A DNA stretch of 64,000 bases from Paracoccaceae bacterium (GTDB taxonomy: Bacteria > Pseudomonadota > Alphaproteobacteria > Rhodobacterales > Rhodobacteraceae), in NCBI GenBank assembly GCA_024742835.1, contig JANSXS010000005.1, forward strand, positions 1 to 64,000, written 5' to 3'. The notes under the pieces are model-generated. The model saw only the letters and a list, made by a program, of their open reading frames with translations, made no database searches and was not told where the DNA came from. Position 1 is the stretch's first letter. Every line of letters begins with the position of its first letter. This document shows, piece after piece, positions 1 through 64,000 of this stretch. The translations under genes and the position numbers were made by a program.

Positions 1-371
1 AGCCATGCCAGCGCAAGCTGCGCCATGATCCCCAACAGATAGGATCGGCTGGGCCATGTCAGTTCCCGCATGATCCAGACGATGGGCCAGATCATCAGAA
101 CGAACAGGATAAGCCGCATCCGCCGCCGGATCATCACGGCAAAGCGCATCCGCCATTTGGGCCAGCCTTCGCGGGTGCGCAGCCAGTCGTTGAGTCGCTG
201 TGCAAGAAGTTTCGCCAGGATCTGTGCCAGCACGAAAATCGCCAGGGCAATGACGACCTGATAGGCATTCCACGGGCGCAACAGGCTGTTCGTGAATGTC
301 TCGGCGTGGTCGAGCAGCGTCTGCGCCAGCGATTGTACGGTGTCCGACAGCGGCAGCGTTTCGGGTTCCAT
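1..371 (-). CDS. MscS-family mechanosensitive channel, N-terminal part (cut by window edge)
   Basis: Reading leftward from an ATG at 371 gives about 123 residues open to the window edge. The protein starts MEPETLPLSDTVQSLAQ, then has a hydrophobic helix (VVIALAIFVLAQILAKLLA), a basic stretch (MRFAVMIRRRMR) and a second hydrophobic helix (LILFVLMIWPIVWIM). This resembles the N-terminal transmembrane region of large MscS-like small-conductance channels of Rhodobacterales. The pore and beta domain would lie outside the window, so the family call is an inference. It is divergent from the hydrolase gene starting at 476. Confidence 0.5.
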   Translation of the reverse strand, partial: MEPETLPLSDTVQSLAQTLLDHAETFTNSLLRPWNAYQVVIALAIFVLAQILAKLLAQRLNDWLRTREGWPKWRMRFAVMIRRRMRLILFVLMIWPIVWIMRELTWPSRSYLLGIMAQLALAW

Positions 372-475
372 CGCCCAACCTTGCCTCAGCGGGCAAGCGG
401 GGGCAAGTCGGGTCTGGACACCCGCCGACAGAGGCGTAGGCTCTGAGCGCTGACGAACAGGGAGGACGGGCGATA

Positions 476-1402
476 ATGACCACTGCGCTGATATATCACG
501 AGGACGGGCTGAAACATCTCATGCCCGATGGCCACCCCGAGCGCGTGGCGCGGCTCCAGGCCCTGATGCCCGCCCTTGAGGGCAAGACGGTGACCCGCGT
601 CGAGGCGCCGTTCTGCGACGAGGCCGACCTGCTGTTGTGTCACCCGCAATCCTATATCGACGCGATCCGCGATGCGGCCCCGGTCGACGGTTTCGTGCAG
701 CTTGACGGGGACACCTACATGTCGCCCGGCACGCTGGATTGCGTGATGCGCGCCGTGGGCGGCACCATCAAGGGTGTCGACATGGTTCTGGCGGGCGAGG
801 CCCGAAACGCCTTTGTCGCCATGCGCCCGCCCGGCCATCACGCGGAAACCGCGACGCCGATGGGATTCTGCCTGTTCGGCTCGGTGGCCATCGCCGCCCG
901 GCACGCGCTGGAACGGCACGGGCTGTCTCGGGTGGCTGTCGTGGATTTCGACGTGCATCATGGCAATGGCACACAGGATCTGTTGTGGTCCGAGGCGCGG
1001 ACGTTTTTCGTCTCGTCGCACCAGTCGCCGCTTTGGCCCGGCTCTGGCGCGCCGGATGAGCGCGGCGCGCATGACAACGTACTTAACGTGCCGCTTGCCC
1101 CCGGTTCGGGCGGATCGGTGTTCCGGCAGGAATACGAGGGCCGGGTCTTTCCCGCGTTGAATGCGTTCCAGCCCGAGCTGATCCTGATCTCGGCAGGGTT
1201 CGATGCCCATGTGGACGATCCGCTGGCCAATCTTGCGCTGGTCGAAGAGGATTTCGCCTGGGTCACGCGCAAGCTGTGCGACATCGCCTCTGAACATTGC
1301 GAGGGGCGCGTGGTGTCGTATCTGGAAGGCGGCTACGATCTTGATGCGCTGGCCGCTAGCGGGGCCGTGCATCTGGATGAGTTGATCGCGCGGAACGGAT
1401 AG
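476..1402 (+). CDS. Histone deacetylase family protein (acetylpolyamine/acetoin-utilization type)
   Basis: 308 residues with the arginase/deacetylase fold signatures. The catalytic His pair is at 121-122 (RPPGHHAE). Zinc ligands lie in DFDVHHGNG (Asp159, His161) and SAGFDAH (Asp243), and the transition-state Tyr is in EGGYD (Tyr287). These are the HDAC-superfamily residues that hydrolyse N-acetyl amide bonds; the natural bacterial substrate (acetylpolyamine, acetylated protein or other) cannot be told from sequence. GGAGG lies just upstream of the ATG. It converges with the ion-channel gene ending at 1410, with only 7 bases between. Confidence 0.9.
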   Translation: MTTALIYHEDGLKHLMPDGHPERVARLQALMPALEGKTVTRVEAPFCDEADLLLCHPQSYIDAIRDAAPVDGFVQLDGDTYMSPGTLDCVMRAVGGTIKGVDMVLAGEARNAFVAMRPPGHHAETATPMGFCLFGSVAIAARHALERHGLSRVAVVDFDVHHGNGTQDLLWSEARTFFVSSHQSPLWPGSGAPDERGAHDNVLNVPLAPGSGGSVFRQEYEGRVFPALNAFQPELILISAGFDAHVDDPLANLALVEEDFAWVTRKLCDIASEHCEGRVVSYLEGGYDLDALAASGAVHLDELIARNG

Positions 1403-1409
1403 CCGCGCG

Positions 1410-1844
1410 TCAGTCCCGCAGATTGTGCTGAATGCGGCGGGTATGGCGCAGGGTATCGGTGATCATCGCGGTCATCAGGCCGAACATGAGGAATCCGTTT
1501 GCCCCGGTCATCCCGCCCAGAAGGCGTTCCGACGTGGGCATGAGATCGTCCCCGAAGCCCAACGTGGTATAGGCAACAAGAGAGTAATAGACCGCCTCTT
1601 CCATTGTCGAGAACACCCCCAGAACGTGAAACACGATCGCCCAGAGCCAGACACCGAAGGTGACAATCCCCATGATCGCGACGACGACCAGCAGGATCAC
1701 GCAGACCAGCTTGGCCGGATGCGGGGGGCGGCGCAGCCATGATTCCATTCTAAGGAACATCTCGTTCAGCCCCCACCACATCATGGACCCGCCGCTCAGC
1801 GACACGAGCGTAACGATCGAGCCAAGAAACAATTGTTCCAACAT
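1410..1844 (-). CDS. Small potassium channel family protein (Ion_trans_2)
   Basis: 144-residue membrane protein. Hydrophobic segments lie near residues 5-25 and 46-72, then a pore loop with the filter motif AYTTLGFGDD (residues 91-100), then a last helix near 108-128 and a basic tail (TLRHTRRIQHNLRD). The TxGFGD filter and 2TM-pore layout match the Ion_trans_2 family, so K+ selectivity is likely. No cytoplasmic ligand or RCK domain is present, so gating is unknown. It is monocistronic and convergent with the upstream hydrolase gene. Confidence 0.85.
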   Translation of the reverse strand: MLEQLFLGSIVTLVSLSGGSMMWWGLNEMFLRMESWLRRPPHPAKLVCVILLVVVAIMGIVTFGVWLWAIVFHVLGVFSTMEEAVYYSLVAYTTLGFGDDLMPTSERLLGGMTGANGFLMFGLMTAMITDTLRHTRRIQHNLRD

Positions 1845-1919
1845 CGGCTATTCCCTGTCTGGCCATGCGTCAGCTTTCAAACGCGTATGGCGCCTTGCGG
1901 ATCCTGATACCTTCAAGCG

Positions 1920-2005
1920 CAAAGCTCAAAGCGTTTGTCACCCTGAAGCATTCCACCTTTAACCTGACACATCGGCCAAAGGCGGAACGCTTGCAACGCT
2001 TTAGC
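1920..2005. repeat. Dispersed repeat family A, short form (copy A1)
   Basis: About 86 bases just downstream of the LysR gene end. It contains CAAAGCGTTTG-like and CGCTTGCAACGCTTTAG ends around a core reading AACCTGACACATCGGCCAAAGG. The reverse complement of this core recurs at 13840-13915, and related sequence occurs at 28627-28740, 40419-40533 and 40560-40617. It is non-coding. Confidence 0.7.
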
Positions 2006-2019
2006 GCCCCGCCCGCGCA

Positions 2020-2949
2020 TCAATCGACGCCATACCGCTTGCGCGCTGCGCTTTCCTGCAAAAGCCAATCGGCCACCACGTCGCGCTCGGGATGGCGCGG
2101 CGCGTCCTTGCGGCGTAACAGGTAATAGCCCGAATGCGTGCGGACATGCGCGCGTCCCAGTGGCCGCACCAGCGCGCCCTTGCGGATGTGTCGGTCCACC
2201 AGATGCCCCCAGCCCAACGCCACGCCCAGCCCGTCGGCCGCCGCCTGTATCGCCAGCGGGTAGGTATTGACCAGCGTCGAGCGCGGCACGCTGTCGGGGT
2301 CCACGTCCTTTTGCGCCAGCCATGTCGGCCAGTTCAGCCATTCGGCATGGTTGTTGCTGACCTCGATCAGGGCGTGCCCGCTGAGGGACGCGACATCGGG
2401 GATCGTTCCGTGCGCTTCGATATAGCCCGGCGCGCAGACCGGAAACACGGTTTCGCCGAACAGGATCCGGGCGTCATAGCCGGGCCAGTCCCCATCGCCG
2501 CGCAGGATGGTAAGTTCGACATCCTCGGCAAGGCATTCGGAATCGCGGTCCGACGACAGCAGGCTGATGGTGATGTTGCGGTTGCGGTTGCGAAAATCGC
2601 GCAGCCTTGGCATCAGCCAAAGCGAGGCGACGGAATTTGTGGCCGCCAGCCGTACCGTGCCGCGCGCCTGTTCGCTCAGCAGCGCTACGGAAACCCGTTC
2701 CAGTGCCTTGAGCGGCGGCGTGATACCCCCCAAAAGCCTGCGCCCGTGATCCGTCAGTTCGACAGCGCGGTGCCGACGCAGGAAAAGCTGGCAGTTGTAA
2801 TGCAGTTCCAACAGGCGAATCTTGCGGCTCACGGCGGTTTCGCTGACATTCAGCACCCGCGCGGCGGCGGCAAAGCTTTCCAGCTCGGCGGCCACTTCGA
2901 AGGCCACCAAGTAATCAAGGCGTGGCAAGGCCGCCCTGTTTTTAAGCAT
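2020..2949 (-). CDS. LysR-family transcriptional regulator, GcvA-like
   Basis: 309 residues from the ATG at 2949, which gives the usual LysR length; a longer in-frame start at 3024 would run into the promoter region. The winged HTH is at about residues 10-68 (SFAAAARVLNVSETAVSRKIRLLE), followed by the two-lobed periplasmic-binding-like effector domain. It is transcribed divergently from the ABC importer genes starting at 3137, so it most likely controls them and perhaps the downstream DUF1989-GcvT gene in response to the transported compound. An inverted repeat TTTGCC-N13-GGCAAA lies in the shared intergenic region. GcvA-likeness is by overall feel only. Confidence 0.88.
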   Translation of the reverse strand: MLKNRAALPRLDYLVAFEVAAELESFAAAARVLNVSETAVSRKIRLLELHYNCQLFLRRHRAVELTDHGRRLLGGITPPLKALERVSVALLSEQARGTVRLAATNSVASLWLMPRLRDFRNRNRNITISLLSSDRDSECLAEDVELTILRGDGDWPGYDARILFGETVFPVCAPGYIEAHGTIPDVASLSGHALIEVSNNHAEWLNWPTWLAQKDVDPDSVPRSTLVNTYPLAIQAAADGLGVALGWGHLVDRHIRKGALVRPLGRAHVRTHSGYYLLRRKDAPRHPERDVVADWLLQESAARKRYGVD

Positions 2950-3000
2950 TCCGCACCGCCGGTTTTTACCCTGCGTAAACCTTAGCCGACATGCCCGGGA

Positions 3001-4093
<1,093 letters not shown>

Positions 4094-4110
4094 TACGGTG
4101 CCACGCGCTT

Positions 4111-4131
4111 GCCTGATCCCTGTTTTCAGGC
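4111..4131 (+). other. Small hairpin between binding-protein and ATPase genes
   Basis: GCCTGA (4111-4116) pairs with TCAGGC (4126-4131) in the 122-base gap between the binding-protein stop and the ATPase start. It has no clean T-run. Such hairpins often stabilise the upstream mRNA or attenuate read-through so that binding protein is made in excess; this is inferred from position only. Confidence 0.3.
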
Positions 4132-4215
4132 GGGCGTCACAGTCGAAGCGGCCCTGTGTGCAATCTTTGCCGCAGGGCCGCGCGAACCTCTTGCAGATAT
4201 GGAAGTGCGCCCCCA

Positions 4216-5244
4216 ATGACTACAGACCAGCCCGTCATTTCCTGCCGCGACGTCTGGAAACTTTTTGGACCCGATCCGCAAGGATACCTTGCCGGCATGA
4301 CACCGGGCCGCAGCTATGACGAGATCTGCGCGGATGGGTATATCGCCGGGGTCAAGGATGTGACCGTTGATGTGGCAAGGGGCGAGATGCTGGTCATCAT
4401 GGGCCTGTCGGGGTCCGGCAAATCCACGCTGGTCCGGTGCCTGTCGCGTCTGCATGACATTACCGGCGGCGTGATCGAGGTCGAGGGGCAGGATATCATG
4501 GCCCTGTCTGAAAAAGACCTGATCGAACTCAGGCGCTCCAAGATGGGCATGGTGTTCCAGTCCTTTGGCCTGCTGCCGCATCGCACGGTGCTGGAAAACG
4601 TGGCTTTTCCGCTGGAAATGCGCGGACAGGACAAGCATGCCCGCCGCGCCCGCGCGATGGAGGTGATCGAGCTGGTGGGCCTTGGTGGCCGAGAGGAGTA
4701 TTTCCCGCGCGAGCTTTCCGGTGGTCAGCAACAACGCGTGGGCATCGCCCGCTCCCTTGCCATCGAACCGGATATCTGGTTTCTGGACGAGCCGTTCTCG
4801 GCGCTCGATCCGCTCATCCGGCGCGAGATGCAGGATGAATTCCTGAGACTCCAGGGGATGCTGGGCAAGACCATCGTTTTCATCACCCATGATTTCGACG
4901 AGGCGCTGCGCCTTGCCGACCGTATCGCCAGAATGAAGAACGGCGTGATCGAGCAATGCGATACGCCAGACCGGATCGTGCTGGACCCGCAAACTGAATA
5001 TGTCCGGAAATTCACCGAGGATATCGACAAGGCCCGTGTTGTGCTTGCCGGGACGTTATCGACCCCGGTCAACGGGCACGCGGTCGAGGGCGCGCCCGTT
5101 TCAAGCCACGAGACCATCCAGAAAATCGCCCGGCAACTGGTGAACGACACCCGCGATCATCTGCCGGTGGCCGATGACAGCGGCAAGGTGATCGGCGTGC
5201 TGGAACGGCAAAAGGCGCTGGACGTGCTGCTTGGGGGCGCGTGA
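4216..5244 (+). CDS. Glycine betaine/proline-type ABC transporter ATP-binding protein (ProV-like)
   Basis: 342 residues from the ATG at 4216. Walker A is GLSGSGKST (63-71), the Q-loop is in VFQSFGLLPH, the signature is LSGGQQQR (168-175) and Walker B is IWFLDEP (188-194). The N-terminal ~45 residues (KLFGPDPQGYLAGMTPGRS) are the extension typical of ProV/OpuAA ATPases. The C-terminal ~75 residues contain only about one CBS-like unit (DHLPVADDSGKVIGVLERQKAL), shorter than the tandem CBS pair of osmoregulated OpuA. Its TGA is one base before the permease ATG, so the two are translationally coupled. Confidence 0.9.
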   Translation: MTTDQPVISCRDVWKLFGPDPQGYLAGMTPGRSYDEICADGYIAGVKDVTVDVARGEMLVIMGLSGSGKSTLVRCLSRLHDITGGVIEVEGQDIMALSEKDLIELRRSKMGMVFQSFGLLPHRTVLENVAFPLEMRGQDKHARRARAMEVIELVGLGGREEYFPRELSGGQQQRVGIARSLAIEPDIWFLDEPFSALDPLIRREMQDEFLRLQGMLGKTIVFITHDFDEALRLADRIARMKNGVIEQCDTPDRIVLDPQTEYVRKFTEDIDKARVVLAGTLSTPVNGHAVEGAPVSSHETIQKIARQLVNDTRDHLPVADDSGKVIGVLERQKALDVLLGGA

Positions 5245-5245
5245 T

Positions 5246-7240
5246 ATGGCCGATATCGCCACAAGCGCCTTGCCGTCGCGCCCCGCAACCCCGCCGCGTG
5301 ACCGGGTGCTGCAAGCCCTGCTTTTGCTGGCAGTCCTGCTGACCGCGCTGAAGCCGGTGCTGCCCGATATGCTGATCCGCCTGCCAGAGGCGTGGATCCC
5401 ACCCTTTGCCGCTTGGCTCGATGCGTTTTTCGAGGCGATCAAGGGCGATCCGGCGACTGGGCGTTTTGGTCTGATGATGATCACCCGTTGGTTTGCCGAA
5501 GGGCCGCTGGACTTTCTGTTGGGAGTGGCCGCCAACCTGTTGGAGGGCAAGTATCGCTGGCCCTTTGTCAGCGATCCGATCCCGTGGTCGGCCATAGCCG
5601 TGGCGGGGGCGGTACTTGGCTATTACCTTGGCGGTTGGAAAATTGCGCTTTTGGCGGGCGGTACCTTTGTCTGGACCGCGACGATGGGCCAATGGGAAAT
5701 CACCATGCAGACCCTGTCGGTTCTGGCCGTTGCCGCGCCAATGGGCTTTGCCATCGGGCTTGTCGTGGGCATTGCGGCGTGGAAATGGAAAGCTGTGGAT
5801 ACCGCGATCAGGCCGGTCTTGGCGGTGATGCAGACGCTCCCGTTCTATACCTACCTCTTACCCGCGGTGATCTTCTTCAAGGTCGGGCCGACGGCGGGGG
5901 CCATCGCCACCACGATCTACGCCACGCCGCCGATGATCCTGATGACGGCATTGGGGCTCAAGAAAGTATCGCCCGAGATCGTCGAAGCGGGCAAGATGTC
6001 GGGCTGCACCCGCTGGCAGATGCTGACCAAGGTCTATATCCCCTCGGCCCGCACCGAGATACTGGTGGGGGTCAATCAGGTGATCATGCTGTCGCTGGCG
6101 ATGGTCGTTCTGACCGCCTTTATCGGGATGCCGGGCCTGGGCGGCAAGCTTCTGGCGATGATGAACAGCTTCAAGCTGGGCCGCTCCATCGAGATCGGGA
6201 TCACCATCGTGTTGGTGGCCATCATGCTGGACCAGATGTCAAAGGCGTGGGTCCACAAGCTGCCCGAACATTTCGAGAAGGGCACGCCCTGGCATGTTCG
6301 GCACAAGTATCTGTTGATTGGCATCACCGGCTTTGTCGCCTTTTTCGTGCTGGCCCAGTTTGTTGAGTATTTCAACGAGGTGGGCCGCCGCCAGTCGCTT
6401 TCGATGGGCCGCGAGATCGACAGCGTGATCAAGGATTTTCTGGCGCTCGACGTGGTGCAGGCGGTAACCGGCACGATCCGCTATGTACTCAATGTCTGGG
6501 TTCTGGTGCCGTTCCGCGATGCTCTGCTGTGGATTCCGACGCCCGCCTTCATCCTGTTCGTCATGGCCTTTGCCTATGCGCTGGGCGGCAAGCGCCCCGC
6601 GATCTACGCCGCGGTCTTCTTCACGCTCGTGGCGCTGTCGGGCTGGTGGGACAGGTCGATCATCACGCTTTATTCCGTGCTATCCGCAGTGTTCATCTCC
6701 ACGCTGATCGGCCTGCCGCTTGGTATATTCGCCGCAAGGTCTGAAAAATGGGCCAACCGCATCCTGATTGTCTGCGACACGGCACAGACTTTCCCCAGCT
6801 TCATCTACCTGTTGCCTGCGATCATGCTGTTCGGCATCACCGACACCACCGTGGTGCTGTCCATAGTGATCTTCACCACCGTGCCGTTGACGCGCTACAC
6901 CATCGAGGGGCTGCGCGCCGTGCCGGCCGAGATGACAGAGGCCGCCGACATGTCCGGTTGCACTCGCTGGCAGAAGCTGACCTCGGTGCAGTTCCCGCTG
7001 GCCATGCCAACGCTGGCGGTTGGCTTCAATCAGGCGATAATGTTCGCCTTCTTCATGGTGATCATCGCGGCCTTTATCGGTACGCAGGATCTGGGGCAGG
7101 AATTGCAGCGCACGCTGGCGGGCACCGATCTGGGCAAGAACTTTGTCCTTGGCATCAACGTGTCGCTTATGGCGCTCACCTTTGACCTGGCGATCATGAG
7201 CTGGGCCAATCGCCGCCGAAAGGCACTGGGCCTTGGCTGA
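5246..7240 (+). CDS. Double-domain glycine betaine-type ABC permease (ProW-like tandem fusion)
   Basis: 664 residues, about twice the length of ordinary ProW. Two copies of the permease core are evident: the EAA-type loop SGCTRWQMLTKVYIPSA with FNQ/VNQ-like helix and AFIGMPGLG near residues 250-300, and SGCTRWQKLTSVQFPLA with AAFIGTQDLG near residues 570-620. Around them are roughly a dozen hydrophobic helices. One polypeptide therefore supplies both halves of the translocation pore, which would otherwise be a homodimer. It starts one base after the ATPase stop. No soluble binding-protein domain is fused to it. Confidence 0.9.
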   Translation: MADIATSALPSRPATPPRDRVLQALLLLAVLLTALKPVLPDMLIRLPEAWIPPFAAWLDAFFEAIKGDPATGRFGLMMITRWFAEGPLDFLLGVAANLLEGKYRWPFVSDPIPWSAIAVAGAVLGYYLGGWKIALLAGGTFVWTATMGQWEITMQTLSVLAVAAPMGFAIGLVVGIAAWKWKAVDTAIRPVLAVMQTLPFYTYLLPAVIFFKVGPTAGAIATTIYATPPMILMTALGLKKVSPEIVEAGKMSGCTRWQMLTKVYIPSARTEILVGVNQVIMLSLAMVVLTAFIGMPGLGGKLLAMMNSFKLGRSIEIGITIVLVAIMLDQMSKAWVHKLPEHFEKGTPWHVRHKYLLIGITGFVAFFVLAQFVEYFNEVGRRQSLSMGREIDSVIKDFLALDVVQAVTGTIRYVLNVWVLVPFRDALLWIPTPAFILFVMAFAYALGGKRPAIYAAVFFTLVALSGWWDRSIITLYSVLSAVFISTLIGLPLGIFAARSEKWANRILIVCDTAQTFPSFIYLLPAIMLFGITDTTVVLSIVIFTTVPLTRYTIEGLRAVPAEMTEAADMSGCTRWQKLTSVQFPLAMPTLAVGFNQAIMFAFFMVIIAAFIGTQDLGQELQRTLAGTDLGKNFVLGINVSLMALTFDLAIMSWANRRRKALGLG

Positions 7241-7303
7241 TGTCCTGCATATATCCCGCGACGCAGCGCTGCCGCATAAAGACCCTGACCGCAAGGCAAG
7301 ACC

Positions 7304-9676
7304 ATGAATATCAAACCCGTCTTCGAAACCCCCTATGAACGTGCCGGGATCATCACGCCGGGCCTGCCGATCCTGCCGCATGGCACCGAACGGCATCCCG
7401 TACCCGGCGGCGGATCGCGCGCCGTGCCGGTCTATCGTGGCGACGAGATTTCCGTGCTGGACCGCGAAGGGCTGCAACCGGGGGAACTGGTGTTTTTCAC
7501 CCCCGACGGCAACAGCGATCCGGGCAAGCTGGGCGCATCGAGCGCGGGGCGCCCGGATGGCGTGATCTCGGTGCTGGACAACGGGTCAGCTTCGGGGACG
7601 AAGGTGGCCAAAGCGTTGGATAAGGCCGGTTTCAAGCTGGGCCAAGCACAGGCGATCAATCTTTTCGCCGATGGCTCGCGCCCCGGCGACATGATGCATT
7701 TCATCGCCGAATGTGACGGCCTTCTGATCGCCGCCGCACCGGGTGGCCCCATGCGCCCCGGAGAGCAAAACCCGCCCACGGAGCTGATCCTGTATATCCG
7801 CCGCGCCGACCCCAAGATGGCAAAGGGCGGCCACGCGCTGCCCGATCCGCTGGCGGACCCGATCCATGATATCAACATCCAGCCCGGTCAGGCGATGTCC
7901 TATCAGGTGAAAAAGGGCGAATTCATCCAGGTGCTCGATATCCAGGGCCGGGAATGCTCGGACTTTCAGGCGTTTTCCACCCGCGCGCTCGACAAGGGCC
8001 GCGTGCGCGAGATCGACCCGACGACCACCCGCGCGCTGATGGGGTCGCTTTATCCCCAACCCGGCATCTTTTCCAAATACTGGACGGTGGATCACGAACC
8101 GCTGGTCGAGATCGTGCAGGATACATGCGGGCGCCACGACATGTTCGGCCTTGCCTGCACCGCGCGCTATTACGAGGAACTGGGCTATCCCGGCCATGTG
8201 AACTGTTCGGAAAATATGAACGCCGATCTGGCGCAATACGGCATCACGCCGCGCGGCGGCTGGCCGGCGATCAACTTTTTCTTCAACACCATGCTGGACG
8301 ACACCAACGCCATCGGCATGGACGATCCGTGGTCGCGCCCGGGCGATTACGTGCTTCTGCGCGCGCTCACCGACCTTGTCTGCATCTCGTCGGCCTGTCC
8401 CTGTGATGTGGACCCGGCCAACGGATGGAACCCTACCGACATACAAGTGCGGACCTATGGCGCGACAGAGGAGTTCGACCGCGCCATCGGCTACAGGAAA
8501 TCTGCGGAGGCCCAAGTGGAACTCACCAAGAAGACCGGTTTTCACGACCGTTTCGCCAAGCTGACCCGGGATTTCACCGAGTATAACGGCTATTGGCTAC
8601 CCAACAGCTTTACCAATCACGGCCCCATCGCGGAATATTGGGCCTGCCGCGAAAAGGCGGCGATCATGGATCTGTCGCCTCTGCGCAAATACGAAGTGAC
8701 AGGGCCGGACGCCGAAAAGCTGATGCAGTATTGCGTGACGCGCAACGTCAAGAAACTGGCGGTGGGCCAGCTTGTCTATACCGCGATCTGCTACGAGCAT
8801 GGCGGCATGATTGACGATGGCACGCTGTTCCGTCTGGGGGAGAGCAATTTCCGCTGGATCGGGGGCAATGACACCTCTGGTCTGTGGCTGCGCGAACAGG
8901 CACAGAAGCTGGGGCTGAACGTCTGGGTGCGCAACTCCACCGACCAGCTTCATAACGTGGCCGTGCAGGGGCCACTGAGCCGCGATATCCTGGAAGAGGT
9001 TCTGTGGACCGCGCCCGCCGCGCCCACGGTCGAGGAACTGGGCATGTTCCGGTTCACCGTGGCGCGCTTGGGCGATTTCGACGGCACGGCGGTGGTGTTG
9101 GGTCGTGCGGGCTATTCGGGCGAGCTTGGCTACGAGGTGTTCTGCCACCCGAAAGACGCGCCCGAGGTGTTCGACGCGATCTGGGCCGCCGGGGAGCCGA
9201 AGGGCATGGTGCCGCTGGGATTGGCCGCGCTGGATATGGTGCGGATCGAGGCGGGCCTGATTTTTGCCGGGAGCGAGTTCGATGACCAGACTGACCCGTT
9301 CGAGGCGGGCATCCCATTCACCGTGCCTCTGAAATCCAAGGAGGATGATTTTATCGGGCGGGCCGCACTGGAGACCCGCAAGGCGCATCCGCATCGCAAG
9401 ATGGTGGGGTTGGAGATCGACGGTGGCGTGGTCCCCAGCCCTGGCGATTGCGTGCGGGTGGGTCGCGCGCAAGTGGGCGAGGTCACGTCCGCCATGAAAT
9501 CCCCGATCCTTGGCAAGACCATCGCGCTGGCGCGCGTGGACGTGACCCATGCCGAGCCGGGCACCGAGATCGAAGTGGGCCAGCTGGATGGCTTGCAGAA
9601 GCGCCTGCGCGCCCATGTGGTGCCCTATCCGCATTTCGACCCCACCAAGGAGCGTGTGAAGGGGAATTATACCTGA
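7304..9676 (+). CDS. DUF1989-DUF1989-GcvT fusion protein (aminomethyltransferase family)
   Basis: 790 residues. Residues about 1-180 and 190-410 each carry the barrel motif of DUF1989: GDEISVLDREG near 46-56 and GEFIQVLDIQG near 204-214. The second copy continues with the full DUF1989 pattern (CGRHDMFGLAC, GHVNCSENMNADL, SSACPCDVDPANGWNPTDI). Residues about 420-790 are a GcvT/DmdA-type folate-binding module with GGMIDDGTLFRL near 497-508, where the GcvT catalytic Asp lies. DUF1989 proteins include the two subunits of carboxyguanidine deiminase; GcvT proteins move methyl or methylene groups to tetrahydrofolate. A demethylating plus C-N-cleaving catabolic enzyme for the imported compound is my inference. 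It lies 63 bases after the permease. Confidence 0.8.
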   Translation: MNIKPVFETPYERAGIITPGLPILPHGTERHPVPGGGSRAVPVYRGDEISVLDREGLQPGELVFFTPDGNSDPGKLGASSAGRPDGVISVLDNGSASGTKVAKALDKAGFKLGQAQAINLFADGSRPGDMMHFIAECDGLLIAAAPGGPMRPGEQNPPTELILYIRRADPKMAKGGHALPDPLADPIHDINIQPGQAMSYQVKKGEFIQVLDIQGRECSDFQAFSTRALDKGRVREIDPTTTRALMGSLYPQPGIFSKYWTVDHEPLVEIVQDTCGRHDMFGLACTARYYEELGYPGHVNCSENMNADLAQYGITPRGGWPAINFFFNTMLDDTNAIGMDDPWSRPGDYVLLRALTDLVCISSACPCDVDPANGWNPTDIQVRTYGATEEFDRAIGYRKSAEAQVELTKKTGFHDRFAKLTRDFTEYNGYWLPNSFTNHGPIAEYWACREKAAIMDLSPLRKYEVTGPDAEKLMQYCVTRNVKKLAVGQLVYTAICYEHGGMIDDGTLFRLGESNFRWIGGNDTSGLWLREQAQKLGLNVWVRNSTDQLHNVAVQGPLSRDILEEVLWTAPAAPTVEELGMFRFTVARLGDFDGTAVVLGRAGYSGELGYEVFCHPKDAPEVFDAIWAAGEPKGMVPLGLAALDMVRIEAGLIFAGSEFDDQTDPFEAGIPFTVPLKSKEDDFIGRAALETRKAHPHRKMVGLEIDGGVVPSPGDCVRVGRAQVGEVTSAMKSPILGKTIALARVDVTHAEPGTEIEVGQLDGLQKRLRAHVVPYPHFDPTKERVKGNYT

Positions 9677-9683
9677 TCCAAAG

Positions 9684-9764
9684 GAGTGGCTGCGCCACGC
9701 CGGTCAGTCGGGAATGAGGGGCGCTGCCCCTCAAACTCCCCGAGGTATTTTGCGCCAGATGAAG
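9684..9764 (+). repeat. Modular hairpin repeat family B (copy B1)
   Basis: Downstream of the fusion gene, three modules follow each other: palindrome GTGGCTGCGCCAC, hairpin GAGGGGCGCTGCCCCTC, and the core CCCCGAGGTATTTTGCGCCA followed by GATGAAG. The same modules recur at 35036-35142 and, inverted, at 13737-13806. The position at the 3' end of a transcription unit suggests a role in termination or mRNA 3' stabilisation. Confidence 0.7.
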
Positions 9765-9805
9765 GTTCGGCCGGGAAAACAGATGCGCTTCGGAAAATGT
9801 CTTGA

Positions 9806-11899
<2,094 letters not shown>

Positions 11900-12097
11900 C
11901 GGGGCAGTGCCTATTCCTTTGCTTCGATCAGCACCAGTACTGAAACATCTTGTCGGCAGGGTGAAAACGGACTTTTGCTGTTTCCCCTACATGAACGATA
12001 CGGCACAAAACCCAGATATTGTCGGGCAAGTGCCGCAGTTGTGCCCGATTTTGCGTTGAGAAAGGTCAGGACAAGAAAATGCACAGAGGTATCGAGA

Positions 12098-13003
12098 ATG
12101 GATCGCCTGACCGAAATGGAGGCCTTTGCGACGGTCGTGGACCAAGGGGGGTTCACGGATGCAGCGCGCAAGATGGGGATCTCCAAATCCGCCGTTTCCA
12201 AACATGTCTCGTCTCTCGAAGCCCGGCTGGGCGCGCGTCTTTTGAACCGGACAACACGGCGCGTCAGCCCGACGGAAATCGGGCTGGCCTATTACGACCG
12301 GGCCCTTCGGGTGCTCAACGATGCCGGAGAGGCGGATGCGCTGGTCTCTTCGATGCAATCCGACCCGTCGGGGCTGTTGCGGATCTCGGTCGCAACCGAT
12401 TTCGGGGTTAACCACCTCAGCCCGGTTCTGGGGCGCTTCCTGGACGATTTTCCGGACATCACCGTGAACATGGTGCTCAACAATCGCTATGTGGAGCTGA
12501 TCTCGGAAGGGTTCGACATGGCCATAAGGATCGGCGAACTGGAGGACAGCACGCTGCGCGCGCGCAAGCTGACCGAGACGACAAAGCGCATGATCGCCAG
12601 CCCGAACTACCTGCAAAGATACGGACGGCCCACAAAGATCGACGAGCTGAACGAGCATAAATTGCTGCACTATTCCAACCAGTCCAACGGATCTGTATGG
12701 AAGCTGACTGCGCCCTCGGGCGAAAAGCGCCAGGTGCGCACGGCGGGCGGGCTTTCGGTCAATGACGGGCAGTCTCTGCTCAATGCCGCGATTTCGGGCC
12801 TTGGCATCGCCTATCTTCCCAGCTTCCTTTACGCAGGTGCCTTGAAAGAGGGCAAGATCGTCGATGTGATCCCCGATCTTCCCACGGAGACGCAGGGCAT
12901 CTATGCCGTCTACCCGCCAGGCCGGTTCACACAACCCAAGGTGCGCGCCTTCATCGACTTTCTGGTGCATTCCTTTGCGGAAAAGGGTCCTGCCGACTGG
13001 TAG
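12098..13003 (+). CDS. LysR-family transcriptional regulator
   Basis: 301 residues from the ATG at 12098 (MDRLTEMEAFATVVDQGGF). The HTH is at about residues 15-45 (FTDAARKMGISKSAVSKHVSSLEARLGARLLNRTTRRVS), the canonical LysR pattern, followed by a substrate-binding domain. The TTRRVSPTEIG signature is typical of the large LTTR subgroup near DsdC/AaeR-like regulators with unknown effectors. It lies upstream of an FMN reductase gene in the same direction but is separated from it by an intrinsic terminator. Confidence 0.9.
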   Translation: MDRLTEMEAFATVVDQGGFTDAARKMGISKSAVSKHVSSLEARLGARLLNRTTRRVSPTEIGLAYYDRALRVLNDAGEADALVSSMQSDPSGLLRISVATDFGVNHLSPVLGRFLDDFPDITVNMVLNNRYVELISEGFDMAIRIGELEDSTLRARKLTETTKRMIASPNYLQRYGRPTKIDELNEHKLLHYSNQSNGSVWKLTAPSGEKRQVRTAGGLSVNDGQSLLNAAISGLGIAYLPSFLYAGALKEGKIVDVIPDLPTETQGIYAVYPPGRFTQPKVRAFIDFLVHSFAEKGPADW

Positions 13004-13033
13004 GGGCACGTCCCGGCCCGCACAATGCCCAAG

Positions 13034-13060
13034 CCCGGACACCGGGCTGTCCGGGTTTTT
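13034..13060 (+). terminator. Rho-independent terminator after LysR gene
   Basis: Stem CCCGGACA (13034-13041), loop of six, TGTCCGGG (13048-13055), then TTTTT. A textbook intrinsic terminator 31 bases after the LysR stop codon. Confidence 0.85.
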
Positions 13061-13170
13061 GGGTACTGTCTTATGGCGCACACAGGGCCTGTGCGCCGCT
13101 ATGGTCTTGTCACTGACGGGTCAAGACGCACATAAGGCCGGGAACAGGCTGCAACTTTTCGGAGATACCC

Positions 13171-13710
13171 ATGGCCAACCCCAAACTCCTGCTGATCTCG
13201 GGATCGCTGCGCGCGGGATCCTTCAACTCCATGCTTATCCGCGAGGCCGCGCGGCTTTTCGGCCCGGCGGAGGTGACAGAGGGCGATATCGACCTGCCAC
13301 TTTATCACGGCGACCGCGAAAGCAGCGAGGGCGTGCCCGAAAAGGCGAAAATACTCGCCGCTCAGGTGGCAGGGGCAGATGCGATGATCATCGGCGCGCC
13401 GGAATACAACAAGGGGATCACTGGGGCCCTCAAGAACTGGCTCGACTGGATGAGCCGCGTTGACATGCCGGCCTTCAAGGGCAAGCCGACGGTGGTGCTG
13501 TCGGCCTCTGCCGGGCGCACCGGGGGAGAGACGGCGCAATTCATGACCATGAGCTGCCTTGCGCAATTCCAGGTGCGTCTGATCCTCGGGCAGGGCGTCA
13601 TGATCGCGGCCGCGTCGCAGCATTTCAACGATGAAGGCAGGCTGATCACCGAAACTTACCGCGACATGCTGCAAACCCGCATGGATGAATTGCGCGCCGA
13701 ACTGGGCTGA
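13171..13710 (+). CDS. NADPH-dependent FMN reductase family protein
   Basis: 179 residues with the flavodoxin-like fold. The phosphate-binding loop is ISGSLRAGSFNSML (9-22) and the isoalloxazine-contacting loop is GAPEYNKGITGALKNWLDW (about 75-93). This is the SsuE/ArsH/chromate-reductase-like group that uses NAD(P)H to reduce FMN or quinones and other acceptors. GGAG sits 7 bases before the ATG. The substrate cannot be fixed, and neighbours give no hint. Confidence 0.9.
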   Translation: MANPKLLLISGSLRAGSFNSMLIREAARLFGPAEVTEGDIDLPLYHGDRESSEGVPEKAKILAAQVAGADAMIIGAPEYNKGITGALKNWLDWMSRVDMPAFKGKPTVVLSASAGRTGGETAQFMTMSCLAQFQVRLILGQGVMIAAASQHFNDEGRLITETYRDMLQTRMDELRAELG

Positions 13711-13736
13711 CGCCCGATATCACGACCGCCCCGGTC

Positions 13737-13806
13737 TTCATCTGGCTGAAAATACCTCAGGGGGGCGTTGAAACGGCACGTTTCAACGTGGGGGACAGCG
13801 TCCCCC
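13737..13806 (-). repeat. Modular hairpin repeat family B (copy B3, inverted)
   Basis: In inverted order relative to the other copies: CTTCATCTGGCTGAAAATAC with CTCAGGGGG, then palindrome CGTTGAAACG-GCA-CGTTTCAACG, then hairpin GGGGGACAGCGTCCCCC. It lies between the convergent FMN-reductase and SNase-like genes and may terminate both. Confidence 0.65.
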
Positions 13807-13837
13807 ATATCACTCAAACTGTGCGGCGCAGCCACAC

Positions 13838-13915
13838 GAAAGCGTTTCGCTCAGTCGTTGCAAGCGTTCCGCCTTTAGCCGATGTCTCAGGTCAAAGGCA
13901 AAACGCTCTATACGG
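13838..13915. repeat. Dispersed repeat family A, short form (copy A2)
   Basis: The core GTTGCAAGCGTTCCGCCTTT followed by AGCCGATGTCTCAGGTCAAAGG matches the reverse complement of copy A1 almost base for base. It is flanked by AAAGCGTTTCGC and AAAACGCTCTA. It lies directly after copy B3, so two repeat families occupy one 215-base convergent gap. Confidence 0.7.
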
Positions 13916-13925
13916 GTGTATCCCT

Positions 13926-14378
13926 TCAGAGGCCCGGAATGTCCGGTTGGCTCACCGCTCTCTTCCCCAGCCCGGCCTTTGAGTGCGGTGCATGGGGGTA
14001 GCACAGGCCGCTGTCGATCATGCCGGTGGCCATGTCGCGCCCTTCCTTTCGGCAGGTGGCCGTATCGCCTTCTATGCGGCAGGTGATCGCGCCGCCGCGC
14101 AGGAACGTGTTCAGCAAGGCCTTGGCCCGGCGGCCCTGGTCCGAGCTCGGGTCGGGACAGATCACGCCGCGCAGATCATAGGCGGTGCCATCAAGCTCGA
14201 CCCGGTCGCCCGCCAATGCCCGCCAGATGCGCGGCACCCTGTCGATGGCCGAACCCGGCGGGTGGCCCGATCCCTCGATCTTCAGGGCGCGCGGGGGCGG
14301 GCGCAGGTAAAGATCACACAGGTCGCCCAGATCCTGGGGGAAGGCGCAGACGAAAAGGACGGACAAAAGCGCCTGCAT
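13926..14378 (-). CDS. Small secreted SNase-like (thermonuclease-homologue) protein
   Basis: 150 residues from the ATG at 14378, beginning with a short hydrophobic signal-like stretch (MQALLSVLFVCAFPQ). Residues 55-125 resemble the staphylococcal nuclease fold: a DGTAYDLRGVICPDP strand-turn where SNase has its first catalytic Arg (Arg70 here), SDQGRRAKALLNTFLRGG, and a KEGRDMATGMIDSG segment matching the GR.lA motif. The catalytic Glu of SNase appears replaced by Asp, so activity is doubtful. It lies 4 bases after the FAD-oxidoreductase gene on the same strand, implying co-transcription. Confidence 0.6.
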   Translation of the reverse strand: MQALLSVLFVCAFPQDLGDLCDLYLRPPPRALKIEGSGHPPGSAIDRVPRIWRALAGDRVELDGTAYDLRGVICPDPSSDQGRRAKALLNTFLRGGAITCRIEGDTATCRKEGRDMATGMIDSGLCYPHAPHSKAGLGKRAVSQPDIPGL

Positions 14379-14382
14379 GGGT

Positions 14383-15411
14383 CTAAAGCGATGCCTCCGG
14401 CCGGAAATCGGGCGGGATTGCACCGGTTCCGTCCAGCATCAGGTCTGCCATGACCTGCGCCACCTTTGGGGCCATTCCGAACCCGATCTTGAAGCCGCCA
14501 TTAGCGATGAATGCGTCCTCATGCAGCGGATGCGCGCCTAGAATAGGGGCCCGTGAGCGGGCGCGGGGGCGCAACCCGGCCCATCTGGCAATGACGCCTG
14601 CCCCGGCCAGGGCGGGTACGGCGGCCCGGGCGCGGGCGACAAGTGCATCAAGTTGATCGTCGGTTGCCGTCGGGTCTTCATATTCACGCTCCGAGGTGGA
14701 GCCGATGGCCGTGGTCCCGTCACCATGCGGGATGATGTGCAGCGTATCGGCGAAAAGCTGCGGCTGATCGGGCGCGGCAAAATCCAGCAGCGCCGCCTGC
14801 CCCTTGATCCCGGCGCCGATGGCACGGGGCAGCTTGGCCGAAAGGCTTGTCAGCCCCGCCGCGCCGGTGGCGTAAAGGATGGTGCCGCGCGGTTTGCCCT
14901 GCGTTGAGATGGTGCCGCCAAGCGCGCGGATGGCGGCGGCCAGCGCCGTACAGGCCCGCCGGGGATGCAGCCGGGCGGACAGTGTGTCCCGTACAAGCAG
15001 CCCGGTTCGGGTCAGTGGGGCGAAGTCCAGCGTGGCCTCGATCACCTGCCATGTCGCGTGATCGCCCCACAGTTCGCGCGCGGTCATCTCGCGCCCACGG
15101 GCCAGGGCAAGGGCGTGATCGTCGGCGATGGGTTGCAGGCGCCCGGTGCGACCGTAGCCGGGATCCTGCCCCGAGATTCGCGCCACGTCACTCCAGAATT
15201 TGCTGGCCATCAACAGGCTATCGAGCTGAAACGCCTTCTTGTCGTTCCAGTTTTCCGGCACATGCGGGGCCAGCGCACCGACGATTCCGCCGGATGCGCC
15301 CGCGCCCGGCCCGAACGGGTCGATCACCGTCACGCGCGCCCCGCGCCGCAGGCAGGTAAAGGCGATGGACAGGCCGAATATACCGGCCCCGTAGATCGTG
15401 ATGTCGGCCAT
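14383..15411 (-). CDS. FAD-dependent oxidoreductase, MnmC C-terminal-domain-like (DAO family)
   Basis: 342 residues of the D-amino-acid oxidase fold: GxGxxG at 8-13 (IYGAGIFGLSIAF), GAGASGGIVGALAPH, ARWAGLRPRARSRAPILG and a C-terminal FIANGGFKIGFGMAP. In enterobacteria the C-terminal half of MnmC is such an FAD enzyme, which removes the carboxymethyl group from cmnm5U34 of tRNA. Here the gene stands divergently, 37 bases from a gene for the MnmC N-terminal methyltransferase. That neighbourhood is the main ground for an MnmC(o)-like role; a glycine or D-amino-acid oxidase is the alternative. Confidence 0.7.
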   Translation of the reverse strand: MADITIYGAGIFGLSIAFTCLRRGARVTVIDPFGPGAGASGGIVGALAPHVPENWNDKKAFQLDSLLMASKFWSDVARISGQDPGYGRTGRLQPIADDHALALARGREMTARELWGDHATWQVIEATLDFAPLTRTGLLVRDTLSARLHPRRACTALAAAIRALGGTISTQGKPRGTILYATGAAGLTSLSAKLPRAIGAGIKGQAALLDFAAPDQPQLFADTLHIIPHGDGTTAIGSTSEREYEDPTATDDQLDALVARARAAVPALAGAGVIARWAGLRPRARSRAPILGAHPLHEDAFIANGGFKIGFGMAPKVAQVMADLMLDGTGAIPPDFRPEASL

Positions 15412-15448
15412 TGTCTTTCCCTTGCGCCGGCGACATTGTGCCGCCGTT

Positions 15449-16147
15449 ATGACACATAATGCATCAGGTTCCCATGACGCCCGGACACCCGACGTGCTTG
15501 ACTGGCGCGCGGGCGACGTGCCCGTGTCGGTGCGGTTCGACGATCCCTATTACAGTCTTGAGAACGGGTTGGAAGAGACATGTCATGTCTTCTTGTCGGG
15601 CAACGGATTGCCTGCGCGGTTTCGCAACGGGTTCCAGGTGGCCGAGCTTGGGTTCGGCACCGGGCTGAACCTGTTGGCGAGCCTAAAGGCATGGCGGGCG
15701 GCAGGCGTGCCCGGTATGCTGCGCTTCACCAGCTTCGAGGCCTACCCGATGTCCCCTGCCGACATGATCCGCGCGCAGGCGGGTTTTGCCGGGCTGGAGC
15801 GGCTGGCCGCCGAGCTTGCCCCCCATTGGGGCGCGCCGGTGATCGAGCTGCGCGACCTGCGGTTCGAGCTGATCGAGGGCGACGCCCGCGAAACGCTGCC
15901 ACGGTGGCCGGGGCGCGCGGATGCATGGTATCTGGACGGGTTCTCTCCGGCCAAGAACCCGGAATTATGGGGCGAGGCCCTGATGGCGCAGGTGGCCGCC
16001 CATACCGCGCCCTTCGGTACGGTGGCGACTTATACCGCGGCCGGTTTCGTGCGGCGGGGATTGGCGGCGGCCGGGTTTGAAGTTGCGCGGCAACCCGGCT
16101 ATGGCCGAAAGCGGCACATGAGCGTTGCCCGAAAGGCCCCTGAATGA
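15449..16147 (+). CDS. mnmD: tRNA (5-methylaminomethyl-2-thiouridine)(34)-methyltransferase MnmD (MnmC N-terminal-like)
   Basis: 232 residues from the ATG at 15449. Features of the DUF752/MnmC(m) family: DDPYYSLENGLEET near 31-44, SAM-binding ELGFGTGLNLL (66-76), and the family signature WYLDGFSPAKNPELW near 165-179. The enzyme methylates nm5U34 to mnm5U34 in the wobble position of some tRNAs. It stands alone, not fused to the FAD domain as in gamma-proteobacteria. Its TGA overlaps the next gene's ATG (ATGA), so it is translationally coupled with an EamA exporter. Confidence 0.88.
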   Translation: MTHNASGSHDARTPDVLDWRAGDVPVSVRFDDPYYSLENGLEETCHVFLSGNGLPARFRNGFQVAELGFGTGLNLLASLKAWRAAGVPGMLRFTSFEAYPMSPADMIRAQAGFAGLERLAAELAPHWGAPVIELRDLRFELIEGDARETLPRWPGRADAWYLDGFSPAKNPELWGEALMAQVAAHTAPFGTVATYTAAGFVRRGLAAAGFEVARQPGYGRKRHMSVARKAPE

Positions 16148-17010
16148 CCGAACAGAACACCCGCCTCGGCATTTGGCTGATGGTGGCCACGACATTTATT
16201 TTCGCGGTGCAGGACGGGATTTCGCGTCATCTGGCGGGCGAATACAACGTGTTGATGGTGGTGATGATCCGTTACTGGTTCTTTGCCGCCTTTGTCATTA
16301 CCGTGGCGAGCCGCAAGGCGGGGGGCGTGCGCGCGGCGGCGGCAACCGAACAACCGGCGATGCAAGCGTTTCGCGCGGTGTTGCTGGTGGTGGAAATCTG
16401 CGTGATGATCGTGGGCTTTACCCTGCTGGGGCTGGTTGAAAGCCACGCTGTGTTCGCCTGTTACCCGTTGTTGATCGCGGCGCTGTCCGGCCCGGTGCTG
16501 GGCGAATACGTGGGCTGGCGGCGCTGGGCGGCGATCGGCGTGGGTTTCATCGGCGTGGTCATCATCCTGGAGCCGGGCGCGGGAGTGTTTCGTGTCGAGG
16601 CCATTGTCCCGCTTCTGGCGGCGCTGATGTTCGCGCTTTACGGGTTGTTGACGCGGTTCGTGGCCCGCAAGGACACCGCCGCGACCAGCTTTTTCTGGAC
16701 CGGTACGGTCGGGTCGGTGGCGATGACGGCGGTAGGCGTCTGGTTCTGGGAGCCGATGATCGCGTCAGACTGGGGGTGGATGGGCGCGCTGTGTGTCACC
16801 GGCGCCTTGGGGCATTTCACCCTGATCAAATGCTACGAGGTGGCCGAGGCCAGCGCGGTACAGCCCTTTGCCTATCTACAACTTGTTTTTGCCAGCACCA
16901 TCGGGATCACGGTGTTTGCCGAGACGATCCGCCCCAACGTGGCCATTGGCGCGGCGCTGGTCGTGGCGGCGGGGCTGTTCACGCTCTGGCGGCAGCGGGT
17001 GCGCACCTGA
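16144..17010 (+). CDS. DMT-superfamily (EamA) transporter
   Basis: 288 residues with about ten hydrophobic helices arranged as two EamA repeats (the second begins near VEAIVPLLAALMFALYGLLTRF). It starts MTEQNTRLGIWLMVATTFIFAVQDG and ends with a short basic tail. Such carriers usually export amino acids, nucleosides or drugs; the substrate cannot be read from sequence. ATGA overlap with mnmD makes a two-gene operon, common in these genomes though not obviously functional. Confidence 0.88.
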   Translation: MTEQNTRLGIWLMVATTFIFAVQDGISRHLAGEYNVLMVVMIRYWFFAAFVITVASRKAGGVRAAAATEQPAMQAFRAVLLVVEICVMIVGFTLLGLVESHAVFACYPLLIAALSGPVLGEYVGWRRWAAIGVGFIGVVIILEPGAGVFRVEAIVPLLAALMFALYGLLTRFVARKDTAATSFFWTGTVGSVAMTAVGVWFWEPMIASDWGWMGALCVTGALGHFTLIKCYEVAEASAVQPFAYLQLVFASTIGITVFAETIRPNVAIGAALVVAAGLFTLWRQRVRT

Positions 17011-17086
17011 GCCTGCGGCGCTTTGACCGTGTTCACGGACGCGTGATCCCGCAATAAACTATACGCTGGACATCACGAGCGAAACG

Positions 17087-17470
17087 ATGAGCAGCGGCCA
17101 GACCAATCACACGCCAATTTCTCTGCGGGGCCTTCTGGCCGTGCTGATGGCGTTTGCGCTGGCCTTGCGGATCATTGCAGCACCTTTGGTGTTGTCTGCG
17201 CCGGGTCCGGGGTTGATGGCGATCTGTTCGGGTGGCGATATCTATTACGTCACGCTGGACGGCACCCCGGTGGATGGCGAGCCGGGCAAGGCCAAGCCAT
17301 GCCCCTTTGCCGGAATGACGCTGACCGAGGCGGGGGGACCGGTGCATCCGGTCGCGTTCCGCCCGGTTGTCCGGGTCGCGGCCTCGGTTACAAGCGTGGC
17401 CACAGCCCCAGCACGCCTGCGCGATCGCGCGCATGGACCGCGCGCGCCGCCCCTGTCGCGTCTGATCTGA
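17087..17470 (+). CDS. DUF2946-like small membrane-anchored protein
   Basis: 127 residues with one N-terminal hydrophobic helix (LLAVLMAFALALRIIAAPLVL), a periplasmic segment with Cys residues (AICSGGD, KPCPFAG) and a C-terminal Arg/Pro-rich end (RDRAHGPRAPP). This layout resembles DUF2946 proteins, which often sit next to copper or TonB-dependent transport genes. It lies 66 bases upstream of the Met/His-rich outer-membrane gene and is probably co-transcribed with it. Function unknown; the family call is tentative. Confidence 0.6.
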   Translation: MSSGQTNHTPISLRGLLAVLMAFALALRIIAAPLVLSAPGPGLMAICSGGDIYYVTLDGTPVDGEPGKAKPCPFAGMTLTEAGGPVHPVAFRPVVRVAASVTSVATAPARLRDRAHGPRAPPLSRLI

Positions 17471-17536
17471 CCCCGATCTTCAAGACAGACACAAGGCCCG
17501 TGCAACGCGCGTGGCCTGACAGGAAAGAGATGACAG

Positions 17537-18652
17537 ATGACATGGAAACTTCTTGGATCCCTGGCGCTTTGCGCCGGGGTGCTGGCCAATGCCGGCATGG
17601 CGCAGATGATGACAGAGCATGCCGGGCACAGGCCGGGCAAAGCGGGTGGCGGTCACATGCATATGCATATGCATGGCCCCGTCGGGTTGATGGGGCGGCA
17701 CCTGATGCCCGAAGGCAAGGTCATGCTGGGCCTTCAGACGGGCCATATGAAGATGTCGGGCCTGCGCGATGGCAGCACCAATATCGCCGCAACGACGCTG
17801 GTCACGCGCTATCCCAACCGCTTTGCCGGGATGCCGGGCCAGCCGCCCACCCTGCGCGTTGCGCCGCTTTGGATGAAGGCGGACATGCTGATGCTGGGCG
17901 CGATGTACGGTGCCACGGACAAGGTTACGATGATGATGATGATGCCCTATATCCGCAAGGAAATGGCGTCGCTCACCTATACCGGGCCAGCGGGCACGGT
18001 GCCGCTTGGCACCAGCCGCATGTCGGCAGAGGGGTTTGGCGATCTGCGTATCGGCGCAATGACGGGGCTATACGAAAAAGGCCGCAGTCGCGCGGTGGCC
18101 GGGCTTGGACTGAGCCTTCCGACAGGGTCCATCACCAAGACGGGTCCGATGCTGTCACCCGGCGGGATGCGCATGGTACGGCGCATGGGATACGGAATGC
18201 AGCTTGGGTCGGGCACCTATGATCTGTTGCCGCAGCTCAGCTTTCAGACCGGCAAGGGCGCGTTGAACTGGGGCGCGCATCTGTCGGGGGTGATCCGGCT
18301 TGGTGACAATGACGAAGGGTACAGGCTGGGCAACGAGGCGGCGCTGAACCTTTGGGCCAGCTACAAACCTGCCGGATGGATCGACTATAACGCCCGGTTG
18401 GAAACCAAGACCGCCGACCGTATCCACGGGATCGACCCGGCCATCGTGATGCCGACGCCGGGGGCCGATCCGCGCAATTTTGGCGGCGAGCAGGTGGCGC
18501 TTTATCTGGGTACGAATATCGGCCCGGCGCGGGGCATAGCCAAGGGCCACAAGATCAACCTTGAGATCGGTATGCCCGTTCATCAGCGGTTGAACGGGCC
18601 GCGTCTGAAGCAGGACTGGTCCCTGCGCCTTGGCTGGCGCAAGGCGTTCTGA
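17537..18652 (+). CDS. Met/His-rich outer-membrane 'transporter'-type protein, probably copper-related
   Basis: 371 residues with a signal peptide (MTWKLLGSLALCAGVLANAGMA). Right after it comes a metal-ligand-rich segment (MMTEHAGHRPGKAGGGHMHM and more HM repeats, about residues 24-55) and later an MMMMMPYIRKEM run near 133-144. The rest alternates Gly and aromatic-rich beta strands (LSLPTGSI, PQLSFQTGKGALNWGAHLSGVIRLG) ending in a terminal aromatic (RLGWRKAF), typical of an outer-membrane barrel. The Met/His ligands point to Cu(I)/Cu(II) binding. It follows a DUF2946-like gene; the pair may serve metal handling. Confidence 0.65.
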   Translation: MTWKLLGSLALCAGVLANAGMAQMMTEHAGHRPGKAGGGHMHMHMHGPVGLMGRHLMPEGKVMLGLQTGHMKMSGLRDGSTNIAATTLVTRYPNRFAGMPGQPPTLRVAPLWMKADMLMLGAMYGATDKVTMMMMMPYIRKEMASLTYTGPAGTVPLGTSRMSAEGFGDLRIGAMTGLYEKGRSRAVAGLGLSLPTGSITKTGPMLSPGGMRMVRRMGYGMQLGSGTYDLLPQLSFQTGKGALNWGAHLSGVIRLGDNDEGYRLGNEAALNLWASYKPAGWIDYNARLETKTADRIHGIDPAIVMPTPGADPRNFGGEQVALYLGTNIGPARGIAKGHKINLEIGMPVHQRLNGPRLKQDWSLRLGWRKAF

Positions 18653-18665
18653 CCCGCCTCACAGC

Positions 18666-18690
18666 GTTCCGCCGCGGTCAGCGGCGGAAC
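18666..18690. terminator. Bidirectional hairpin between convergent genes
   Basis: GTTCCGCCGC (18666-18675), five-base loop, GCGGCGGAAC (18681-18690). The perfect 10-bp stem overlaps the stop codon of the minus-strand transglycosylase and lies 14 bases after the plus-strand gene. There is no long T-run, so it may act by stalling or as a 3' stabiliser rather than as a classic terminator. Confidence 0.5.
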
Positions 18691-20636
18691 GTATCGCCCG
18701 TCAATTCCTGTGAAAACGGCACAGGGTGGGGGGGCTTTCCCAGCCGCGCGCGGTAGACAGGCAGGCTTTCGGAGACGCGCATGATGTAATTGCGCGTCTC
18801 GTTAAAGGGGACATGTTCGATCCAGTCGACCACATCCAGCGATCCATCACGCGGATCGCCCCTTTCCTCCATCCAACGTGTCGGGCGCGACGGTCCGGCA
18901 TTATAGGCCGCCGCCATCATCACGATATTGCCGTCGAACCGGCGCGCCATGCGGGCCAGATACGCGGCCCCCAGCCGGGCGTTGTAGGCCCAGTCGGAAA
19001 AGACGCGGGCGCGGCTGTGATCCTCGGCGCCGATTGCCCCGGCCATCTCGGCGGCGGTCCCCGGCATGAGCTGCATCAGCCCCATGGCCCCCGCTCCGCT
19101 GGTCACCCGCGCGTCGAATTCGCTTTCGCGGCGGGCGATGGCCAGAGACAGCTCCGCCGGGACATCCAGATCCAGTTCAGCCAGCGGGTGTAGCGCGTAA
19201 TACGGGCCGGGCAGGGTGATGCCGCGCGCGGCGGCGGCCTTGCCGACCATGACCTCCAGATGCGGTTCGCCCAGATCCTTCATCGCCTTGCCAAGGCGTG
19301 CCAGATCGGCCCGGTCCAGCGTTTCCGCAAGATGGGTGAAGAACCGCTCTGCCAGCGACAGCCGCCCGGTGCCAAGCAACAGCACCCCGGCCTTGAACAC
19401 CTCGCCACGCGCAAAGTCGCTATCGCGCCACGGCCCCGGATCCGTCTCGCCGCGCAAGGCGGGATCGGGCGGCAACCTGCCTCGTTCGGCGGCCAGGAGC
19501 CCGTAAAACGAGGTCTGGTGCAACGCGCCAAGCTCATAGGCGATGGCGGCGGCGGCGTCATTGCCCGCCGCCTCTTGCGCGCGCCCGATCCAGTAGCCCG
19601 CGCGCCCCAGCGAAATCGGCGTTTCGACCGCGGCCAGAAGCCGCTGAAAATGCACCAGCGCCAGTTCCGGATCGTCAAGATATGTCAGCGCGAGATAGCC
19701 CGACAACCATTCCAGATCGGCATAATGCGAACCTTCGACCAACCCGTGAAAAGCGGCCAGATCATAGGCGGTGCGTGCCGCGCCCGCGCGCATCTGCGAC
19801 CGGGTCAGCGCCCGCCGCCAGCCGCCCCAACGCGCCGGGTCGCCCAACCCGTTCTCAAGCCTGCTTTGGCGCAGGATCACCTCGATCGCGTCCTCGGTGC
19901 GGTTCTCGCGGATGTGGCGGTTGAACAGCGCATGGGCGATATGGGGATCGCGGCGCGCGCTGTCGGGCAGCGCGTCCAGCCGGGCATCCGCACCGCTGGC
20001 CCCGGTGTCGATCATGCGCGCAGCCTCGGCGCGGGCGCGCGTGTCCTCGTCCACCAGCGGCAGCATCTGTTCCACATCCCGCAGCCCGCGCCAGAGCGCC
20101 ATTTCCAGCCGTGCTGCATGATGGGACGACAGCAGATCGGGAAAGGCCTGCAAAAAGGCGTCATGCTCTGCCGTGGACAGATCCAGCGTGCGCCATGCCA
20201 GAACCACGGCGATATCCGCGTCGCCGGATCGCCCCGCGTTGCGCAATGCCCGCGCAAGGTTGAGCGCCCCAAGCCCGGTTTGCGGGCGGCGCTCGGCGTA
20301 AAAGTTCAGCACCTCGTTGGCATCGGCCGTGACCATGGCCTCCTCACCCTGCTTGTGCAGGTAATCAAGGCCGGGCCAATCGGCATGATCGGTGAGAAAG
20401 GCCAGAATGTCCTCGGGCGTGCCCAGCCCCGCGCGCAGGCGGTGCCATTCGACCAGCGTGGCCCCGGCGGCCCCGGCCCGCGCGCCCAGATCCCGCGCCA
20501 CGTCCCATTGGTCGTCTTGCATCGCGTCAAAGGCGCTGGCCAAGGGCCGTGGCCCGATTCGAGTCGGATTTTCGGTGGCGGGCGCGGGTGCCGACACCGC
20601 AAAAGCCGCCAGAACAAGGCATATAATACGCAACAT
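18678..20636 (-). CDS. Soluble lytic murein transglycosylase (Slt70-like, GH23)
   Basis: 652 residues from the ATG at 20636, which begins a signal peptide ([22 protein letters not shown]); in-frame starts further upstream would bury it. The central ~430 residues form an alpha-helical superhelix like Slt70. The catalytic domain follows near residue 495, with [20 protein letters not shown] (catalytic Glu in RRESEFD), [10 protein letters not shown] and [16 protein letters not shown]. It cleaves peptidoglycan to 1,6-anhydro-muropeptides in the periplasm. It is monocistronic and divergent from dapA. Confidence 0.92.
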
Positions 20637-20802
20637 CTCTTGCAATTCCCCGGCCATAAGGGCTAAACGCCGCCAGCCTACGCAGGGCCGGGGCAGACGT
20701 CCATTCACAAGCTTGGCAGGGCGGCGGCTTGTCGCTAGTGTCGCGCGACATCGACAGACCCCGGATGCCCTGCGGCAGGGCCAGAAACAAAAGGAGCGTT
20801 AC

Positions 20803-21678
20803 ATGTTCAAGGGATCATTTCCAGCCCTGGTCACGCCGCTGAAAAACGGGGCCGTGGACGTGGCGACGCTCAGAACCCTGGTGGAGTGGCATATCGGCGA
20901 AGGCAGCCATGGGCTTGTGCCTGTAGGCACCACCGGAGAAAGCCCGACGCTGACCCATGAAGAACACGAGATGGTCGTGTCGGAAGTGGTACGCGCGGCG
21001 GCTGGCCGGGTGCCGGTGATCGCCGGGGCGGGATCCAACAACACGCTGGAATCGATCCGCTTCATGCAACACGCCCAAGAGGTCGGCGCAAGCGCGGCCC
21101 TCGTGGTGACACCCTACTACAACAAGCCCACGCAGCGCGGGCTGATCGCGCATTTCACGGCGCTGCACGATTGCTGTGAGCTGCCGATCGTCATCTACAA
21201 CATCCCTGGCCGGTCGGTCGTGGACATGCTGCCCGAAACGATGGGCGAACTTGCCAGGCTGCCGCGCATCATCGGGGTCAAGGACGCCACCGGCGATCTG
21301 GCCCGTGTGAGCGATCAGCGCATCACCTGTGGCAAGGATTTCGTGCAGATCTCGGGCGAGGACGCAACCGCGCACGGATTCAACGCGCAGGGCGGCGTTG
21401 GTGTGATCTCGGTGACGGGCAATGTGGCACCGCGCCTGGTGGCTGAAGTACAGAACGCCACGCTTGCCGGCGATTACGCCACCGCGCTGGAAATCCAGGA
21501 CCGGCTGATGCCCCTGCACAAGGCCATCTTTACCGAGCCGGGCCTCGTTGGTGTCAAATACGCGATGTCCCGGCTTGGGCTGTGCAGCGAAGAGGTCCGT
21601 TCGCCTCTTACCGGCCTCAGCGACGAAACCAAGTTGCTTGTGGATGACGGGCTGCGCCATGCCGGGCTTCTGAACTAA
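20803..21678 (+). CDS. dapA: 4-hydroxy-tetrahydrodipicolinate synthase
   Basis: 291 residues from the ATG at 20803, preceded by AAAAGGAG. TIM-barrel aldolase of the DapA family: GTTGES (42-47), YYNKPTQ (105-111), catalytic-triad Tyr132 in IYNIPGRS, substrate-carboxylate Arg137 and Schiff-base Lys160 in GVKDATGD. It condenses pyruvate with aspartate semialdehyde, the first committed step to lysine and the diaminopimelate of peptidoglycan. Length and motifs are those of genuine DapA rather than the NanA/KDG-aldolase relatives. Confidence 0.95.
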
Positions 21679-21804
21679 AACGCTTCGCCATGGCGCATCG
21701 CCGGAACCGGTGCGCCGCCCCCGAGCGTTGGCTATGTCGCGCTGAAGGAAATCGTCGGCAGCAGCGGCCTTTCACTTGACCGGGTGATCGAGGCAGGTTT
21801 TCTT

Positions 21805-21835
21805 CTGGGTGAAAATATTCCCGCAGGCGGCATTC
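21805..21835 (+). repeat. Degenerate family-B core (copy B4, doubtful)
   Basis: TCTTCTGGGTGAAAATATTC followed by CCGCAGG resembles the inverted family-B core (TTCATCTGGCTGAAAATACC with CTCAGG) with several changes. It lies in the 201-base convergent gap between dapA and the ghrA-like gene, which otherwise holds nothing I recognise. Confidence 0.35.
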
Positions 21836-21879
21836 GACAGCATCAACCCGCCCTGCCGGTCGCATGATTGTGCGCCCTC

Positions 21880-22812
21880 TCAGTAGCCCAATGATCGGTC
21901 CACCAAATGAAGGAACGGCTCGCCCGCCTCGCCTCGCCGGATGTTTTCGGCGATCACGCGCGCGGCGCTGCACGGGCGGGTCTCTGACGCCTTGTGCGGC
22001 GTGACCGTGACCTTGGGATGCGCCCAGAAAGCGTGCTCAGGCGGCAGTGGCTCTGTGCGGAACACATCCAGCGTCGCGTGGTCCAGGTGGCCTGAATCAA
22101 GCGCGGCCAACAGTGCGTCATCGTCGATCAGCGGGCCGCGTCCGGGATTGATGACCACCGCGCCTTGGGGCAGGCGGGCAATGGCCTGCGCGTCAAGCGT
22201 GTTTTCCGTCTCGGACGTGTGCGGCAGCAGCAGGATCACGATCCGCGCCGTTGCCAGTGCCCGTTCCAGACCCTCCTTGCCGGACATGCAGGCGATGCCC
22301 GCCACGTCTTTTTGCGTGCGCGACCAGCCGGTGACGGGAAAGCCCAGATCCACAAGCGCCTTGCCGCAGGCCTGCCCGAGCGCGCCAAGCCCAAGGATGG
22401 TCACTGGCCGGTCGCCGGCCAGTGGTGGCACGTCATCGCGCCAGATGCCGTCCTGCCCCTTGACATGCAGGTCTGTGTTCAGGTGGTGGCGCAGGGTATG
22501 GCCTGTCACCCATTCCACCATGCCCTGGGTCAGGCCCTCGTCGACCATCCGTGCGAGGGGCTGTGTCAGGGTGTCATTGGTGACGATGTTTTCCACCCCG
22601 GCCCAGAGGTTCAGAACCGCCTTGGTGCGGGTGAAGGGGGTAAAATCCGTCACACCGCTTTGTGGCGCGTAGACGATGTAATCGACCTCTTCGGGGGGCA
22701 GGTCGAGGCCAAGCACGGCCTTCACCCCAAAGGCCTTGAATGCCTCGTTCAGGGGGGCTTCATATTGCGACCAGCGTGAGGGTGACGCGGCGAAAAGGAC
22801 GTTTAGGGACAT
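21880..22812 (-). CDS. ghrA: Glyoxylate/hydroxypyruvate reductase A (D-2-hydroxyacid dehydrogenase)
   Basis: 310 residues. NAD(P)-binding Rossmann motif GLGALGQACG near 144-153. The catalytic set of the family is Arg in NPGRGPLID, Glu in FRTEPLP and His in VTPHKASETRP, the last being the GhrA variant of the usual PHxAxxT. It should reduce glyoxylate and hydroxypyruvate with NADPH. Its start is 4 bases past the rodA stop region on the same strand, so it could share the transcript reading out of the mre/rod cluster. Confidence 0.85.
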   Translation of the reverse strand: MSLNVLFAASPSRWSQYEAPLNEAFKAFGVKAVLGLDLPPEEVDYIVYAPQSGVTDFTPFTRTKAVLNLWAGVENIVTNDTLTQPLARMVDEGLTQGMVEWVTGHTLRHHLNTDLHVKGQDGIWRDDVPPLAGDRPVTILGLGALGQACGKALVDLGFPVTGWSRTQKDVAGIACMSGKEGLERALATARIVILLLPHTSETENTLDAQAIARLPQGAVVINPGRGPLIDDDALLAALDSGHLDHATLDVFRTEPLPPEHAFWAHPKVTVTPHKASETRPCSAARVIAENIRRGEAGEPFLHLVDRSLGY

Positions 22813-22816
22813 GGGC

Positions 22817-23956
22817 TTACCTTGGTCTGTGGATATGCGCGCTTTGCACCAGGCCGAAGCCCAGCATCAGGATCAGCATGGCCGAACCACCATAGCTGAC
22901 CAGCGGGAGCGGAACGCCAACAACCGGGGCAAGCCCCATCACCATCGACATGTTCACGGCGAAAAAGAGAAAGAAGGTGGCCGCAACCCCCAGCGTGAGC
23001 AACGAAGAAAACCTGTCCTTGTTGCCCAGTGCGGAGGCGATGCAGAACAACAGGATCAGAGCATAAAGCAGCAGCAGCGAGACCGCCCCCACAAACCCGA
23101 ATTCCTCGGCCAGCGTCGTGAAGATGAAATCGGTGTGTTTTTCTGGCAGAAAGTTCAGCCGGCTTTGTGTGCCCTGCATGAAGCCGCGCCCCGTCCACCC
23201 GCCGGACCCAAGCGCGATCTTGGACTGGGTGATGTGATACCCGGCCCCCAGAGGGTCCGATCCGGGGTCCAGAAAGGTATCAATGCGGCGGTACTGGTAA
23301 TTCTCCAGAATTTGCCAATCGGTGCCCCGGCTTTTGAAAATGGCCGTGACAAGCGCGGCGCCCGCGCCGATCACGGCAGCGAAATAGGCCCAGTGGACAC
23401 CTGCGATGAACATGAGCAGCCCGCCCCCGGCGACCAACAGGATTGACGTGCCCAGATCGGGTTGGCGCAGCACCAAAGCCACCGGGACAAGGATCGCGAT
23501 AACTGGTAGAGCCACCCACAAGGGCCGCGAGGTCCGATTCATCGGCAGCCAGTCGTAATAGGCCGCAAGCAGCATCACCAGCGTGATCTTCACCAATTCA
23601 GAGGGTTGCAGGCGCAGGAACCCAAGGTCGATCCAGCGCTGCGCGCCCTTTCCCTGAACGCCGAACAGCTCCACGGCGATCAGCAGCAGCACCGAGACGG
23701 TATAGGCCAGAACGGACATGTTGCGCCAGAACCAGATCGGCACCACCGCCACCGCGAACATCACTGCCAGTCCAAAGGCGTAGCGTTTCATCTGTGGCTC
23801 TGCCCAGGGGGTGAAAGACCCGCCCGCGACCGAATAGAGCATCAGGAACCCGACGCCGGCCACCGCCGTCAGCAACAGCGTCAGGCCCCAGTTGAGGTAC
23901 AGCACCTTGCGAAGGCCAGAGGGCGTGTGCTTGACGTTATATTCAAGATAGCTCAT
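22817..23956 (-). CDS. rodA: Rod-shape-determining protein RodA (SEDS glycosyltransferase)
   Basis: 379 residues from the ATG at 23956 (MSYLEYNVKHTPSGLRK). SEDS family with about ten transmembrane helices, the catalytic-region motif RQPDLGTSILL near 190, KIALGSGGWTGRGFMQGTQS, LPEKHTDFIFTTLAEEFGF and the C-terminal LPLVSYGGSAML. It polymerises lipid II glycan strands in the elongasome together with PBP2, whose gene ends 13 bases upstream. Last gene of the mreBCD-mrdA-rodA operon. Confidence 0.95.
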   Translation of the reverse strand: MSYLEYNVKHTPSGLRKVLYLNWGLTLLLTAVAGVGFLMLYSVAGGSFTPWAEPQMKRYAFGLAVMFAVAVVPIWFWRNMSVLAYTVSVLLLIAVELFGVQGKGAQRWIDLGFLRLQPSELVKITLVMLLAAYYDWLPMNRTSRPLWVALPVIAILVPVALVLRQPDLGTSILLVAGGGLLMFIAGVHWAYFAAVIGAGAALVTAIFKSRGTDWQILENYQYRRIDTFLDPGSDPLGAGYHITQSKIALGSGGWTGRGFMQGTQSRLNFLPEKHTDFIFTTLAEEFGFVGAVSLLLLYALILLFCIASALGNKDRFSSLLTLGVAATFFLFFAVNMSMVMGLAPVVGVPLPLVSYGGSAMLILMLGFGLVQSAHIHRPR

Positions 23957-23969
23957 GGCCGCGCGGTTC

Positions 23970-25913
23970 TCATGCCCGGTCAGAGCTGTCGCCGGCCATG
24001 CCGGGGCGGGTGCGGCGCAACTCGTCTTGTTGGGTTCGGATGCGGTCCCGGTCCTTGCTGGGGTAGGCCGCAAGCGGCGGATCTTCACCGTAAAGCGCCT
24101 GAAGCGTGATGTCACGCGCGATGGGGGCGGCTGCCGTGGACCCGCCGCCACCATGTTCGACAATGACCGCAACGGCGATCCTGGGCGCGTCATAGGGGGC
24201 GTAATTCACGTAAAGCGCGTGGTCGCGCCGCTCCCATGGCAAGTCTTCGTTGCGGTAGACGCCGCGCGCGCGCTCGGCGGTGGTAATGTTTCGCACCTGG
24301 CTGGTGCCGGTCTTGCCCGCCATGCGGAAGGCGTCCTCGATGATGCGGCTTCCATAAGCCGTGCCCCGCCGGTTGTTTGTGACGGCATACATCGCCTGGC
24401 GGATCTGGCGCAGGTGATTTTCGTTCAGGCCCATCGGTTCGCCATGCCCGGTTGGCTGCTCAACCCCGTCGATGGATTTCAGCAGACGCGGCGTGACAGA
24501 CCGACCCGTGGCCAGCCGTGCCGTCATGACGGCCAGTTGCAGCGGCGAGGACAGCACGAAACCTTGTCCGATAGAGGCGTTGACGCTGTCGCCGATGACC
24601 CATTCCTCGCCCCGGTTGACAAGTTTCCAATCCTTGGTCGGGGTCAGGCCCGCGGCGACGGATGTAAGCGGCAGGTCATGGGCGACGCCAAGGCCGAGCT
24701 TTTGCGCCATGGCCGTGATCTTTTCGATGCCGACACGCAGGGCCAGATCGTAGTAATACACATCGCAGCTTTCGCGCAGCGAGCGGTGCAGGTCGACATT
24801 GCCGTGGCCGCCGCCTTTCCAGCAGTGAAAGCGGCGGTTCGACACCTCCAGATGGCCGGGGCAGTAAACGGTCTCGTTCGGGTCGACCTGTCCATCCTCC
24901 AGCGCGGCCAGCGCGGTGACCATCTTGAAGGTAGAGCCGGGCGGATAGATGCCCTGTACCGCCTTGTTGGGCAGTGGCCTGTACTTGTTGTCCAAAAGCG
25001 CGCGATAATCCGCGACAGAGATGCCGCGCACGAACAGATTGGGATCAAAGCTGGGCGCCGAGGCGCAGGCCAGAAGATCGCCGGTATCGCAATCCATCAC
25101 CACGGCAGCGGCGCTTTCCTTGCTGAGCCGGGCATGGACATAGGATTGCAGCGCGTTGTCCACCGATAGCTGGATATCCGCCCCTGCCTTGCCCTGGACC
25201 CGGTCCAGCTCGCGCATGATGCGTCCGGCGGCGTTGACCTCTACCCGCTTGGTGCCGGCGGTGCCGCGCAGCGTTTCTTCAAGCTGTGCTTCCAGGCCGA
25301 TCTTGCCGATCTGAAAGCGCGGCAGCAGCAACAGCGCGTCGGGGGCGTCCATGCGTTTCAGGTCGCGTTCGCTGACCGGGCCGACATAGCCCACCAGATG
25401 GGCGTAATCCGCGTTCACCGGGTAGTGCCGCGACAGGCCCACCTCGGGGTTGACGCCTGGCAGGGCGGGGGCGTTCACGGCCACGCGGCTGATATCCTCC
25501 CAGGTGACGCGATCAGCTACGGTCACAGGGGTGTCGCCGCGCAGCTTGGCGAGATCCTCGCGGGCCTTTTCCAGTTCCTTGGGGTCGAGTGCCACAAGCC
25601 GGGCCAGCCGGGAGATGACCTCTTCCACGTCACCGGCCTCTTCGCGCACGATGTTGATGCGGTATGAGGGTATGTTCTCGGCGACAATGCGGCCCTCGCG
25701 GTCGAAGATGCGTCCGCGCGCGGGCGGAATCAGGCGGATGTTGATCCGGTTCTCGTCGGCCAGCAGCCGGAACTGATCGGCCTGTTCAACCTGTAGGTGG
25801 CGCATCCGCAGCCCCAGAACGCCGATGAAGGCCGCCATCGCGCCGCCAAGCACCAGACCCCGCCGCGTGATGCGACGCTGGCTTTCGGCGTTTTCCCTGG
25901 TCGGGCGTCTCAT
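23970..25913 (-). CDS. mrdA: Penicillin-binding protein 2 (peptidoglycan D,D-transpeptidase)
   Basis: 647 residues. N-terminal cytoplasmic tail and one membrane helix (LVLGGAMAAFIGVLGL), a non-penicillin-binding dimer domain with RGRIFDREG, then the transpeptidase domain: acyl-Ser motif YPPGSTFKMVTALAAL (SxxK), SCDVYYY and KTGTSQ. It cross-links elongation peptidoglycan as partner of RodA. The start ATG at 25913 overlaps the mreD stop by 4 bases (ATGA), showing tight coupling. Confidence 0.95.
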   Translation of the reverse strand: MRRPTRENAESQRRITRRGLVLGGAMAAFIGVLGLRMRHLQVEQADQFRLLADENRINIRLIPPARGRIFDREGRIVAENIPSYRINIVREEAGDVEEVISRLARLVALDPKELEKAREDLAKLRGDTPVTVADRVTWEDISRVAVNAPALPGVNPEVGLSRHYPVNADYAHLVGYVGPVSERDLKRMDAPDALLLLPRFQIGKIGLEAQLEETLRGTAGTKRVEVNAAGRIMRELDRVQGKAGADIQLSVDNALQSYVHARLSKESAAAVVMDCDTGDLLACASAPSFDPNLFVRGISVADYRALLDNKYRPLPNKAVQGIYPPGSTFKMVTALAALEDGQVDPNETVYCPGHLEVSNRRFHCWKGGGHGNVDLHRSLRESCDVYYYDLALRVGIEKITAMAQKLGLGVAHDLPLTSVAAGLTPTKDWKLVNRGEEWVIGDSVNASIGQGFVLSSPLQLAVMTARLATGRSVTPRLLKSIDGVEQPTGHGEPMGLNENHLRQIRQAMYAVTNNRRGTAYGSRIIEDAFRMAGKTGTSQVRNITTAERARGVYRNEDLPWERRDHALYVNYAPYDAPRIAVAVIVEHGGGGSTAAAPIARDITLQALYGEDPPLAAYPSKDRDRIRTQQDELRRTRPGMAGDSSDRA

Positions 25914-26449
25914 GTGCGCCCACCCAATGCGTCGATATCGCCGGGCGTGGGTTTGCGCACCCGCAGCACGGTTTGCGACAACAAGACCACGACGGGATAG
26001 ATCAAAAGGGTCATTACCATTTGCATCAGGCTCAGGCCAAGGGGTGCCTGATCCACCATAAGCACCGCAAGAACCACGCGGTAGCCCAGCGTGATCGCCA
26101 CCAGCGTCGTCACGACAGAGACCCATTCCACCGCAAAGGTCATGTCGCGCAGCCCGACATGGCGCGCGCGCAGCGTTTCCGCCCCCACCAGCACCAGCGC
26201 GGCCCAAAGACCGGGCGGACGGTGAAACATCAGATCGGCCAGCAACAGAACTGCCGCCACAAGCCACGGTGGCACGAATTCCGGGCGCCTGAGCACCCAC
26301 GCGAATGTTATGGCCACGATGATCTCGGGCCCGGCCCAGCCACGCGGCAAGGTCTGAAGCGGCAAGAGGCTGAAAAAGATCACCAGAAGCGCCAACCCGA
26401 GATAGATGGCGCGCATGGCCCATTTGTGCAGCGCGATATTGTCACCCAT
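25910..26449 (-). CDS. mreD: Rod-shape-determining protein MreD
   Basis: 179 residues, five or six hydrophobic helices (AIYLGLALLVIFFSLLPLQ at the N-terminus, LSLMQMVMTLLIYPVVVLL near the end), and the MreD-like GPEIIVAITFAWVLRRPEFVP turn. Identity rests on hydrophobicity, size and the position between mreC and mrdA. The start overlaps the mreC end by 8 bases. Confidence 0.9.
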   Translation of the reverse strand: MGDNIALHKWAMRAIYLGLALLVIFFSLLPLQTLPRGWAGPEIIVAITFAWVLRRPEFVPPWLVAAVLLLADLMFHRPPGLWAALVLVGAETLRARHVGLRDMTFAVEWVSVVTTLVAITLGYRVVLAVLMVDQAPLGLSLMQMVMTLLIYPVVVLLSQTVLRVRKPTPGDIDALGGRT

Positions 26450-27371
26450 CGGCAGCCTCGCCAGGGTCTGTGGCCGCAGCGGCCGGGGCTGGTCCGGGCA
26501 TGGTCAGCGAAGTCTCGGGCGCGATGAGCTTGCCGGGGTCTGTCACCCGTTCGTGCCCGTAATCGCGCAGCACGCGCAGGAATTCGAGCCGCTCGTAATC
26601 AGCCGACAGCCGCACACGCATCCGCCCGCCGGGGTCTTCGGCCACTTGCCCGATCAGCAGCCCCGCGGGAAACACCCCGCCATCGCCCGAGGTCATCACG
26701 CGGTCGCCGGGGCGGATCTTGTCGGGGGCTTCGATGAAATCTATGGGCGGCGCGGCGGTGTTGTCGCCGATGACCAGCGCTTGCTGGCCCGAGGGCTGTA
26801 TGTTGACCGGGATGCGGCTGGATGTATCGGTCAGAAGGATCACGCGCGCCGTGTTGTCGCCCACGCCAGATATGCGCCCGACAAGGCCAAGCCCGTCCAT
26901 CGCCGCCCAGCCATCCATGATCCCGTCGCGCGCGCCCACGTTCAAAAGCACCGATTGCCGGAACGGCGAGCCGCTATCGGCCAGCACGACGCCGGTGACA
27001 TAGGTCAGGCGCGGGTCAAGCTGCACATTGTTCAGATCAAGCAGGCGGGCGTTTTCCTGTTCAAGTTGAAGCGCGGCTTCCTTCCATGCTTTCATCTGCT
27101 GCAATTCGCGGCGAAGTTCCTGGTTTTGCCGGTAAATACGCTGATAGCTTTGAAAGTCGCGGAGGATGTTCACGGTGCCCGTCACCGGGGCCATGGCCCA
27201 GTCAAAGCTGGGCACGACGTGGTCGATCACCTGCGCGCGGAACCGCTCTACACGCGGGCTGTCGATGCGCCAGAGCAGAAACAACCCGATCAGGCATAAC
27301 ACCATAAGCCCCAGAAGCAATCGCTTGAGCGGCGCGGTATAGTCGCTGCCTTGTGGTCTGTCTCGGGCCAA
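26442..27371 (-). CDS. mreC: Rod-shape-determining protein MreC
   Basis: 309 residues read from a TTG at 27371, which has GGGGG five bases upstream; no ATG lies nearby in frame before the membrane helix, so a TTG start is likely. One membrane helix (LLLGLMVLCLIGLFLLWRI), a coiled coil near residues 65-115 (RIYRQNQELRRELQQM), then the double beta-barrel with VTGVVLADSGSPFRQSVLLN and SSRIPVNI. It scaffolds the periplasmic elongasome. A Pro/Ala-rich C-terminal tail (PGPAPAAAATDP) is present. Confidence 0.93.
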   Translation of the reverse strand: MARDRPQGSDYTAPLKRLLLGLMVLCLIGLFLLWRIDSPRVERFRAQVIDHVVPSFDWAMAPVTGTVNILRDFQSYQRIYRQNQELRRELQQMKAWKEAALQLEQENARLLDLNNVQLDPRLTYVTGVVLADSGSPFRQSVLLNVGARDGIMDGWAAMDGLGLVGRISGVGDNTARVILLTDTSSRIPVNIQPSGQQALVIGDNTAAPPIDFIEAPDKIRPGDRVMTSGDGGVFPAGLLIGQVAEDPGGRMRVRLSADYERLEFLRVLRDYGHERVTDPGKLIAPETSLTMPGPAPAAAATDPGEAADG

Positions 27372-27402
27372 AAATTCCCCCTATACCCGGAGGGTGGGCA
27401 TT

Positions 27403-28518
<1,116 letters not shown>

Positions 28519-28626
28519 TTATAGTGACCTGCCGAGCAGGGTGAAAGGGTCTGATTTGACCGTGTAAGCGTCATCTTGCCGGGGTCAACGACCGTTCGGG
28601 CAATGGACAGCGTCGCATTGTTTCCC

Positions 28627-28740
28627 TAAAGCGTTTCGCGAAAACCTGAATCACAGCTTTTCGTGAAACGCACGCAACAGACCAGCGTTGCACGCGTTTT
28701 GCCTTCAATTGATGCCTCAAGTTAAAGGCGAAACGCTTTA
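28627..28740. repeat. Dispersed repeat family A, full-length MITE-like copy (A3)
   Basis: 114 bp bounded by perfect 13-bp terminal inverted repeats: TAAAGCGTTTCGC (28627-28639) and GCGAAACGCTTTA (28728-28740). The interior contains GCTTTTCGTGAAACGCACGC and GACCAGCGTTGCACGCGTTT. Copy A4 at 40419-40533 is its reverse complement with few differences. It ends 10 bases before the start codon of the aspartoacylase-like gene, so it forms that gene's 5' leader. No target-site duplication is obvious. It occupies most of the 301-base gap between mreB and that gene; nothing else is recognised there. Confidence 0.8.
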
Positions 28741-28750
28741 AGCGGGGCAA

Positions 28751-29785
28751 ATGGTGAAACGACAGGCTTTTGAAATTGCCGGGCAAACCATAAAGCCCGG
28801 AGACCGGCGCACGATAGAGGTGCCCGTAAGCACCCTGTCGGATCACACGCCCGTTCATCTTTCGGTCCATGTCATCCACGGGCGCAGGCCCGGACCGGTC
28901 ATGTTCGTCTCGGCGGCGATTCATGGCGACGAGGTGATCGGGGTCGAGATCGTGCGCCGCCTGTTGCGCGCACGCGCGCTCGACAAGCTGGCCGGCACGC
29001 TGCTGGCGGTTCCCATCGTCAACACGTTCGGGTTTCTGAACCATTCGCGGTATCTGCCCGACCGGCGCGATCTGAACCGCTGCTTTCCGGGCGGTGCCGA
29101 AGGCTCCATGGCCTCAAGGCTGGCGCATATCTTCATGCAAGAGGTCGTGCGCCGGTCCGATTTCGGTATCGACCTGCATTCCGCGGCTGTGCATCGCACC
29201 AACCTGCCGCAGATCCGGCTCAGCCCCGGCAATCCGCGCCTGACCGAACTGGGCCGAGCCTTTGGCGCGCCGGTGATGATGACCTCGAAACTGCGCGAAG
29301 GATCGCTGCGCATGGCCGCCGAGGCCGCAGGCGTTGACGTTTTGCTGTATGAGGGGGGCGAGGGCCTACGGCTGGATGAACTGGCGGCGCGCGCGGGCGT
29401 CGCTGGTGTGCTGCGCGTGATGCGCAAGCTTGGGATGATCGGCCAGAAAGGCGTGCCCAAGACACGGGTCACGCCGGTGCTGACCAACGAAAGCTATTGG
29501 TACCGTGCCCCGGCGGCGGGCGTCTTTCGCGGCTATGTTGCCATTGGCGACGCCGTGACCGAGAGCAGTGTTTTGGGCGTGGTGTCTGACCCGTTGGGGC
29601 AAAGCGAAGTCGAGATCACCTGCCGCGAGGATGGTATCGTGATCGGCCGATCCAACATGCCGGCCGTCTACGAGGGCGAGGCGCTTTTTCACGTCGCCGA
29701 AACCCCCCGCGCGGAACTGGCCGCCGAGGGCGTGGTCGCCCATATCGAGGCCAAGCCGCTTTACGACGAGGACGAGATCATCTGA
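28751..29785 (+). CDS. Succinylglutamate desuccinylase/aspartoacylase (AstE/AspA) family protein
   Basis: 344 residues of the M14-type zinc amidohydrolase family. Zinc ligands are in AAIHGDEVIG (His58, Glu61) and GIDLHSAAVH (His near 145). RDLNRCFPGG (about 103-112) is the substrate-binding Asn-Arg signature, and the catalytic Glu is in LLYEGGEG. The C-terminal ~100 residues form a beta domain. It hydrolyses an N-acyl amino acid or a related amide; the exact substrate is unknown. A GGGG stretch sits 6 bases upstream of the ATG, just inside the end of the repeat at 28627. Confidence 0.85.
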   Translation: MVKRQAFEIAGQTIKPGDRRTIEVPVSTLSDHTPVHLSVHVIHGRRPGPVMFVSAAIHGDEVIGVEIVRRLLRARALDKLAGTLLAVPIVNTFGFLNHSRYLPDRRDLNRCFPGGAEGSMASRLAHIFMQEVVRRSDFGIDLHSAAVHRTNLPQIRLSPGNPRLTELGRAFGAPVMMTSKLREGSLRMAAEAAGVDVLLYEGGEGLRLDELAARAGVAGVLRVMRKLGMIGQKGVPKTRVTPVLTNESYWYRAPAAGVFRGYVAIGDAVTESSVLGVVSDPLGQSEVEITCREDGIVIGRSNMPAVYEGEALFHVAETPRAELAAEGVVAHIEAKPLYDEDEII

Positions 29786-29789
29786 GGGC

Positions 29790-30470
29790 TCAGGTTGTCT
29801 TGTCGCGGTTTTGCGGCAGCAAAAAGATCGAGGTGGCCAGAAGCGAGAAGACCAGCTCGTACACTTCCCATTTGCGGCTGACATCAATGGCCGCGATCAC
29901 AAGGCTGGCGGCCAGTGCAAGCACCGCGTGGCGGCGGCCCGGAACTGGAACGGCGAACCTGTCCGACAGGCGCTTGATCCACGCGACGCGGGGGTAAAGC
30001 AGGGGCAGGAAAACCAGATAAAGCAACAGGATCGTTGTCAGGATCGGCCCGAACAGGGTTTTTGCAAGGTGGAAATCCCCCCATGGCGTGGGAACGATCA
30101 GATTGTGCAGGTTGGTTTCCTGCTGCTTGTTGATCTCCTGAAAGGTTTCGCCGGTTTCCCAACCGAAGATGCGTTGCCCCCATGATATCTCTTCGCCCGC
30201 CGCGAAAAAGAACAGCAGCGCGTAAAACGCGGTGCAGATCACGACAAGGCGTGTCCCCCGCCCACGCAGCGCGGCCGCATTAATCACCAGAATGGCACTG
30301 GCCACCAAAAGAAACAGCGCCGTGGCGTATTCTACCAGCCCGTCCTCGCGCGCATATGTCAGCGAAAAATAATCCGTGCTGTAGAAATAGACGCCCACTG
30401 TCACCGCCAGTACAGCGCCGATGAGCCCAAGCAGGACCGTGTCAAGCCGCTGGATCGTGGATTCGGTCAT
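29790..30470 (-). CDS. Conserved membrane protein with GEEISWGQRIFGW motif, function unknown
   Basis: 226 residues from the ATG at 30470 (MTESTIQRLDTVLLG). About six hydrophobic helices are visible; between the third and fourth is a striking conserved-looking stretch FFAAGEEISWGQRIFGWETG followed by NKQQETNLHNL, rich in charged and polar residues as in an active site buried in a membrane enzyme. I recognise this motif as recurring in unnamed proteobacterial membrane proteins but know no function for it. It converges with the aspartoacylase-like gene, 4 bases between. Confidence 0.75.
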   Translation of the reverse strand: MTESTIQRLDTVLLGLIGAVLAVTVGVYFYSTDYFSLTYAREDGLVEYATALFLLVASAILVINAAALRGRGTRLVVICTAFYALLFFFAAGEEISWGQRIFGWETGETFQEINKQQETNLHNLIVPTPWGDFHLAKTLFGPILTTILLLYLVFLPLLYPRVAWIKRLSDRFAVPVPGRRHAVLALAASLVIAAIDVSRKWEVYELVFSLLATSIFLLPQNRDKTT

Positions 30471-30570
30471 GTGGCGCGCGCCCCCTTTTGGCAATCTGGC
30501 GCGGAAATAAGCGAGCCGCCGCCCCGCATCAAGCGCAAAGCCCGCCCCGATGGCGGGGAACCGCCGGTTG

Positions 30571-30948
30571 TCAGACGTTGACGCGCTGTGGCGCACCTGA
30601 ACTCATCGACGTGCCGATATAGGGCATCTTGGCCTTTTTCCACGCGCCAAAACCACCTTCCATATGGGCGATGCGGGCGATTCCCGCCTCGATACAGGCG
30701 CGTGCCATCTTTTCCGACCGGATGCCCGAGCCGCAATGCAGCACGATGCGCTTGTCGGTCTGACCTGGCAGTTTTGCCGCGTCGAAGAACGGCATCGGGA
30801 ACAGCATGGCGCCCTCGATATGCTCGAACGAATATTCCGGCACCGTGCGCACGTCGATCAGCACGATGTCGTCATTGTCAAAAGCCTTGGCGGTTTCCTC
30901 GATTGTCCATGTCTCGAACACGGCGTTGCCGATGGTTTCGGATTTCAT
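30571..30948 (-). CDS. Rhodanese-domain protein
   Basis: 125-residue single-domain rhodanese: LIDVRTVPEYSFEHIEGA (30-47) with the substrate loop LHCGSGIRSEKMA, active-site Cys72. Such stand-alone domains move sulfane sulfur from glutathione persulfide or thiosulfate to acceptors. It is transcribed after the MBL hydrolase gene, with 19 bases between, so the two probably act together in sulfide/persulfide handling. Confidence 0.92.
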   Translation of the reverse strand: MKSETIGNAVFETWTIEETAKAFDNDDIVLIDVRTVPEYSFEHIEGAMLFPMPFFDAAKLPGQTDKRIVLHCGSGIRSEKMARACIEAGIARIAHMEGGFGAWKKAKMPYIGTSMSSGAPQRVNV

Positions 30949-30967
30949 GGTGGCGTCCTTTCATGGT

Positions 30968-31864
30968 TCAGAACCTGTTTGCCGGGATCTTGAAGTAACT
31001 ATGCCCGTCCGCCTCGGGTTCCGGAAGCCGTCCTGCGCGCAAATTGCATTGCAGCGCGAAAAGAATGCGGTCAGGCAGGGCCAGCTTGGCATCGCGGGTG
31101 TCGCGGATCTGCCTGTAGCCGTCGCGCGTGCCGTCTTGCAGATGCGGGTTGGTATCGCGCTGCTCCTTGACGGTCGCCTCCCACGCGGGCTCTTGCCGGT
31201 CGTTCACGGGCGGGTAATCGTGGCCGATGAAAAGCCGTGTGTCATCGGGCAGCGACAGAAGGCGTTGCAGGCTGTCGTAAAGCTCGGAGGACGAGCCGCC
31301 GGGGAAATCCGCGCGCGACGTGCCGACATCGGGTTGCATGAACGTGTCATGCACAAAGGCGGCGTCCGACCCGACCACATAGGTGATCGACCCCAGCGTG
31401 TGACCGGGCGACAGCATCACCTTCACGTCAAGATCGCCGATCTTGAAGCTGTCACCCTCGGCAAAGAGGCGGTCGAAATCACGGTCGGGATCAAACGTGT
31501 TCGGCAGGTGATAGTAGTCGTTCCATAATAGCGCGATCTCGCGCGTCTTCTCCCCGATGCCATTGGGCGCGCCGGTCTGCTGCGTCAGCCAATGCGACGC
31601 CATCAGGTGATCCGCATGGGGGTGGGTATCAAGCACCCATTCTACGATCAGACCGTGCTCGGCGACGAAATCAAGTGCGGCCTGCGCGCTATCGGTCCGG
31701 GCGCGGCCCGCTTCGGGATCGAAATCGAGCACCGTGTCGATCAGCGCACATTTGCGCGTGTTGGGGTCGGCCGCCACGTATTGTATCGAGCCCGTGGCGG
31801 GATCGTGAAAGCCCGTCACCTCGGCAGAGGTCGGGCCGCTGGAAGGGCTGGTGCGCTTGAACAT
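30968..31864 (-). CDS. blh: MBL-fold hydrolase, Blh/persulfide-dioxygenase-like
   Basis: 298 residues. Metal-binding motif THPHADH (80-86), further ligands in [28 protein letters not shown] and FIGHDYPP. The [10 protein letters not shown] segment and the single-iron pattern match the ETHE1/Blh group, which oxidises glutathione persulfide to sulfite, rather than glyoxalase II. Pairing with a rhodanese supports that role. I see no BigR-type regulator gene next to it. Confidence 0.82.
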
Positions 31865-32013
31865 CGGATGAAACCTTTCTCTTGCCTCACATGCAGGTAA
31901 TTGAATGTAATCCTGATACTACCCCCCCGGTCCCGGAATTTTCCACCATGTTGCGCTGCCGCAGGCGACAGGCACCTAGCAGAATCGCGTGTCTCCATGC
32001 TAGGTCTTGCGGT

Positions 32014-33864
32014 ATGAACGAAATCCGCCCCAATATACGCCGAGATCGACCCGTTATTCGACAGCTTGACGATGCCGCGATCAATCGTATCGCCGCCGGT
32101 GAAGTGGTGGAGCGTCCCGCCTCTGCCGTCAAGGAATTGGTGGAAAACGCGCTGGATGCCGGGGCGCGCCGGATCTTGGTGGATATCACCGACGGGGGCA
32201 AGACGCTGATCCGCGTCACCGATGACGGCTGCGGCATGACCGCCGACGACCTGCCGCTGGCGCTGTCGCGCCATGCCACGTCCAAGATCGACGGGACCGA
32301 CCTGCTCAACATCCATTCCTTTGGATTTCGCGGCGAGGCGCTACCCAGCCTTGGCGCGGTGGGACGGCTTTCGCTGACCTCGCGTGCGGGTGCCGGGGAC
32401 GCGGTGGCGATCACGGTTTCGGGCGGCAGGGCCAGCGCGGTGCGGCCCGCGGCGCTCAATGCCGGCACGCAGGTGGAGTTGCGCGATCTGTTCTTTGCCA
32501 CGCCCGCGCGGCTGAAATTCATGCGCAGCGACCGGGCAGAGGCACAGGCCGTGGGCGACGTGATCAAGCGGCTGGCGATGGCAGAGCCCTTTGTCGGCTT
32601 TACCCTTCGCGACGTGTCGGACGGGCGCGAGCCGCGCGTTGTGTTCCGCGCAGATCCCGAAACCGGCGATCTTTTCGACGCGCTGCACGGGCGGCTGGCG
32701 CGCGTGCTGGGCCGGGACTTCGCGGAAAACGCGCTTCGGATCGAGGCCGGGCGCGATGATGTAACGATGACCGGCTATGCCGCGCTGCCCACCTATTCGC
32801 GTGGCTCGTCGGTGGCGCAATACCTGTTCGTCAACGGGCGACCGGTGCGCGACAGGATGCTTTATGGCGCGTTGCGCGCGGCCTATCATGATTTCCTCAG
32901 CCGGGACAGGCACCCGGCGGCGGCACTGTTTCTGAACTGCGACCCGACACTGGTGGATGTGAACGTGCATCCCGCCAAATCCGAGGTGCGCTTTCGCGAT
33001 CCGGGCACCGCACGCGGGCTGATCGTGACGGGCCTGCGCCATGCGCTGGCCGAGGCGGGGCACCGCGCCTCCAGCACCGTGGCGGATGCAACCCTTGGCG
33101 CGATGCGACCCGAGCCGTTTTCGCGGCCCGCCTACCAGATGGACCGGCCCTCGGGCGCGGCGCGGGCCGCCGCCTATCAGGCGCAAAGCCCCGGTTTCGC
33201 CGAGATGCAGGGCACCTATTCCGCGCGGGTAGAGCCGCAGCCCGACGAGACGCCCACGCCAGAGGGCGACGAGCGGCCAAATGGCCTGCCGCTTGGTGCG
33301 GCACGCGCGCAGATTCACGAGAATTACATTGTGGCACAGACAGAGACAGGCATGATCCTTGTCGATCAACACGCCGCGCATGAACGGCTGGTCTATGAAC
33401 GGCTGAAGCGCCAGATGGCGGAAAACGGTGTTGCGGCACAGGCGCTCTTGATCCCCGAAATCATCGATCTGGGCGGGGCTGAGGCCGCGATGCTGCTGGA
33501 AATGGCCGACGACCTTGCGCGGCTTGGCCTTGTCGTCGAATCTTTCGGCCCCGGCAGTGTGGCCGTGCGTGAAACGCCCGCGATCCTTGGCCCTGTGGAT
33601 GCCGCCGCGATGCTACGCGATATACTTGACGAGCTTGCGGATCAGGGCGAAAGCCTTGGCCTGCAAGCAAGGATCGAGGCGATTCTGAGCCGTGTGGCCT
33701 GCCACGGCTCTGTCCGTTCGGGCCGCCGGATGAGCGCGGACGAGATGAATGCGCTCCTGCGCGAGATGGAGGCGACGCCCCATTCGGGGCAGTGCAACCA
33801 CGGTCGCCCCACCTATGTGGAGCTGAAATTGGCCGATATCGAAAAATTGTTTGGACGCACATGA
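32014..33864 (+). CDS. mutL: DNA mismatch repair protein MutL
   Basis: 616 residues from the ATG at 32014 ([20 protein letters not shown]). GHKL ATPase motifs: [26 protein letters not shown] and [17 protein letters not shown]. The C-terminal domain carries [12 protein letters not shown], the DQHAxxExxxxE endonuclease motif found in MutL of organisms without MutH, and ends with GQCNHGRP. It nicks the nascent strand after MutS recognition. Its stop overlaps the rmuC start (ATGA). Confidence 0.96.
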
Positions 33865-35027
33865 TCACCATCGGCGAAACAACCCTGACGCTGGACGATC
33901 CGCTCGTGCTGGCCACACTGGCGGGTGCGGCGGTGCTGCTGCTTGTCTTGTTGCTGCTGGTCACTGCGGCCCGCGCGGCGGGCCGCTCCGCGCGGGCCGT
34001 GGCACCGCTGGCCGCCCAGATGGGGCAGTTGGGCCAGCGCGTGCAATCGCTGGGCGACGGGCAGGAACGGCTTGCGGGCGGGCTGCATCACGTCTCCGAG
34101 GCGCAGGCGCAAAGCCAGACCGCGATGCTGCAACTGATGGAAAAGCGGCTGTCCGAGGTGCAGGGCCAGATGAACGAAAGCCTGTCCGGCACCGCCCGGC
34201 GCACGGCGCAATCGCTGGGGGATCTGCAACAGCGGTTGCAGGCCATCGATAAGGCGCAGGACAATATCACCAAGTTGTCGGGCGATGTGCTGTCGCTTCA
34301 GGATATCCTGTCGAACAAGCAGACGCGTGGCGCGTTCGGCGAGATCCAGTTGAACGACATTGTCACCAAGGCGCTGCCGTCGGACAGCTACACGCTTCAG
34401 GCGACGCTGTCGAACGGGCGGCGCGCCGATTGCCTGATTCACCTGCCTAACCCGCCAGGGCCGATTGCCATCGACAGCAAGTTCCCGCTGGAAGCCTACG
34501 AGGCGCTGCGCCGCGCCACCACCGAACGGGATTTGACCGAGGCGGCGCGGTTTCTGCGCGCGTCGGTGAAAAAGCACATCCGGGATATTTCCGAGAAATA
34601 CATTCTTGATGGGGAAACCGCCGAGGGCGCACTGATGTTCCTGCCCTCCGAGGCCGTGTACGCGGAACTGCACGCCAATTTCCCCGAACTGGTGCGCGAG
34701 GGGTTCGCGGCGAAGGTCTGGATCGTCTCGCCCACCACCTGCATGGCCACGCTCCACACGATGCGCGCGATTCTGAAAGACGCGCGGATGCGCGAACAGG
34801 CGGGTGCGATCCGGCGCGAGTTGGGGCTTTTGTTCGCCGATGTCGACCGGCTTGGCACACGGGTGGAAAACCTTGATCGGCATTTCCATCAGGCGGCCAA
34901 GGATATCTCTGATATCAAGATCTCAGCCGATAAGGCGGGACGGCGGGCCAAGCGTCTCGATAATTTCGATTTCGAGGAGCTGGCACCGGAGACTGCGCCG
35001 ACCGTCGTGCCGCTTGATCAAGGGTAA
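33861..35027 (+). CDS. rmuC: DNA recombination protein RmuC
   Basis: 388 residues. N-terminal membrane helix ([19 protein letters not shown]), a long Gln-rich coiled coil near 50-150, then the RmuC core with [17 protein letters not shown] and a nuclease-like segment [20 protein letters not shown] (the DSK of a PD-(D/E)XK fold). [18 protein letters not shown] and [19 protein letters not shown] are family signatures. RmuC limits DNA inversions and fold-back recombination. Coupled to mutL by ATGA overlap. Confidence 0.93.
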
Positions 35028-35035
35028 TCCCAATG

Positions 35036-35142
35036 CGTGGCTGCGCCACACAGGTTTTTCAGAAGATGAGGGGCGCTGCCCCTCCCGTTGAAATTCTTTG
35101 GAATTTCAACGTCCTCCCCGAGGTATTTTGGGCCAGATGAAG
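35036..35142 (+). repeat. Modular hairpin repeat family B (copy B2)
   Basis: Starts 9 bases after the rmuC stop. It contains GTGGCTGCGCCACA (35036-35049), hairpin GAGGGGCGCTGCCCCTC (35068-35084), palindrome with arms CGTTGAAATTC and GAATTTCAACG (35086-35111) and the core CCTCCCCGAGGTATTTTGGG with CCAGATGAAG (to 35142). All modules of copies B1 and B3 are present here. It probably serves as the 3' end of the mutL-rmuC transcript. Confidence 0.75.
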
Positions 35143-35210
35143 CCAGGCCTTGAAAGCGTTGCGTTGTTCACCGGAGACATTCATGACAGTCGGAACGCTG
35201 CGTATGCGGA

Positions 35211-35597
35211 TCACATGGTTTCAAGACAATGGCGGCGGAAGGCGCGCTTGAGCATGTCCAGCTCTTCTCGTAGCAACGTGACCTCGGCGCGGATATCATA
35301 ACTCAGCGCATCGCCGGAGAGCAGCGCGAAGGAGCCGAGCGTCTCGCCGGTGGTCCGGTCGGAGATCAGGAAGGTTTGCACGCCATCTGCGATCCGGTCC
35401 GCTGGAACCGGCACCCGCAAGACCCAAAGGGCTTTTTCGGGTTTCTCTGTCAGCGTGACATCGGGGACCGGTTCCTGGAGGTGGGTCACGGCTATATCCG
35501 GCCCGGTCGCAGGGGCTGTTCCGGTTGCGGGGGTCAGCACGGCCTCCCAAACGCCCTCGAACAGCCGTGTCTTCGTCAAGATCCAGTTCTGCATCAT
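35211..35597 (-). CDS. Conserved hypothetical protein
   Basis: 128 residues with no signal peptide or membrane helix. The body looks like a beta-rich domain (WILTKTRLFEGVWEAVL, ALWVLRVPVPADRIADGVQTF, TLGSFALLSGDALSYDI) and the last ~25 residues a short amphipathic coiled coil (VTLLREELDMLKRAFRR). I do not recognise a family. It is transcribed right after the 257-residue hypothetical (8 bases apart), so they likely form an operon. Confidence 0.75.
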   Translation of the reverse strand: MMQNWILTKTRLFEGVWEAVLTPATGTAPATGPDIAVTHLQEPVPDVTLTEKPEKALWVLRVPVPADRIADGVQTFLISDRTTGETLGSFALLSGDALSYDIRAEVTLLREELDMLKRAFRRHCLETM

Positions 35598-35605
35598 ATG
35601 CTCCG

Positions 35606-36379
35606 TCAGAATTCGGCCCGTGGCCGGCGGCTGAAGGTCAGGTCGCGCAGGACGACCTGACTCATTTCCGGGTTTTCGAAGATCAGGTCTATCCAGCCGC
35701 GTTCGATCCGTTTTTCATTCAGGTTTGAATAGGCCAGGTCGAATTCCACGACGATTTCCTTTTCGTGGAGCGGCAATTCGCGCACGATCTGTTCGGTGTT
35801 GGGGCCGTGCTTGATATTGAGCCGGGCAAAAATTTCCAGCGGTTTTTCCATCTCGACAATGGTGTCCATGCGGATCAGGTGCCGCTTTTGCAGGCCGGAA
35901 ACGGCCGCCTCGGGCAGATCGAGCACGAGCGACAGGAACGACCCGTCGAAATTGAACACGTCCATGCGCAAGCCGTAAGGGGCAAGATCGGCTTCGCGGG
36001 TGTTGCGGAGTTGGCGCAAGGTCAATTCGGAATGGTGACAGTCATGGAACAATGTCAGTTCGGAGCCCAGCCGAGCCTTGCTTTTTACCGAGGCGCGGCC
36101 GGGCACGTCGAGCGGTTCGCGCCACAGCGAGGGCCGCCAGGACCAATCCGTGCCATGGGGTTTGGGGAACGCATGGGAGCCAAGCATTGGCAGGGCAAGA
36201 CGATTATCCGCATGTGAAATCAGCTCGTTGAGATAATGCCGTAGTTTCCGGGCTTTGGCGCGTTCCGAACGAAGGTGGGCCAAACCCATATCCGGGGCTT
36301 TGCGCACTGATTTCTGCCAGCGGCGTACCCCGCGCCGGTGGGTGATCCAATCGAGTATCGAGGATCGAAATTCTATCAT
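35606..36379 (-). CDS. Conserved Rhodobacterales hypothetical protein (possibly DUF6478)
   Basis: 257 residues from the ATG at 36379 (MIEFRSSILDWITHRRGVRR). The N-terminal ~60 residues are Arg/Lys-rich helices (RSERAKARKLRHYLNELI), then a beta-rich region with DWSWRPSLWREPL, LFHDCHHSEL, MDVFNFDGSFLSLVLDLP and a C-terminal ERGWIDLIFENPEMSQVVLRD. The overall pattern recalls a Rhodobacteraceae-specific family that I believe is DUF6478, but I am not certain of the number. Role unknown. The 198 bases upstream are AT-richer and probably carry the promoter. Confidence 0.7.
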   Translation of the reverse strand: MIEFRSSILDWITHRRGVRRWQKSVRKAPDMGLAHLRSERAKARKLRHYLNELISHADNRLALPMLGSHAFPKPHGTDWSWRPSLWREPLDVPGRASVKSKARLGSELTLFHDCHHSELTLRQLRNTREADLAPYGLRMDVFNFDGSFLSLVLDLPEAAVSGLQKRHLIRMDTIVEMEKPLEIFARLNIKHGPNTEQIVRELPLHEKEIVVEFDLAYSNLNEKRIERGWIDLIFENPEMSQVVLRDLTFSRRPRAEF

Positions 36380-36577
36380 GACTGCCCTACCATGAAATAC
36401 GGATACCAAAGTTTCTGGACCGACCTTTGCATACCACTATCAGTAATTCGGAAACAATCCATCTCCAAGGATTTAGCCGAGTGCGGTTTTTCCACTCTTT
36501 TGCGACGATTGCTCGGGGGAGGCGCAACGTTTTGCGGCTGAGCTGTGGGGGGCGCGCGCGGCGTTTGTCGTGAGGTG

Positions 36578-37159
36578 TCACCCGGCAGCGGGGGCGCTGG
36601 CCTCGCGGATCGCCGCCGCGAGCTCGCGCAGAAGGGCGCGGCCTTTGGGCCCGGCGATCGCGCTGTCTTGCGGGGCGTAGACCGCGAGGCTGACGAGATG
36701 CCCGTCGAGAGCCATGCCGCCGCGCCAGTAGCGTGGATCGCCGCCGGGCAGCGCGGCGGTGCCGCCAAGGTTGAAATGCACCATGGCAACGCCGGTCTCG
36801 TCATATTCCCCAAGCGGTTCCTTGGGTGCAAGCGCGTTGGCGATATTGCGGGCGCGCGGCTGGTCTGTGCCGGGGCGGCGCGGGGTCACGGTCACTGTCA
36901 TCAGGGCCGCCGCGACCCGGTTGCCGGACTGGCCCGTCAATGCCTCGCAGGAGCCGACAAACACAAGTGTGCCGCCGGATTGCCGGCGCTTGCTTTGCGG
37001 GTCGATGCAGTAGCCCTCGGGTCCGCTTACAACGATGTTCCCGCCATAAAGCGGCATCTCACGCAGCGCGTTGGCCTTGCCACCGGGGGCGAGGCTGTTG
37101 CCCATGCAGGCCGCCAGCGGCAACAAGGACAACAGCCATATGAGTTTGAGCGCGCGCAC
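36578..37159 (-). CDS. Predicted lipoprotein, function unknown
   Basis: 193 residues read from a GTG at 37159. Lipoprotein signal with lipobox LAAC (MRALKLIWLLSLLPLAACMG, Cys18). The rest is a mixed alpha/beta domain with a putative disulfide pair (GYCIDPQ and GSCEAL) and no family I know. It starts 8 bases after the ilvD stop, so it is the distal gene of that transcript; the pairing has no obvious metabolic logic. Confidence 0.75.
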   Translation of the reverse strand: MRALKLIWLLSLLPLAACMGNSLAPGGKANALREMPLYGGNIVVSGPEGYCIDPQSKRRQSGGTLVFVGSCEALTGQSGNRVAAALMTVTVTPRRPGTDQPRARNIANALAPKEPLGEYDETGVAMVHFNLGGTAALPGGDPRYWRGGMALDGHLVSLAVYAPQDSAIAGPKGRALLRELAAAIREASAPAAG

Positions 37160-37167
37160 GGTCCCGC

Positions 37168-38925
37168 TCAGAGATCCATATAGATATGACGCTCTGCCTT
37201 GCCGCCGGGATGTGTGACGGCACCCTTGTATGTTTCGCCCACGAGCTTGGCGAATTTCCAGACCGCGCCGGTGGCGTAGATGGTTTCACGCGGGCCGGTC
37301 CAATCCTTCTTGCGCTCGGCGAGTTCCGCCTCTGTCAGATCGACCGACAGCTCGCCCTTGATGGCGTCGATGGTGATCATGTCCCCGGTTTTCAGCATCG
37401 CGATCGGTCCGCCATGGGCCGCCTCGGGCCCGACATGGCCGACGCAGAAACCGCGTGTCGCGCCCGAAAAACGCCCGTCGGTGATCAGCGCGACCTTCTT
37501 GCCCATGCCCTGACCGGACAGGGCTGCCGTGGTCGCCAGCATCTCGCGCATACCGGGGCCGCCCGCGGGGCCTTCGTTGCGGATCACGATGACCTCGCCT
37601 TCCTCGTAGCCACGCGCCTTGACCGCCTCGAACGCGTCTTCCTCGGATTCGAAAACGCGCGCCGGGCCGGTAAAGACCTGATGCTCGGGCGCGATGCCCG
37701 CGACTTTCACGATGGCACCTTGCGGGGCAAGGTTGCCCTTGAGCCCGACCACGCCGCCCGTTTTCGTGATGGGCGCGTCGATGGGGTAGATGACCTTGCC
37801 ATCGGCCTCGCGCTCGATCAGGTCGAGTTCTTCGCCGATACTGCGGCCGGACGCGGTGATGCAGTCCTCGTGGATCAGGCCCGCCTTGCGCAATTCCTTC
37901 ATCACCACGGGGATGCCACCGGCGTCGTAGAGATCCTTGGCGACATAGGTGCCGCCCGGTTTCAGGTCGACGAAATAGGGCGTGTCGCGGAAAATCTCGC
38001 AGACATCTTCAAGATAGAACTCGATCCCGGCCTCATGCGCGATGGCGGGCAGGTGCAGACCGGCATTGGTGGACCCGCCGGTGCAGGCCACGACGCGCGC
38101 GGCGTTTTCCATCGACTTGCGTGTGACGACGTCGCGGGCGCGAATGTTCTTTTCCAAAAGGTGCATGACCGCGCGGCCCGACGCCTCGGAATACTGGTCG
38201 CGCGATTCGTAGGGAGCGGGCATTCCCGAGGAATTCATCAGCGCAAGGCCTATGGCCTCTGACACGCAGGCCATCGTGTTGGCGGTGAACTGACCGCCGC
38301 ACGCGCCCGCCGAGGGACAGGCGACGCGTTCCAGCGCGTCCAGCGCCTTGTCGGACATGGATCCGTTCTGGTGACGGCCCACCGCCTCGAACATGTCCTG
38401 CACGGTCAGGTCGCGGCTGCGGAAATCCTCGGGGATATCGTCGATCTGCGGGGCCTTGCCAGGCAGGATCGAGCCGCCGTAGACAAAGACCGAAGGCACG
38501 TTGAGCCGCACCATCGCCATCATCATGCCCGGAAGCGATTTGTCACAGCCCGCAAGGCCCACGAGCGCGTCATAGCAATGCCCACGCATGGTCAGCTCCA
38601 CGGTGTCGGCGATCGCCTCGCGGCTGGCGAGAGAGGAGCGCATCCCCTCGTGCCCCATGGCGATGCCGTCGGTGACAGTGATGGTGGTGAATTCGCGGGG
38701 CGAGCCATACGCCTCCTTGACGCCGACCTTGGCGGCTTGGGCCTGACGGTTGAGCGAAATGTTGCAGGGCGCGGCCTCGTTCCAGCAGGTCGCCACACCG
38801 ACCAGGGGTTGGTGGATCTCGGTCTCGGTCATGCCCATGGCGTAGTAGTAGGACCGATGCGGCGCGCGGGCCGGTCCTTCGGTCACATGGCGGCTGGGCA
38901 GTTTGCTCTTGTCGAATTTGGTCAC
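37168..38925 (-). CDS. ilvD: Dihydroxy-acid dehydratase
   Basis: 585 residues from a GTG at 38925; GGGGAGG lies 6 bases before it and the upstream in-frame candidates have none. IlvD/Edd family with iron-sulfur Cys in [20 protein letters not shown] and [10 protein letters not shown], the carbamylated-Lys region, and [15 protein letters not shown] near the end. It converts dihydroxy acids to 2-keto acids in isoleucine, valine and pantothenate synthesis. Length fits IlvD rather than Edd (phosphogluconate dehydratase). Confidence 0.96.
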
Positions 38926-39022
38926 GTGGGCCTCCCCTGAAATCGTCGGATCCGGTCTAGGGCAGACGTGCTGTTTGGGCAAGCGTCGGCTTGTCGAAAA
39001 GCGTGCTGGATGCCTGTGTGCT

Positions 39023-40297
39023 CTACGGGTCGGATTTCGCGCTTTGTGCCTCGGCGTCTGCCTCTGCCTGTTCTGCGGCCCATGTGCCGGCCACTTCGAC
39101 CGTGCTGGGGGCGGCAGTGGGCAGGACGCCCACGTAGCTTTCGGTTTCGTCTGGCGTTGGAGCGGCGCGCTGCGTCATGCGGTAAAGCGCGTAGATCGCG
39201 ATCCCGGCGAATGTGCCCCCCAGCGAAAGCCAGAAGGCGAACGGCCCAAGAATTTGCATCGTATAACCGGTCACGATTGGCCCCAGGATGGCCCCCAGAC
39301 CAAAGGTGAAAACCAGCCCCCCAGATGCGGCGGGCATATCCTCGGATGACAAGAAATCATTCGTATAGGCCAGGAAAAGCGCGTAAAGCGGCGTGGTTAC
39401 ACCGCCCGCCACAAAGGCGGAGGCCAAAAGCGTTTCCTGTGAGCGCCCCATGAGAAACCCGACACCACAGGCAACCGCCCCAAGGCTGGCCGCCCCGAAT
39501 ATCAGCACCCGGCGATCCATGCGGTCCGAGAGCCACCCGATGGGATATTGCAACACAAGCGCCCCCGCGAACAGCATGGCCACGAACAGCGATATTTGCG
39601 CCGCCGACAGGTTGATCTGCGTTCCAAAAACGGCTCCCATGCTGGATTGCGTGGCATAGACACCACCCAGCAGGAAGATCCCCACCGTGCCCAGCGGTGT
39701 GCTTGCGAATAGCTGGCGCATGGACATTGGCCGCACCACCTCGACCGCCGGTGCCGGGGTGACGGACAAAAGGATCGGCCCGAACGAGATGGACACAAGG
39801 ATCGACGCGCCGATAAACAGCCCTGCCGTGGCCGCATCGCCAAGGTTCAAAAGGCCCTGCGCGCCGATGATGCCCAGCGTCTGCGCCATCATGTAGGCTG
39901 CCAGAAGTTTGCCCCGGTTCTCGTTCGTGGCGGCATTGTTGAGCCAGCTTTCGGCGGCCACATAGATCCCCGACATGCAAAAACCGATCAGGATGCGCAG
40001 GATCGTCCAGGACCACGGCTCGGCCAGCAGGGTAAAGGCGATCAGCGCGCCGGACATGAAGCTGCCTAGCGCGGCGAAGACCCGCACATGCCCCACGCGC
40101 TGGATCAGGACGGGCGTGTACCGCGCGCCCGAAAGGAACCCCAGGAAATAGCCCGACGTGACCAAGGCAAGCTCCGAGGCCGAAAACCCCTCGATATCGC
40201 CGCGCAGACCGATAAGAGTGAAATGCATACCGTTGCCCAGCATGATCAGCACGATCCCCAGAAGGAGCGCCCAAACGCTGAGGAGAACCTTTGTCAT
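39023..40297 (-). CDS. MFS transporter
   Basis: 424 residues from the ATG at 40297, which has GGAG seven bases upstream; another ATG 12 bases earlier lacks a ribosome site. Twelve hydrophobic helices, with the UMF-type pattern seen in YcaD-like carriers ([52 protein letters not shown]). The last ~45 residues form an acidic Ala/Glu-rich tail ([16 protein letters not shown]). The substrate is unknown. Confidence 0.88.
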
Positions 40298-40418
40298 CTC
40301 GATCTCCATGAAAATGCGGCGTCGCAGCGGATTTTATAAGTCCAAGATGCTGCAACGCGGCAATTCGTGATCGACAGCGCGCGGCGGAATGGCCCGATTT
40401 TGCGACAGCGCCCGAAAT

Positions 40419-40533
40419 TAAAGCGTTCTGGCTTTAACCTGAGGCATCAATAGAAGGCGAAACGCGTGCAACGCTGGTCTGCTGAGTGCGTGTCACGAAA
40501 AGCTGTGAGTCAGGTTTTTCGCGAAACGCTTTA
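40419..40533. repeat. Dispersed repeat family A, full-length copy (A4)
   Basis: 115 bp. The right end GCGAAACGCTTTA is identical to that of copy A3 while the left end TAAAGCGTTCTGGC has diverged. The body matches the reverse complement of A3 along its length (ACGCGTGCAACGCTGGTCTG and CACGAAAAGCTGTGA are near-identical). It lies in the 445-base gap between the MFS start and the rpsU stop, which also holds copy A5 and the rpsU terminator; the rest of that gap shows nothing else recognisable. Confidence 0.8.
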
Positions 40534-40559
40534 GCGCCTGAAAACCGCGCGTCTTGCGA

Positions 40560-40617
40560 CGGTATTTAAAGTGTCCCACCTTTGACCCGAGACATTGGCG
40601 AAACGCAAAACGCTTTG
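40560..40617. repeat. Dispersed repeat family A, short form (copy A5)
   Basis: CCACCTTTGACCCGAGACAT followed by TGGCGAAACGCAAAACGCTTT aligns with copy A1 (CCACCTTTAACCTGACACAT). It lies only 27 bases from the full-length copy A4, so two members sit side by side. Confidence 0.6.
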
Positions 40618-40651
40618 GGCAATGCGCCACGGGTGAATGGCTAGCGTCAGA

Positions 40652-40698
40652 AAAAAAGGGGCTGAAAAAGACAAACCCCCGAAGCGGCTGCTCGGGGG
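40652..40698 (-). terminator. Rho-independent terminator of rpsU
   Basis: On the minus strand the stem CCCCCGA/TCGGGGG (40692-40698 with 40676-40682) is followed by TTTGTCTTTTTC and then a further run of T. It begins 44 bases after the rpsU stop. Confidence 0.8.
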
Positions 40699-40742
40699 TC
40701 GTCATCGTTTCATGCGTGTTTCGGTGAAACCGAAGCGGGGTC

Positions 40743-40949
40743 TTACATGAGACCTTCGCGTTGCGCTTTCTTCCGCGCCAGCTTGCGGGCACGGCGAATG
40801 GCCTCGGCCTTTTCGCGCGCGCGCTTTTCGGACGGTTTTTCGAAATGCTGCCGAAGCTTCATTTCGCGGAACACGCCCTCACGCTGCAGTTTCTTCTTCA
40901 GGGCACGAAGCGCCTGATCGACATTGTTGTCACGAACACTGACCTGCAT
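40743..40949 (-). CDS. rpsU: 30S ribosomal protein S21
   Basis: 68 residues, typical of bS21: [20 protein letters not shown], then [20 protein letters not shown] and a basic C-terminal helix ([20 protein letters not shown]). S21 sits on the small-subunit platform near the anti-Shine-Dalgarno region. It is transcribed alone, with its own promoter and terminator, not beside dnaG-rpoD as in enterobacteria. Confidence 0.97.
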
Positions 40950-41000
40950 GTGGTTTTCACCACCTTTCTAGGTTGGAGTTTCAAAATTGCAGGAGGTAGC

Positions 41001-41029
41001 CGTATAGCAAAGCTGCCATAGTTTGTCTA
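41001..41029 (-). promoter_or_regulatory. Sigma-70-type promoter of rpsU
   Basis: On the minus strand TAGACA (41029-41024), 17-base spacer, TATACG (41006-41001), placing the start about 45 bases upstream of the rpsU ATG. Good spacing and box matches; no experimental support. Confidence 0.55.
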
Positions 41030-41064
41030 GGGTGTGACGCAACTGGTCAGGAGGCCCTGTGAAC

Positions 41065-41748
41065 ATGACGGACATGGATGTGAAAGCGCAACTTCTGGAG
41101 GCAATCAAGCCGCATGTGCCCTTCGACGGGTGGAGCGATGCGGCCCTGCGCGCGGCGATGGAGGATCTCGGCCTCGGCCCGGCGCTTGTCCAGGCCGCCT
41201 GTCCGCGCGGTGCCGTGGATCTGTCCCTCGCGTTCCACGAAGAGGGTGATCTGGCTATGCTGTCGCGGTTGGCGGAAACGGATCTTGCCGGGCTGCGGTA
41301 CCGCGACAGGGTCGCGGCGGCGGTGCGGTTCCGCCTTGAGGCGGTCGACGACAAAGAGCTGGTGCGGCGCGGGGTGACGCTTTTTGCGCTGCCGCAATAC
41401 GCCTTGGACGGCGCGCAGGCGGTTTGGGGCACCTGTGACAGGATCTGGACGGCGCTTGGCGACACATCCGACGACATCAACTGGTACACCAAGCGCGCGA
41501 CGTTGTCGGGGGTCTATTCCTCCACCCTGCTGTACTGGCTGGGCGATGAAAGCGAGGCACATGCGCGGACGTGGGAATTTCTTGACCGGCGGATCGACAA
41601 CGTGATGCAGATCGAAAAGGTCAAGGCGCGGGCCCGCGACAACAAGCTGTTCAGCACCCTGATGGCCGGGCCGATGTCGGTGCTGGGCAAGGTGCGCTCG
41701 CCACAGGGTCGCAGCGCGACGGGAATGCCCGGCCGGTGGAGCAGATAA
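41065..41748 (+). CDS. COQ9-family ubiquinone biosynthesis protein
   Basis: 227 residues from the ATG at 41065; a GTG at 41059 is equally placed after AGGAGG (41049-41054), so the start is uncertain by two codons. The C-terminal ~130 residues carry the COQ9 signature (NWYTKRATLSGVYSSTLLYW, DESEAHARTWEFLDRRIDNVM). COQ9 binds lipid and presents quinone intermediates to the hydroxylase COQ7; alphaproteobacteria retain the ancestral gene. The next gene, a quinone oxidoreductase, starts 4 bases later. Confidence 0.92.
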   Translation: MTDMDVKAQLLEAIKPHVPFDGWSDAALRAAMEDLGLGPALVQAACPRGAVDLSLAFHEEGDLAMLSRLAETDLAGLRYRDRVAAAVRFRLEAVDDKELVRRGVTLFALPQYALDGAQAVWGTCDRIWTALGDTSDDINWYTKRATLSGVYSSTLLYWLGDESEAHARTWEFLDRRIDNVMQIEKVKARARDNKLFSTLMAGPMSVLGKVRSPQGRSATGMPGRWSR

Positions 41749-41752
41749 GCAC

Positions 41753-42736
41753 ATGACCCAGACTATGCGCGCCATCGAAATCACCGCCGCCGGCGGACCA
41801 CATGTTTTGCAGCCCGGCACACGGCCGCGTCCCCGGCCCGGTGCCGGGGAAGTGCTGATTCGCGTGGCTTTTGCGGGCGTGAACCGGCCCGATGCGTTGC
41901 AACGCGCCGGGCTGTACGATCCGCCGAAAGGGGCCAGCGACCTGCCCGGACTGGAAGCGGCGGGCGAGATCGTGGCGCTGGGCGCGGGCGTGGGTGGCTG
42001 GTCATTGGGCGACAAGGTTTGCGCGCTTTTGCCGGGGGGCGGCTATGCCGAATATGTGGTCACGCCCGCCCTTCATTGCCTGCCTGTACCCGAGGGGCTG
42101 GACCTGATGCAGGCGGCCTGCCTGCCCGAGACATATTTCACCGTCTGGACCAACGTGTTCCTGCGCGGCGCTCTAAAGGCGGGCGAGCGGTTTTTGGTGC
42201 ATGGCGGATCAAGCGGCATCGGCACCACCGCCATTCAGCTTGGCCGCGCCTTTGGCGCGCGGGTCTTCGCCACCGCCGGTGCGCCGGACAAATGCCGCAT
42301 ATGCGAGGATCTGGGGGCAGAGCGCGCGATACATTACCGCGAGGCGGATTTTGTCGATGTGATGCGCGACATCGGCGGGGCGGACCTGATCCTCGACATG
42401 GTGGGCGGCGCGTATCTGCCGCGCAACATCCGCGCGCTGGCCGACGAGGGCCGCCTGGTGCAGATCGCCTTTCTGCAAGGCCCCGAGGTGACGATGAACT
42501 TTACCGAAGTCATGACACGGCGTCTGACGATCACAGGCTCTACCCTGCGCCCGCAAAGCGTGCTTGCCAAGGCGCGTATCGCCGATGACCTGCGCGCCCA
42601 TGTCTGGCCACTGATCGAGGCGGGGCGCATCGGCCCGGTGATGGACCGCGAATTTCCGCTGGATGATGCGGCCGGTGCCCATGCCCGGATGGAAGCGGGC
42701 GACAATATTGGCAAGATCGTCCTGAAGGTGAGCTGA
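41753..42736 (+). CDS. NAD(P)H:quinone oxidoreductase, PIG3-like zinc-independent MDR family
   Basis: 327 residues of the medium-chain dehydrogenase/reductase fold without the catalytic zinc Cys/His set. VNRPDALQRAGLYDPPKGAS is the PIG3/QOR N-terminal signature; LVHGGSSGIGTTAIQLGRAFGARVFAT (about 145-171) binds NADPH, and GSTLRPQSVLAKARI is typical of PIG3. It probably reduces quinones by one or two electrons. Co-transcribed with COQ9, which suits quinone chemistry. Confidence 0.9.
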   Translation: MTQTMRAIEITAAGGPHVLQPGTRPRPRPGAGEVLIRVAFAGVNRPDALQRAGLYDPPKGASDLPGLEAAGEIVALGAGVGGWSLGDKVCALLPGGGYAEYVVTPALHCLPVPEGLDLMQAACLPETYFTVWTNVFLRGALKAGERFLVHGGSSGIGTTAIQLGRAFGARVFATAGAPDKCRICEDLGAERAIHYREADFVDVMRDIGGADLILDMVGGAYLPRNIRALADEGRLVQIAFLQGPEVTMNFTEVMTRRLTITGSTLRPQSVLAKARIADDLRAHVWPLIEAGRIGPVMDREFPLDDAAGAHARMEAGDNIGKIVLKVS

Positions 42737-42744
42737 GCAGAGCG

Positions 42745-43863
42745 ATGGGACTTGCACAGACAGGGATCGCCGCGATGGCGGCACTGAGCGTGTTGCTGAC
42801 ACTCTGGGCGGTTTGGCGCGATATCCCGCCGGTCTGGCGTTTCGATATGCCCCAAAAGCTGGCCATGACGCAGGGCGCGCCACGGGCCAAGACGGTTTTT
42901 GACTACCGCGTAGAGCAGGGGCAGGCGCATTCGCCCGCCATTGTGATGCGCGACACCGGGTTCGAGCTTTGGTGGTTCGAAGGCTCGCAAGAGGCGCAGC
43001 CGGATGTGGATATTCACCATGCGGCGTTCCGCCGCTCTCCCGATGGCTGGCAAGAGATATCGCGCGGGCCGCGCATTACACGCAGCGCGCTGGGCGCGGC
43101 GATGGACCCGCGCCAGCTTGTCGTGACGCTTGGCAACACGGTCGAGAACGACACCCGCGCCGCGGGGGGCTTTGTCACGGTCGTTTCGGTCGGGGGATGG
43201 GCCATGGCCTCGGTCGCGGATGTCTCGCTGGATCAGACCGGACCCGTCGAGGCGCGCAAGCTCAACCTGTCGCCCTTTCTCAACCGGTCGCATCTGGTGA
43301 AATCGCCGATGGTGGATTTCGCCGACGGCAGTCACGGCCTGCCCGCCTATTTCGAACTCGGCGCGGCGCATGGTGTGCTGGTGCGGTTCGATGCGCAAGG
43401 CCGGGTGCGCGACACGGCAAGGATGGCGGGCAAGAACAAGCCGATCCAGCCGATGATCGTGCCCCTGGATGCGGCGCAGGCGGTCGCCTTCCTGCGCGAT
43501 TTCGAGCCGTCGGGCCGGTTGCTTGTCAGCCGGACCACCGATGGCGGGCGCACATGGTCGCCGGTCGTTCCCACGGACCTGCCGAACCCAAGCGCGCCCG
43601 TGGCTGCGCTGAACCTTGGCAACGGGCGCATACTGATGGCCGCCAATGACGATCCCGACGGAAGCGACCGGCTTAGCCTGCTGGCGTCGGATGATGGCGG
43701 GCAAAGCTGGCGAGTCTTGCAGGTGGTTGAAGAGAACGGCGCGGGCGCACGCTATCCGATGCTGCGGGCGTTGCCCGGTGGCGGGCTGATCCTGACCTAT
43801 TCGATGGGTAACAAGACCGGGCTGCGGGTGCGTCTCCTGCATGGCGATTGGGCCACCGCATGA
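42745..43863 (+). CDS. Membrane-anchored BNR-repeat (sialidase-fold) protein
   Basis: 372 residues. An N-terminal hydrophobic helix (IAAMAALSVLLTLWAVW) is followed by a beta-propeller region with at least two Asp-box motifs, SRTTDGGRTWSP near 276 and LLASDDGGQSWRV near 312. The region FELWWFEGSQEAQPDVDIHH and the PMLRALPGGGLILTYS end match the BNR_2/sialidase-like family. I do not see a clear FRIP motif or arginine triad, so sialidase activity is unproven; it may bind or cleave another glycan. ATGA overlap with the next gene. Confidence 0.75.
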   Translation: MGLAQTGIAAMAALSVLLTLWAVWRDIPPVWRFDMPQKLAMTQGAPRAKTVFDYRVEQGQAHSPAIVMRDTGFELWWFEGSQEAQPDVDIHHAAFRRSPDGWQEISRGPRITRSALGAAMDPRQLVVTLGNTVENDTRAAGGFVTVVSVGGWAMASVADVSLDQTGPVEARKLNLSPFLNRSHLVKSPMVDFADGSHGLPAYFELGAAHGVLVRFDAQGRVRDTARMAGKNKPIQPMIVPLDAAQAVAFLRDFEPSGRLLVSRTTDGGRTWSPVVPTDLPNPSAPVAALNLGNGRILMAANDDPDGSDRLSLLASDDGGQSWRVLQVVEENGAGARYPMLRALPGGGLILTYSMGNKTGLRVRLLHGDWATA

Positions 43864-44411
43864 GCGGGCTTGGTGCCTCCGTCGCGCTGGCGCTGCTGCT
43901 GGCCTGGGTCATTTTCGCGCTGGCGGGGCTTTTCCTGTCGCCGCCGATCGCCGTTGCGCTTGGGGCGGTCGTGGGTGTGGCAGCCGTGGTGCTGGCGCGG
44001 GATACACTGGGCGTGTCGGGCCTGATCGCGGTGCTGGCGCCCTTTGGCGTGATGCTGCCCGCATTGGCCGCGCGGCACATGGCGGGCAGTCTCGGGGCGG
44101 ACATCCCCGGTTTCTCCTCGGTTGAAATCGCGGTTTTCCTGCTCGTCTATGTCGTGTTCCTAAGTACCGCCTTCGGAGTGATCCCGGTGGATCTGTACCG
44201 CTACGGCTATGCGCCATGGCCCGTGGGCGCGCTGGTGCTGGCGGTCTGTGCCTATGCCTGGCTGACAGGCAACTGGTTTCTGGCCGGGGTCGCCGTGCTG
44301 GGACAGGTCTTCTGGATGCTGGGCTGGGGTAGCAGCAATTGGCTTGACCATGTGCTGCACGTTTTTCTGGTGCCGGTGGCGGCGGTGGTTCTTCTTTTGC
44401 GGCTGATCTGA
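43860..44411 (+). CDS. Small polytopic membrane protein coupled to BNR protein
   Basis: 183 residues from the ATG that overlaps the BNR gene's stop. Five to six hydrophobic helices (VALALLLAWVIFALAGLFL, VALGAVVGVAAVVLA, IAVLAPFGVMLPALAA, VEIAVFLLVYVVFLSTAF, LVLAVCAYAWLTGNWFLAGVAVL) and a C-terminal WLDHVLHVFLVPVAAVVLLL. No family recognised. Strict translational coupling implies a stoichiometric complex or shared pathway with the propeller protein. Confidence 0.75.
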   Translation: MSGLGASVALALLLAWVIFALAGLFLSPPIAVALGAVVGVAAVVLARDTLGVSGLIAVLAPFGVMLPALAARHMAGSLGADIPGFSSVEIAVFLLVYVVFLSTAFGVIPVDLYRYGYAPWPVGALVLAVCAYAWLTGNWFLAGVAVLGQVFWMLGWGSSNWLDHVLHVFLVPVAAVVLLLRLI

Positions 44412-44501
44412 GGCTTGTGGCCACGCGGCATTTTGCGTGTCTGACGCTGCGCAAAGTTTCGAAAAACACAGTCTCCGCTCGATCCTTGCAGTCGATATGC
44501 T

Positions 44502-45140
44502 TTATCGCACAGGATCGAACAGCGCATCCTCAAGCGTGCAATCGCGGATCACGTCCCGGCCACAGGGCACCGGATCAAGCGATTTTGACAGGCAAAGCCG
44601 TGCCTCCTGTATACGGCCATCGCGGCAGGTGATCGTCAGCATGTCGCTGGTCAGGCGCGGATTGTCCTTCAGGAATGCATCCTCGACCACCGATGCGGGT
44701 AGACGCACAGAATCCTTGAGCTTGCGAAAGATTTCGGGCCGCTCAAGACGCCCGTAGGCCTCTCGCGACAGCGCGTAATAGTCCGGGGCCGACAGGCCGG
44801 TGCAGCGCCCGTGTTTGTTCCACTGATGCCACGCAAGGCCCGCGCTGCCCATGATGTCGGCCATGTCGCGGGTCATGGCGCGCGATGGCGGGTGTTCGGT
44901 CGTGGCGCAATCCGCAGGCCAGCCGCGATGGTATTGCGGCCAAAGCCCGTGCAGGATCCAGCCATGATCGTGCCGCCCATCGCACTGATCCGCGGCGCGC
45001 GCATCGCCCTCGATCGCGCACCATGTGGGCGACCAGCTAAGACTGAGCACGTAATAGTCGAACACGCCCGCCCTGTAGTCACGGGCATGGGCGGCGCCGG
45101 CAGTGCCAAGACACAAAAGCGCAAGCAAGAGAAGGCGCAT
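44502..45140 (-). CDS. Ribonuclease T2 family protein (periplasmic)
   Basis: 212 residues with a signal peptide (MRLLLLALLCLGTAGAAHA). Catalytic segment I is HGLWPQ (64-69) and segment II is HQWNKHGRC (105-113). His64 and His110, the two catalytic histidines, are present, but the acidic residue that usually precedes the Trp (HEW) is Gln106 here. Several Cys fit the T2 disulfides. It should cleave RNA to 2',3'-cyclic nucleotides in the periplasm; whether Gln106 lowers activity is unknown. Monocistronic. Confidence 0.9.
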   Translation of the reverse strand: MRLLLLALLCLGTAGAAHARDYRAGVFDYYVLSLSWSPTWCAIEGDARAADQCDGRHDHGWILHGLWPQYHRGWPADCATTEHPPSRAMTRDMADIMGSAGLAWHQWNKHGRCTGLSAPDYYALSREAYGRLERPEIFRKLKDSVRLPASVVEDAFLKDNPRLTSDMLTITCRDGRIQEARLCLSKSLDPVPCGRDVIRDCTLEDALFDPVR

Positions 45141-45277
45141 CGGATTCCGTCTTTCTTTTTGATCTTCGGGCCACTATATAGCCGCCAAGTTCCCCGACAA
45201 CGGAAACCCGCCCCGAAATTCCCGGGGCTGCCCTTTACCGGGCGACGGGGAAGATTTGCGTGAAGGAGACGTGACAT

Positions 45278-46024
45278 ATGGCGAAACCATTGATGGCGAA
45301 AGCCACGGCCGTCTGGCTGGTGGACAATACGACGTTGAGCTTCAAGCAGATTGCCGATTTCGTCGGCATGCACGAGCTTGAGATACAGGGCATCGCCGAC
45401 GGCGATGTGGCGGCGGGCGTAAAGGGCTTTGACCCGATCGCCAATAATCAGCTTGCCCAGGCTGAAATCGACAAGGCCGAGAAAGACCCGCTATACGCCA
45501 TGCGGCTCAAGCATAATCCGGCTGCCGAGGGCGAGGAAAAGCGCCGCGGACCGCGCTACACGCCACTGTCCAAGCGGCAGGACCGGCCCAACGCGATCCT
45601 CTGGCTGGTGAAATTCCACCCCGAACTGGCAGATGCGCAGATCGCCAAACTGGTGGGCACGACAAAGCCCACGATCCAGTCGATCCGCGAACGCACGCAT
45701 TGGAACATTTCCAACATGCAGCCCATCGACCCGGTTGCGCTTGGCCTGTGCAAGCAAAGCGAACTTGACGCCGCCGTGCAAAAGGCCGCCGCCAAGAAGG
45801 CCAGGGAAGGTCAGGCGATGGGCGATGACGAGCGCCGCAAGCTGTTGTCGACAGAGCAAAGCCTTGAAGGCGATGCCGAACCGCGTATGCCCACCGCGAT
45901 CGAAGGGCTTGAAACCTTCAGCCTGAGTTCCGACCACGAGGAAAAAGAAAAGACCTACGACGCGGAAAGCTTCTTCAACCTGCCGGCTGGCGGGGATGAC
46001 GACGAAGACGAAGAGGACAAGTAA
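45278..46024 (+). CDS. trcR: Cell-cycle transcriptional regulator TrcR (DUF1013)
   Basis: 248 residues. The N-terminal MAKPLMAKATAVWLVDNTTLSFKQIADFVGMH helix-turn-helix, a second HTH-like segment (DAQIAKLVGTTKPTIQSIRERTHWN near 121-145) and KRQDRPNAILWLVKFHPEL are the DUF1013 signature confined to alphaproteobacteria. The protein ends in a very acidic tail (GGDDDEDEEDK). It is named TrcR in cell-cycle regulation work on alphaproteobacteria. GAAGGAG lies before the ATG. Confidence 0.9.
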   Translation: MAKPLMAKATAVWLVDNTTLSFKQIADFVGMHELEIQGIADGDVAAGVKGFDPIANNQLAQAEIDKAEKDPLYAMRLKHNPAAEGEEKRRGPRYTPLSKRQDRPNAILWLVKFHPELADAQIAKLVGTTKPTIQSIRERTHWNISNMQPIDPVALGLCKQSELDAAVQKAAAKKAREGQAMGDDERRKLLSTEQSLEGDAEPRMPTAIEGLETFSLSSDHEEKEKTYDAESFFNLPAGGDDDEDEEDK

Positions 46025-46030
46025 CGTCCG

Positions 46031-46070
46031 CGCGCCCGAAGACCGGCGTTCGGGCGCGTATACACTTTTG
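46031..46070 (+). terminator. Rho-independent terminator after trcR
   Basis: Stem CGCGCCCGAA (46031-46040), 8-base loop, TTCGGGCGCG (46049-46058), followed by TATACACTTTT. It starts 6 bases after the trcR stop. Confidence 0.8.
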
Positions 46071-46219
46071 CGGCCGCGGCTTCTGAAACCGTGCCGGTTG
46101 GCGTTGTGCCAATACGGTGAATTCAATTGAACGCGGCCTGTTACAAGGCTCAGCATCGGGGCGGGTGGGCCTGATAGGGCGTGACGCGCCATAAAGGCGG
46201 CAGGCTTTATGCCCTATGA

Positions 46220-46657
46220 TCAACAGGCACCTGCCGCCGTTGCCCCATAGCGTGCCTGGCTTGGTGTGAATTTCTCCCCGAAGTCCGAGGATAGCTGATC
46301 AATCAATCCCTTGCAGGAAAATCCCGTCATGCGGAGATATTGCTCCGCGGCGCGCGCCGCCTGTGCGTTCCAGTCCACCGGCAAGCTGTCGACCGCGGCG
46401 GTGGCGTCTGAAACGGCATATTGGTCGCCATAGGGGGACGAAAGCTGTTCTATGAGCCCTGTGCGGGAAAAGCCCTGAAAGCGAAGATATTGTTCTGCCG
46501 ACCTGACTGCATTTTTCTGCGCATTCGTCAGGCCTTCGGCAAATACATTTTGTGGGGCGAGCATAAGCACCGCAACAACGAGCATGTGGATAATGCGCTT
46601 TGACGCCTTTTGTGAAGAACTAAGTCTCAGGTCTGGTGCGGAACCCGTTCGTAACAT
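46220..46657 (-). CDS. Secreted Ltp-family repeat protein
   Basis: 145 residues from the ATG at 46657, which follows AGGAAA; a later Met (residue 25) also could start it. Signal peptide ending at QNVFA/EG, so it is secreted but not lipidated (no lipobox Cys). The mature part is two tandem copies of a helical repeat: AVRSAEQYLRFQGFSRTGLI with EQLSSPYGDQY, and AARAAEQYLRMTGFSCKGLI with DQLSSDFGEKF. This is the Ltp pattern (PF07553) of streptococcal phage lipoproteins that block DNA injection, but the repeat also occurs in bacterial surface proteins of unknown role. Confidence 0.75.
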   Translation of the reverse strand: MLRTGSAPDLRLSSSQKASKRIIHMLVVAVLMLAPQNVFAEGLTNAQKNAVRSAEQYLRFQGFSRTGLIEQLSSPYGDQYAVSDATAAVDSLPVDWNAQAARAAEQYLRMTGFSCKGLIDQLSSDFGEKFTPSQARYGATAAGAC

Positions 46658-46809
46658 GGGTGTTTCCTGACGTAGCTTTCAATATCTGAAAGCCTATGCG
46701 ATTTCGCAAAATATTGCAACCAAAGCGTGTCACGCTTGGCTTTTATTCAGCTTTTATACATTATGTTTAGGGCTGCCAAGGCTGGCACATCGTGCGAAAT
46801 CCGCAACAT

Positions 46810-47403
46810 TCAGATCGCCTTGCGCGCGTTCAGCGCGGCGGTGATGGTGCCATCGTCAAGGTAATCCAGCTCTCCGCCGATGGGCACGCCCTGCGCCAGC
46901 GAGGTCAGCGTGACACGGGCTTCAAGCTGATCTGCGATGTAATGCGCCGTCGTCTGCCCGTCGACCGTGGCGTTGAGCGCAAGGATCACCTCGGTGATCG
47001 CCTCGCTGTCGACCCGCTCTACCAGCTTGGGGATTCGCAACTGTTCCGGCCCGACCTGATCCAGCGCCGACAGCGTGCCGCCAAGCACGTGATAGCGCCC
47101 CTTGAAGACCCCTGAGCGTTCCATCGCCCACAGATCCGCCACATCCTCGACCACGCAGATCATCCCGTTGGCGCGCTTGTCAGCCGCGCAGATGTCGCAG
47201 ATCTCGGTCGTGCCGATATTGCCGCAATTCCCGCATTCCCGCGCGGTCTGTGCCACCTGCCGCATCTGTTCCGCCAGCGGTGTCAGCAACAGGTCGCGCT
47301 TGCGGATCATATGCAGCACTGCACGCCGGGCAGAGCGCGGGCCAAGACCGGGCAGGCGCGCCATCATGTCGATCAGCGCGTCGATCTCGCGTGTGGAGCT
47401 CAT
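46810..47403 (-). CDS. recR: Recombination mediator protein RecR
   Basis: 197 residues. N-terminal HhH ([17 protein letters not shown]), Cys4 zinc finger [16 protein letters not shown] (57-72), Toprim domain beginning [11 protein letters not shown] and the C-terminal [20 protein letters not shown]. RecR with RecO/RecF loads RecA at gaps. It follows ybaB by 16 bases on the same strand, the usual pairing. Confidence 0.96.
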
Positions 47404-47419
47404 CGGCGGGAACCGCGCT

Positions 47420-47764
47420 TCAGAATGGCAGCTTCATGTCCTTGGGCAGGCCCATGCCTTCGGTCAGCTTGCCCATCTCTTCCTGCGCCTTGTCAGAGGC
47501 CTTGCCCTGCGCGTCCTTGATGGCGGCAAGGATCAGATCCTCGACCACTTCCTTGTCATCGGAGTTGAAGATCGACGGGTCGATATCAAGGCTTTTCAAC
47601 TCGCCCTTGTAGGAACACACCGCCTTGACCAGCCCCGCGCCGCTTTCGCCGGTGACGGTCATGCTGTGCATCTCTTCCTGCAACTCGGCCATCTTGGTCT
47701 GCATTTCCTGCGCGGCCTTCATCATCTTGCCCATGTCGCCAAGCTGACCCAATCCCTTAAACAT
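47420..47764 (-). CDS. YbaB/EbfC family nucleoid-associated protein
   Basis: 114 residues from the ATG at 47764: [20 protein letters not shown] start, long helix with [12 protein letters not shown], beta core ([31 protein letters not shown]) and a C-terminal amphipathic helix ending [14 protein letters not shown]-binding homodimer often encoded between dnaX and recR; here recR is next to it but dnaX lies some 11 kb upstream on the same strand. Confidence 0.95.
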
Positions 47765-48169
47765 CTCGTTTTCTCCGATCCTGAGTGGTGTCTGGTGTTG
47801 CCACCTAGATACGGGCGCGGCGGGCCTTGGGCAAGGGCGGCGCGCCTGCGCGGGGTGTGTGCGGGTGAAAAGGGTGGGGGGCCTTTGGTTTGAACGGTGC
47901 TGTAGGGTGAATGGAGGTCGGTTGGGTGCGGGGAGCGGGCTTTGCAAAGTTATGGCTGAAGCACGGCAGCCAACTCCGCGCCAAGTGCGGCAAAAGCTCA
48001 CTGAGTCCGACATGTGGCCAGCTTATAAACAGCTTCGCGAACATCCGCAGGTTTGCGGTTTTCTTGATTTTCTGGCCTTAGCAGGCCATCTTACCGTTAA
48101 ACGATACGTCACCCAGTAAATGTTGGCATTGATTTGCGGCGGCCCCGCACTGCCATAAAGTAATTCGTA
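47765..48169. other. 405-base intergenic stretch of mixed composition
   Basis: Between ybaB and the next plus-strand gene. The first ~130 bases are GC-rich and presumably hold the ybaB promoter; from about 47,940 onward the sequence is visibly richer in A and T. One short open frame lies at 47952-48119 (annotated separately at low confidence). I see no RNA gene, hairpin terminator or repeat from the dispersed families. Confidence 0.5.
47952..48119 (+). CDS. Possible small protein or gene fragment
   Basis: 55 codons from ATG to TAA: starts MAEARQPTPRQVRQKLTESD and continues with HPQVCGFLDFLALAGHLTVK. It contains a plausible amphipathic segment but no Shine-Dalgarno close to the ATG, and its composition is lower in GC than the surrounding core genes. 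It may be a real small gene, or a remnant of a longer one; I do not recognise a family. Confidence 0.3.
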   Translation: MAEARQPTPRQVRQKLTESDMWPAYKQLREHPQVCGFLDFLALAGHLTVKRYVTQ

Positions 48170-48181
48170 ATGGAGGGAACA

Positions 48182-48793
48182 TTGTTCAGGCTTTTACAAT
48201 TTATAGTCAGCTCCTTTCTAGTCGCTCCCGCGGTTGTCGCTCAGGGCTTCGATGCAGCGGCATTTGAAGCGGAAATTAACGCAGCACTGGCCGACGTGCC
48301 CGGTGTATCGGTCGAGATCAGCCAAGACAGTGACCTCGCGCCTCCGATGACAAACTTTCCAGACGAGGAGTGGATAGAAGGTGTTGCCACAAACGCACCA
48401 GAGTTCGGATTCGTTGTGGACAATGCTCAAGGAGTTCCTGTGGAAGTTTTGAGTGGAGCGGCACCTTTCGAGACAATTGACGGCAATATCTCGGTCACGG
48501 GATATGAGCTTCCTGAGGGCTACAGTATTCGTACAGTCGGTCCGGCGGGATGGGTGGATGCTGCCACCTATATTGCAGCCCGTAAGCGCGTCGGAGCTCC
48601 GTCTCGGGACATTGGGAGAGCGATCGACACGATCTCGGGCGCCGGAGACTACATCGCGCAGGAACTTTGCGCACGGGACGCTCGGCCAACGGAGTTAGTT
48701 CTGAATCTGACGGCGTCATTCGAGCTCGTCTTTAACCTGGAGACAGGCTCACAGGTTACTTGGGATCTTGAAATAGTGTGCGATCGCTACTGA
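48182..48793 (+). CDS. Secreted hypothetical protein
   Basis: 203 residues if read from the TTG at 48182, which has GGAGGG five bases upstream and gives a tidy signal peptide (LFRLLQFIVSSFLVAPAVVA then QGF); an ATG at 48170 in the same frame overlaps that ribosome site. The mature part is acidic with LADVPGVSVEISQDSDLAPP near the start and two Cys (ELCARD, EIVCDRY) that could pair. No family recognised. Codon use is less GC-biased than in the neighbours, suggesting recent arrival or an orphan gene. Confidence 0.65.
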   Translation: MFRLLQFIVSSFLVAPAVVAQGFDAAAFEAEINAALADVPGVSVEISQDSDLAPPMTNFPDEEWIEGVATNAPEFGFVVDNAQGVPVEVLSGAAPFETIDGNISVTGYELPEGYSIRTVGPAGWVDAATYIAARKRVGAPSRDIGRAIDTISGAGDYIAQELCARDARPTELVLNLTASFELVFNLETGSQVTWDLEIVCDRY

Positions 48794-48961
48794 CAATCGA
48801 CCGCGCAGGAAAAATGGCATCACACATTGGCGGGCTCACGGCCGCTCCGGGCTGGCAGCGGTCACGGCTATACCCCACACAACCCACCGTGGTCCCCCCC
48901 GCGCTGTATTCCGGGTCAGATAGCCGCCTGAAACCAATTCTATCCAGATCCACACAGAAAC

Positions 48962-48986
48962 AAAAAAGGGCGGGGAAACCCCGCCC
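48962..48986 (-). terminator. Rho-independent terminator of acnA
   Basis: On the minus strand GGGCGGGG, loop TTT, CCCCGCCC (48986-48968), then TTTTTT. It begins 23 bases after the acnA stop. The 150 bases to its left, up to the hypothetical gene's stop, show nothing recognisable. Confidence 0.85.
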
Positions 48987-49008
48987 TCACTCTTTATTCG
49001 CGTATGGC

Positions 49009-51768
<2,760 letters not shown>

Positions 51769-51991
51769 TGGAGGATCCTTTCACACGCGAGGCAGGAATG
51801 TCTGGGGCGGTTCTGAACCAAAAGGATACTTCGTTCAAGGGGGCCGCGCCAGTTTTTGTATACTACTGCACACAATTGATCAATGTTTCAGATTTCACGC
51901 GGCTCTCTCGAAACCTTGATTGGTTATTGCCGGTAAAATGCATATTTCAAACCGGACGCGGGCGGACTACGTGGATGGACAGGGGAACACG

Positions 51992-52690
51992 ATGCGCAAA
52001 TGGATGGCTTGCTTTGCCGCGATAGGTCTGATGGCGCTGCCCGCCATGGCCGAGAATCGGCCTGTCGTTGTTGAACTGTTCACGTCCCAGGGCTGTTCCT
52101 CTTGCCCCCCGGCGGACAAGCTGATGCACAGCCTGGCCGAGCGTGACGATATCATCGCGCTGGCACTGCATGTCGATTACTGGGATTATATCGGGTGGGC
52201 CGACAGCTTTGCCGATCCGGGTTTCAGCGCGCGGCAAAGGCAGTATGCCAAAACCGGCGGGCGCAAGATGATCTACACCCCCCAGATCATCGTCAACGGG
52301 CAGGATCACGTCGTCGGTACGCGCCCCATCGACGTGGCCGACCTGATCGACAAGCACCGCGACCGGCCCGTGACAATGACACTGAACCTGGCCCGCGCGG
52401 GCGACCAAGTCATGATCGAAATTGCCCCAGCGCGCGCTGTTTCGGGCCCGTTCGTGATACAGATGGCGCGGTATCGCCCCAGTGAGACGGTGACAATCAC
52501 CCGAGGCGAGAACGCGGGCAAGACGTTCACCTATGCCAATATCGTCACGGACCTGACCCGCCTGACAAATTGGGACGGGCAGGTGCCCGTCACTCTTACC
52601 GCGACCGCGCCGGGGGATCTTCCGGTCGTGGTGCTGGTGCAGCGCGGAGACGGGCTTGGCCTGATCGAGGCGGCGGCGCGGCTGCGCTGA
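51992..52690 (+). CDS. DUF1223 thioredoxin-like secreted protein
   Basis: 232 residues from the ATG at 51992 with a signal peptide ([20 protein letters not shown]). The mature protein begins [20 protein letters not shown], a thioredoxin-like beta strand followed by CxxC (Cys35, Cys38); [20 protein letters not shown] and [10 protein letters not shown] (cis-Pro loop) complete the DUF1223 pattern. It probably acts in periplasmic thiol redox chemistry; the partner is unknown. Divergent from acnA. Confidence 0.85.
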
Positions 52691-52884
52691 TGCGCTTTGC
52701 GATGCGGCCAAGGCGGCCCTGCTCAGGGCGGCATTTCGTCCGCGTGTGCCGTGACGGACAGCGTTCATCGCAAGAATTCCGCCTGCATCCGACCTCCTGT
52801 GTCGCTCTGCCCTTTTCACCTGCTTCACCAAGGTTATATACCAGTGCCGAAACCAGCCATGTCAAAGACGACGCAAGGGGCGCG

Positions 52885-53226
52885 ATGCAACACTTGGTGA
52901 TCATGTCGGGATCGGATGACGACAAGGACGACGGCGACGCGTCCGTTATTGTCGACACCAGGCCCAAGACCAAGCGGCCGCCACTTTACAAGGTGCTGCT
53001 GCTGAACGACGACTACACGCCGATGGAATTCGTCGTGGCCGTTCTGGAACGGTTCTTCGGCATGTCCCATGCGCAGGCGTTCGAAATCATGCTGACCGTG
53101 CATAAAAAGGGTGTGGCCGTGGTGGGCGTCTTCAGTCACGAGATCGCCGAGACCAAAGTAGCGCAGGTTATGGATTTCGCCCGTCGTCACCAGCATCCGC
53201 TGCAATGTACCATGGAAAAAGAATAG
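52885..53226 (+). CDS. clpS: ATP-dependent Clp protease adaptor ClpS
   Basis: 113 residues from the ATG at 52885 (AAGGGG upstream); a second ATG at 52903 is possible. After a ~25-residue acidic N-terminal extension ([13 protein letters not shown]) comes the ClpS fold: [40 protein letters not shown] and [19 protein letters not shown]. It delivers N-degron substrates to ClpA. clpA does not follow; the next gene is a methyltransferase starting one base after the stop. Confidence 0.93.
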
Positions 53227-53227
53227 C

Positions 53228-54220
53228 GTGAGCGAGACGTCACGCCTTTCACTCGCCGTGGAAAGCGAAGAGATCGTGCTGCCCGAAGCCGCCCGGATCG
53301 CCGTGTTCGGCCCGGCAGCGGGCAGTGATCTTTCCGCCCTGCCGCAGGATCTGTGTCACATCATCACGCGCTTTCGCCCGGATCACGATTATTTTGCCGG
53401 TCTGGGCTTTGCCTGCGCGACCCTGCCCGAGGGGCGCTATGGGGCCTCGATCGTGTATGCCGCACGGTCCAAGCCGCTCAGCTTTGCGCATATCGCACAG
53501 GCGGCGGCTGTCACCGACGGACCGGTGATCGTGGACGGGGCCAAGACCGACGGAATCGAATCGCTTCTCAAGGCGTGCCGCGCGCGCACACAGGTGTCGG
53601 CCCCTATTTCAAAGGCGCATGGCAAGCTGTTTCATTTCCCGGCCAGCGATGTTTTCGCGGATTGGGCCTTGGGCGCGCCGCAAGAGATCGAAGGCGGGTT
53701 CGTGACCGTGCCCGGCGTTTTCTCTGCCGATGGCATTGATCCGGCCTCGCGGCTTCTGGGGGATCACCTGCCCGACAAGCTGGGTGCGGCGGTTGCCGAT
53801 CTTGGTGCCGGATGGGGCTATCTGAGCGCGCGCATACTTGAACGCGACAGCATCAAGCGGCTGCACATGGTAGAGGCCGATCACGCGGCGCTGGGTTGCG
53901 CGCATCACAACGTGCCCGATGCGCGGGCGATCTTTCACTGGGAGGACGCCACCCGCTGGCGACCCGAACAGCCCGTGGATTGCGTGGTGATGAACCCGCC
54001 GTTTCATATCGGACGCAAGGGCGATCCCGATCTGGGCCGCGCCTTTATCCTGTCCGCGGCAGAGATGCTGACCCCGCGCGGCCAGCTCTGGCTTGTGGCC
54101 AACCGCCATCTGCCCTACGAGGCCGATCTTGCAGCGGCCTTCGCTGACATCAGCGAAGTGGGCGGCGATAAAAGTTTCAAGATCCTGCACTGCGCAAGAC
54201 CGGCTCGAAAACGACGGTGA
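53228..54220 (+). CDS. RsmC-like rRNA (guanine-N2) methyltransferase
   Basis: 330 residues from a GTG immediately after the clpS stop. It has the two-domain layout of RsmC/RlmG: a degenerate N-terminal methyltransferase-like domain, then a SAM-binding domain with VADLGAGWGYLSARIL near 188-203, VEADHAALGCAH, and the catalytic VVMNPPFHIG (about 253-262). NPPFH is the amino-methyltransferase motif for guanine N2. Probable target is G1207 of 16S rRNA (RsmC) but the specific site cannot be told from sequence. Confidence 0.85.
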   Translation: MSETSRLSLAVESEEIVLPEAARIAVFGPAAGSDLSALPQDLCHIITRFRPDHDYFAGLGFACATLPEGRYGASIVYAARSKPLSFAHIAQAAAVTDGPVIVDGAKTDGIESLLKACRARTQVSAPISKAHGKLFHFPASDVFADWALGAPQEIEGGFVTVPGVFSADGIDPASRLLGDHLPDKLGAAVADLGAGWGYLSARILERDSIKRLHMVEADHAALGCAHHNVPDARAIFHWEDATRWRPEQPVDCVVMNPPFHIGRKGDPDLGRAFILSAAEMLTPRGQLWLVANRHLPYEADLAAAFADISEVGGDKSFKILHCARPARKRR

Positions 54221-54280
54221 AACGGGTTAGGCTGGCGCGATGCGTCCGTCGCGCGAGACCCAAAAAGGAGAGCGCCCGCC

Positions 54281-55084
54281 ATGTCATTTTCCATATCAGG
54301 AAAGACCGTGATCGTGACCGGCGGCGCCAATGGCGTTGGCTTGGCCGTGGGGCGGCATTTCGTCGACAAGGGGGCGAACGTGATGTTTGCCGACATGGAC
54401 GAAAAGCAGCTTGTCCACGAGATTGGCGAAAACAAGGATGACGAGAACAAACGCTATTTCGCAGGCGACCTGCGCGAAAAGCTGACACTGGCCAATCTGC
54501 TATCGGCGACGATCGACGCGTTCGACAAGGTCGATATCCTCGTCAACGCCTCTCGGCAGGTGCTGCCGTCGGATCCGCTCAATCCCGATGACGACGCGGT
54601 TCAGCAGCTTTTGCAGCAAAACCTGATCACGCCACTGCGCCTGAGCCAGCTTGTGGCAAAGCGCATGATCAAGCAGGCCGAGGAGAACAGCGATACGCGC
54701 ATGGCGGGCACCATCGTCAACGTGTCCTCCATCGCAGCGCGGCGCACCCATCCCGAGCTGTTGGGCTATTCGGTGTCCTGTGCCGCGCTGGACCAACTCA
54801 CACGCAGCCTTGCAGTGGCGCTTGCGCCGCACCGGATCAGGGTCAATTCCGTTGCGTTCGGATCTGTCATGTCGGCCTCGCTCAAGCATACGCTGCGCGA
54901 CAACAGCGACTTCCGCACCGATATCGAAGAGCACACGCCGCTTGGCCGGATCGCCTCTGCCACGGAACTGGCCGAAACGGTACAATACCTCGCCAGCGAG
55001 GGGTCCGGTTTCATGACCGGACAGATCATGACGGTCGATGGAGGACGAACGCTTCTTGACCCGGTCGCCGCTCCGGCGCATTGA
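54281..55084 (+). CDS. SDR-family oxidoreductase lacking the catalytic Lys
   Basis: 267 residues of the classical short-chain dehydrogenase fold: TGGANGVG (13-20), DILVNAS in place of the usual NNAG, Asn114, Ser150 in VNVSSIAA, Tyr163, and C-terminal MTVDGG. The YxxxK motif reads YSVSCAAL, with Cys167 at the Lys position. AAG/AAA to TGT needs more than one base change, so this is not a simple sequencing slip. The enzyme may be inactive, use a different proton relay, or bind a ligand. It follows the RsmC-like gene by 60 bases and precedes hemF by 8. Confidence 0.85.
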   Translation: MSFSISGKTVIVTGGANGVGLAVGRHFVDKGANVMFADMDEKQLVHEIGENKDDENKRYFAGDLREKLTLANLLSATIDAFDKVDILVNASRQVLPSDPLNPDDDAVQQLLQQNLITPLRLSQLVAKRMIKQAEENSDTRMAGTIVNVSSIAARRTHPELLGYSVSCAALDQLTRSLAVALAPHRIRVNSVAFGSVMSASLKHTLRDNSDFRTDIEEHTPLGRIASATELAETVQYLASEGSGFMTGQIMTVDGGRTLLDPVAAPAH

Positions 55085-55092
55085 TATGTCCC

Positions 55093-55980
55093 ATGACTGA
55101 GATGAAACAGGAAAAAGCCCGCGCCGCCGCTTGGTTCCGGCAGCTTAGGGATGAGATCGTCACCGCCTTCGAGGGGCTGGAGGACAGCCATGACACCGGC
55201 CCGCTTTGCGGGGCCACGCCGGGCCGCTTCGAGGTGAAGGAAACCCGACGCGCCAGCGATGACGGATCAGATGCCGGCGGCGGCCTGATGAGCGTCATGC
55301 GCGGTGGGCGCGTATTCGAGAAGGTGGGCGTCAACGTCTCGGAGGTGTACGGCGAACTGGGCGAGGCCGCGCAAAAGGCGATGGCCGCGCGCGGCGTGCC
55401 CGGCATGGAAAGCGACCCGCGTTTCTGGGCCAGCGGCATCAGCCTTGTGGCGCATATGCAAAACCCGCATGTGCCTGCCGTTCACATGAATACCCGGATG
55501 TTCTGGACGCCCGGTGCGTGGTGGTTCGGCGGCGGCTCCGATTTGAATCCCTGCATCGAATACGCAGAGGACACCGCGCATTTCCATGCCGAGCAGAAAG
55601 CCCATCTCGACCCGCATGGCGCGGCGCATTACCCACGGCTCAAGGAATGGGCGGACGAGTATTTCTATATTCCGCACCGCCACCGGGCACGGGGCGTCGG
55701 CGGGATCTTCATGGATGATCAGAATTCCGGCGACTGGGAGGCGGATTTCGCGCTGACGCGGGATATCGGCCGCGCCTTTCTGAAGGCGTATCAGCCATTG
55801 GTCGAAAAGCGCCGGTCGCAGCCATGGGGCGATGCCGAAAAGGAGACGCAGCTTGTTCATCGCGGGCTTTATGCGGAATATAACCTTGTTTATGACCGGG
55901 GCACCAAGTTTGGTCTGGCCACGGGGCATGACGCGGACGCGGTACTGATGAGCCTGCCCCCCCTGGCCAAGTGGATCTGA
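55093..55980 (+). CDS. hemF: Oxygen-dependent coproporphyrinogen III oxidase
   Basis: 295 residues from the ATG at 55093. HemF signatures: GGRVFEKVGVNVSEVYGEL, SLVAHMQNPHVPAVHMNTRM, WWFGGGSDLNP, FYIPHRHRARGVGGIFMDD and EYNLVYDRGTKFGLATG. It decarboxylates two propionates of coproporphyrinogen III with O2, an aerobic haem/bacteriochlorophyll step. Read in the same direction as the SDR gene and ended by a strong terminator. Confidence 0.97.
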   Translation: MTEMKQEKARAAAWFRQLRDEIVTAFEGLEDSHDTGPLCGATPGRFEVKETRRASDDGSDAGGGLMSVMRGGRVFEKVGVNVSEVYGELGEAAQKAMAARGVPGMESDPRFWASGISLVAHMQNPHVPAVHMNTRMFWTPGAWWFGGGSDLNPCIEYAEDTAHFHAEQKAHLDPHGAAHYPRLKEWADEYFYIPHRHRARGVGGIFMDDQNSGDWEADFALTRDIGRAFLKAYQPLVEKRRSQPWGDAEKETQLVHRGLYAEYNLVYDRGTKFGLATGHDADAVLMSLPPLAKWI

Positions 55981-56008
55981 GGGCGGACATCGTGGCGGGC
56001 AACTGCCG

Positions 56009-56047
56009 GGGCTGATTTCGACGCGTGTTGAAATCAGCCCTTTTCTT
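56009..56047 (+). terminator. Rho-independent terminator of hemF
   Basis: GGGCTGATTTC (56009-56019), 10-base loop, GAAATCAGCCC (56030-56040), then TTTTCTTT. The 3' arm overlaps the stop codon of the convergent acyltransferase gene. Confidence 0.85.
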
Positions 56048-56972
56048 TAAGCTCGCGCAGATACGCGGCGCGCTTTTCGGCCAGCGGTCCGGTCCCGTCT
56101 TTCCAGCGCCTGTGGATCCAGAACCACTGGTCCATATGCGCGCGCACCATCCGTTCCAGCCGGTCGTTGAACTCCTGAGTCATGGTGACAGGGTCGCTAT
56201 GCGCAATCGGCGTCTCGACGACGACCTCAAAGGCGTGCCCGCCATCCGTACGCAAGCCCCACACCGGCACCAACGGCGCGTCGAACTTGAGCGCCATTTC
56301 CGCCGTGGCCAGCGAGGTAAGCGCCGGCTTGCCAAAAAAATCAAGCGGGACGCCGTCATGGGCATTCAGATCGTTGAGGATCGCGATAATGCCGCCGCCG
56401 CGCAGATGTTTGACCATCTGCATCATGCCGCGTCGGCCCTGTTCGAACATCGGCTCCGAGATCGTCCCCATCGCCTTTACATAATGGGCGTTGAAGCTGG
56501 GATTGGACATCGGACGGTAAAACACACCCATGTCGAACCCCTGCGCGATCATCGCCAGGCGGGCGGCGTTGAACGAGCCGAAATGCCCGGTCACAAGCAC
56601 CGCAGGGCGCCCGGCATCGCGCGCGGCGCGCAGCTCTGACAGGCCGGGGCCGATGACCTTGGCGGCGCGGCCCATGTCAATGAATTCGGGGGAGTATAGC
56701 TCCATCATGTTGCGCCCGGCATTGTCGGTGACGCGTGTCATCAGGCGGCGCACCTCCGCGCGGGGCAGGTCCGGGCAGGCATGGGCAAGATTGTCGCGGA
56801 CCCGCGCGCGATACCCCGCAAGCGGGGAAAGCAGCCGCGAGGTCAGCCACCCGGCCACCGCCATGCGCTGGCGATAGGGCAACAGATGAGCGGCACGAAT
56901 GGGCGCCACAAGGGACGCACCCAGCAGGCGTTCGCGCAGGGAAATCGGGGGTGTGTCGTCGGGCGCGCTCAT
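56034..56972 (-). CDS. LpxL/HtrB-like lauroyl acyltransferase (altered HX4D/E box)
   Basis: 312 residues of the lipid A late-acyltransferase family: VRDNLAHACPDLP, ELYSPEF, VLVTGHFGSFNAARLA, RPMSNPSFNAHYV, GGGIIAILNDLNAHDGVPLDFFG and a C-terminal HMDQWFWIHRRWKDGTG. In this family the catalytic box is H(x4)E or H(x4)D; here His130 is followed at +5 by Asn135 (HFGSFN). The role would be secondary acylation of lipid A at the inner membrane, but the Asn makes catalysis uncertain. Convergent with hemF. Confidence 0.85.
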   Translation of the reverse strand: MSAPDDTPPISLRERLLGASLVAPIRAAHLLPYRQRMAVAGWLTSRLLSPLAGYRARVRDNLAHACPDLPRAEVRRLMTRVTDNAGRNMMELYSPEFIDMGRAAKVIGPGLSELRAARDAGRPAVLVTGHFGSFNAARLAMIAQGFDMGVFYRPMSNPSFNAHYVKAMGTISEPMFEQGRRGMMQMVKHLRGGGIIAILNDLNAHDGVPLDFFGKPALTSLATAEMALKFDAPLVPVWGLRTDGGHAFEVVVETPIAHSDPVTMTQEFNDRLERMVRAHMDQWFWIHRRWKDGTGPLAEKRAAYLRELKEKG

Positions 56973-57045
56973 GCAGGCAAGATCCGGGTGGTTGCGCCGT
57001 CTCGATACGCGGGGACGCGGGTGACCACAAGCCGGGGGATGCGGC

Positions 57046-57696
57046 TCAGGGCTGTTTTGGCAGCCCCATGCCGATCATTGAATCGCGGGTGACAAGGCCT
57101 GCAAGCGCCGTTTCATCCATGCCGTCCGTCCCGGCGGGGCGGGCCGGGAGGACGAGATAGCGCATATCCGCCGTGCTGTCATGCACCCGGACGGTCATGC
57201 TGTCGGGCACATCAACGCCGAATTCGCGCAACACCTTGCGCGGCTCGATCACCGCGCGGGACCGATAGGCGCGGGTCTTGTACCAATCGGGTGGCAGGCC
57301 CAAAAGCGTGCGCGGATAGCACGAACACAGGGTGCAGACGATCAGGTTATGCACATCTTCGGTGTTCTCGACCACGACAAGATGCAGCGCACCGATATCA
57401 AACCCCATCTCGCGGCAGGCATCAGAACCATTGGATAAAAGGCGCGCCTTGAACGCCGGATCGCACCAGGCGCGCGCCACAACGGCGGCACCATTGGCCG
57501 GGCTGCGGGCATCCATCGCGTCGATCTGCGCGGCGACCTCGGCGGGCGTGACGATGCCCTTTTCGATCAGTAATTCGCGCGCGGCGATCTCCATCCGCTG
57601 CCAATAGGTCAGCGGCGCGTCATTGTCGGCGCGAAACGGATGGCCAGATGGGCTGAGCCCGTGGTCGTGGTCGTGTCCGGGATGGTCATGCGGCAT
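57046..57696 (-). CDS. Nitrile hydratase alpha-type subunit (or thiocyanate hydrolase gamma-like)
   Basis: 216 residues from the ATG at 57696. His-rich start (MPHDHPGHDHDHG), then the metal claw VCTLCSCYPRTLLGLPPDWY, with CTLCSC at 121-126, the cobalt-type motif (iron-type enzymes have CSLCSC), and YRSRAVIEPRKVLREFG. Two of the claw cysteines should become sulfinate/sulfenate. The enzyme hydrates nitriles to amides or, in the SCNase branch, thiocyanate to carbonyl sulfide. Last of three tightly packed genes; the beta subunit upstream is split in two, as in thiocyanate hydrolase. Confidence 0.88.
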   Translation of the reverse strand: MPHDHPGHDHDHGLSPSGHPFRADNDAPLTYWQRMEIAARELLIEKGIVTPAEVAAQIDAMDARSPANGAAVVARAWCDPAFKARLLSNGSDACREMGFDIGALHLVVVENTEDVHNLIVCTLCSCYPRTLLGLPPDWYKTRAYRSRAVIEPRKVLREFGVDVPDSMTVRVHDSTADMRYLVLPARPAGTDGMDETALAGLVTRDSMIGMGLPKQP

Positions 57697-57700
57697 CGTG

Positions 57701-57964
57701 TCAAAGCCTTTCCAGCCAATGCGCGTAAATCTCGGCGTCCAGCGTGTCCTCGGCCCGTTCGGCCCGGTCGCCCCAGATCTCTGCCATGGTAAAGCGCACG
57801 CGAAACAGTTCTTTGGGCGCGGCATCCAGCCCGTAGGCAAGCTGTTCGGGGTTCTTGTATGCACCAAGCGGGCGCTCAATCTCGCCGGTCTTGCCGCGCA
57901 GGTAATGCGGCGCGCGCACATGGCCCGGCGGCGACATCGTCTTGACGCGCACGCGCTCAGCCAT
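57701..57964 (-). CDS. Nitrile hydratase beta subunit, C-terminal half as separate gene
   Basis: 87 residues from the ATG at 57964: MAERVRVKTMSPPGHVRAPH with YLRGKTGEIERPLGAYKNPE and LFRVRFTMAEIWGD, ending IYAHWLERL. This is the SH3-like barrel forming the C-terminal half of NHase beta. It overlaps the gene for the N-terminal half by 8 bases in a different frame and is 4 bases from the alpha-type gene. An intact ATG and matching split in thiocyanate hydrolase favour a real gene over a frameshift. Confidence 0.8.
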   Translation of the reverse strand: MAERVRVKTMSPPGHVRAPHYLRGKTGEIERPLGAYKNPEQLAYGLDAAPKELFRVRFTMAEIWGDRAERAEDTLDAEIYAHWLERL

Positions 57965-58295
57965 CCTGCGCCTCGCCATAGCTGTCGCCGCGTTGCGCGA
58001 TTTCCTCCATCCGCGTGCCCAGTTCCTCAAGGGTGTAGACACCCTGTTCCACAAGGTTCTGGTTCACAGCGGCCATCCAGCGTTCGTAATAGGTCATGGT
58101 CTCGAAGGCGTCTTCGCCCATGTCCTCCAGCGCGCGACGTAGCCCGTCGACGGTGAAGAAACCCTTGCCGGAACACAGCATCATCAGCGCATCGACGCGC
58201 TTTTCCCAAAGCGCGAAATCATGTTCGCCTTTCGGGACGGGGCCTGCGTCCCGTCCGCCCATGTCATGCCAGCGGCGTCCGTCGGTATCACTCAT
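57957..58295 (-). CDS. Nitrile hydratase beta subunit, N-terminal half as separate gene
   Basis: 112 residues from the ATG at 58295: RRWHDMGGRDAGPVPKGEHD near the start (HDxGG...GPV is the NHase beta N-terminal motif), FALWEKRVDALMMLCSGKGF, ALEDMGEDAF and TYYERWMAAVNQNLVEQGVY. Helical N-half of beta, without its SH3 half. The alternative, an NHase activator (P14K/NhlE type) protein, is less likely because of the HDMGG motif. First gene of the trio; its TGA lies inside the next gene. Confidence 0.8.
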   Translation of the reverse strand: MSDTDGRRWHDMGGRDAGPVPKGEHDFALWEKRVDALMMLCSGKGFFTVDGLRRALEDMGEDAFETMTYYERWMAAVNQNLVEQGVYTLEELGTRMEEIAQRGDSYGEAQDG

Positions 58296-58341
58296 GCCGC
58301 AAAGGTAGAAAGACGCGGCGGCGCTGTCCATGATTTTCGCG

Positions 58342-58809
58342 TCATGGCCGGTTGTTATCGGGTTTCGTGGCCGGGCCGGTATATATCACGGCACCGATCG
58401 CAATGGCGCTTGCAAGCACGATGAACAGCGTCGGAGAGCCAAGGCAGCCTTCCGTGCGCGCGGTGTCGGAGGGCAGAACGAAGGTGACCAGATAGACCTG
58501 CACGCTCCACCCGATCACAAGCAAGACTGCGCCCGCATTGCTGCGGAACCGCAGCACAAGGGCGCTGGCAAGCAGCAGGATCAGTGACAAGGGCGTGGTA
58601 AAAAGCAGTATCGCCTCGGTCAGGGCGGACACGGGCAGTCCGTCCCAGTCGGGGCGCAGATCCTTGCAGCTTTGTGCAAAGGCCGGCGATGGCAGGACGA
58701 CAAGCCCCGCCAGGAGCCGTTTTCTTGCAAGAAAACGGGACGGAAAATTGGAATTTTCCAGTACGGAATTTTGCAAAATTCCGCTCACTCTTCTTCGAAC
58801 GGATCCCAT
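58342..58809 (-). CDS. Small membrane protein whose 5' end runs through palindromic repeats
   Basis: Up to 155 residues. The main body is a signal-like stretch (LLAGLVVLPSPAFAQSC), two hydrophobic helices (EAILLFTTPLSLILLLASALVL; VLLVIGWSVQVYLVTFVL) and a third near the end (LFIVLASAIAIGAVIY). The start is unclear: the only ATG is at 58809, inside the end of dnaX but preceded by GGAGG; a TTG lies at 58776. Either way the first ~25 codons translate the three palindromes at 58717-58783 (QNSVLENSNFPSRFLARK). No family recognised. Confidence 0.55.
   Translation of the reverse strand: MGSVRRRVSGILQNSVLENSNFPSRFLARKRLLAGLVVLPSPAFAQSCKDLRPDWDGLPVSALTEAILLFTTPLSLILLLASALVLRFRSNAGAVLLVIGWSVQVYLVTFVLPSDTARTEGCLGSPTLFIVLASAIAIGAVIYTGPATKPDNNRP
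58717..58783. repeat. Cluster of three palindromes (family C) after dnaX
   Basis: Three near-contiguous dyads: a perfect 22-bp palindrome with half-site CCGTTTTCTTG (58717-58738); GGAAAATT-GG-AATTTTCC (58742-58759); and a perfect 20-bp palindrome CGGAATTTTGCAAAATTCCG (58764-58783). The last lies 2 bases from the dnaX stop codon. They could form terminator-like hairpins on either strand although T-runs are short, or represent inserted palindromic elements. Confidence 0.75.
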
Positions 58810-60545
58810 TCGTCCTCCACCTCGGGCAGTGCCTCGGCCATGGCCGAGGCGGCTTGATCTTCGGGGGTGCGGATCGCCTCGATCCGGGCCTGTGGAAAGG
58901 CATTGAACACCGCTTGCACCAGCGGGTGGGCGCGGGCTTCGTCTTCCAGCGCGCGTTGTGCCGCGTCGCGGGTCTCGGCGATGGTGGCCCCGCCGCCCGT
59001 ATTGACAAGGCTGACGGCCCAGCGGTGGCCGGTCCAGCGTTGCAGCGCGCTGCCCATGCGCTGCGCCAGATCCGAGGGCGCGTTGTCGGTGGGAACGAAT
59101 TCGATGCGTCCGGGGCGATAGGCGACCAGTCGCACACAGGTTTCCAGCTCGACAAGAAGCCTGACATCGCGGCGTTCGCGGATCAGCTCGACCACATGCT
59201 CGAAGCCGGGATAATCCGCCAGCGCGCTTTCGGCCTTCGGGGCAAGCGCCGTCGTGGCACCCGATCCCTGCGGGGCACCACGCATCTGCGGGCCAGATGT
59301 CGCCGTCGCCTGTGTCGCCGTCGCCTGTGTCCCGGTCCCCGCACCGGGGCCAGCACCACCACCGCCGCCCGGCGGGGGCGGGGCGTCGCGCAGCTTGCGC
59401 ACCAGTTCTTCCGGAGAGGGCAGTTCGGCCACATGCGTCAGCCGGATCACCGCCATTTCAGCAGCCATCATGGCGTTGGGGGCGGCGGCGACCTCGTCCA
59501 GCGCCTTGAGCAGCATCTGCCACATGCGCGTCAGTACCCGCATCGGCAGCTCGGCGGCCATTTGTTGCCCCCGGCCGCGCTCGTCAGGGCCGATGGTGGG
59601 GTCTTCGGCGGCCTCGGGCGTGATCTTGACCACGGAAATCCAATGCGTGACCTCGGCCAGATCGCGCAGCACGGCCATCGGATCGGCACCTTCGGCATAT
59701 TGCGACGACAATTCCGACAGCGCGCCGGCGGCATCGCCCTGCATGATCAGCGTGAACAGATCCAGCACGCGACCCCGGTCCGCCAGCCCCAGCATCGCGC
59801 GGACCTGCTCGGCGGTGGTTTCTCCGGCACCGTGTGAAATCGCCTGATCCAGAAGCGATGTCGCATCGCGGGCAGAGCCTTCGGCGGCGCGCGTGATAAG
59901 CGCCAGCGCGTCACCGGCGATCTGCGCCTTCTCCGCTGTGGCGATGCGGCGCAGCATCGTAATCATCTCCTCTGGCTCGATCCGGCGCAGATCGAACCGC
60001 TGACAGCGCGACAGCACGGTGACAGGCACCTTGCGGATCTCGGTCGTGGCGAAGATGAATTTCACATGTGCGGGCGGTTCCTCCAGCGTCTTCAGCAGCG
60101 CGTTGAAGGCCGAGGTGCTGAGCATGTGCACCTCGTCGATGATGTAGATCTTGTAGCGGGCCGACGCGGCGCGGTAGTGCACCGAATCAATGATTTCACG
60201 GATATCGCCCACGCCCGTGCGCGACGCCGCGTCCATTTCCAGCACGTCCACGTGACGCCCTTCCATGATCGCGCGGCAAGGCTCGCATAGCCCGCATGGG
60301 TCGGTTGTGGGGCCGCTTTCGCCGCCGGGACCGATGCAGTTCATGCCCTTGGCGATGATGCGCGCCGTGGTCGTCTTGCCGGTGCCGCGAATGCCCGTCA
60401 TGATAAAGGCCTGCGCGATGCGGTCCGCCGCGAACGCGTTCTTGAGCGTGCGCACCATGGCGTCCTGCCCGACCAGATCGGCAAAGGTTTCGGGGCGGTA
60501 TTTCCGCGCCAGGACCTGATAGCCGCTCTCGGTTGTCTCGCTCAT
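58785..60545 (-). CDS. dnaX: DNA polymerase III subunits gamma/tau
   Basis: 586 residues from the ATG at 60545 (MSETTESGYQVLARKYRPET); an in-frame GTG at 60626 would add 27 residues with no ribosome site visible. AAA+ clamp loader: ITGIRGTGKTTTARIIAKG Walker A, the zinc module CIGPGG-CGLCEPC, IIDEVHMLS (DExx) and VLSRCQRFDLRRI sensor. After a Gly/Pro/Thr-rich linker near 390-440 comes the tau-like C-terminal domain, ending VEDEWDPFEEE. No slippery A-run for a gamma frameshift was noticed. Not adjacent to ybaB-recR. Confidence 0.94.
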   Translation of the reverse strand: MSETTESGYQVLARKYRPETFADLVGQDAMVRTLKNAFAADRIAQAFIMTGIRGTGKTTTARIIAKGMNCIGPGGESGPTTDPCGLCEPCRAIMEGRHVDVLEMDAASRTGVGDIREIIDSVHYRAASARYKIYIIDEVHMLSTSAFNALLKTLEEPPAHVKFIFATTEIRKVPVTVLSRCQRFDLRRIEPEEMITMLRRIATAEKAQIAGDALALITRAAEGSARDATSLLDQAISHGAGETTAEQVRAMLGLADRGRVLDLFTLIMQGDAAGALSELSSQYAEGADPMAVLRDLAEVTHWISVVKITPEAAEDPTIGPDERGRGQQMAAELPMRVLTRMWQMLLKALDEVAAAPNAMMAAEMAVIRLTHVAELPSPEELVRKLRDAPPPPGGGGGAGPGAGTGTQATATQATATSGPQMRGAPQGSGATTALAPKAESALADYPGFEHVVELIRERRDVRLLVELETCVRLVAYRPGRIEFVPTDNAPSDLAQRMGSALQRWTGHRWAVSLVNTGGGATIAETRDAAQRALEDEARAHPLVQAVFNAFPQARIEAIRTPEDQAASAMAEALPEVEDEWDPFEEE

Positions 60546-60685
60546 GAATTCTGCCCCGGATTCGCGTGTAGCGGCAGGGTAGTTCGGGGCGCTTGGGGCG
60601 TCCAGCTTGCTTTTGGTGTCGGACACGGCAAGACTTTTCCCTGTTTTCGACGAAGGTGGATATATCGGTCAAAGGGGCGAACAGC

Positions 60686-61168
60686 ATGTCCGGTTTCATC
60701 ATATTCGCGCTGCCCGTGTCAGACGGCATCCTTGCCATCGCGCCGATGCCCGGACATGGCGGGTATTACACTGCGGATCTGGCCCATTTGCGCGACTGGA
60801 AACCGGCGATCGTGCTTAGCCTTGTGACACAGACAGAGCTTGTTGCGCATGGCGCGGCCGATCTGGGGAGCGATATTCAGGACAGTGGTGCGCGCTGGAT
60901 TCACCTGCCGGTCGAGGACATGGATATCCCCGGCCACCACCAGATGGAGATATGGCACGCCGCCCGCAAGGCGGCGCTGGCGGCCTTGCGGGGCGGTGGC
61001 CGCGTCTTGATCCATTGCCTCGCCGGCTGTGGCCGGTCCGGTGCGGCGGCGCTGCGGCTGATGATCGAGGCGGGAGAGGCCCCCGACAGGGCGTTGGCCC
61101 GGTTGCGGGGGGTGCGCGCCTGCGCTGTCGAAACCCAAGCGCAGTTGAATTGGGCCTGCCGTCCCTGA
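60686..61168 (+). CDS. Protein-tyrosine/dual-specificity phosphatase-like protein
   Basis: 160 residues from the ATG at 60686. Cys-dependent phosphatase signature HCLAGCGRSG (Cys111, Arg117) with a likely general acid Asp in VEDMDIPG near 77-84, and a DSP/atypical fold around it (LRDWKPAIVLSLVTQTEL). Substrates of such small bacterial enzymes include phosphoproteins or phosphoinositide-like molecules; none can be assigned. Divergent from dnaX. Confidence 0.88.
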   Translation: MSGFIIFALPVSDGILAIAPMPGHGGYYTADLAHLRDWKPAIVLSLVTQTELVAHGAADLGSDIQDSGARWIHLPVEDMDIPGHHQMEIWHAARKAALAALRGGGRVLIHCLAGCGRSGAAALRLMIEAGEAPDRALARLRGVRACAVETQAQLNWACRP

Positions 61169-61316
61169 CTGGTCTTTGCAGATCCGCAAAAAAGCAAATG
61201 CCACAGAATTGTACGAAACGCGCCCTCAAGCTGCGCCGGTTGGTTAATAAACCTCTATTTGTGCACAGCAGCACCCCCATACGGGCAAGTTTGAAACCTA
61301 ACCAATCGAGGGCAAC

Positions 61317-61511
61317 ATGATCAAATTCATCAAGAAGTTTCGCAAAGAAGAAGACGGCGCCGTGACTGTTGACTGGGTCGTTCTGACCGCAGCTGTCGTG
61401 GGCCTTGGCGTAGCCGGCGTGTCGACTGTTTCTGGCGGCGTGGATACGCTTGCCACATCCATCAAGGAAGGCGTGTCCAGCAAGTCGGTCAGCAATGGCG
61501 ACGGTTCGTAA
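61317..61511 (+). CDS. Flp/type IVb pilin-like small protein
   Basis: 64 residues: basic leader MIKFIKKFRKEEDGAVTVDW followed by one hydrophobic helix (VVLTAAVVGLGVAGVSTVSGG). This resembles Flp pilins, which have a processing site before a hydrophobic N-terminal helix (Gly14 with Glu/Asp around it), but the usual G/E-Y motif is not exact. It stands alone with no tad genes in view. Surface or membrane location is likely; assembly into pili is not established. Confidence 0.65.
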   Translation: MIKFIKKFRKEEDGAVTVDWVVLTAAVVGLGVAGVSTVSGGVDTLATSIKEGVSSKSVSNGDGS

Positions 61512-61661
61512 GACATTTCGCCTTATATCCAAGACCTGAGTGAAATGCGGCACAGGTGCCGCGCCTGAATGGCGTGCCCTGCCTTGCCAAAAGCTTTACC
61601 GGCCGCAAATCGTTTGGTTTGCGGCCGTTTTCAAGTGTCCGGGCTCTTGCGATCGCGCATG

Positions 61662-61688
61662 AAAAAACCCGGCCTAAGGCCGGGTTTT
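61662..61688 (-). terminator. Rho-independent terminator of ffs
   Basis: ACCCGGCC-TAA-GGCCGGGT with A-run on one side and T-run on the other (61662-61688). On the minus strand it lies right after the SRP RNA and ends in TTTTTTC, so it most likely terminates ffs; it could also serve the pilin gene on the plus strand. Confidence 0.8.
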
Positions 61689-61692
61689 CAAA

Positions 61693-61792
61693 GGTGAGAG
61701 GCTGGACAACGACCCAAGCGTGGCTCGTTACGGCTGCTTCCTTCCGGACCTGACCGGGTTGGCGAGGTGCCTGCCCGCGCCAACCTCTCGAC
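61693..61792 (-). ncRNA. ffs: Small signal recognition particle RNA (4.5S)
   Basis: On the minus strand 61755-61732 carries the conserved apical core GGTCAGGTCCGGAAGGAAGC followed by AGCC, which binds Ffh and holds the symmetric and asymmetric loops. The flanks pair as a long hairpin: GAGAGGTTGGC near 61789 with CCAGCCTCTC near 61696. Ends are approximate. It guides co-translational membrane targeting. It lies between the pilin gene and the nucleotidase gene, 7 bases from the latter's stop. Confidence 0.95.
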
Positions 61793-61798
61793 ACGTAC

Positions 61799-63763
61799 CT
61801 AGGTCTTGCGGCGCGGATTCGCAAGAGGGGCGTGTTGCCCCGTGTCCAAAGGCACCCGCAACATCAGAAAGCCCGCTTCGTCGCATCCAAGATTTGTTGC
61901 ACCAAGTGCGCTGAACTCGGCGGGGTGGCTGCATAGGCCGGGGCCGGTCCGGAGAATGACGCTGGTATGGCTGAGCGGGCGAAAGACCCATGGCGCAGGG
62001 ATCAGCGTCTTTTCCAACAGCCCCTCGCGCATCAGATCCTCTTGGATGATATCGCGCAGAAGGGTGGTGCCGCGAAACAGGATCCGGTCCTCTGCGGCCA
62101 AGGGGTAATTGCCACCGCCAAAGGCACGGAAACTGTTGACGGCGAGCGCGAATTCCATGTCCGGGGACAGAGGTTCGCCATCGAATTCCATCCCGGTGAT
62201 CCGGGTGGCGTCCGGGTCGCGCATATGCCCGTCCGCGTCAAAGCGCGGTGGCTGCGACAGGTCGATGCAATAGCGCAAACCGGCAATGCTATCGAATACG
62301 TGGCTGGGAAATGCAGGATCCCATAACGCCTGATCGGCGCGACCGGGCGCGACCTGCCGAAATCCGCTGGCCGCGCGTTCCAGCCACTGCCATAGATCAT
62401 GGCCGGTGACACGCAGCCCGACCAGCACGTTTGGAAAGGGGTAAAACCCCGCAACATCGCGCGATGTCACCGCGCCGGGGCCCAGATCGGTGTAATACTG
62501 CGGCCCCGCGTGCCCCCCGGCCAGAAACGGGGCGGTCGCCGACAGAACGGGCAGGTTGGCATGTGGCGTGGACGCCAACGCGCGCGTTAGCGCGCGGTGT
62601 TGCGTGGCAAGCACCAGCCGCTGAAGCCGGTTACACTGAACGAACGCGGTATAGCTGTGCAGGGCGAAAGGCGCGTGCGTCAGGGTTTTGCCCGTCAGGC
62701 GCATCATTCTGTCATGTATGGGGGCCAAAAGCCGCATCATCTCCGGGTCGGGGGGCGGTGTGCTGCGGTCGGTTGGGGCTGTCGCGCGGGTCTCGCAATG
62801 GTGGGCGATGACATCAGCCACGGCGCTCGGCCGCATGTCGACACACAGATCCATGACCCCCAGATGCGACCCCCTTGATCCTGCCATCACGGCCGGTTTG
62901 CCCTCGAGCGAGCCTGTCGCGTGATCGGTGCCGGGCTGCCCGCTTTGCATTCCGGGGCGCGGAAAGATGTCGTGGCTATGGCCCGCGATGATTGCATCCA
63001 CGCCGGGCACCCGCGCCAGCGCCAGCGCCGCGTTCTCGGCCTCGGGGTCATCGCTGCCGGTGCCGATGCCGGTATGGGCAAGCGCCACAACGATCTGCGC
63101 GCCCGCCGCCCTTAGCTGCGGCACATGGGCGCGGGCGGCCTCCACGATCCCGCGTGCCTGTAGCCGCCCGGACAGGTGATCATGGTCCCAGGTGGTGACT
63201 TGCGGCGGCAAAAGGCCGATCAGGCCGATACGGATTTCGCGTGTTTGCCCGGTGCTGTCGCGGGCCTGCACCGGCAGGATGACATGCGGCGGCACCAGAG
63301 TGGTATCATGCGCCGGTCCTAGCGGGGACTTGCGGGTCACGGCATTGGCGCAGATCGTGGGAAACCCCGCCTCGGTCAGGATGTCTTGCAGCCGGTCCAG
63401 CCCGAAGTTGAATTCGTGATTGCCAAGCGCCGCCGCATCATAGCGCAGCGCGTTCATCGCGGCGATCACCGGGTTGGGGCCAGTCCAGCCGCTACCGGCC
63501 TGCGCCGCCATATCGCTCAGGGTGGAACCTTGCAGGAAATCGCCGTTATCCACCAGAAGCGTTGTGCCCGCTTCGCGCCGCGCGGCGTGCACCAGCGTCG
63601 CCACCCGCGTGAACCCGGTCTCAAGCGGCTTGCCGGGACGGTCGCCGACATGGGGCAGCAATTGGCCATGCATATCCGATGTCACCAGGATGCGGATCCA
63701 GACATGCCGGTCCGTAGCGGCCGACCGAGGCAAGTCATGTGGCCAAAGACAGTCTGAAGTCAC
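61799..63763 (-). CDS. CpdB-like 2',3'-cyclic-nucleotide phosphodiesterase/5'-nucleotidase without signal peptide
   Basis: 654 residues from a GTG at 63763 (CGGAG upstream). Metallophosphatase motifs: LVTSDMHG (26-33), NGDFLQGSTLSD, GNHEFNFG, LAHTG and GHSHDIFPRP; the C-terminal nucleotidase domain has FRAFGGGNYPLA and VAGFYPFPN. CpdB and UshA are normally periplasmic, but here the start MTSDCLWPHDLPRSAATDRH shows no signal sequence, suggesting a cytoplasmic enzyme acting on 2',3'-cyclic nucleotides or nucleotides. Its stop is adjacent to ffs. Confidence 0.85.
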   Translation of the reverse strand: MTSDCLWPHDLPRSAATDRHVWIRILVTSDMHGQLLPHVGDRPGKPLETGFTRVATLVHAARREAGTTLLVDNGDFLQGSTLSDMAAQAGSGWTGPNPVIAAMNALRYDAAALGNHEFNFGLDRLQDILTEAGFPTICANAVTRKSPLGPAHDTTLVPPHVILPVQARDSTGQTREIRIGLIGLLPPQVTTWDHDHLSGRLQARGIVEAARAHVPQLRAAGAQIVVALAHTGIGTGSDDPEAENAALALARVPGVDAIIAGHSHDIFPRPGMQSGQPGTDHATGSLEGKPAVMAGSRGSHLGVMDLCVDMRPSAVADVIAHHCETRATAPTDRSTPPPDPEMMRLLAPIHDRMMRLTGKTLTHAPFALHSYTAFVQCNRLQRLVLATQHRALTRALASTPHANLPVLSATAPFLAGGHAGPQYYTDLGPGAVTSRDVAGFYPFPNVLVGLRVTGHDLWQWLERAASGFRQVAPGRADQALWDPAFPSHVFDSIAGLRYCIDLSQPPRFDADGHMRDPDATRITGMEFDGEPLSPDMEFALAVNSFRAFGGGNYPLAAEDRILFRGTTLLRDIIQEDLMREGLLEKTLIPAPWVFRPLSHTSVILRTGPGLCSHPAEFSALGATNLGCDEAGFLMLRVPLDTGQHAPLANPRRKT

Positions 63764-63906
63764 GTGGTCTCCGTCATGTTATGCGCCTGGCGTTCGGGCG
63801 GATCCAGGTCGAAAATGGCTGGCAACAATATTGCAGGGAAAAGGTGATACCGCAATCCACTAAAGGTTGATTACCTAGCAAAGAGAATGGTTTGCTGAAA
63901 ATTTTT

Positions 63907-64000
63907 ATGCCTGACATTCGGTCGCAACCCGTCTGGCCGATCTCTGGGCCCAGCTGGTGGGCCGTGGCGGCGTCGGCTTGCCGCTGGCGCGGGAACGTGG
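63907..64000 (+). CDS. Possible 5' end of a gene cut by the window edge
   Basis: ATG at 63907 opens a frame (MPDIRSQPVWPISGPSWWAV) that stays open to the edge, 31 codons. A competing frame (RLADLWAQLVGRGGVGLPLA) has equally coding-like third positions but no upstream start. Too short to identify; the 143 bases between this and the nucleotidase start hold the latter's promoter. Confidence 0.3.
   Translation, partial: MPDIRSQPVWPISGPSWWAVAASACRWRGNV

Follow-up and report, generated by a model that had tools for sequence, protein, structure and literature searches.

The window considered here, a stretch of 64,000 nucleotides from a contig of a Paracoccaceae bacterium, carries on its minus strand three adjacent open reading frames (57046–58295) which, in the order of transcription, encode the N-terminal half of a nitrile hydratase (NHase) beta subunit (betaN), the C-terminal half of that subunit (betaC) and an alpha subunit of cobalt type. 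Such a locus raises the question of whether the beta subunit is really divided and, if it is, whether the three genes encode an NHase, a thiocyanate hydrolase (SCNase) or something else. The answer developed below is that this is a conserved trio of an already described arrangement with an SCNase-like arginine signature, and that it likely encodes a three-subunit, non-corrin-cobalt enzyme of the NHase family, of the AnhDEA kind, which would hydrate a C–N triple bond and whose betaN would load the cobalt.

The three genes and their family scores

The betaN gene (AnhD-like; 57957–58295, minus strand; 112 amino acids) matches PF21006 (NHase_beta_N) with 72.5 bits and contains a conserved Arg in DGLRR together with a TYYERW motif. 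It is followed by the betaC gene (AnhE-like; 57701–57964, minus strand; 87 amino acids), which matches PF02211 (NHase_beta_C) with 74.4 bits and has a conserved Arg in GHVR, and then by the alpha gene for the cobalt-site subunit (AnhA-like; 57046–57696, minus strand; 216 amino acids), which matches PF02979 (NHase_alpha) with 271.7 bits. All three scores are well above the Pfam cut-offs, that of PF02979 being 27.2. The metal-binding motif and the arginine next to it, CTLCSCYPR, are encoded at 57310–57336 on the minus strand and form residues 121–129 of alpha (P0003); the Cys and Ser residues of the motif, and Arg129, are invariant in all 25 trio alphas aligned. Both beta domains, when aligned with 3qxe_B and 2dd4, likewise retain Arg, Tyr and Trp at the conserved positions. 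Reading frames, Pfam matches and the CTLCSC motif thus bear out the initial annotation in its view of the trio. That annotation gives no strand, and its description of three overlapping genes is correct for betaN and betaC, which share 8 nt (57957–57964), but not for betaC and alpha, between which there is a gap of 4 nt at the conserved alpha start. A promoter scan gave no sigma-70-like sites, and terminator-like sites number 6 against 1.5 expected.

With regard to the more specific families, alpha scores 259.9 bits against the NHase equivalog TIGR01323, passing the cut-off of 249.85, and 190.7 bits against SCNase gamma (TIGR03887), below the cut-off of 291.45. The beta halves, with 59.8 bits for betaN and 67.2 bits for betaC, both miss the cut-off of 152.2 for the two-subunit beta family TIGR03888, and betaN is nearer to this family than to the activator family TIGR03889 (16.7 bits). 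At the level of sequence profiles, the scores fit an NHase and not an SCNase. The AlphaFold model of alpha matches known structures of both NHase alpha and SCNase gamma chains (Z 20–22); its mean pLDDT is 76.1, and in residues 124–136, within the metal loop, the value is below 50 and the direction of Arg129 is not readable.

Alpha begins with MPHDHPGHDHDHGLSPSG (57643–57696, minus strand), a His/Asp-rich stretch in which a variable repeat stands behind an invariant MPHDH, the same pattern being found in 25 of 25 aligned sequences. The suggestion that this stretch might be a special feature for metal loading was considered and set aside, as it is equally a property of ordinary cobalt-type alphas and of SCNase gamma. 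Many ordinary alphas in the window's family start alike, SCNase gamma has a long His-Asp repeat, and all 30 fused-beta loci from the family (L002–L031) have 3–9 His in the 20–40 residues before the alpha core, by a crude count which may include residues upstream of the true start.

Constancy of the divided beta subunit

A scan of named genomes gave 512 confirmed loci, the best 80 of which (L033–L112) were kept. Within these 80, betaC and alpha are present throughout and betaN in 78, the contig ending before betaN in L034 and L109; in all 78 loci that hold both halves, the halves are in separate genes with no shared reading frame. Since L068 and L069 lie on one record, no more than 79 genomes are represented by the 80 loci. 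On that record (CP051232.1) the trio is found twice, with equal gene lengths, near both ends, perhaps as an assembly overlap. The nearest alpha in the scan, 92% identical, is that of Roseovarius aestuariivivens, and the named relatives of the trio (Roseovarius, Litoreibacter, Jannaschia and others) point to Rhodobacteraceae.

The division is not confined to this family. A search at class level used a profile built from 25 trio alphas, and the best-scoring loci were taken, such that the sample is skewed towards the trio type. It gave 28 loci (L115–L142) from 16 families outside the window's, and in all 28 the N, C and alpha genes are separate and follow one another in that order. In contrast, the best alpha-family matches within the window's own family (L002–L031) have alpha followed by an intact beta, in 30 of 30 cases. 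Other split orders also exist, namely C-alpha-N in L175 and alpha-N-C in L151; as the latter combines a split beta with a Trp-type alpha, it is suggested that the split arose more than once.

It could be argued that the split beta is no more than a frameshift, an assembly error or a gene in decay. The 8-nt overlap of the halves is of a kind that a recent frameshift could produce, and a 2012 study disregarded the Roseobacter CCS2 beta subunit on the ground that it ‘appeared truncated’ (PMC3323583), although that beta is probably a case of the same kind of split. Against such a reading, the conserved residues are retained in both halves, the halves are separate in 78 of 78 relatives holding both and in all 28 loci from other families, they occur in the two other orders, and in L089 a reading frame of 258 codons (about 4972–5747) stands between an intact betaN and an intact betaC. 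The joined or intact beta gene in relatives by which the division could have been overturned was found in none of the 78. In other words, the split as kept in relatives, together with L089, rules out a frameshift or an assembly error with near certainty. By eye, the intervening frame of L089 is lysozyme- or chitinase-like, with a peptidoglycan-binding end.

Activator genes and the loading of cobalt

The initial annotation had seen no cobalt activator gene near the trio, and this extends to the whole assembly. In the window's genome (3.03 Mb, 99.89% complete) the one PF21006 match is the trio's own betaN, and the activator family TIGR03889 has no match at E ≤ 0.01 anywhere in the 3.03 Mb. PF21006 was searched at the same threshold in 80 genomes of the family, 64 with a low-scoring alpha (the window's included) and 16 with a high-scoring ordinary one, which were sorted by gene position into those with the trio only, with an ordinary NHase only and with both; G025, G109, G165, G170, G233 and G259 were dropped for missing alpha rows. 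The trio is the only alpha locus listed in 41 genomes, 39 of which have exactly one PF21006 match. In G101 the second match overlaps the genome's own alpha, and in G171, which has three alpha matches with one listed and which may not be trio-only, it lies 254 kb off. In contrast, 26 of the 30 genomes with ordinary NHase only have a second, betaN-type match behind beta, including G172 and G184 where this match is under the Pfam cut-off; a second PF21006 match is absent from the other four (G059, G061, G072 and G151).

Both NHase types are found in G127 and G278, the latter from the window's genus and holding an ordinary NHase with activator as well as a trio. G267 was left uncounted, since the script classed it as a double trio, whereas an activator-family match at its second locus exceeds the cut-off and this locus is probably an ordinary NHase in beta-alpha order. 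The cut-off of TIGR03889 itself is exceeded in 18 of 60 genomes, these being all 15 ordinary controls plus G043, G278 and G267, and in none of the 41 trio-only genomes, where weak matches in 12 fall on the trio's betaN. Outside the family, 23 of 28 genomes have no ordinary-type beta match above 100 bits; one PF21006 match is found in 21 of these 23 and two in G518 and G415 (with two and three alpha matches, respectively), in a count that omits matches overlapping alpha (G389, G521, G657). An ordinary beta is present as well in the remaining five (G321, G327, G359, G374, G666).

The hydration chemistry of cobalt with oxidised Cys ligands is established for the NHase family. In the trio, alpha would bind cobalt through its CTLCSC loop, while betaN and betaC together would stand in for a single beta subunit and close the pocket; the oxidised Cys ligands would be held by the conserved beta arginines, and water would be added to the C–N triple bond of the substrate. 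As an activator homologue, betaN probably forms a complex with alpha and loads the cobalt in the activator's place, after which the alpha-betaN complex would swap its alpha into the full enzyme. The genes, their homology, the motif, the kept split, the lack of a recognisable activator gene and the arginines held in common with SCNase are what the data support directly; assembly, a chaperone role for betaN and hydratase activity would follow by analogy with Streptomyces canus.

The S. canus enzyme, rather than the SCNase towards which the initial annotation had pointed, is the closest described system. ScNHase of S. canus CGMCC 13662 is reported as an activator-less, three-subunit enzyme encoded by anhD-anhE-anhA (PMC7329996, where Guo et al. 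2019 is also cited for it), with AnhD, itself a structural subunit, doubling in vitro as a metal and swapping chaperone (PMC7329996). Like the trio, it has a beta divided into N and C parts, the order N-C-alpha, a cobalt-type alpha and no activator gene in the genome. Unlike the trio, which is known from its genes alone, it is actinobacterial and its activity and maturation have been measured. The link is drawn from the gene order, the missing activator and the place of a Streptomyces locus (L176) on the trio side of the tree, the likeness being one of description. L176 is an annotated plasmid trio with this gene order, behind which lies a nickel/cobalt transporter gene; a further plasmid trio comes from Planktothrix (L173), and in these two loci the beta halves are annotated as ‘SH3-like domain-containing protein’ or ‘nitrile hydratase’. 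Two facts weigh against a built-in replacement of the activator: SCNase has a split beta and yet an activator, P15K, such that a split alone does not remove the need for one, and four of the 30 ordinary-only genomes likewise have no second PF21006 match. No biochemistry was found in the literature for any trio member in the window's bacterial family, and the listed titles and abstract openings gave no three-subunit NHase in Roseobacter, Roseovarius or Rhodobacteraceae.

Other systems are more distant. The two-subunit cobalt-type NHases of Pseudomonas putida and Pseudonocardia thermophila share the alpha fold (Z about 22), CTLCSC and the conserved beta Arg and Tyr, but have a single beta gene, usually with an activator behind it, and a Trp (rarely Phe or His) after CTLCSCYP. 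Eukaryotic beta-alpha fusion NHases, such as that of Monosiga brevicollis, also place beta ahead of alpha, in opisthokonts with an intervening His-rich stretch, and their activator is described as undiscovered (PMC3323583); unlike the trio, each is one fused polypeptide, and they are likened by description only. Toyocamycin NHase (ToyJ and partners) is, again by description, alike in having three subunits, its alpha alone being reported active (PMC7329996). In Phaeobacter inhibens, a transposon mutant of an NHase beta, which may be of either type, still made indole-acetic acid (PMC5148602).

The arginine pair, substrate and genomic setting

A feature beyond those in the initial annotation is a pair of arginines. 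The residue after CTLCSCYP is Arg in every N-C-alpha locus, in SCNase gamma (2dd4), in the annotated Azospirillum scnC (L174) and in L175; in other loci it is Trp, rarely Phe or His. The second Arg immediately precedes the conserved Trp of betaN, in YYERW of the trio and YYGRW of SCNase beta. After removal of nine repeat loci, four of them copies of the window, 168 loci were left, with both arginines in 113 of 113 split Arg-type loci and in the fused L174, and neither in 52 of 52 others; the window itself, left out of these numbers, also has both. The 113 include many close relatives, and the Arg/non-Arg difference needs only one change on the alpha tree. L034 and L109, having no betaN, do not enter the count for the second Arg, and in L162 the Trp that follows it is itself Arg. 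The arginines appear to follow lineage, not the split as such, because L151 is split and has Trp and Gln at the two positions. Two arginines reportedly control the selectivity of SCNase. Arg129 of the trio alpha stands at the position of SCNase gamma Arg136, which others have exchanged in both directions according to PDB titles (3vyg, SCNase R136W; 3vyh, NHase alphaW116R), and on alignment grounds the two residues would line the pocket in the present enzyme.

The trees were built from sets thinned to about every sixth of L033–L112 and every fifth of L002–L031, plus other loci, after removal of duplicates and a few more. In the alpha tree (81 rows), for which the Arg column was masked, a branch with support 100/99.6 separates 29 non-Arg rows, comprising 28 two-subunit enzymes and L151, from the trio and SCNase; the joined tree of alpha, betaN and betaC (79 rows) gives the same branch at 100/100 and places SCNase with L175 and L176 at 100/97. 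Judged from these sequences, the trio is set apart from ordinary Trp-type NHase with full branch support. The position of SCNase, to which the initial annotation had also looked, is less firm. It has a long branch, and free-search trees put it on the Arg side, yet on alpha the tests reject neither a place for it beyond the trio nor one among the non-Arg enzymes (p-AU 0.389 and 0.349), and in the joined set an alternative placement has p-AU 0.535 and slightly higher likelihood. A search for true SCNases found TIGR03887 over its cut-off in none of 398 genomes, and SCNase is therefore represented only by PDB 2dd4 and the annotated plasmid gene of L174.

Could the trio then be a thiocyanate hydrolase, with a pocket lined by Arg in which thiocyanate is hydrolysed and carbonyl sulfide and ammonia are formed? 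The enzyme of Thiobacillus thioparus (2dd4) has the same three-way split, the Arg after CTLCSCYP, the second Arg before the betaN Trp and a His-rich N-terminus, and the split and the two arginines agree better with kinship to SCNase than to two-subunit NHase, as the initial annotation had held for the split. The supposed order scnB-scnA-scnC is unconfirmed, a review giving alpha-beta-gamma-activator for T. thioparus (PMC7193024), and the family scores are those of an NHase, the alpha being far below the SCNase cut-off. Moreover, SCNase has P15K as its activator, as named in a reference title, whereas none was found in the window's genome; the Streptomyces locus L176, with the arrangement reported as an NHase in S. 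canus, has the same arginines; and there is no sulfur-metabolism gene among the eight neighbours searched. Overall, an SCNase is quite unlikely. Annotated SCNase is not always split, because in L174 (2518–4160, an Azospirillum ramasamyi plasmid) the gamma gene stands behind a fused N=C beta gene. The Arg signature is also present in L175 (2688–4411, a Rhizobium leguminosarum plasmid), where the genes run betaC-alpha-betaN and divergent CbtA and CbtB genes lie alongside.

A different view of the substrate is that the cyano groups hydrated by the trio are small ones or ones bound to a heteroatom (as in cyanamide, N-cyano compounds, cyanide and perhaps thiocyanate), and not those of ordinary alkyl or aryl nitriles; the two arginines would set the preference throughout the group. 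The strict occurrence of the pair in split Arg-type loci is in keeping with this, and for the S. canus enzyme the reported activity covers acetamiprid and thiacloprid but hardly indole-3-acetonitrile (PMC7329996). However, an activator-dependent Variovorax NHase acts on acetamiprid and thiacloprid too (PMC7329996), the Trp-type Pseudonocardia enzyme hydrates thiacloprid weakly, S. canus is likened by arrangement and not by its Arg residues, and the Arg pattern may go back to a single inherited event. This view, which we infer from such patterns, is tentative and less likely than not. Its extension, in which the Arg-pocket three-subunit enzymes of marine Rhodobacteraceae and other Alphaproteobacteria would be a distinct class acting on such compounds, with betaN as built-in chaperone and SCNase as one offshoot, is doubtful. 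The three-subunit NHase of AnhDEA kind is the preferred reading.

The setting of the trio is that of housekeeping genes wherever it was examined. Among eight neighbouring proteins searched, Pfam places a lipid A acyltransferase-like gene downstream and dnaX upstream, the others with a match being hemF, clpS, a short-chain dehydrogenase, a methyltransferase and a DUF1223 gene; a 155-codon frame just upstream of betaN has no Pfam match, and neither an amidase nor a cobalt transporter is found among the eight. The neighbour families met most often in the 80 relatives, named by eye, are acyltransferase-like (47 loci) and FliG-like (39 loci). Such surroundings point to a gene set long resident in the chromosome rather than to a nitrile operon of recent acquisition. 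The trio is present in the 80 named-genome loci related to Roseovarius, the best 80 of 512, and in no fewer than 40 further genera of the window's family, while the only enzyme of this arrangement found with a measured activity is from Streptomyces. With a split beta, a missing activator and two arginines linked in one enzyme, the loading of cobalt without an activator becomes a testable question, as does what separates the hydration of nitriles from the hydrolysis of thiocyanate.
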